Source of the DNA: a virus
IMG/VR virus record: IMGVR_UViG_3300030101_000951
Location: 1-24,827 of that record
Length of the DNA stretch: 24,827 bases
Strand: one strand, 5' to 3'
A model generated the notes under the pieces. The model searched no databases. It was not told where the DNA came from and was given only the letters and a program-made list of their open reading frames with translations. The translations under genes and the position numbers were made by a program. Below, piece after piece: positions 1 through 24,827 of the stretch. Numbering within the stretch: the stretch's first letter is position 1; each line of letters opens with the position of its first letter.

Positions 1-297
1 CAAGAGGGTGGCTTCTCTCCGGACGTGGGCTTGCTGATCAAGGGGCCGCTGGCTATGTACATCGCGTCCGTCGCAGAGGATGAGGGCGTACCTTACCGTC
101 TCTTCGAAAACGACGACGCCTTGACCGAAGACGAGATGGATGACGCGACGTTCTTCTCGATGATGCGCGATAACAACCCGGCTATGTTCGCATACGTCAG
201 TGAAACGATCAATGAGGGTGTTCGACAGGGACGTGCGCCTCAACCTCCTCGTGAGGAAAACTTTATGACGATGAAGAAGAAGAAGAAGGAATCGTAA
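1..297 (+). CDS. 3' part of an unidentified late (structural) gene
   Basis: The reading frame is open from the first base of the window and ends at TAA 295-297, so this is the last 98 codons of a longer gene whose start lies outside. A GTG at 25 is in frame but has no reason to be the true start. The visible part is acidic in its middle (many D and E) and ends in a lysine run after a proline-rich stretch. It lies three bases upstream of a putative internal virion protein gene on the same strand, so a structural or assembly role is likely by position only. I do not recognise the family. Confidence 0.7.
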   Translation, partial: QEGGFSPDVGLLIKGPLAMYIASVAEDEGVPYRLFENDDALTEDEMDDATFFSMMRDNNPAMFAYVSETINEGVRQGRAPQPPREENFMTMKKKKKES

Positions 298-300
298 GAG

Positions 301-2604
301 ATGGGTATCGGCTACGCACTCGCATCAGGACTCGTGAAAGGTTTTACGCAAAACATAGGTATGCGTCTCCAAGAGGATACAACTGCAAGAGAACGTCTCG
401 ATAAGTTGGAGGGCGCAATCGTAGCGGCGGGTCTCACCGATGATTTTGACAATACAAATGTCCAAGCTATAAAAGAGTATATCGCTAAAGGTCGAGAGAA
501 TCTGCAGGGTGGTGTTGATCCCTTCGGCACGAAAAGAGCCGATGCCATCACCGAAGAAGACACGATGGACATGCTCAATTCGCTTCAGACCACTGCAAAG
601 CCTGAAGATACAATCGATCCGAAGTGGTTCGTCGGCAGCGGTGATACGCGCATCAACTTTTACAACGATGACTTTTCGGGCAGTGGTAACTCTGCTCGTA
701 CCGTATTTTCTCAGATTGAGCCTCTCCTCCAAAACGAAGCGAGTATGGTTAAGCTGATTACTGATCCAGAAGCATACAAGCAACTCGACGGACGTATCAA
801 CAACGGTCGTCTTGCTATTATGGCTGAGAATGCGAAAGTTCCTAAAGACGAACGTCTCGTGATCAACTGGAACGCAAAAGAATATTCGTGGATGGATGAC
901 TGGCGTAAGCTCGGTCGGAGTATCGGTGTACCTTCGATCACGGATACTGCAGCAGCCACTCAAGTCATAAAGGGTATGCCGGGTGGTGAACAGGCAGTCG
1001 GTGCGTGGAGCGTTGACTTAGGTGACGGTTCGAAAGAGTACGGACCGATCATCTTGAACACTGACGGTCAGGCTATGGCCTACGATCACACGGGCAAATT
1101 CTTGAGTTCACCTAGTCCGGAAGGAGTGTTTGGGGAGTGGGAAGATGCCGTGAGCCTTCCCGGAAAGGAGCCGGAATTAAAAGTTACGTATTTTGCAAGC
1201 GCCATAAACGCAGGGGATATTCCTGACATTGCAGGTTTGCAACCTCAAAAATCTCTCTACACTCTCGATAACTACGAATCTGTGTACTCACAGCTAGAGG
1301 AACACAACGCTACCGGTACGTTTGAAAACGGTGTGTTTATGCTCGTACCTCACATGTGGAGTCCACAAAGCGGCATGTCAACGGGAGGAAGTAGCCCGTA
1401 CGAGGTAGTAAACTTTGCTAAAACAAGTAAGTCCGAGTACGTTTTGAAGATGCACTACGGTAAGGCTGTTTATAAGACAAAGAGCTTCGATACTCTTTTA
1501 AAAGATCAACGGGCAAACGCCAGCGTTATAGAGCAGATCGATCAGCTAGCAGAACTTAGAGCGGCGCAAGGCGATGCCGTTGCATACGACAAGTTCAAGC
1601 AGATATTCCGCATCGCAGGTGATATCACTCGCAGTGCTATCCGAGACTTAGGCGTTTCAGAGGAAGCACTCGACGGTCTCGGTGAGGCTGACTTTAAGGC
1701 TTTTCAGAGTCTTGTCAATGACGCACGAAAGCGCGGTGAAGCAACTGGTCAAGGCTTACTGTTTGCACAGTCTCAGTCGCTGCGTATCGCCCTCGCGTTT
1801 AAGATGGCTCGTGCAGCCGATCCTTCTGGTCGTCTTTCGAACCAAGACATACTCCAGCAGCTTGAGCGTCTCGGCGGCGATTTCGATACGGCTGAACAAG
1901 TTCTTGCAAAACTCGCTATCGTACGCGAAGAGTTTGCAAACCAAGCTGCTCAACTCGATATCCTCGTACGCTACGGTCGTGGCGAGGGTGAACTCACCCG
2001 TTTCAACAGGGCAGTCATCGACGCGGCTATCGCATACGACTACGTAACCAATAAGGCTCTTTCTGAGAGGGGTGACGGGGGTTCTCTCGCCAACTTCAAA
2101 TATGGTGAAGAGTCACGTAGCATCGTGACTGAAGACGGATTGCCTCTCTATCTTCTCTACGATAATCCCGATCCGACAAAGGGAAATCAACGAGATGGAT
2201 ACTTTACAAAAGAAAAAGATGGCACCTATACACTGTACGGGGGAAAGCCCACACGCAAGCAAAAGCCGGATGGTCCGTCTGTAGGGGACGACACTATTGC
2301 CGCCGGAGATTTCGGTAGCGCAAACGTCACTAAGACCGGCGGTGGATCGCAATCAGTGACTGTTCTGCAACCTGACAACTCAACTGCTGCTGCCGATGTT
2401 AATGCTGATGCTGCTCCCAGCCCTGCTGCTGCCTCGCAGCCTGAACTCGGTCCGATGGAAGGCCAAATGTTCGAGGCGATAGGCGGAAACAACATCGCCG
2501 GATTTATACTCAAAGACACGGGCACAGGCAAACAGCTTCCCGGAAAGTACCGCGTAGTAGACGGTAGATACGAAAGAATTAGAGAACTCGAAGGTAACAA
2601 CTAA
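301..2604 (+). CDS. putative internal virion (ejection) protein, 767 aa
   Basis: This long gene begins with ATG at 301; an AAGGA stretch about ten bases upstream can serve as ribosome-binding site. The N-terminus has a short glycine-containing hydrophobic stretch (MGIGYALASGLVKG), a beginning I associate with internal virion proteins of marine podoviruses. The rest is a mixed soluble protein with a helical, Gln/Ala-rich middle (roughly residues 400-580) and an Ala/Asp-rich low-complexity linker near residues 690-720 before a short C-terminal domain. No catalytic motif was seen. Its stop overlaps the next gene's start (TAATG), and the pair resembles the consecutive large internal proteins of T7-type phages. 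The role in the internal core and DNA ejection is inferred from size, order and position, not from a domain match. Confidence 0.6.
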   Translation: MGIGYALASGLVKGFTQNIGMRLQEDTTARERLDKLEGAIVAAGLTDDFDNTNVQAIKEYIAKGRENLQGGVDPFGTKRADAITEEDTMDMLNSLQTTAKPEDTIDPKWFVGSGDTRINFYNDDFSGSGNSARTVFSQIEPLLQNEASMVKLITDPEAYKQLDGRINNGRLAIMAENAKVPKDERLVINWNAKEYSWMDDWRKLGRSIGVPSITDTAAATQVIKGMPGGEQAVGAWSVDLGDGSKEYGPIILNTDGQAMAYDHTGKFLSSPSPEGVFGEWEDAVSLPGKEPELKVTYFASAINAGDIPDIAGLQPQKSLYTLDNYESVYSQLEEHNATGTFENGVFMLVPHMWSPQSGMSTGGSSPYEVVNFAKTSKSEYVLKMHYGKAVYKTKSFDTLLKDQRANASVIEQIDQLAELRAAQGDAVAYDKFKQIFRIAGDITRSAIRDLGVSEEALDGLGEADFKAFQSLVNDARKRGEATGQGLLFAQSQSLRIALAFKMARAADPSGRLSNQDILQQLERLGGDFDTAEQVLAKLAIVREEFANQAAQLDILVRYGRGEGELTRFNRAVIDAAIAYDYVTNKALSERGDGGSLANFKYGEESRSIVTEDGLPLYLLYDNPDPTKGNQRDGYFTKEKDGTYTLYGGKPTRKQKPDGPSVGDDTIAAGDFGSANVTKTGGGSQSVTVLQPDNSTAAADVNADAAPSPAAASQPELGPMEGQMFEAIGGNNIAGFILKDTGTGKQLPGKYRVVDGRYERIRELEGNN

Positions 2605-5600
2605 TGGCTGAACAACCGTTGATTCCTCAAGCGAACGTCGCATTTCCGCAAGCTTCGGAGCCTGTACGAAAAGCTATCGAAGCAGAGGCCATGAAGCCGC
2701 CTACTGATCCGATGATAGACATCGAAGACGTTCTTTCGGGTAATGTGACGACTATAGGTTCTGCAGAAGTACGCCCGTCTCTTGTCGATCAAGCAAATGC
2801 CGGTGATAGCAACGCGATGACAAAAATCGCACAGCAGATCGACACATACAATCGCACGCAAATACCCTCGCTGATGCAAGCCAACATACCGGGAACAAAG
2901 ATTTCTGAAACAGGTCAACGTGTTCCGAATGTGCCTGAAGAACTCGGAGATGAGTCGCGCGTTTTAGGTATGATATCATCAGAACAGCAAGAGTTCAAAG
3001 AATACTCCGAGAATCGCATACGCCTAAACGACGCCATAAAAAATCACGTTATCGATCCTCGCGCACAAGAATTGTTAAACGCAGAATTTCGTAGTGGAGA
3101 TTTCTTTACAGAGTTTGTACGTCAAGCAGAAGACTTCGGAAAAGATGCTTTCTTCGGAGGCTACGATGTATTTAAAACATATAGCCGTAAAGCCGCACTA
3201 GCAACAGCCCGTGCAATCATGGAAAACACTAGCATCCCAGAGCAGTGGCAAAAAATTGCGCCAGAAGTACAGGAAGGTTTAGTAAACAATCGTGTATTTT
3301 TCTCTAACATGGGCTTCAACACATCCTTCGCAAAACGTACGAATGAACGTCTCAAAGAGTTGTACATCGAACGATATGGGCAAGAGGCGTATGATTCCGT
3401 GTACGAACCTACCCTACGTGATGGCACGAGGCTCGTAACTCCGATTATCAACGATGCGGCGGGAGATGCTCTTCTCGACTACGGGTTTAAAGAACTCTCT
3501 TTAGGTGAAAAGATTCTTTCGTTCTTTGCACCTAACTCGCTTGTTTCGGCGAAGATCGGATCGATGACCCTCGCAAAAGGAAAGAGGCAAGCAGATGTTC
3601 TCGCTGACGAAGTAGCAAAAAATCCTAATAAATACGGCGCACTCGATCCTGTTGATGCTATCCGTCTCATCGAGATTGCAGATAGAAAAACTGCATGGGG
3701 TAAAAGTTTTCGTAAATTTCAAGCCAACATTGGTGGGTTCTTTTCTCGTAAGGTCGGCTACAAGGGAGCAATCGGAAACGCTCTCGAAGATCGTGCCCAC
3801 GCAGAGGCCGTACGTAAGCTCGACAAAAATATCACACAATATGATCTCGCTATTAACAGAGCAGAGAAGGCGAAGACAACAGACAGTGAGATTATTCGGA
3901 TCGACGACGGAACAAAGGATGGAATAGAACTGACTCTTGAGCAAGCTCGTACCCGTCGAGGCAACATGGAAAACCGCCTGACCGCAGTTAATCGTGGTGC
4001 CATGTATACCAACAGTCCGTTCATGGCTACCCTACTCTCTGACGAAGCGTTTATTAGTGCGGGTCAAGCAGTTGCGTATCAATATCTCGGTCCTATGATA
4101 AATATGGACGAAGATACAGCAGGAGCCATAGGTGCCCTTGCCACCGCATTTGTAGGTCGTCCGGCTTTGAAGCTAAGTAAGTCTGGCCTAAAATTAGCAG
4201 GCAGTTTCACCACGCTCGATGAACCCCTCACGGGATTCGGAAGATTTCTCGAAGATATTCGTCTCGCTCCCCGCTCGTTCCTCGTAGATCGTACGTTTGA
4301 CGATATCGGAGAAGCTATCGGTCGTACCCTGACACCGCAAGAAACTCGTTCGTTTCAACAAGCGGCTCGTATGATGAGTAACTTGACCCCGGAGGGTAGA
4401 GAAAAAGTATTCTCCGCCATTCAGAACTACAACGATATTCGCGGCAGAATCTTGAAAAATTTCGAGCCGTCAGACGAGCTTCGTGCGGCTGCAGCGAATG
4501 GAGATCAGGCAGCGATAAAAGAACTCGCATCACAAGAAGCGATATTTAATCAGGCACAAAATGCTTTCACTCTTTCCTTTGCACACGCAAGTGGCTTGGC
4601 TCCTCTACAGGTTATGGAGCAAAACGCTATCAAGGCGGCAAAGGGAAATATGAAAGGCGTACTTCAAGCTGTAGACAAGCAACTTCAAGCCGAACAATAT
4701 CTGCAGATGTCACAACTCGGCATCAACCGACTTCGCACACTCGTAGAAGAAAGCACGGGAGTAGACCCGTCGGATCGAGCGTACTTGGAAATGTTCCTCA
4801 ACGGCTTCCAAGATGCGGCAGACGGGCAGACAGTGATGCTAGCAGAACGTCGCCGCGAATACATGCGCGTTCTCAACGATTACAAAGAACAGGTGCTGAA
4901 AGACCCTACCGCCGCTATCGAGGGTGATACCTTTGATCGACTCGTTGAACTAGAGACTAAGCTCACTCCGAACGCTCTCGGTAACATTGCAGCCGAGCGA
5001 GAAATTCTCGTAAAGAATATGCTCGACATGGACAATGCCCTACAAGTACGTATCGACGCAGTAGAAAAACTTCGCGGTACGGATGAGTATCGTGTGGCTA
5101 TGGGGCGCATCGCCGAACTCATGTCGGACGTACGTGATGCAAAAGTACGTCGTTTGGGTAAGGCTGTGTATGCAGAAGCGGATCAAGCTATGGGGGATGA
5201 AAAAGTAGACCTCACCCCTGCAGTCACTAACCTCTTAGAGCGTATGGGTCTAACTAAAGGCAGTGACTATCGTACATACTTTGGTAGCGACTCTGACTTC
5301 CTTCGTAGCCGCAGCGGTCGTTTTGCTTTTAAGGCACTCGATGATGCTGCATATCGCGGACTCACGGAGGGCATGGACTTAGACGCTGACGATATGGAGG
5401 AACTACTCCTACGCGTATCCACAGCAGAGCTACGTGATCCTACTGATCCTACACGTCTCGTAGCAAACGAAGACTATCTCGGCCCGAACCCCTCGTTTAT
5501 CGAGATTGCGCTTCACTTCTCTACGAAGCAAAGTGATGAAGGTTTGACCTTCGCACCCTTCCTCGCTACGCCATTCGAGGCAGATGAACTATCTCGACAC

Positions 5601-7241
5601 ATGCGTAACAAGGCTAGGGCTATGCCGGACGATGATTCAGCACGTCCGTATAGTAAAACCCGCGATGCTATTGAAGACGCTATCATGGCAAATCCGCGAG
5701 TTGCTACCGAGATGCTAAACGCACGTAGTAAGTACAAGCAGATCATATTCGATCCTACCGAGTCGCGAGGCTCTCTAGGGAATCGCATTGCAAACGCGCA
5801 ACGTAAGCCAGAGTTCGAAAGCGTCGGAGAGGGGTATTTTAAAAGGTACGACGCGGGTGAGCTTCCGCACACATGGCACGACCCTATCGGTCAGCAAGTA
5901 GGAAAGATTCTTTCTGGTGTAAATGAAACAGATAGCAGAGCGGCTCTCGGCCTAGAGATGGAAGACTTTAATCGCTTTTGGTCTGATGGTCGTATGACTG
6001 TAAACAACAGAGGCGAGTGGGTTTACGACCTCACCATAGAGGGCAATAGTGAGCAAGACTTCGAGAACATCCAGAAGATGCTTTCGAACGCCATCTACGT
6101 ATCGTGGGGTGATCAGGTTCGTACGAATGCTGTCAACAAAACAAAGCTGGGTAGCTTGGGTATCGCGGGTTCTCCTACAGGCGGTTCGTACGATTTTGAA
6201 CGTATAGACCGGGCACGGGACTTAAATAAGTATTTTAGTATCAAGGTGAAGACCGGCCCTGACACGTATGAAACTCGTCAGTGGTTCGATGCAGAAAAAC
6301 TCATCTCCGAAGAAAATGACATTATGAAGCTCGTACAAAAAGACAAGGGTGTGCGTGAGCAGCTTGATGACTTCCGCCGTTTCGTAAACGCGGATACTGG
6401 AGACTTGGCTGACGAAGCGCGTACGTTTATCGAACTCGGTCAGCGGGCAGTACGAAATTTAGAACAAGCTGCTGGCGTCACTGATCCTCTGCAATTTTAC
6501 GAGAAATATGTTATCGGCTATGCACCCGGCATGGTGGATGATCTTCGAGACACTTTCATTGCCGGTCTCAAGGCTAGCGACGGTGAGATCACCGATACTG
6601 AAGCGCAAGAAGTATTTAAACAGGGCATGGTATACATGGTTACTAACGGTATGCTACGTCGCGCTGAAGTAGCACCCGTACAAGAATTTACTTACACCGC
6701 CTTAGATGGCACGAAAAGACAGATAGAAACTTTGAGTAACGCCCAGCAGCTTTCGTACGACTTGAGTGACAAAAACACCCGTGCCATTTTAGGGGAATTT
6801 CTCACGGAAAAGCACATCACCTTTATGGAAGACATGGCGGAGATGATGCTCATTTCATCTGGCACAGGTCTAGCCAAGTACTCGCCGGGTGGAATTCGAG
6901 GCATATCACCGAATGAAATGATTAGCCGTGCATTCAACATTGCACGAGGCATGGTTAGCCCGACATATGTCGGTGCAGAATTTGCATTCCGCTTGATGGA
7001 GGAGCAAAAGGTATCCGCATTCGAAATTGCTTCTCAGTCAGAGGATGGGTCACGTATCATGTCCTTGTTACTGCAAGACCCGGCACTCGTGACGGACGAC
7101 GACGTGCGTACGTTTTCTACGCTCATCAGGTCTCTTGCCCTCCGCGAAACTATTCGGAGTGGTCAGAAACTTTCAGAATACATTCCAGAAGATGCCATCG
7201 AGGCAGCTATGATTCAACGTCAAAAGGAGACAGAACAGTGA
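2604..7241 (+). CDS. giant putative internal virion / DNA ejection protein, 1545 aa
   Basis: This is the largest gene in the window. It starts at ATG 2604, whose A is the last base of the previous stop codon, with AAGG about nine bases upstream. The product is 1545 residues, close to T7 gp16 in size, and mostly charged and helical. One more hydrophobic Ala/Gly-rich stretch around residues 470-530 could enter a membrane. I saw no lysozyme or transglycosylase signature at the N-terminus, which T7 gp16 has. As the last large gene of the late operon it probably forms part of the internal core injected with the DNA. Alternatives are a tape-measure-like or other large virion protein. The family is not recognised, so the role is inferred from size, order and composition. 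Confidence 0.6.
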   Translation: MAEQPLIPQANVAFPQASEPVRKAIEAEAMKPPTDPMIDIEDVLSGNVTTIGSAEVRPSLVDQANAGDSNAMTKIAQQIDTYNRTQIPSLMQANIPGTKISETGQRVPNVPEELGDESRVLGMISSEQQEFKEYSENRIRLNDAIKNHVIDPRAQELLNAEFRSGDFFTEFVRQAEDFGKDAFFGGYDVFKTYSRKAALATARAIMENTSIPEQWQKIAPEVQEGLVNNRVFFSNMGFNTSFAKRTNERLKELYIERYGQEAYDSVYEPTLRDGTRLVTPIINDAAGDALLDYGFKELSLGEKILSFFAPNSLVSAKIGSMTLAKGKRQADVLADEVAKNPNKYGALDPVDAIRLIEIADRKTAWGKSFRKFQANIGGFFSRKVGYKGAIGNALEDRAHAEAVRKLDKNITQYDLAINRAEKAKTTDSEIIRIDDGTKDGIELTLEQARTRRGNMENRLTAVNRGAMYTNSPFMATLLSDEAFISAGQAVAYQYLGPMINMDEDTAGAIGALATAFVGRPALKLSKSGLKLAGSFTTLDEPLTGFGRFLEDIRLAPRSFLVDRTFDDIGEAIGRTLTPQETRSFQQAARMMSNLTPEGREKVFSAIQNYNDIRGRILKNFEPSDELRAAAANGDQAAIKELASQEAIFNQAQNAFTLSFAHASGLAPLQVMEQNAIKAAKGNMKGVLQAVDKQLQAEQYLQMSQLGINRLRTLVEESTGVDPSDRAYLEMFLNGFQDAADGQTVMLAERRREYMRVLNDYKEQVLKDPTAAIEGDTFDRLVELETKLTPNALGNIAAEREILVKNMLDMDNALQVRIDAVEKLRGTDEYRVAMGRIAELMSDVRDAKVRRLGKAVYAEADQAMGDEKVDLTPAVTNLLERMGLTKGSDYRTYFGSDSDFLRSRSGRFAFKALDDAAYRGLTEGMDLDADDMEELLLRVSTAELRDPTDPTRLVANEDYLGPNPSFIEIALHFSTKQSDEGLTFAPFLATPFEADELSRHMRNKARAMPDDDSARPYSKTRDAIEDAIMANPRVATEMLNARSKYKQIIFDPTESRGSLGNRIANAQRKPEFESVGEGYFKRYDAGELPHTWHDPIGQQVGKILSGVNETDSRAALGLEMEDFNRFWSDGRMTVNNRGEWVYDLTIEGNSEQDFENIQKMLSNAIYVSWGDQVRTNAVNKTKLGSLGIAGSPTGGSYDFERIDRARDLNKYFSIKVKTGPDTYETRQWFDAEKLISEENDIMKLVQKDKGVREQLDDFRRFVNADTGDLADEARTFIELGQRAVRNLEQAAGVTDPLQFYEKYVIGYAPGMVDDLRDTFIAGLKASDGEITDTEAQEVFKQGMVYMVTNGMLRRAEVAPVQEFTYTALDGTKRQIETLSNAQQLSYDLSDKNTRAILGEFLTEKHITFMEDMAEMMLISSGTGLAKYSPGGIRGISPNEMISRAFNIARGMVSPTYVGAEFAFRLMEEQKVSAFEIASQSEDGSRIMSLLLQDPALVTDDDVRTFSTLIRSLALRETIRSGQKLSEYIPEDAIEAAMIQRQKETEQ

Positions 7242-7540
7242 AAATGTACAACAACGGCCAGCGTAAGGCCATGATGTACGGCGGTATGTCAAAGCGCAAG
7301 CCGATGATGTACGGCGGTACGGCACAAAAGAAAAAACCCCGCAAGAAGGCTTACGGGGGTGGCATGATGTCTGCGACACCTATGCAACAGAACATGTCTA
7401 TGAAGCAGCAGCAGCCTCGCATGATGATGGCGGCGGGTGACAAAGCTACCAAGTTTGGTATGCTCAGTGTCAAAGCTGGGATTGATAATAATCCGAATCC
7501 CACAGCCGCAGATCGTATCGCAGGAGCTAGAGGTAAGTAG
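7238..7540 (+). CDS. small Met-rich basic protein with repeated MMYGG motifs
   Basis: The start is GTG 7238, overlapping the previous stop as GTGA. An AGGAG at 7225-7229 sits eight bases before the GTG, whereas the in-frame ATG at 7244 would be too far away, so GTG is preferred. The 100-residue product is strongly basic and methionine-rich. Its first half carries two copies of a K-x-MMYGG motif and a related KKAYGGGMM element, followed by a Gln/Met-rich linker and a more ordinary C-terminal 35 residues. There is no signal peptide or long hydrophobic segment. It ends the late operon, so a minor virion or assembly role is possible, but the function is unknown. Confidence 0.75.
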   Translation: MKMYNNGQRKAMMYGGMSKRKPMMYGGTAQKKKPRKKAYGGGMMSATPMQQNMSMKQQQPRMMMAAGDKATKFGMLSVKAGIDNNPNPTAADRIAGARGK

Positions 7541-7742
7541 AAGACTTCTGCATAGCCTCATCGGCTACGGTACGAAGATAACGAAGAAGGGATGCTACCG
7601 AGTGTGAACCTTCGTACTCCGGCATCTCTTTATTCATTGTACGCTCGAAATCTTCCGGACGTACGGAATCATAAAGTAACTCGACGCTGCCATTAGTGAG
7701 TAGGTTAGCTTCGAGCTTGAATAGTTGTGCTTTGGGTTTCAA
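7527..7742 (-). CDS. small hypothetical protein, last gene of the replication operon
   Basis: The minus-strand frame ends at TAG 7527-7529. It remains open upstream to a GTG at 7853, but that part overlaps the well-supported nuclease gene. I chose TTG 7742, giving 71 residues; a weak GCGAG lies about ten bases before it, so the start is uncertain. The product is an acidic-to-neutral soluble protein with a sequence such as LFKLEANLLTNGSVELLYDS that looks like a beta strand-rich beginning followed by helices. No family is recognised. The gene starts inside the end of the nuclease gene, and its stop overlaps the oppositely directed late gene by 14 bases. Confidence 0.5.
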   Translation of the reverse strand: MKPKAQLFKLEANLLTNGSVELLYDSVRPEDFERTMNKEMPEYEGSHSVASLLRYLRTVADEAMQKSSTYL

Positions 7743-8208
7743 TGTCTTGTAACTCGCTAATTGCAAGGTTGTAGCAATCCGCCTTGAACACAAATCCGTT
7801 ATCCGGATCAACATCCCCCCGGCGGTGGTGCGTGGCATTTTTATAGAAGTCACGCTTATCTATTTCACCTAAGACCCACGCACGTGTGCCGTCGATTTTG
7901 ATGCGTACGAAAACGTACGAGTCGCAGTCTTGCTTCGATCCGTGTGCGGCTACCGAACAATCGTAGTGCGTTTTGGGAGGCGTGTTACACCGCTTAGTCT
8001 TTACGTCGATACGCCTACCGTCTAGGACAAGATCGTAGTCGTGCGTATTCGCCTCTGTAGCCCCCGTGAGATCGGCTACAATGAGTTCGCCTATAGCACC
8101 CACCACATGACTAGCACTGCCCGTGATACTGCCCTGTAGGACGCCTACAGTAGCAGTTTTCTTTTTTGCGCGTCCGATTAATTCAGGCGTTATCTTTACT
8201 TCGATCAA
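7705..8208 (-). CDS. PD-(D/E)XK family nuclease, 167 aa
   Basis: The start is TTG 8208: GGAG lies eight bases upstream, a strong ribosome-binding site that decides in favour of this unusual codon. The protein shows the order expected for a PD-(D/E)XK nuclease: a helix with G-ELIVADL (Glu41), then HDYDLV (Asp57/Asp59) and IDVKTK (Asp68, Lys70), the metal-binding acid-x-Lys signature. Four cysteines occur later (residues 74, 84, 95 and 145) without clear zinc spacing. The family includes restriction-like, repair and Holliday-junction nucleases, so the exact substrate cannot be told. Being in the replication operon, it may degrade host DNA or process phage DNA. The start overlaps the preceding small gene by 26 bases. 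Confidence 0.8.
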   Translation of the reverse strand: MIEVKITPELIGRAKKKTATVGVLQGSITGSASHVVGAIGELIVADLTGATEANTHDYDLVLDGRRIDVKTKRCNTPPKTHYDCSVAAHGSKQDCDSYVFVRIKIDGTRAWVLGEIDKRDFYKNATHHRRGDVDPDNGFVFKADCYNLAISELQDIETQSTTIQARS

Positions 8209-8314
8209 TGATCTTTCTCCACTCTTCGTAGCACGGATGGTTCCGGGGAGGATCGTACTGAATCCACCCCTTTCCCTGCTTCCATATCGGAGGTTTACTT
8301 TTTTTGTCTGTCAT
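8183..8314 (-). CDS. 43-aa Trp-rich small protein between reductase and nuclease
   Basis: A short minus-strand frame runs from ATG 8314 to TGA ending at 8183. It overlaps the end of the upstream small membrane protein gene and the start of the nuclease gene, in the stacked manner typical of this operon. The 43-residue product is basic and polar, with three tryptophans, a PPRNHPCYEEW segment and a helical C-terminus. There is no membrane segment and no recognised family. Its position between two coupled genes and sensible composition support it as real, but the evidence is only contextual. Confidence 0.5.
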   Translation of the reverse strand: MTDKKSKPPIWKQGKGWIQYDPPRNHPCYEEWRKIIDRSKDNA

Positions 8315-8423
8315 TCTTGAACCTATGTTTAAAGAACACAACTAGATTAATTGCAGTGTTGACAGTGATAGCTCCGATAAGCCACCACTGCCACCACGTC
8401 GGCATATCTCCCCCGTCTGTCAT
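8295..8423 (-). CDS. 42-aa single-span membrane protein
   Basis: ATG 8421-8423 overlaps the stop of the reductase gene (ATGA), a coupling also seen elsewhere in this operon. The product begins with MTDGGDMPTWWQWW and continues with one hydrophobic span of about 20 residues (roughly 13-32), followed by a basic tail rich in Lys and Arg. This predicts a single-pass inner-membrane protein with the basic tail in the cytoplasm. The size and topology are compatible with a small holin-like or membrane-effector protein, but no lysis gene is adjacent and the function is unknown. Confidence 0.6.
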   Translation of the reverse strand: MTDGGDMPTWWQWWLIGAITVNTAINLVVFFKHRFKNDRQKK

Positions 8424-10360
8424 GCCGCATTCAGATCGACAACTTCACACACTCCAGCCGTGCAGGCCAACTCGCGAGAGCCTGACGTATTGTCTTCTCG
8501 CTCATATTCGGACAACGCCTGCCAGTCAATGTTGAGGTAGCCGTACGCTTGTTGCCACTCCAAATAATCTTCGCGTTCGATGTCTTGGTAGGGTGCCTGC
8601 TGATAGGTGTGATCACTGTGCGGCAGGAACGACACGCCCGACGCCACGTCAAAGTTCTCGTACACCCACGCGCCCACGTCCATCCACTCGTCCTCTTTGA
8701 CCGTGATGGTCACAGACGGCTTGTGTTCGCACCAGTGAACAGCGTACGTCTTCCAAAGCTCTAGCTGTTCAATAGCCGTCAAATCATTGCGAGTAACCGC
8801 CCTGTCAGGCGACTCCATTGCAAAAGAAAACACAGTCGTGTTATCCGGTTTCATCACGTCAGGCTCGTTGTACACGCCCTGTTCTTTAAGGAACTGTGTC
8901 AGCGGGTCTTTGTTGTCTCCGCGAACCGTGCGTATGTAGTATTTACTGTGTCTAGCGTGAATGCCGCTTGCAGCGTCCACCAGTTGCGACACAGTACCCG
9001 ACGGCTTTACACAGGTGATAGCAGCCGACTGTGGAATACCAAGTCCGTTTGTTGCCAAGTCCCAGTTTGTGTCTACGGCCACGCGCTTCATCTCTTCGAG
9101 CCAACGAGCGGAATCGACGTTCTTTGATAAAACGTGATGATCCATGATACCAGTCAAGGATACGCCCAACAATCGTTCTTCTTCTGTGTTGGTCTTCCAT
9201 ATCTTCCTCAAATACTTGAAGTCAGTAAGAGTGGACTGCAGCGTACCCAAGATAGTCGCAAGATGGACCTTTTCTTTCAGGTCTTCCAGTGTGTCGTAGT
9301 CACGGACAACCACCTCTGACAAGTTGCAAAACTGGTAGGGACGCAGGATGATCTCACTGCATGGGTTGGTGCCCCACATGTGTCCCGTCTCACGACGTTC
9401 ATTACGGGCAACCTGTTTGTCGGCAGCGTCACGATTAAAAATGCCACGCTCTCCGGACTTGGAGTCGTACAGAGCCAACCACTCGCGCATAAATGTGCCC
9501 ATCTCTGGCTTGCCCTTGTAGGCAACAGAATTATTAGCCAGCGCACGCTGGCCCTCGTTCTCCCACCACGCACCAGACTTGGCGTGTGCCATCTGATCGT
9601 CGTTCAGGTTCGACAAACTAATCAAAGCTGAACGACGTACGCCGCCTACCACAACGACCTCGCCCACCTTGCACATCAAGTCGTGACACTCAATAGGGAA
9701 CAAGCGACGACCTTGTGCTTTTACAAATAGTTGCACAGCAAAGTTAAACAAATCTTCGAGTGGACCCGGGCCAGAAGCACGACCGCCCATTGTCTTCAAA
9801 CGCGCACCAGACGGGCGTATAGCAGACAAGTCCCACTTCGGGATGTGGCCTGCATATAGTAGTGCAATCAATTCGCGCAGTGCTTTAGCCCACCCGGGCT
9901 TGGAATCATCTACCTTGATCACAGTGTCTGTAGGCTGCATACCGTCACTGATTACCGGAAGCTTGTCTACATTCTCGCGCTCGACAGAGAAGCCCACGCC
10001 TGTGCCACACATCAATATGTACATGCACTCGTCAAACGCACGAGGGCTGTCAACAGGGATGTAGCTACAGTTGTATCCGCAGATGTTGTCGCGTGCAAGA
10101 GCGGGACCGGCAGTCATCATAGCACGCATAGACGGCATGATATCCTGATTAAGTATGGCCTGACGTAGTTTGCCTACATCACCGGGACACAAGTGTTCTA
10201 TGTCAAAGTCGTGCTTCTCTTTGACGTGATCGATCATAAACTGCAGATAGCGTTCTACAGTTTCGTCCCAGTTCTCTCGGCGCTGTTCATCGTCAAGCCA
10301 ACGTGCATAGCGGGACTTGTGGATGAACTGCTGATAAGATGTAGGCAACATGTTATTCAT
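8420..10360 (-). CDS. nrdJ: adenosylcobalamin-dependent (class II) ribonucleotide reductase
   Basis: This 646-residue enzyme reduces ribonucleotides to deoxyribonucleotides using B12 to make the thiyl radical. The thiyl and acid pair lie in NPCSEIILRPYQFCNLSEV: Cys334, Glu336 and the redox partner Cys345. The other redox cysteine is near residue 98 in CGYNCSY. The C-terminus has CTAGVC (Cys633, Cys638), the swinging disulfide pair expected in this class. The length fits the monomeric Lactobacillus-type reductase common in phages, and no separate small subunit is present. ATG 10360 was chosen over an in-frame TTG at 10375 because AGGAG lies seven bases before the ATG. The gene overlaps DUF3310 upstream and the small membrane protein downstream. 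B12 must come from the host or environment. Confidence 0.95.
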   Translation of the reverse strand: MNNMLPTSYQQFIHKSRYARWLDDEQRRENWDETVERYLQFMIDHVKEKHDFDIEHLCPGDVGKLRQAILNQDIMPSMRAMMTAGPALARDNICGYNCSYIPVDSPRAFDECMYILMCGTGVGFSVERENVDKLPVISDGMQPTDTVIKVDDSKPGWAKALRELIALLYAGHIPKWDLSAIRPSGARLKTMGGRASGPGPLEDLFNFAVQLFVKAQGRRLFPIECHDLMCKVGEVVVVGGVRRSALISLSNLNDDQMAHAKSGAWWENEGQRALANNSVAYKGKPEMGTFMREWLALYDSKSGERGIFNRDAADKQVARNERRETGHMWGTNPCSEIILRPYQFCNLSEVVVRDYDTLEDLKEKVHLATILGTLQSTLTDFKYLRKIWKTNTEEERLLGVSLTGIMDHHVLSKNVDSARWLEEMKRVAVDTNWDLATNGLGIPQSAAITCVKPSGTVSQLVDAASGIHARHSKYYIRTVRGDNKDPLTQFLKEQGVYNEPDVMKPDNTTVFSFAMESPDRAVTRNDLTAIEQLELWKTYAVHWCEHKPSVTITVKEDEWMDVGAWVYENFDVASGVSFLPHSDHTYQQAPYQDIEREDYLEWQQAYGYLNIDWQALSEYEREDNTSGSRELACTAGVCEVVDLNAA

Positions 10361-10634
10361 CTGTAATCTCCTCAATAAGTTTTTCCAAGTACCACTGTGC
10401 CTTTTTTAGGTCTTGAGCGCCGTTCTTGTAACGATAACGCCACAGGTACTTAATGATGTTTCCTTGCAGGTAATACTCATAGCCTTCGTCTGTGGCAGCG
10501 CGTATGGCATCGATGCACTCAACCCCTGCCTGATTGTAGTGCGGCGGACTATTGACCATATCCACGTTGCCGTACGCCTCTTTCCCTGCCTGTTCTAATT
10601 CTTCTCGCATCCGCATGTATGCTTCGTGCCTCAT
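10353..10634 (-). CDS. DUF3310 protein (SaV-like)
   Basis: The 93-residue product carries the DUF3310 signature. NSPPHYN at about residue 28 is followed by the conserved core around VECIDAIRA, LQGNIIKYLWRY and a lysine-rich DLKKAQWYLEKL. The family is frequent in phage nucleotide-metabolism regions and its biochemical role is not established. The ATG at 10634 directly follows the upstream stop codon, and GGGAAG is about eight bases before it. The end overlaps the reductase gene start by eight bases, so the two are probably translated together, which fits a link to nucleotide supply. Confidence 0.85.
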   Translation of the reverse strand: MRHEAYMRMREELEQAGKEAYGNVDMVNSPPHYNQAGVECIDAIRAATDEGYEYYLQGNIIKYLWRYRYKNGAQDLKKAQWYLEKLIEEITDE

Positions 10635-10982
10635 CTACTGTGTCTTCCCAAAGCTAACCTTGACGATGTTTGTTTCCGGATCGTGTTTGACGCTTGGCTC
10701 ATTGTTAGTTTCCTCGATCATAGCCTCTTGTGTAGCTTCAAACTTTAAACGAGCGAGACCAGCTTGCATAACACGCTCGAAGTCTGATTCCATGAGTTCA
10801 ACAAGTCCGGAAAGGATGACCGAGCCTGCCGGGATGTACTCATCATCCTCGTCATCTGTAGATGTGTCATACGCCGTCATTATCACGTGATCGTCAGTGT
10901 CTCCTTGCCGGAAGACCAAGTACCACCGCTCGGACAGCAAACTAGCCTTCTCTAGCATTCCTTCCATATCTCTATCGTCCAT
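10635..10982 (-). CDS. acidic hypothetical protein, 115 aa
   Basis: ATG 10982 is preferred; the frame remains open upstream to 11051, but that part overlaps the C-terminus of endonuclease I. A GGAG lies ten bases before this ATG and the 11-base overlap with the preceding gene is typical here. The product is acidic, with a DTSTDDEDDEY segment near residue 40 and a helical middle (SGLVELMESDFERVMQ). No catalytic motif or membrane segment was seen. It lies between endonuclease I and DUF3310. I do not recognise the family. Confidence 0.7.
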   Translation of the reverse strand: MDDRDMEGMLEKASLLSERWYLVFRQGDTDDHVIMTAYDTSTDDEDDEYIPAGSVILSGLVELMESDFERVMQAGLARLKFEATQEAMIEETNNEPSVKHDPETNIVKVSFGKTQ

Positions 10983-11361
10983 GTTTACACCACTCCTCTG
11001 GGATCGAACCCTCTGCCCACTCGAACTTGTGCTTGGTAGCCCAGTCAGCATAGGTAGTTTTCGAGCCTTTGTAAATCTTGTTGTTCGCGCGTAAGAAGAC
11101 GAAGCGTATGTCGAGGTCGGGGTGCTGCTCCTTTACAAGCAACATCTTGATACGGTCTCCCTTATCTAAGTGCCCCTTTGCCTCAACATAGATGTTCGTC
11201 TCCGGAATGTAAAAGTCTGGTGTGTACGTTCGTGGTTTAGGAATATAGGTCAACTTTGTTGACTCATATTCGTAACCTACACCTTTTTCAGAAAGAGAAC
11301 GGGCTATGTTGAGTTCAAATGTTGAGCGGAATCCGGCCTTCATGGCCGAGCTTTGCTTCAT
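10972..11361 (-). CDS. endonuclease I, T7 gp3-like Holliday junction resolvase
   Basis: The product aligns along its length with T7 endonuclease I, which cuts branched DNA before packaging. FRSTFE holds the first acid (Glu16), RTYTPDF the second (Asp49), and YVEAKG the Glu60 and Lys62 of the PD-(D/E)XK centre. The EQHPDLDIRFVF and YKGS segments are also matched in T7. I chose ATG 11361, which overlaps the preceding stop as ATGA and leaves ten residues before the FRS motif, similar to T7 (129 aa). The frame is open to 11469 and would add a basic 36-residue extension, but that stretch overlaps the upstream gene. Endonuclease I usually acts as a dimer. Confidence 0.92.
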   Translation of the reverse strand: MKQSSAMKAGFRSTFELNIARSLSEKGVGYEYESTKLTYIPKPRTYTPDFYIPETNIYVEAKGHLDKGDRIKMLLVKEQHPDLDIRFVFLRANNKIYKGSKTTYADWATKHKFEWAEGSIPEEWCKHGR

Positions 11362-11738
11362 AGACGCATTCCGACGGACGCTAGCCTTTTTAGCAGATAC
11401 CCTGCCAGTCTTGGGGACAGACGTTCCAAAGGCGAGAATTCGTTTGTCAAGCGAGTCAGTGGGACGCATATATTAGCTCCGGAGTTTGCGAGGCGACTGA
11501 TCTTTCCGATCTCCGCCTCGACGGTTGTGATGTCGCGCTTTTCCGTATCGGATGATAGCGCACCTAAGTCACTGAAATTATTACGCAATGTAAGAGGCAA
11601 CCCACGCCCGTGCTGCCTGAGAAAGACAGTCTTTCGTTCACCGCCCACACCCCCGTGTGACTCGATGTACACGTGGTGCATATCTTTATTGAGTTCTAAA
11701 AGTTCGAGATCGTAGTCCCGAATGAAAACATAAGGCAC
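11358..11738 (-). CDS. hypothetical protein between exonuclease and endonuclease I
   Basis: The 126-residue frame starts at GTG 11738. AGGAG lies seven bases upstream, and the nearby ATGs at 11740 and 11743 are in other frames. The stop overlaps the preferred endonuclease I start (ATGA). The N-terminus looks like beta strands (MPYVFIRDYDLELLELN), followed by a His/Gly-containing segment and a long helical half with leucines at regular spacing near the C-terminus. No catalytic motif is evident. Its placement in the operon suggests a role in DNA metabolism, but I cannot name a family. Confidence 0.65.
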   Translation of the reverse strand: MPYVFIRDYDLELLELNKDMHHVYIESHGGVGGERKTVFLRQHGRGLPLTLRNNFSDLGALSSDTEKRDITTVEAEIGKISRLANSGANICVPLTRLTNEFSPLERLSPRLAGYLLKRLASVGMRL

Positions 11739-11739
11739 A

Positions 11740-12657
11740 TCATAGCTCCTTTGTCTTGAGCCGTGTATACCATACCTTCGGAGGAGACTTGGCTTGTGAC
11801 GTTACCCGCTCGTGGAGAATAGCATTAGGCCAACAGTGACCACGAAATCCACAGAGGCCGCACTCTTTTGGCAAGACTTTGTTTCCAGTGCGGAGTACCT
11901 CACCCTTCCGCTTGTACGTTTCGTACTCATCAGGGTATGGCTTGAACGGCTTCACGTTGGGATCGGCAAGGAAGTTGACGCGCTGTGCAGCCTCTACCGT
12001 GTACGCGATACGATCATCACCTGTCCAGTCGTACGCCTCAACGATAGCAACCTCACCACTCGACTTGTTGATGACGATCCAGCCACCAAAGTCCAAGCCT
12101 GTGGCGGCACCGTACAAGTGACCCTGCATGACGTATCCGAACGGATCATCATCCTTGATGTGTTCGTAGCCGCCAGCACCAGTGAACTTATGCTTGTATG
12201 CCCAGTCGCTTGCAGACTTGATATCCCAGACGCGCTCCTTGCCATCGTCGCCACGTATGATAACGTCGAGCGTACCTTTTACGACGACGCCCTCAATCTC
12301 TAGGGCAACCTCTTTCTGGAAATCCACAATGTCGATACCGGCCTCGCGCATGACGAGCATGAGCAACGCCTCAGTCAAGTCACCGAACGCAAAACGTGCG
12401 ATGCTGTTGTATTGCATCGACTCCTCGACGCCGTGTTTGTCCAAGACTTGCTGACACAGGGGCTTGCCCAAGCCGGACATACGAATACGGTATTCACGCT
12501 TGCGACCACCGAATTGTTTTTCGATGGCCTCACGAGATTCTTTAACAAATAGTTCAAGGTTTTCCGGGGAGACTTTTACATCCCCCCGAATCGCCCGACT
12601 CATATAGTCTTGGATACTAAGAAGCATTCGCGAAGTCTGATGCCAAGTCAGAGTCAT
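11740..12657 (-). CDS. Cas4/RecB-like PD-(D/E)XK exonuclease with probable Fe-S cluster
   Basis: The 305-residue protein has the RecB-type nuclease core: FGDLTEALL (Glu96), GTLDVI (Asp131) and WDIKSAS (Asp145, Lys147), with QGHLYG following as motif IV-like sequence. One cysteine at residue 68 and a C-x2-C-x5-C group at 266, 269 and 275 give the four-cysteine pattern that holds a 4Fe-4S cluster in Cas4 and AddB nucleases. It probably takes the place of T7 gp6, degrading host DNA or trimming replication intermediates. The start is uncertain: ATG 12657 gives a 41-base overlap with the SSB gene, while ATGs at 12627 and 12603 are possible, and none has a strong ribosome-binding site. No CRISPR genes are near. 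Confidence 0.82.
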   Translation of the reverse strand: MTLTWHQTSRMLLSIQDYMSRAIRGDVKVSPENLELFVKESREAIEKQFGGRKREYRIRMSGLGKPLCQQVLDKHGVEESMQYNSIARFAFGDLTEALLMLVMREAGIDIVDFQKEVALEIEGVVVKGTLDVIIRGDDGKERVWDIKSASDWAYKHKFTGAGGYEHIKDDDPFGYVMQGHLYGAATGLDFGGWIVINKSSGEVAIVEAYDWTGDDRIAYTVEAAQRVNFLADPNVKPFKPYPDEYETYKRKGEVLRTGNKVLPKECGLCGFRGHCWPNAILHERVTSQAKSPPKVWYTRLKTKEL

Positions 12658-13483
12658 CCTCTGACAGCAGGAGCTTCTGCGCCTCTTTAAATTCTTGCAA
12701 CACGGAATCGTTGTGTGCGCGAATTGTCTGATCGAACTTCACGACAAGATGCTTGTCATCTTCTGACAAGCCAACAGTGCCAGACAAAGTGGGTACTGGA
12801 GTCCAGTACGTCACGCTGCCCTTCTTGTTCTTGTGCGTGCGAAGGGTAATCTCGCAGTGAGCCATTACCTTGTCCTGCCGACCGAGACCGCCGATGAAGT
12901 CAGCAATCGGCTTAAAGCCAGACTTCTTGAAGTAAGCGATCATAGGCTTCTTTACGACCTTTACCTCTTTACCAGCGCCGGTCTTAAAGGTGCCGCTAAT
13001 CGTACCGTAAATGACCTGATTACAGATCACGGCACGGCTTTTGAGGTAAGCCGGGTCTTGATCATTTAGCTTCTCTTCCTCGTCACGAGTGAGGCGACCA
13101 CACTTGTTGCCACCCTCTGTGTCGGGGAACGTACCACCAAAGGACGGCTTCTGCACAGACTTACACGAGAAACCACCACGTCCTTCGTTAGCTTCGGCAT
13201 CCCACATAGAATACTCGAACATACGCATCAAGCTCTGAATCTTCACTTCCGGTGCGTACAAGAACTCACCGTCCACGAAAATCTTCCAGTGGCCTCGCGT
13301 GAGCGGATTACCGTCGTCATTTTCCTGATCGTAGTTGATGCCGAGACGCGGGAGTCCGACACGGTCACCGCCGCCGTCTCCCTGACCGGTGAGCTTCTTT
13401 AGCTCTTCGGTATTGTCGTTCTGCAACGCAGCAACGAGAGCGTCCATCTCGCTGTACATTTCTTGGATTTGTGTCCCATCCAT
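12617..13483 (-). CDS. probable single-stranded DNA-binding protein, 288 aa
   Basis: The gene starts at ATG 13483 after a strong AAGGAG. The product has a charged helical N-terminus with a Gly/Asp linker (about residues 30-60), a beta-rich central region (GHWKIFVDGEFLYAPEVKI, later VKKPMIAYFKKSGFKP and AHCEITLRTH), and an acidic C-terminal tail (SEDDSDLASDF) of the kind phage SSBs such as T7 gp2.5 use to contact polymerase and helicase. I have not recognised a specific family motif. The assignment rests on this architecture and on its place between the polymerase and nuclease genes. Confidence 0.6.
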   Translation of the reverse strand: MDGTQIQEMYSEMDALVAALQNDNTEELKKLTGQGDGGGDRVGLPRLGINYDQENDDGNPLTRGHWKIFVDGEFLYAPEVKIQSLMRMFEYSMWDAEANEGRGGFSCKSVQKPSFGGTFPDTEGGNKCGRLTRDEEEKLNDQDPAYLKSRAVICNQVIYGTISGTFKTGAGKEVKVVKKPMIAYFKKSGFKPIADFIGGLGRQDKVMAHCEITLRTHKNKKGSVTYWTPVPTLSGTVGLSEDDKHLVVKFDQTIRAHNDSVLQEFKEAQKLLLSEDDSDLASDFANAS

Positions 13484-13525
13484 ATCCTTTACTCCTTTAC
13501 GATTGGATAGTCAGTAACGGCCATC

Positions 13526-15067
13526 TTACAGTTCTACTTCATGTAAGTCAAGCCAATTTTTACCTGCTTTGATTTCTATACCGACGGGCATGTCGTACGT
13601 GACACCGTAACGTCGAACAGTTTCAAAAGGTAAACTCAACATAGCGTGTTTCATCATGTCTATACAGATATCTTTTTCATCGGGGTGTACATCCATGACG
13701 ATAGAGTCGTGTACGGTATTGCAGATCACGCTGCGTATCCCGGAGTCACGTACTACCCTCTCTAAGGCGACGAGAGCGATAGGCAAGAGGTCAGCTGTAG
13801 CAAACCCCTGCACCGGGTAGTTACAGATAGATGTGCGGTGCGTAGCCGTGCCGTACTTCGTCCACCGTGCATCAGGGAAAGCATACTCGCGCCCAGACGG
13901 AAGTGCGATTGCTCGCCGTTCAACGGCCATACGCTGCAGGTCGTCGTGCCACCGGGTTACCCCCTCGTACTTTTGCTTAAAGGCTCTGTAGTAGCGTTGT
14001 TGAGCTTCTGTGCCGGTTGTGCCCCCGTAGAGAGGCTTGAAGGTGTGTGCCTTCGCCTCTTGTCGTGTGCAGCCAATGACGGACGCCGTGTAGTTGTGTA
14101 CGTCCGTCCCGTCCTTCACATCTATGTACGCCTGTGCATCTTTGGCGAGGAATCCGGCAACCCGAAACTCTAGCTGCGAGTAATCTCCCTCAATGATGAA
14201 GCCACCCTCAAAGCGGCTCTCGACAACCTTCCGTATAGCGAAGGTATTTCCACGTGGCATATTTTGAAAGTTAGGATTGCGGCTCGAAAGGCGACCCGTC
14301 GCCGTAACACACTGCATGAATTCTGGATGGATGAAACCTTGTCCGTCCACATTGTTCTTGATTCCTTCTACGAAAGTATTGAGGTACGTACGCAAGGCGT
14401 TGAAGCGGACGTATCCGTTTACAAATTCGTGTGCGTCACCCGACAACTCGGACGAACGTACGTCGAGTGTATCCTTATCCGTACGAAACCCTGCAGAAGC
14501 TACGTCGTACGAGTCGCGTGGTGACATCTTGAACCCGGCAACCTCGCCTGTTGGCATGTAGAGTACACCCTTGCCATCACACTTGCGGCACACACGCACT
14601 GCTTTGCCGAGCGTACCATCCTTCCTTACGACACGGGTACGTCCGTGACCCTTACACGCAGGACACGTCTCGGCACGTGTCTTGTACACGATATCGGTCA
14701 TGCGGCGCACGGTCTGATTGAACTCGCGCTGTGAGAAGCGGGTACGTTGCTTCGGCTTCATCGTTGCGCCACGTTGCTCCATGCCCAAGTTGAACGTACG
14801 CGACCAAGCCTTCTTATCTTTGACCTTGCGGGAATAGAGAAGCATCGACCGGTCGTCGGGGCTGGTCAGGCTGATAGGTGTGTCACCCATAGCCTCACAC
14901 GCTAGCTCGTTGAGCCGCACTTCTAAGGTCTCTAGCTCTTCTGTATACATCTGCTCGATCTCATCGAGCGTATCCATGTTGATCTTCAAACCTACCTGCT
15001 CGGTACGAGCGAGTACGTCCGTCATCTCAAGCGACAGCTTCAGTGTGGGTACGAGTCCCTTTTCCAT
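13526..15067 (-). CDS. family A DNA polymerase, polymerase part only, with inserted zinc motif
   Basis: This 513-residue protein holds the palm, fingers and thumb of a Pol I-type replicase but no exonuclease domain. Motif A is DYSQLE (295-300), with TGRLSSRNPNFQN before it. The fingers helix is R335-x3-K339-x3-F343-x3-Y347, matching Arg754, Lys758, Phe762 and Tyr766 of E. coli Pol I. Motif C is HDS (453-455). In the thumb region, residues 135-163 carry two C-x2-C-x-G-x-G units, a DnaJ-like zinc knuckle, roughly where T7 polymerase has its thioredoxin-binding insertion. ATG 15067 has GAGGAG seven bases upstream and overlaps the exonuclease gene by 41 bases. The two products probably associate to form the full replicase. 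Confidence 0.95.
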   Translation of the reverse strand: MEKGLVPTLKLSLEMTDVLARTEQVGLKINMDTLDEIEQMYTEELETLEVRLNELACEAMGDTPISLTSPDDRSMLLYSRKVKDKKAWSRTFNLGMEQRGATMKPKQRTRFSQREFNQTVRRMTDIVYKTRAETCPACKGHGRTRVVRKDGTLGKAVRVCRKCDGKGVLYMPTGEVAGFKMSPRDSYDVASAGFRTDKDTLDVRSSELSGDAHEFVNGYVRFNALRTYLNTFVEGIKNNVDGQGFIHPEFMQCVTATGRLSSRNPNFQNMPRGNTFAIRKVVESRFEGGFIIEGDYSQLEFRVAGFLAKDAQAYIDVKDGTDVHNYTASVIGCTRQEAKAHTFKPLYGGTTGTEAQQRYYRAFKQKYEGVTRWHDDLQRMAVERRAIALPSGREYAFPDARWTKYGTATHRTSICNYPVQGFATADLLPIALVALERVVRDSGIRSVICNTVHDSIVMDVHPDEKDICIDMMKHAMLSLPFETVRRYGVTYDMPVGIEIKAGKNWLDLHEVEL

Positions 15068-15608
15068 CGAACAACTCCTCGAATGTTACGCCAAAGGCGT
15101 CTAGCTGTTTCAGTGTGATCTCTTCCGTAGCCTTTACGTCGGCTATTCCATACTCTCGTACGATCTCCCACGGTATGTCGTAGAAGGTCTTACCCGCCGT
15201 GAGATACGGCGCAATAAGGTCAGTCTCTTTTTGGGTGACACCATACTTCCTTGCAAGAGCAGCAAGTCCGAGAGGCCAACGCCTTGCCTTCGAAAGAATG
15301 TATTCAGCAACCATCGTATCATAGATATCTCCATCGTAAGTGAAACCACACTCACGTATCCACTGCAAGTCAAACTTGATATTCTGACCTACGAGTACGT
15401 CAGCGTGGTTTAAGGCGGCTTGAAATTTTGTGAACGCATTTGAAGTCGGCGGCTGTGTCGAATGATAGTAGCAGTCGTAGTCCACGCTACTAACTAGCCA
15501 CTTGTAGCCAATAGACACCAAGCGATTACCAAAGTAAGGCAGAGGTGTGTAGCCCCCGCCCGGCTTCTCCACGTGCGTCGTCTCTACATCGAAAGTGAGT
15601 ACGTTCAT
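15027..15608 (-). CDS. 3'-5' proofreading exonuclease, separate part of the DNA polymerase
   Basis: The 193-residue product is a DEDDy exonuclease. Motif I is FDVETT (Asp7, Glu9), motif II is GQNIKFDLQW (Asp80) and motif III is REYGIADVKA (Tyr153, Asp157). In E. coli Pol I and T7 gp5 this domain is fused ahead of the polymerase; here it is a separate gene directly upstream of the polymerase gene. ATG 15608 is chosen over the adjoining TTG because it overlaps the helicase stop as TGATG. The protein ends soon after the exonuclease fold, so this is a clean domain split rather than a truncation. It presumably proofreads in trans or in complex with the polymerase. Confidence 0.92.
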   Translation of the reverse strand: MNVLTFDVETTHVEKPGGGYTPLPYFGNRLVSIGYKWLVSSVDYDCYYHSTQPPTSNAFTKFQAALNHADVLVGQNIKFDLQWIRECGFTYDGDIYDTMVAEYILSKARRWPLGLAALARKYGVTQKETDLIAPYLTAGKTFYDIPWEIVREYGIADVKATEEITLKQLDAFGVTFEELFDGKGTRTHTEAVA

Positions 15609-16837
15609 CAATAGTACAACCCGCGCTGCACGTCGATGTTTGCGTTGATCATGTCGTGATAACCATTGATCTTGTTCTTCGAGATACAGATGTGGCGTAC
15701 CGTGTTTGTCACGTCACTCGCCCCGGTCTTGCCGATGCCGATGATGATGTCAGCCTCGCCAGCCTTTCCGGTACGAGAGTTGTCGAGCATAGAGTAGTCG
15801 ATGAACTGACGGTCGTGCGCCTCGTAGCTAGCCTGACTAACGGCCCACACGAGACAGCGGTTACGCTTGGCAATCTCACGCGCAAGCACGTAAGTCTCCT
15901 TGAGGCGCTCGTCGCCCCGATTGTACTCGCCGCCGATACGAAACTTATCTAGCTGATCCATGAACATCACATCAGGGCTATTGAGCTTGGCGTAGTCGTT
16001 TGCTTCTTCAACAGAAGTACCAATGGCGTCGATGATCGTCAAGTGCGGCTTGATCTCGGACACGTACCGCATCATTAGGTGTGCCTTATCCGACACCATC
16101 TCGTCTTTCGACTTACCAAAGAACGACTGTATGATACGCAGCATGATCTTTTCTGCCGGTTCCTCGTTCGCCCAGTAAACAACCTTGAACCCCTGTCGTA
16201 TGTACGAAGCGGCAAGGAACGAACAGAATGTGGTCTTACCCACTTCCGGACGCGCAAACAATATACCCAAGTTACCCCGATCCAAGCCGGGCACGTGTTC
16301 CCGAATCAGGTCGAACTCAAAAGGAAAGTCAGGCTCCCCTGTATTGTCTTCCAAGAGCGTGTCAAAGTCAGTGTCAACAATCCGATACGTGGTCTTGTCA
16401 GAAATCCGACCATCCTCTACAACGTCAATTAATTGACGCAAGCCACCAAAGTCTTCGCTTTCACCCGTGAAGATTTCGATAGCCTTCTCCCCGATCTGAC
16501 GCGCACGGTCACGCAGCCAGAAGTTGTTGACCAAGTCGAGGTAGAGGTCGTGCTTGTCGGGCGTACCCACTTCGAGTTCGGCAATCAACTCCTGTGCCTT
16601 CTCGCGCGTCGAGTCCGGCATCGCAGGGTTGCGGTCGTTGAACAACGCACCGAGTTCACGTACGTTCACAGACGTACCATACTGCGTGTGCGCGTATGAA
16701 ATTACGTCGAATACATCGCGCATCTCTCCGGTAAACATGTCTCGTGTCACGATGTTCGACACCTTCGTGAAGAAGTCGTTATCGAGTACGAACCCGAGTA
16801 CCTGTTTATCGATTGATATGGGATCGTAAGAAGTCAT
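15608..16837 (-). CDS. DnaB-like replicative helicase
   Basis: The 409-residue protein has a DnaB/RecA-type ATPase core: Walker A ARPEVGKT (195-202), Walker B in VMFMDQLDKF (near 290-299), the sensor segment WAVSQAS, and a C-terminal ISKNKING loop. The first 150 residues form a helical N-terminal domain as in DnaB proteins, beginning with a conserved-looking KQVLGFVL stretch. It would form a hexamer unwinding DNA ahead of the polymerase. The primase is encoded separately just upstream, unlike the fused T7 gp4. ATG 16837 has AAGGA eight bases upstream and the gene overlaps the primase gene by 32 bases. Confidence 0.93.
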   Translation of the reverse strand: MTSYDPISIDKQVLGFVLDNDFFTKVSNIVTRDMFTGEMRDVFDVISYAHTQYGTSVNVRELGALFNDRNPAMPDSTREKAQELIAELEVGTPDKHDLYLDLVNNFWLRDRARQIGEKAIEIFTGESEDFGGLRQLIDVVEDGRISDKTTYRIVDTDFDTLLEDNTGEPDFPFEFDLIREHVPGLDRGNLGILFARPEVGKTTFCSFLAASYIRQGFKVVYWANEEPAEKIMLRIIQSFFGKSKDEMVSDKAHLMMRYVSEIKPHLTIIDAIGTSVEEANDYAKLNSPDVMFMDQLDKFRIGGEYNRGDERLKETYVLAREIAKRNRCLVWAVSQASYEAHDRQFIDYSMLDNSRTGKAGEADIIIGIGKTGASDVTNTVRHICISKNKINGYHDMINANIDVQRGLYY

Positions 16838-17630
16838 TCCGTTCGTCCTTTTCCATGTTCTTCAAGTCTGTGTGTAACACCATCAAGCGTGTCGGCACGT
16901 GCGAGTGGAGCGTTCGTACCATAGTGATCGCCTTGTCGGTAGCGTCTTTGTCTAAGGCGACGAACACACGCTCATATTGTTTCAATACTTCGATGTGTTC
17001 CGTAAGAAGATTAGTTCCGAGCAAAGCTACACCCGCCGCCACAGAACTACAAGTGCAAGCACTAGCACAATCTTCGACAACAATCCCGGCAGTATGTGAG
17101 CCACATACAAAAGGGTATTTACTGCTATTGTAACGATACCATTTGGGTCCACGTCCATCTAAACTCCGTCCTGCCGCGTCCACGACTTTTTTATTTTCTT
17201 TTACGAGAAACACCACGCGATTCATCCGTACGTCGTACCGTATGTCCGCTGCCCCTGACAGGTACGCATCGTACGCTCCGACCCTGCGGAGGTACGACTC
17301 CGCCTCGACACGACGAGACACGCTGACGAACGTGTCAGGTATCTCGTAAGTGTTATTAGTACGGGGAGGCGGTGCCGCAGCCGCCGACCGCTCGAACACG
17401 GTTGACGCTGACGTACGAGAAAGGGTAACACCGGTACGACCGGACACGTTGCAGTCCGCATGAAAGCAGAACCACATCCGCTGCAACCCGTTGTCCACAA
17501 CCGAGAAGGTGTTCTTCTTGGCACACACTGGACAGTCGGAGCGGTACTTGGTATTCGGTACGATGTCGAGTCCCTCGACGTACGTTTTTAGCCACGCTGG
17601 TGATTTCATGGCGATGAAAGTAACCGGCAT
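16806..17630 (-). CDS. DNA primase, zinc-binding and TOPRIM domains
   Basis: The 274-residue protein starts with a zinc-binding domain (CPVC at 33-36, CFHADC at 55-60) similar to the template-recognition zinc motif of DnaG and T7 gp4. A linker rich in Ala/Pro (about 80-95) follows. The TOPRIM core has VVEDCAS (Glu186) and FVALDKDA (Asp227, Asp229). A GPKWYRY segment lies between the two. It makes RNA primers for the replication fork. ATG 17630 has GAGG six bases upstream; TTG 17645 and ATG 17609 are other in-frame starts. It is the first gene of the leftward replication operon, next to the divergent control region, and overlaps the helicase gene. Confidence 0.9.
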   Translation of the reverse strand: MPVTFIAMKSPAWLKTYVEGLDIVPNTKYRSDCPVCAKKNTFSVVDNGLQRMWFCFHADCNVSGRTGVTLSRTSASTVFERSAAAAPPPRTNNTYEIPDTFVSVSRRVEAESYLRRVGAYDAYLSGAADIRYDVRMNRVVFLVKENKKVVDAAGRSLDGRGPKWYRYNSSKYPFVCGSHTAGIVVEDCASACTCSSVAAGVALLGTNLLTEHIEVLKQYERVFVALDKDATDKAITMVRTLHSHVPTRLMVLHTDLKNMEKDERNDFLRSHINR

Positions 17631-17659
17631 CGATAACCTCGTCAACCATAAAAAATATC

Positions 17660-17688
17660 TTGACAGGGTTAGCTACGCTATCTATCCT
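17660..17688 (+). promoter_or_regulatory. sigma-70 promoter for the early rightward genes
   Basis: TTGACA at 17660-17665 is a perfect -35 box, followed by 17 bases and TATCCT (17683-17688), four of six matches to the -10 consensus. Transcription would begin near 17695, about 27 bases before the first early gene. The box lies just upstream of the primase gene, so the region is divergent. I could not identify an equally clear promoter for the leftward operon. Confidence 0.65.
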
Positions 17689-17698
17689 CCTTATTACC

Positions 17699-17714
17699 AT
17701 ACCCTTTAGGGCAT
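17699..17714. promoter_or_regulatory. imperfect palindrome just after the early promoter start point
   Basis: The sequence ATACCCTTTAGGGCAT reads as two 7-base arms around a TT centre, with one mismatch. It begins a few bases after the expected start of the early transcript, a usual place for a repressor operator. It also contains the AGGG that would serve as ribosome-binding site for the next gene. No binding protein is known; the ribbon-helix-helix protein encoded downstream is a candidate. Confidence 0.3.
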
Positions 17715-17721
17715 ATCTATT

Positions 17722-17862
17722 ATGAAAAAAATCAATAAGATAAACCCTATAGCTAAAGAATTACCCAAGTATGGTAAGCGGGTTGTACCTGACAAACGTA
17801 AGATCAAAGAAGACAAACGATTGACAAAAGAGGTACGCGATGCCAAGACCACCGAAGATTGA
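17722..17862 (+). CDS. 46-aa highly basic protein, first early gene
   Basis: A short frame runs from ATG 17722 to TGA 17860-17862. The product begins MKKINKINPIAKELPKYG and is very rich in lysine and arginine, with a VVPDKRKIKEDKR segment. It has no cysteine and no hydrophobic span. It is the first gene after the early promoter and overlaps the ribbon-helix-helix gene by 23 bases. The ribosome-binding site is weak (AGGG about ten bases upstream). Similar small basic proteins are familiar to me from marine podoviruses, but with no known role; binding to nucleic acid or a host target is only a guess from charge. Confidence 0.6.
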   Translation: MKKINKINPIAKELPKYGKRVVPDKRKIKEDKRLTKEVRDAKTTED

Positions 17863-18067
17863 TGAGCCTACCAAAACGTACAATTTGCTCATCTCTGTAT
17901 CTATGTACGACAAACTAGCTAAACATGCCGAACGATTACACGCCAAGAGTATCACACAGGTATCTGTTGGTGACTTGATCCGTGAGGGTATAGAGATTTA
18001 CTTGGAGGCACTCGACGATGATGACTACGAAGGTGGTGTGGGTCCTCTTGCTAGTGACAGCATATAA
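17840..18067 (+). CDS. probable ribbon-helix-helix DNA-binding protein, 75 aa
   Basis: ATG 17840 has AGAGG six bases upstream. The product shows the Arc/CopG order of a ribbon-helix-helix: a strand (TYNLLISVS, about 13-21), a first helix (MYDKLAKHAERLH), a turn, and a second helix (VSVGDLIREGIEIYLEAL), followed by an acidic tail. Such proteins bind DNA as dimers through the strand. As the second early gene next to the divergent promoter region it may repress or time early transcription. The fold call rests on pattern recognition and not on a database match. Confidence 0.6.
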   Translation: MPRPPKIDEPTKTYNLLISVSMYDKLAKHAERLHAKSITQVSVGDLIREGIEIYLEALDDDDYEGGVGPLASDSI

Positions 18068-18218
18068 CGGCGAAGACTTTGATTTTGAACGTATCGGATC
18101 GTACGACACGATAGCAGAGTGTTACGTCGCATCGACACAAGAATTCTGGGACGAGATGCCTATAAACAAGGAAGCCTTGTGCATAAGGGTGGAGGAGCTA
18201 ACAAGTGAGACGAATTAA
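18018..18218 (+). CDS. small protein with hydrophobic N-terminus, DUF1482-like pattern
   Basis: Two adjacent ATGs, 18018 and 18021, can start this 66-residue frame; GGAGG lies about nine bases before the first. A hydrophobic N-terminal stretch (VVWVLLLVTAY) is followed by a short soluble part with the pattern F-x-F...G-x-Y-x-T...EC and a second cysteine near the C-terminus. This resembles the small DUF1482 proteins of enterobacterial prophages, though I cannot confirm it. It may be exported or membrane-attached. The gene at 24405 encodes a protein with the same pattern. It overlaps the genes on both sides. Confidence 0.6.
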   Translation: MMTTKVVWVLLLVTAYNGEDFDFERIGSYDTIAECYVASTQEFWDEMPINKEALCIRVEELTSETN

Positions 18219-18474
18219 ACTACCGAAGGATCGCAAGGGTAATGACCTCATGCCGTACGTTGTATCGAATGATAACCGACACGAAGTCGTCGCTCCGGTT
18301 TCATCTGTAAGGATCGGGGAGACAAACCGAAACGCAGTCAAGTCGAAGCAGTGCGTGGACTACGCACGCTGGGTTGCATTGTTTGTCGGAAGAAGTGAAG
18401 CCGAGTGCAAAAGATGGCTTGACAAGCACAGAACGACGGTGCTAAAGCTGTGTATACCGTACGAGGTTTCCTAA
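18205..18474 (+). CDS. hypothetical protein, 89 aa
   Basis: GTG 18205 begins inside the end of the previous gene, and GGAGG about ten bases upstream supports the start. The product is basic, with a polar N-terminal half and a C-terminal half containing CVDYARWVALFVGRSEAEC and a KRWLDKHRTTVL helix. No motif of known function was recognised. It ends just before a strong terminator, so it closes the first early transcription unit. Confidence 0.65.
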   Translation: MRRIKLPKDRKGNDLMPYVVSNDNRHEVVAPVSSVRIGETNRNAVKSKQCVDYARWVALFVGRSEAECKRWLDKHRTTVLKLCIPYEVS

Positions 18475-18519
18475 CGGTTCCTTTTCCTCGTACGGTACTC
18501 TTTAGTGGTTGAAGTTGGG

Positions 18520-18556
18520 CAGGGCTGGCAGAAATGCTGGCCCTGTTCTCTTTTTG
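18520..18556 (+). terminator. rho-independent terminator with GAAA tetraloop
   Basis: Bases 18520-18530 and 18535-18545 form an 11-pair stem (CAGGGCTGGCA with TGCTGGCCCTG, two G-U pairs) closed by a GAAA tetraloop at 18531-18534. A T-rich tract, TTCTCTTTTT, follows. This would end the transcript of the first four early genes. Confidence 0.85.
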
Positions 18557-18558
18557 TA

Positions 18559-18587
18559 TTGACTCACTGTTTTAATACCCGTATGGA
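18559..18587 (+). promoter_or_regulatory. possible sigma-70 promoter upstream of the LexA-like gene
   Basis: TTGACT (18559-18564) matches five of six -35 bases. At 17 bases spacing lies TATGGA (18582-18587), a weak -10 box. It sits immediately after a terminator and before the next gene, where a promoter is needed. A GTTC-N7-GTAT element at 18545-18559 overlapping it resembles a decayed alphaproteobacterial LexA site (GTTC-N7-GTTC). Confidence 0.4.
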
Positions 18588-18600
18588 TAACTAATCGAAA

Positions 18601-18628
18601 CGCCAGCACATAGGAGATTGGCACATGG
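18601..18628 (+). repeat. 28-base leader repeat, copy 1 (contains the RBS and ATG)
   Basis: This stretch starts CGCCAGC, contains the ribosome-binding site TAGGAGAT and ends in GGCACATGG with the start codon of the LexA-like gene. It matches 18855-18882 at 26 of 28 bases. Confidence 0.8.
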
Positions 18629-18867
18629 TAAACAGGTATGGGCTTACAAAGAAACAGAAAGAGCTTCTTAACTTTTTGCGAGAACGCCGTAGCGAAGGGG
18701 AAGTGTCTCCGTCTTTTGACGAAATGCGAGAGGCTTTGGGTTTAGCTTCTAAATCCGGCATACACAGACTTGTCGTAGGTCTTGAAGACAGAGGATACAT
18801 TAATCGTATCCCAAATCGTAAAAGAACTATCAGATTAGTATGGGATCGTAACAACGCCAGCGCATAG
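18625..18867 (+). CDS. stand-alone LexA DNA-binding domain protein, 80 aa
   Basis: ATG 18625 has AGGAG eight bases upstream. The product corresponds to the N-terminal winged-helix domain of Lex[17 protein letters not shown], then [18 protein letters not shown] and [14 protein letters not shown], followed by the wing NRKRTIRLV. The SPSFDEM and SKSGIHRL wording is that of alphaproteobacterial LexA. The protein ends where the linker would begin, so it lacks the cleavage site and the S24 serine-lysine protease and dimerisation domain. It could occupy host LexA sites without being cleaved during the SOS response, or regulate phage promoters. The domain call is firm; the role is inference. The next gene follows after 11 bases with a duplicated leader. 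Confidence 0.88.
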
Positions 18868-18882
18868 GAGATCGGCACATGG
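18855..18882 (+). repeat. 28-base leader repeat, copy 2
   Basis: This is the second copy of the leader at 18601-18628, with two substitutions. Here its first half also encodes the last residues and stop codon (GCATAG) of the LexA-like gene, and its end is the ATG of the following gene. Confidence 0.8.
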
Positions 18883-19118
18883 AAATTACAGCGAAGCAAA
18901 GAAAAGACATGCTCGATGCACACAACAAACTGCGTAACATCATTAGCTATATCGATGACTGTCGGGATATAACTCTATCGCAAATACGTGACATGGAGGA
19001 GACGGTTTGTATATTGCATCAGATTGGCAACTTCCAGCCACGGAAAAACGAGGATGGCAGTAGTGTGTGGTATGCTGACTGGGTGTACGCAGAGGATGCG
19101 GAGTTGAAGAGTGAGTAA
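18879..19118 (+). CDS. hypothetical acidic helical protein, 79 aa
   Basis: ATG 18879 follows the repeated AGGAG leader at eight bases. The product is mostly helical at first (MEITAKQRKDMLDAHNKL, then a region with DITLSQIRDMEETVC) and ends with an aromatic acidic segment (WYADWVYAEDAE). There is no signal peptide, zinc motif or catalytic signature. It is translated next to the LexA-like protein with an almost identical leader, so the two are probably made in similar amounts. The function is unknown. Confidence 0.7.
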   Translation: MEITAKQRKDMLDAHNKLRNIISYIDDCRDITLSQIRDMEETVCILHQIGNFQPRKNEDGSSVWYADWVYAEDAELKSE

Positions 19119-19278
19119 TCATCAGAACGAGATGACCCTTGAGCGCTTGTACGACGAGGCAATAGAGGAGCTACGACCCTTCTTTGTCTCGGGCGATCCG
19201 TACAGCTACAAAGAAGAAGACTTACATCTTGCTGCCGTAGACTTGGCAAAGAAACGCTGGGAGACAGACTATGACTAG
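19111..19278 (+). CDS. small hypothetical protein, 55 aa
   Basis: GTG 19111 overlaps the end of the previous gene and has GGAG seven bases upstream, so it is preferred over the in-frame ATG at 19132. The product is acidic and helical, with an aromatic FFVSGDPYSYKEEDL segment and an AAVDLAKKRWE helix. It overlaps the membrane protein gene that follows by eight bases. No family is recognised. Confidence 0.6.
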   Translation: MSNHQNEMTLERLYDEAIEELRPFFVSGDPYSYKEEDLHLAAVDLAKKRWETDYD

Positions 19279-19552
19279 ACTGTATCAACTGGTGATGGAC
19301 AGCGCAAAGAACCCTCTGTCCAACATTCCCGACCTCAATACTCGACACATGATCATGCAAGTTCTTGCGTGGATGTGGTGTATAATTTTTTCATCGTGGC
19401 TGGGATCGATTGTCGTGTTTGGTATCAGTGCGCTTGTTCACGCAATCTTGTTGGCTGGCATCTTTATCACGTTGGGTGTGTTTGAGACCGCCAAGCGTAA
19501 GCCTCAGTATTTTGGTGGGCTGGGCAGAGGTAATGGAGGTGAACATGAGTAA
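19271..19552 (+). CDS. two-span membrane protein, 93 aa
   Basis: ATG 19271 has GGGAG seven bases upstream. After an N-terminal soluble part (LYQLVMDSAKNPLSNIPD) there are two hydrophobic segments, near residues 28-50 (VLAWMWCIIFSSW...) and 53-73 (ALVHAILLAGIFITLGVF), then a basic, Gly-rich tail. This predicts an inner-membrane hairpin with both ends in the cytoplasm. Small two-span proteins can be holins, but its early-region position argues for another role, such as altering the host membrane or excluding other phages. The function is unknown. Confidence 0.7.
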   Translation: MTRLYQLVMDSAKNPLSNIPDLNTRHMIMQVLAWMWCIIFSSWLGSIVVFGISALVHAILLAGIFITLGVFETAKRKPQYFGGLGRGNGGEHE

Positions 19553-19754
19553 TTTTGTGGTGCGAGTAACATCACATTACTGTAGCAACGGATACAATGT
19601 TGACTTGATTCGCTGGGACAAAGGCGGTAGCGGCATGAAAGTTTGTAAGGCTTTCAATGTATCTTCTGAAAAGGCAGACAAGGAAGCACAACGTGTAGCT
19701 GAATTGTACGATGCGACAATTGAAAGGCACAGACATGATAAAATACTGGCTTAA
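19545..19754 (+). CDS. small hypothetical protein, 69 aa
   Basis: ATG 19545 has GGAGG five bases upstream and overlaps the preceding stop by eight bases, so the longer open frame from 19410 is discarded. The product starts with a strand-rich half (NFVVRVTSHYCSNGYNVDLI), followed by a WDKGGSGMKVCKAF segment and a charged helix ending in RHRHDK. Two cysteines are present but no zinc pattern. The function is unknown. Confidence 0.65.
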   Translation: MSNFVVRVTSHYCSNGYNVDLIRWDKGGSGMKVCKAFNVSSEKADKEAQRVAELYDATIERHRHDKILA

Positions 19755-19875
19755 GGCGCGGGACTACTACCTCACGCACGACGGCGTAGAGATGTTGTTG
19801 CTGGCGTGTATGTGGGGTTCTTTGGTATGGATAGCCTACCACGCTGTCGCCGGTGTTATTGAAAGGTTCGGTTGA
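19735..19875 (+). CDS. 46-aa single-span membrane protein
   Basis: A short frame from ATG 19735 to TGA 19873-19875 overlaps the genes on both sides, the latter as TGATG. After a polar N-terminus (MIKYWLKARDYYLTHDG) a single hydrophobic stretch, about residues 18-42, contains MLLLACMWGSLVWIAYH, followed by a short charged end. A weak AAAGG precedes the start. It probably sits in the inner membrane. The function is unknown. Confidence 0.55.
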   Translation: MIKYWLKARDYYLTHDGVEMLLLACMWGSLVWIAYHAVAGVIERFG

Positions 19876-20198
19876 TGGCAAAGGTAGAACGCTGTAAATG
19901 CTGGGACTGTGGCGGAGGGGGCGTCGTCGAGTACGAAGAGGCTAGGCCCGACCCTATCCGTGGCGGTGATCTTGTCGGCGTGATGGGTGAGTGTGAACAG
20001 TGCGACGGCAGCGGCGAGATGTTTCGCGCCAAAGCTGTTACAACTGCAGGTCTACGCGCCCTCTTGACACAGACAAAAGAATCAATGGAATATATCGAAA
20101 TCATGTCAGAAGACCTCGACAAAATATATACGCAGGTTGACTACACTATAGCAGCTATCGAACGCTACGAAAGAAAGGTAGGCACAAGAGATGGGTAA
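19875..20198 (+). CDS. small protein with DnaJ-like zinc knuckle, 107 aa
   Basis: ATG 19875 overlaps the preceding stop, with AAAGG eight bases upstream. Near the N-terminus are CWDCGGGG (Cys9, Cys12) and CEQCDGSG (Cys40, Cys43), two C-x2-C-x-G-x-G units that together should bind one zinc ion as in the DnaJ central domain. A charged helical C-terminal half (residues 55-100) follows. There is no J domain. DnaJ-type zinc knuckles bind unfolded protein or partner proteins. A similar pair of motifs is inserted in this phage's DNA polymerase. The function is unknown. Confidence 0.75.
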   Translation: MAKVERCKCWDCGGGGVVEYEEARPDPIRGGDLVGVMGECEQCDGSGEMFRAKAVTTAGLRALLTQTKESMEYIEIMSEDLDKIYTQVDYTIAAIERYERKVGTRDG

Positions 20199-20361
20199 GG
20201 TATCTGACTGGCTAATAGAGATGGAAGAGGACGCATCTTACATGACGCGCCAAGAGTTTACTGACAAGCACGGCGAAACGGTGGCCGAGATGTATGACAA
20301 ACTAAAACGTCAACTTGAAGGAACCCACGACGAACCGTCGGAGCCTGATCATGTGGGTTGA
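20191..20361 (+). CDS. small acidic helical protein, 56 aa
   Basis: ATG 20191 overlaps the previous stop and the frame ends at TGA 20359-20361. The product (MGKVSDWLIEMEEDASYMTR...) is acidic and predicted largely helical, with a DEPSEPDH tail and no motif of known function. The ribosome-binding site is weak. The overlap with both neighbours by 8-11 bases is in the style of this gene cluster and is the main support. Confidence 0.5.
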   Translation: MGKVSDWLIEMEEDASYMTRQEFTDKHGETVAEMYDKLKRQLEGTHDEPSEPDHVG

Positions 20362-20533
20362 TCCGGAAGACGATCAGAACCTCGAAAGTGTCGTTGACAA
20401 ACTGGCAACGCTAAACAGACAAATCGACGACGCCTACTGGGTTGGCAACTTCATCAACCCTAACATCACATATGAGGCAAAGCGCCTACGCAAACTGCTG
20501 ATGGAGGGCAAGTTATGGGAACCGAGATTCTGA
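20351..20533 (+). CDS. small hypothetical protein, 60 aa
   Basis: ATG 20351 has GGAG seven bases upstream and overlaps the previous gene. The upstream part of the open frame (from 20315) is therefore not used. The product starts MWVDPEDDQNLESVVDKL and is mostly helical and charged, ending in KLLMEGKLWEPRF. No motif was recognised. Its end overlaps the zinc-ribbon gene by 19 bases. Confidence 0.55.
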   Translation: MWVDPEDDQNLESVVDKLATLNRQIDDAYWVGNFINPNITYEAKRLRKLLMEGKLWEPRF

Positions 20534-20706
20534 CAATTGACAAACACCATGACAAATCAACCACGCTTTCCCGCAAACACGTCTGCGATAACTGCGGCGA
20601 ACCGGCCATGACCAAAGATGGCGGACAGCTTCGTTGTCCGTCCTGCTGGCTACAGGAACAGGGCCAGAAAATAAAACCTATTGACCGGGGCGGATATCGG
20701 CCCTAG
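20515..20706 (+). CDS. small zinc-ribbon protein, 63 aa
   Basis: ATG 20515 has GGAGGG six bases upstream. The product contains CDNCGE (Cys24, Cys27) and CPSC (Cys41, Cys44), a four-cysteine zinc-ribbon arrangement. The ends are polar, including a basic GQKIKPIDRGG tail. Such ribbons often mediate protein or nucleic-acid binding. No further function can be assigned. It is the last gene of the very compact early cluster; the ribosome-binding sites change character after it. Confidence 0.65.
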   Translation: MGTEILTIDKHHDKSTTLSRKHVCDNCGEPAMTKDGGQLRCPSCWLQEQGQKIKPIDRGGYRP

Positions 20707-20740
20707 TCTCGGCGTATCGTTTTTAACGAAAGGAACCGCT

Positions 20741-21010
20741 ATGAAGAAACGAATCCACATAAACCAGCACGTCATCCGGGCCAACAAAAAGAACGGCACG
20801 CATGACCCGGCGATCACAGTTAAAACATCTAAGCAAAATATTTACGCGCATCGGGTAGAGATCGACGGGCCATCGTCCGTTGTTTATTCTCCCGACAAGC
20901 CGCTTTCATGTGGCGCGCGTGTGTGGATTGAAACTGACGCACCGGTAACGCTGCAAGGTTTAAATAAAGAAAAATATACTCTGATTCGTGACCGTGTGGT
21001 GATGACATGA
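20741..21010 (+). CDS. conserved-looking hypothetical protein, 89 aa
   Basis: ATG 20741 has GGAAC in the recurrent GAAAGGAACCG box (20728-20738), so the upstream in-frame start at 20681 is not used. The product begins MKKRIHINQHVIRANKKNG and contains strand-rich segments: AHRVEIDGPSSVVYSPDKP, then LSCGARVWIET, then a DAPVTL end. I recall similar small proteins with the SCGARVWIET wording in other phages and bacterial genomes, always without a known function. It overlaps the next gene as ATGA. Confidence 0.75.
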   Translation: MKKRIHINQHVIRANKKNGTHDPAITVKTSKQNIYAHRVEIDGPSSVVYSPDKPLSCGARVWIETDAPVTLQGLNKEKYTLIRDRVVMT

Positions 21011-21624
21011 CAAAGCAAGCCACGCTAATCGATCACGAAAGAATGATCCACAACATCACCAGCGTTTACCGTGACGCTGACGAAACGCAACATGCGGAAG
21101 GCTTGTTGTGGTACGAAAACGCACAGAAGGCGGCGCACGATATCGCGGTAAAGTATGACGTGCCGGTTTATATCGTGGTTGCTGTTATCGCCGCGCTTTC
21201 ACCGAATAACAAATGGTCCCGGAACGTGACAAATGCCGACGCGTTAATCGGCGCGTTTATTCGCGGTGACGGGATCGACTCGGTGAAGGTCTCGACCTAT
21301 CACAAAATGAAGGCGAAAGCGTGGGATATCTTGGTTGCGCGTCCGGACTACGACGGCGCAAAGGCGATGCTGAAAGGTCAAAAGATCACGTCTTTCTTCA
21401 TGGACATTATGGGCGAGTTCAACGTGACAATCGACGGCCACGCAAGAAACATTGCCTACGGTGAGCGCGTCGGCTTGACTGACGACCGCAGCAACATCGG
21501 CGTCCGTGAATACCGCGCTTTGCAAGCCGCGTATGAAGAGACAGCGCGGCGCGTCGGCCTCATGCCCTACCAGCTACAGGCGATTACTTGGCGCGTCTGG
21601 CGCGACCGGCACGGTATAACGTGA
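21007..21624 (+). CDS. possible HhH-GPD-like (DNA glycosylase-fold) protein, 205 aa
   Basis: ATG 21007 overlaps the preceding stop (ATGA). The protein has four conspicuous blocks: ALSPNNKWSRN (63-73), KGQKITSFFMDIMG (123-136), VTIDGHARNIAYG (140-152) and LMPYQLQAITWRVWR (185-199). I associate this set with a phage and plasmid family of unknown function. The order of a hairpin-like K-G-x-K-x-T segment followed by an I-D-x-H segment recalls the HhH-GPD glycosylases (GVGxxTA then VDTHV, whose Asp is catalytic), so Asp143 could be an active-site residue. This is a resemblance, not a demonstrated homology. If real, it could protect phage DNA or attack modified host DNA. Confidence 0.7.
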   Translation: MTKQATLIDHERMIHNITSVYRDADETQHAEGLLWYENAQKAAHDIAVKYDVPVYIVVAVIAALSPNNKWSRNVTNADALIGAFIRGDGIDSVKVSTYHKMKAKAWDILVARPDYDGAKAMLKGQKITSFFMDIMGEFNVTIDGHARNIAYGERVGLTDDRSNIGVREYRALQAAYEETARRVGLMPYQLQAITWRVWRDRHGIT

Positions 21625-21852
21625 CAAACGCGGCGACACTAAAAAATCGGGGACTAACTAATGGTTTCCGCTCGGCGCATTCTGGGGCGGGGTGGACTTG
21701 CGGGTTGGTCGGGCAGGCGGCGAGACGACGGGGCTAGCCTGCCACCTTTGCCGGTAGCGGAAAAGATTTTTTCATTTACCGCTTCAACCCGTGCAAAACA
21801 TGTGCCATGATTCAAGGCATCAACAACAAGCGAACCGGAAAGGAACCGACAC
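21625..21852 (+). other. structured intergenic region, possible small RNA or leader
   Basis: These 228 bases separate two accessory genes and hold no strongly supported gene. GGCAGGC at 21712-21718 pairs perfectly with GCCTGCC at 21737-21743, and AGCGG at 21756-21760 pairs with CCGCT at 21779-21783 around an A/T-rich loop containing TTTTTT. A 49-codon frame at 21661-21810, preceded by GGGGA, is possible but has unconvincing composition. The region may be the leader of the DUF932 gene, a terminator or a small RNA. Confidence 0.4.
21832..21846. promoter_or_regulatory. GAAC-N7-GAAC element over the DUF932 ribosome-binding site
   Basis: GAAC at 21832-21835 and again at 21843-21846 are separated by seven bases. 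This is the complement of GTTC-N7-GTTC, the LexA box known from alphaproteobacteria. Eight fixed bases would occur about once by chance in a window of this size, and the second GAAC is part of the local ribosome-binding box, so this is only a candidate site. Confidence 0.3.
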
Positions 21853-22869
21853 ATGCTTGACCTACCAACGAACACAATAGCCGCCGATATGGCGATTCGT
21901 ACCGGCGACGAAATCTACGCCATTCACAAAAACCCTGCCGACGTGGGCTTGTTCTCACGTTATGCAAAGGTGGAGCGGGTGCCGATAACTGCCAGCACCC
22001 CGACCCGCGCTTATGACGACCGAATGGAATTTGACATAATGACCGACCGACCTGTGGAGGGTTACTCGGCACTGTATAACCGGGCCACCGATAGCCTGTT
22101 GGATGTCCGGCCAATATCGCGGCACTATGCCCTAATCCCGCATGAAGAACTTTTTATGCGGCAGGCGGCGCTCTTGCATGAGTCCGAATTGCCGACCGAA
22201 AACGTCACGGTGACCGACCGAATCTATGGCTATGGTAAGCGGGTGCATCGCACGGTTGTTTTTCACGACCTTGCGACGGTAGACCGGACCCGTAGCGGCG
22301 AAGCCGACCGCGTCGAATGCCGCATGGACATTTTCAACAGCGTCGACCTGTCGTGGGCCTTTCAGGTGTTCTCGGGTGCCTACCGTGACTTGTGCCGCAA
22401 CTCTCTTGTTTTTGGCGGTGCCAAGTCGTACCACCAGCGCAAAATTCACAAGGGCCATATATCCGTCGACGCCATGATTTCGAAAGCCGGGTATGGCCTC
22501 GACATGTGGGTAAACAATCGCGATCAGATGAACGTCTGGAAAGAGTCGCATTGTTCGACCTTTGACTTCCAGCGGATGCTTCAGCAGACGATATGCCGCA
22601 AGAAGACGAAAGCCGCACAGCACGACGAAAAGCTGGCGATTAACGAAAGCAAGCTGAATTGGTTACTTGAGCGTTTCAGTGAAGAGACGCCCGAACTGGG
22701 CCTCACGCTCTGGGCCGCTTACAATGCCTTGACGCACTACGCCACGCACTTGCCGGGGACACAAAGCCGGAACTCCAACAAGGAACTAGTCGCTACCCGC
22801 CGCAATGACGAGGTGCGGGATGTGATCGGCTCTAGCTTCTGGAAAGGTCTGGAAAGGAACTATGCCTAA
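21853..22869 (+). CDS. DUF932 (phage/plasmid-like) protein, 338 aa
   Basis: ATG 21853 follows the GAAAGGAACCG box. The protein shows features of the DUF932 family found in phages, plasmids and genomic islands. These include RPISRHYALIPHEEL near residue 90, the central GAYRDLCRNSLVFGG (175-189) followed by a Lys/His-rich segment (KIHKGHIS), and LTLWAAYNALTHYATH (284-299). The family has no established biochemical activity; a link to mobile-element biology is known only from its distribution. The length fits. A mini-gene overlaps its stop codon. Base use is richer in G+C than in the replication genes, suggesting separate acquisition. Confidence 0.85.
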   Translation: MLDLPTNTIAADMAIRTGDEIYAIHKNPADVGLFSRYAKVERVPITASTPTRAYDDRMEFDIMTDRPVEGYSALYNRATDSLLDVRPISRHYALIPHEELFMRQAALLHESELPTENVTVTDRIYGYGKRVHRTVVFHDLATVDRTRSGEADRVECRMDIFNSVDLSWAFQVFSGAYRDLCRNSLVFGGAKSYHQRKIHKGHISVDAMISKAGYGLDMWVNNRDQMNVWKESHCSTFDFQRMLQQTICRKKTKAAQHDEKLAINESKLNWLLERFSEETPELGLTLWAAYNALTHYATHLPGTQSRNSNKELVATRRNDEVRDVIGSSFWKGLERNYA

Positions 22870-22949
22870 TGGAAGCCTTGCTAATAGCCTACAGGTTAGC
22901 GGTAGTCTGCTTGCTGATTTTACTAATTGCCGCTTTTATGGCGGTATAA
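22869..22949 (+). CDS. 26-aa hydrophobic mini-protein
   Basis: ATG 22869 overlaps the DUF932 stop (TAATG) and a GGAAAGGAAC box lies about ten bases upstream. The peptide (MEALLIAYRLAVVCLLILLI and six more residues) is almost wholly a membrane span with one arginine near its start. The frame ends at TAA 22947-22949. The overlap and ribosome-binding box support expression. It could be a toxin-like or membrane-modulating peptide, or a coupling device. Confidence 0.4.
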   Translation: MEALLIAYRLAVVCLLILLIAAFMAV

Positions 22950-22950
22950 T
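22945..22950 (+). promoter_or_regulatory. perfect -10 box (TATAAT) before the winged-helix gene
   Basis: TATAAT occurs 25 bases ahead of ATG 22975, in otherwise G+C-richer sequence. The -35 position has only a poor match (around CTAATT). It may be a weak or regulated promoter, or chance. Confidence 0.3.
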
Positions 22951-22974
22951 CTCGAAACAGAAAGGAACCGAGAT

Positions 22975-23418
22975 ATGACTTTCAACAATATTCCTAAAAA
23001 CCTAGTGGATGAGCTTTGCGCTTGTTATGACCGCATCGAGCTTGCAATTCGTGCCGACGAAGCCGGGAAGGAGCGCAAGCGCCTCTTGGCTAAATTCCGC
23101 GAGGAATTCCCGAAGAAGCCAGTGGCGAAGCCGGCACCGACCGGCTTGCACGGGGAAGCCTTGTTTGACAGTCCGCAGCGCGAATCCGGCCTGCAGCCGT
23201 CCGACCTCAACGCTACTCACGCGGCGCTCATTTCGTGGCTGTCGCGTGGCACGTTCATGGCCGTACCGACTCTTGCCGGCCATCTCGGCGTCAAGAAGCG
23301 GTCGGTTTATCACTATCTGTCCGGCCTCAAAAAGGCGGGTTATCAGCTAGAGATTAGAAACACCGGCAACCGAAAGGGTGGCTATACCCATATTTACCGG
23401 CTTGCCAACACCGGCTGA
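22975..23418 (+). CDS. winged-helix DNA-binding protein, 147 aa
   Basis: ATG 22975 has the GAAAGGAACCG box ending four bases before it, so the longer frame from 22927 is discarded. Residues 1-50 form a charged helix with a KERKRLL segment. A proline-rich linker follows, and the C-terminal part (about 82-145) is a winged helix: ALISWLSRGTFMAVPTLAGHL, then GVKKRSVYHYLSGLKKAGY as turn and recognition helix, then a basic wing (RNTGNRKGGYTHIYRL). It is likely a transcription regulator of this accessory block or of host genes. A terminator follows its stop. Confidence 0.75.
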   Translation: MTFNNIPKNLVDELCACYDRIELAIRADEAGKERKRLLAKFREEFPKKPVAKPAPTGLHGEALFDSPQRESGLQPSDLNATHAALISWLSRGTFMAVPTLAGHLGVKKRSVYHYLSGLKKAGYQLEIRNTGNRKGGYTHIYRLANTG

Positions 23419-23435
23419 AAAACGTACAACGATGG

Positions 23436-23461
23436 GGCAGGCGCTTTTGCCTGCCTCTTTT
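23436..23461 (+). terminator. rho-independent terminator
   Basis: GGCAGGC (23436-23442) pairs with GCCTGCC (23449-23455) around a GCTTTT loop, followed by TCTTTT. It lies 18 bases after the winged-helix gene. The stem sequence is the same as in the intergenic hairpin at 21712-21743. Confidence 0.75.
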
Positions 23462-23478
23462 CGAAAAGGAATCGATCG

Positions 23479-23703
23479 ATGCATAGCACTATTAAAAACG
23501 AACTCACCTCATCCGAAGCTGCTGATGTTTTCGCGATCACCGAACACGAAATCCGCGTGATCCGGTACCACCTCGATGCAATCAATAACCAGATCAGGGG
23601 GCTTGAGGCGTTCATGGATTCATGTGGCTTTTCTACTTATATCGGGAGCCAGTCGCCGCGTTCGATTAAGGTGGCCGAATATAAGGTGACCACGCAGGAT
23701 TAA
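23479..23703 (+). CDS. small hypothetical helical protein, 74 aa
   Basis: ATG 23479 follows AAAAGGAATCG, a variant of the ribosome-binding box of this block. The product begins with MHSTIKNELTSSEAADVF, which looks like a helix-turn segment, followed by a longer helix (EHEIRVIRYHLDAINNQIRGLEAFM) and a short strand-like end. It could be a small DNA-binding or adaptor protein, but no family is recognised. It stands alone between two terminators, so it has either its own promoter or read-through transcription. Confidence 0.65.
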   Translation: MHSTIKNELTSSEAADVFAITEHEIRVIRYHLDAINNQIRGLEAFMDSCGFSTYIGSQSPRSIKVAEYKVTTQD

Positions 23704-23713
23704 CCGTTACCCT

Positions 23714-23735
23714 CCCGGCGGGGCTAATAGCCGGG
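23714..23735 (+). terminator. hairpin before the main terminator
   Basis: CCCGGC (23714-23719) pairs with GCCGGG (23730-23735), followed by TTT. It lies 11 bases after the stop of the preceding gene and would be the first of two consecutive terminator hairpins. Confidence 0.5.
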
Positions 23736-23752
23736 TTTCCTCCCTCAACTTG

Positions 23753-23780
23753 CCCCCGGCCTAGTGCTGGGGGTTTTTTT
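23753..23780 (+). terminator. strong rho-independent terminator closing the accessory block
   Basis: CCCCCGGC (23753-23760) pairs with GCTGGGGG (23766-23773), one G-U pair, around the loop CTAGT, followed by seven T. It separates the accessory genes from the non-coding region before the terminase operon. Confidence 0.85.
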
Positions 23781-24264
23781 GTGGGCATCATCCGCAATAT
23801 GGGCTTGGCGGTTGTATCGGCGGGATAAATCGGCGGGTTGCTTGTTCGGGTATTGCTGCGCTTTCTCAGCGCGACGGGCCACTCGGGGATTAACCGGCAT
23901 GACAAATCAGGTTACACGCGTGTATATATGCCCGGCCGATTGATCGCGGCGGGATTATCTGGCGGTGTTTTGTTGTGGGAGCCAGTGCGGGGCGAAACCT
24001 TGGGGATCGCCGATAGTTAAATAGAAATTTGACCCATGCACCCCCGCGCAAGGGCCATCCGGGGGTGGGGGCATTTGCTATGCAATACCCCGATCAATTT
24101 TATTTTTTGAAAGTAACCGGGGTCGGTACAAAACGTACCCCTTTGGGAGGGGAAGCGGGGGAGCAAAACGTACCCCTAACGTGGGGGCGGGGTATCTGTA
24201 TAGTTTACCCCGGCGGGCCTATGCCCATAGTACAGTCGGATTTTTATTTTGTCAAGAAAAAAAG
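23781..24264. other. long non-coding region with repeats and hairpins
   Basis: No convincing gene is present. Two weak frames (23838-24020 and 24029-24268) lack ribosome-binding sites and sensible composition. The left part (to about 24035) shows no clear structure. From 24039 there is an 8-base perfect inverted repeat (CACCCCCG at 24039-24046, CGGGGGTG at 24060-24067). Spaced C4/G4 elements follow, and the region ends in an A/T-rich stretch just before the late promoter. Its place before the terminase genes suits a packaging, genome-end or replication-control site. Confidence 0.6.
24129..24211 (+). repeat. iteron-like repeats: TACCCC at 35-base intervals
   Basis: CAAAACGTACCCCT occurs at 24129-24142 and again, identically, at 24164-24177. 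A third, degenerate copy keeps TACCCC at 24206-24211. The TACCCC cores at 24136, 24171 and 24206 are exactly 35 bases apart. A further TACCCC lies at 24086 and an inverted GGGGTA at 24189. The first two spaced cores are closely followed by runs of four or more G on the same strand, so small hairpins are possible. Confidence 0.75.
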
Positions 24265-24293
24265 TTGACACCCCGATAATCAACCGCTATACT
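24265..24293 (+). promoter_or_regulatory. strong sigma-70 promoter for the terminase/structural operon
   Basis: TTGACA (24265-24270), 17 bases, then TATACT (24288-24293) make a near-consensus host promoter, with A/T-rich sequence upstream that could act as an UP element. Transcription would start near 24300, leaving a leader of about 105 bases. Late genes thus appear to be read by host RNA polymerase. Confidence 0.85.
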
Positions 24294-24404
24294 TAGGGCG
24301 TGGATCACACATTTACCCGTCACACCTTCCCTTAAACACCGTTGTTTACTAAATAAAGGTACGACGCACGTGTGGTTCACCCCGTTTCAAAGGAAAAACT
24401 CCGT

Positions 24405-24599
24405 ATGTTCGAAGCCGTACTACTCGTTTGTGCCCTCCACGCACCTGAAGATTGCTTCAGGTTCGATGATACACGCGGTCCTCACGAAACATTAGAGGCG
24501 TGTAAGACCAGATCGTACGAAATGGCGGAGGGTGTATCTCAAATATTCCCCGTTCCGGCAACTTATAGCTTCAAATGTATAGAAGCCGACTTCACATGA
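24405..24599 (+). CDS. small Cys-containing protein with hydrophobic N-terminus, DUF1482-like pattern
   Basis: ATG 24405 has AAAGGA about ten bases upstream; the frame open from 24372 is too long at its 5' end. The 64-residue product begins MFEAVLLVCALHAPEDCFRF and continues with a T-L-E-A-C segment and a final cysteine near FKCIEADFT. The layout matches the protein encoded at 18018-18218 (hydrophobic start, F-x-F, T...C, C near the end). It might be exported or lie at the membrane. It is the first gene of the late operon and overlaps the terminase gene as ATGA. Confidence 0.65.
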   Translation: MFEAVLLVCALHAPEDCFRFDDTRGPHETLEACKTRSYEMAEGVSQIFPVPATYSFKCIEADFT

Positions 24600-24827
24600 A
24601 CCTTTTACCCCAGCAAAAGGCAAAAGAACGCGCCTTAACGCCTCAACAGACCGCATTTTTAGATATTTTGTTCGAAAATGGCGGTAACGTGACCCAAGCA
24701 GCCGTAGATGCGGGGTATTCACGCGGTTCTTCACAGTGGCTCAAGAAGACTCTGGCTGATGAAATCGTAGAACGTACGAAAGACATCCTTTCCGTCAACG
24801 CAATCAAGGCAGCTAACCGCCTTGTCA
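24596..24827 (+). CDS. terminase small subunit, 5' part
   Basis: The frame starts at ATG 24596, overlapping the previous stop, and is still open at the window end (77 codons visible). After a short basic start, LTPQQTAFLDILFENGGNVTQ continues into AAVDAGYSRGSS, a helix-turn-helix typical of small terminase subunits, then KKTLADEIVERTK. This subunit recognises the phage DNA and regulates the large subunit during packaging. The late promoter and repeat region directly upstream agree with a packaging locus. The rest of the gene and the large subunit lie outside the window. Confidence 0.85.
   Translation, partial: MNLLPQQKAKERALTPQQTAFLDILFENGGNVTQAAVDAGYSRGSSQWLKKTLADEIVERTKDILSVNAIKAANRLV

Follow-up and report, generated by a model that had tools for sequence, protein, structure and literature searches.

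We find that a single 80-codon reading frame of a marine phage encodes a protein consisting almost entirely of a complete LexA DNA-binding domain. Sequence comparison identifies the domain as the N-terminal domain of an alphaproteobacterial-type LexA, and the best reading, to which we give about an even chance, is that the protein acts as a RecA-insensitive stand-in for LexA and holds host SOS genes repressed. The window, the whole stretch of DNA analysed here, spans 24,827 bases and makes up an entire virus record; the features discussed are collected in Table 1.

Table 1. Positions of the LexA-domain gene, its parts and its surroundings in the window
Feature	Position	Strand	Basis or remark
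Small protein, weak ribbon-helix-helix match	17840-18067	+	Pfam RHH_1 E 0.22, below cut-off
Slot-marker gene, directly before the slot	18205-18474	+	Gene order in related loci
Hairpin of 14 pairs, terminator-like, closing the upstream gene group	18517-18548	+	Terminator scan
Promoter-like sequence TTGACT-N17-TATGGA	18559-18587	+	Conservation only
Leader/ribosome-binding-site repeat, copy 1, 33 nt, before the lexA-domain gene	18599-18631	+	
Gene for stand-alone LexA DNA-binding domain	18625-18867	+	80 aa, ATG to TAG
Recognition helix SKSGIHRL (residues 42-49)	18748-18771	+	LexA comparison; AlphaFold2 helix 43-55
Wing region (residues 55-71), diverged part	18787-18837	+	LexA comparison
Tail codons 76-80 and stop of the lexA-domain gene	18850-18867	+	
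Leader repeat, copy 2, 91% identical, reaching the start of the next gene	18853-18885	+	
Next gene	18879-19118	+	Comes first in the slot in several relatives that have no LexA domain
Exact GTTC-N7-GTTC	20321-20335	-	Coding end of small ORF 20191-20361
Exact GTTC-N7-GTTC	21832-21846	-	Leader of DUF932 gene; weak candidate phage operator

The gene has a ribosome-binding site, AGGAG, at 18612-18616, and residues 6-68 of its product match positions 3-65 of the 65 in the Pfam model LexA_DNA_bind (PF01726; E 4e-13), with a score of 49.4 bits against a cut-off of 23.7. The model of full-length LexA, TIGR00498, covers the protein at model positions 3-70 of 203 only, and the score of 52.1 bits lies below the curated cut-off of 110.95. 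An AlphaFold2 model of the 80-residue protein (pLDDT 76.5, pTM 0.65) contains three helices (residues 9-23, 31-38 and 43-55) and two strands (59-61 and 69-71), with tail residues 75-80 at pLDDT below 50, and the top nine Foldseek matches to this model in the PDB are LexA entries only (rmsd 1.5-1.9). The initial annotation, which had recognised a LexA N-terminal winged helix from two motifs and had proposed the profile search, is borne out by these results, and both motifs are found. PADLOC matches to CARF proteins (E 4e-4 and weaker) were read as a general winged-helix signal and set aside.

The protein stops at residue 80, before the Ala-Gly cleavage site, which has no counterpart here; the IAAG-xP context of this site is present in at least 75 of 80 LexAs selected by query (see below). 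The S24 peptidase domain (PF00717) has no match in the window at E<=10 and none at E<=0.01 in G001 and G002, the records holding L002 and L003. The earlier statement that the frame ends before both cleavage site and protease thus holds and, since the domain ends before the cleavage junction, the protein could persist.

The 80 best genomic relatives of the domain are long LexA ORFs, with at least 180 residues from the match onward, and come nearly all from Alphaproteobacteria by title; the closest LexAs are 64-67% identical to the phage domain. These 80, called query-selected here, were fetched with query words that include LASKSGIH, and their 80/80 helix identity is not independent. Because this selection biased the helix comparison, we built a profile-selected set of 63 LexA ORFs from the class and order of a Ca. 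Puniceispirillum MAG, made up of the 30 best-scoring loci of the class, the best of the order and a further group rather than every match, and so biased to canonical LexAs. Of 76 genomes of the class, 61 have a LexA profile match (58 above cut-off); for the order, 39 of 41 have one (37 above cut-off). At positions conserved in at least 90% of the 63 LexAs, the phage protein keeps 17 of 17 in the helix-turn-helix (residues 7-54). In the wing, from residue 55 onward, it keeps 3 of 7 (Fisher p 0.0033), and D55, I62, K66 and T68 stand in place of conserved LexA residues. A further difference, at residue 6, falls on the start methionine of LexA and is counted in neither class. The loss of four of seven conserved wing residues counts against a role at host SOS operators.

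SKSGIHRL is identical in 43 of the 63 profile-selected LexAs, and for 32 of these 43 the 250 nt upstream of lexA contain an exact GTTC-N7-GTTC, the published alphaproteobacterial LexA motif (PMC3323433, available part). The same box precedes 11 of the 20 LexAs with other, mostly similar, helices; it therefore goes with the family and not with SKSGIHRL alone, a second point against action on the host. Of the 80 query-selected LexAs, 75 have the exact box upstream, where the background rate would give 0.005 per 250 nt. Given the kept helix and helix-turn-helix and the box upstream of such LexAs, the phage protein would be expected to read host SOS boxes. An apparently unusual basic charge (+6, against a maximum of +5 in the 80 query-selected LexAs) was dropped, as 16 of the 63 profile-selected LexAs reach at least +6. 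A tree of the domain (53 rows, 70 columns, 33 of 48 inner branches open) leaves the window row long-branched and without a supported place, and lends no support to a SAR116 origin; mean identity, at 0.537 to the order and 0.530 to the class (30 ORFs each), fails to tell the two apart.

As a stand-in for LexA, the protein would derive from the winged-helix domain of an alphaproteobacterial-type LexA that an HMO-2011-type phage captured, cut directly after the wing. Its gene, which comes first after a conserved promoter-like sequence, would be expressed, and the protein would sit on host GTTC-N7-GTTC SOS operators, with host SOS genes as its probable target, and bind DNA as a monomer or weak dimer. 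Because both the Ala-Gly site and the S24 protease are absent, it would escape removal through RecA-stimulated self-cleavage, and host SOS genes would stay repressed while phage replication produces single-stranded DNA, presumably to the benefit of the phage. According to the available part of PMC10584840, the isolated LexA N-terminal domain retains some binding and repression, and its proteolytic removal is needed for SOS induction. The initial view that LexA needs its C-terminal domain is by this account too strong, though full LexA should bind more tightly than the domain by itself. A converse effect, in which a weak competitor displaces intact LexA and leaves host repair and recombination genes more active, would follow from the domain alone, as LexA's operator should be common to both proteins; however, the isolated domain itself represses (PMC10584840, same part) and no sequence feature suggests activation, so that we regard derepression as very improbable.

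Two uses had been suggested for such a protein. Shut-off of the SOS response is the better supported, by inference from the kept helix-turn-helix and recognition helix, the box upstream of LexAs of this kind, the lack of a box excess in the phage and the accessory status of the gene. Dedicated regulation of the phage itself fares less well, with gp6 of phage GIL01 as its precedent, and we consider it a real but doubtful possibility. It would make the protein a truncated LexA with a retuned wing, acting like gp6 on phage promoters through sites of its own and so repressing or activating phage genes, for example the DUF932 gene at 21853. In the available part of PMC6182141, gp6, a truncated LexA homologue, directly activates a late phage promoter; that a tested stand-alone phage LexA homologue works on a phage promoter counts against the SOS reading, and the altered conserved residues of the window protein sit in the wing, in favour of the regulator.

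The distribution of LexA-type boxes bears on both readings. The 40.6 kb of phage sequence contain 4 exact GTTC-N7-GTTC boxes against 1.6 expected, a number reached by 18 of 200 simulated sequences, and there is thus no clear excess, which speaks against a set of phage operators. The two exact boxes within the window (Table 1), one of them in a phage gene leader, nevertheless count against action on the host. In all 8 relatives compared that do not have the lexA-domain gene, no counterpart of the DUF932-leader box is present in the last 120 nt ahead of the start. In the window this box adjoins, at the DUF932 start, a match to the gp6-type site GaCACA-nn-TGTGaC with two mismatches (21848-21861), and both points favour a phage regulator; against this, it overlaps the ribosome-binding region of the DUF932 gene and lies outside the eight best window scores of a matrix of bacterial sites. 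With up to two mismatches allowed, the window has 4 gp6-type sites against 2.5 expected, no more than chance would give, although a homologue need not share the site. The remaining two exact boxes fall outside the window, each inside an open reading frame, and the promoter-like sequence of the lexA-domain gene itself contains no exact box. With up to one mismatch allowed, the window has 30 boxes against 24.9 expected, again at chance level. The position-weight matrix yielded no convincing promoter site, the best window score of 13.2 lying within the 8.6-15.8 spanned by the best scores of ten related loci without the gene; one G001 box outside the window scores 16.7, above all ten, and is inside an ORF.

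The lexA-domain gene is the first gene after the terminator-like hairpin and the promoter-like sequence. The gene group upstream of the hairpin opens with the small protein at 17840-18067, which has a homologue in 26 of 26 related loci listed. A terminator scan of 3.5 kb gave 5 terminator-like sites against 3.3 expected, and hairpins resembling that at 18517-18548 were recognised by eye in related loci. TTGAC-N16-18-TAT is kept in 24 of 30 slots (29 loci with the slot-marker gene, plus the window), and a sigma-70 scan did not list the window's promoter-like sequence. The slot, 18480-18630, and its counterpart in the 29 related loci share the terminator-like and promoter-like sequence and are followed by a variable first gene, so that the slot is an apparent exchange site for small genes. 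In several relatives, the -10 region has the palindrome-like ATAACCGATATTGGTTAT (L071, L088), which is perhaps the operator of a shared regulator.

Two copies of a leader repeat, AACGCCAGCACATAGGAGATTGGCACATGGTAA, lie 254 nt apart on either side of the lexA-domain gene, and copy 2 supplies codons 77-80, the TAG stop and the ribosome-binding site of the next gene. In L016 and L082, which do not have the lexA-domain gene, a single leader of this kind stands directly before the next gene. The simplest reading is that leader-to-leader recombination brought the gene in and that the leader supplied its tail, an inference that would also explain the residue changes at 76, 78 and 80 described below, in or beside that tail. 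Homology of the tail to the leader beyond the 33-nt repeat is only suggestive, as 6 of 500 and 15 of 500 shuffles reached the scores of the two tail-to-leader alignments.

Such an entry raises the prospect of a functionless passenger, a bacterial gene fragment carried in by leader-leader recombination, and the 33-nt repeats on both flanks, the stop codon and last residues within the repeat, and the presence of the gene in just 2 of 29 loci are all in keeping with it. We nonetheless think it unlikely, as all 17 conserved helix-turn-helix positions survive despite 64-67% identity to the nearest LexAs, a ribosome-binding site is present, and the frame is intact in two phage lineages, with three amino-acid differences confined to the last five codons.

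The distribution of the gene was followed through the best 80 of at least 600 polymerase relatives, 26 of which extend far enough upstream for a gene-order table. The slot-marker gene is present in 29 loci, a few of which end soon after it, and the lexA-domain gene follows in two: L013, which is the same phage, and L060. No other of the best 80 relatives has it at E<=1e-3, and various small genes occupy first place in the slot elsewhere. The L060 protein is 96% identical to that of the window, and identity for the 15 other matched genes is 37-92%, with 13 of these at 55-76%. At the DNA level, 18612-18884 is 97.4% identical and other aligned blocks longer than 100 nt are 73-86% identical; within the gene, 4 of 243 bases differ, one silently and three changing residues 76, 78 and 80.

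The lexA-domain gene is accessory in its phage group. As it is found in only 2 of 29 loci, core phage control in the group has no need of it, and it is missing from relatives that have the promoter-like sequence and gene order in common with the window, which speaks against a dedicated phage regulator; accessory status argues instead for action on the host. The rarity of the gene in the group is nevertheless counted against the SOS reading as well, together with the coverage of 40.6 kb of phage sequence, where relatives have 53-55 kb.

The carrier is assigned to the HMO-2011 type because of the closest named relatives of its DNA polymerase: pelagiphage HTVC033P (47%), Roseobacter phages CRP (37-41%) and Puniceispirillum phage HMO-2011 (39.8%). 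The full-length best matches of Pol A are HTVC033P, the CRP phages and HMO-2011, and this replication gene points to an HMO-2011-type marine phage. G001 is 99.945% identical to the window across 20,077 bases and is the same phage; the window and the outer part of G001 together make up the 40.6 kb covered, and it is the named relatives that measure 53-55 kb. No integrase was found in G000, G001 or G002, all of them fragments, and integrase matches above cut-off are present in two related records without the lexA-domain gene (those of L023 and L036), so that these results do not establish a virulent lifestyle. In the part of PMC9038755 available, the HMO-2011-type group is described as a dominant marine phage group with SAR116, SAR11 and other hosts, in which genes for lysogeny cannot be identified in subgroups IV to X and most members of I and III have an integrase. 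The SOS response is relevant in such infections, because host recA, lexA, umuD and umuC are upregulated when pelagiphage HTVC027P infects SAR11 (PMC12753301, in part).

Stand-alone LexA domains of phages are already known, and the window protein is set apart by its unchanged bacterial helix, its phage group and its leader-bounded insertion. Among titles and abstract starts on truncated or stand-alone phage LexA, GIL01 gp6 is the sole tested case recognised, and those on LexA with HMO-2011 concern host lexA only. The window protein is, like gp6, a phage-encoded LexA DNA-binding domain alone, without cleavage or dimerisation domain. In the available part of PMC6182141, gp6 is 44% identical in this region to the LexA of its own host, binds its own palindrome and activates the late promoter of a temperate tectivirus, whereas the window protein has the bacterial recognition helix unchanged and belongs to an HMO-2011-type phage with no integrase found in the part covered. 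GIL01 gp7, in the part of PMC4551915 available, favours DNA binding by LexA and interferes with LexA self-cleavage; it thus resembles the role proposed here, of a phage protein that keeps LexA-controlled genes repressed, but gp7 binds LexA and not DNA, whereas the window protein would itself occupy the operator. With alphaproteobacterial LexA (PF01726 plus PF00717, TIGR00498) the window protein shares the fold, the recognition helix and a predicted GTTC-N7-GTTC operator, and it differs in having no linker, Ala-Gly site or S24 domain, a diverged wing and a score below the LexA cut-off.

Seven other stand-alone LexA domains were found in named phages, 31-47% identical to the window protein. HTVC103P gp30 (85 aa) is likewise a small LexA-domain protein, as are those of Ssp-JY39 (103 aa), BDU-MI-1 (85 aa) and Phage Wrath (82 aa). 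Some of the seven differ in their recognition helix, which is STSSIAQM in HTVC103P, and all 8 proteins of alignment A1 match phrog_3502 (PHROG 3502, function unknown). In Psychrobacillus phage PVJ1 (L177, 1507-2966), a 67-aa LexA-domain gene directly precedes a gene annotated dinB / DNA polymerase V; the two may form a repair operon of the phage that includes a truncated LexA, and this arrangement favours regulation of phage promoters. LexA-domain frames of 94-221 aa also occur in the IMG/VR loci L006, L007-L009 (one protein), L010, L011, L012, L186, L188, L189 and L190, and 3 of 13 records tested have S24 matches at another place. A bolder form of the SOS reading, which we rate somewhat short of even, would have a RecA-proof brake, produced by truncation of a bacterial LexA behind the wing, that holds operators directly, spares LexA and RecA and moves between phages as a single-gene cassette into a common first-gene slot; the same-helix stand-alone domains of other phages in L006, L007, L010 and L012 would then be repeated inventions of this counter-SOS device.

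If the repression of host SOS genes proposed here is correct, the phage would have a minimal means of blocking a central stress response of its host, in which a repressor without an off-switch occupies the operators. Lysis timing, mutagenesis and resident-prophage induction might all hinge on such a block. Whether a LexA domain without its dimerisation domain silences the SOS regulon at natural expression levels is a testable question; a second is whether the wing changes compensate for the lost dimerisation domain.

Several other genes of the window deserve mention. A small gene at 19271-19552 has no family match in Pfam or PHROGs. The 7 further phage loci with a copy match it at 88-98% identity and many of the remaining genes at 50-75%, suggesting either recent exchange or strong conservation. 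Frames on the minus strand at 8420-10375 and 10972-11469 match B12-dependent ribonucleotide reductase and T7-type phage endonuclease I, respectively. Separate exonuclease and polymerase ORFs (13526-15067 and 15027-15611, minus strand), overlapping by 41 nt in different frames, make up a split DNA polymerase A, and HTVC033P is annotated with one longer polymerase gene in place of the split. The frame offset is identical in 66 of 66 loci tested, window included, and the exonuclease stop lies at a constant distance in the 14 loci shown; re-initiation and programmed frameshifting are testable possibilities here.
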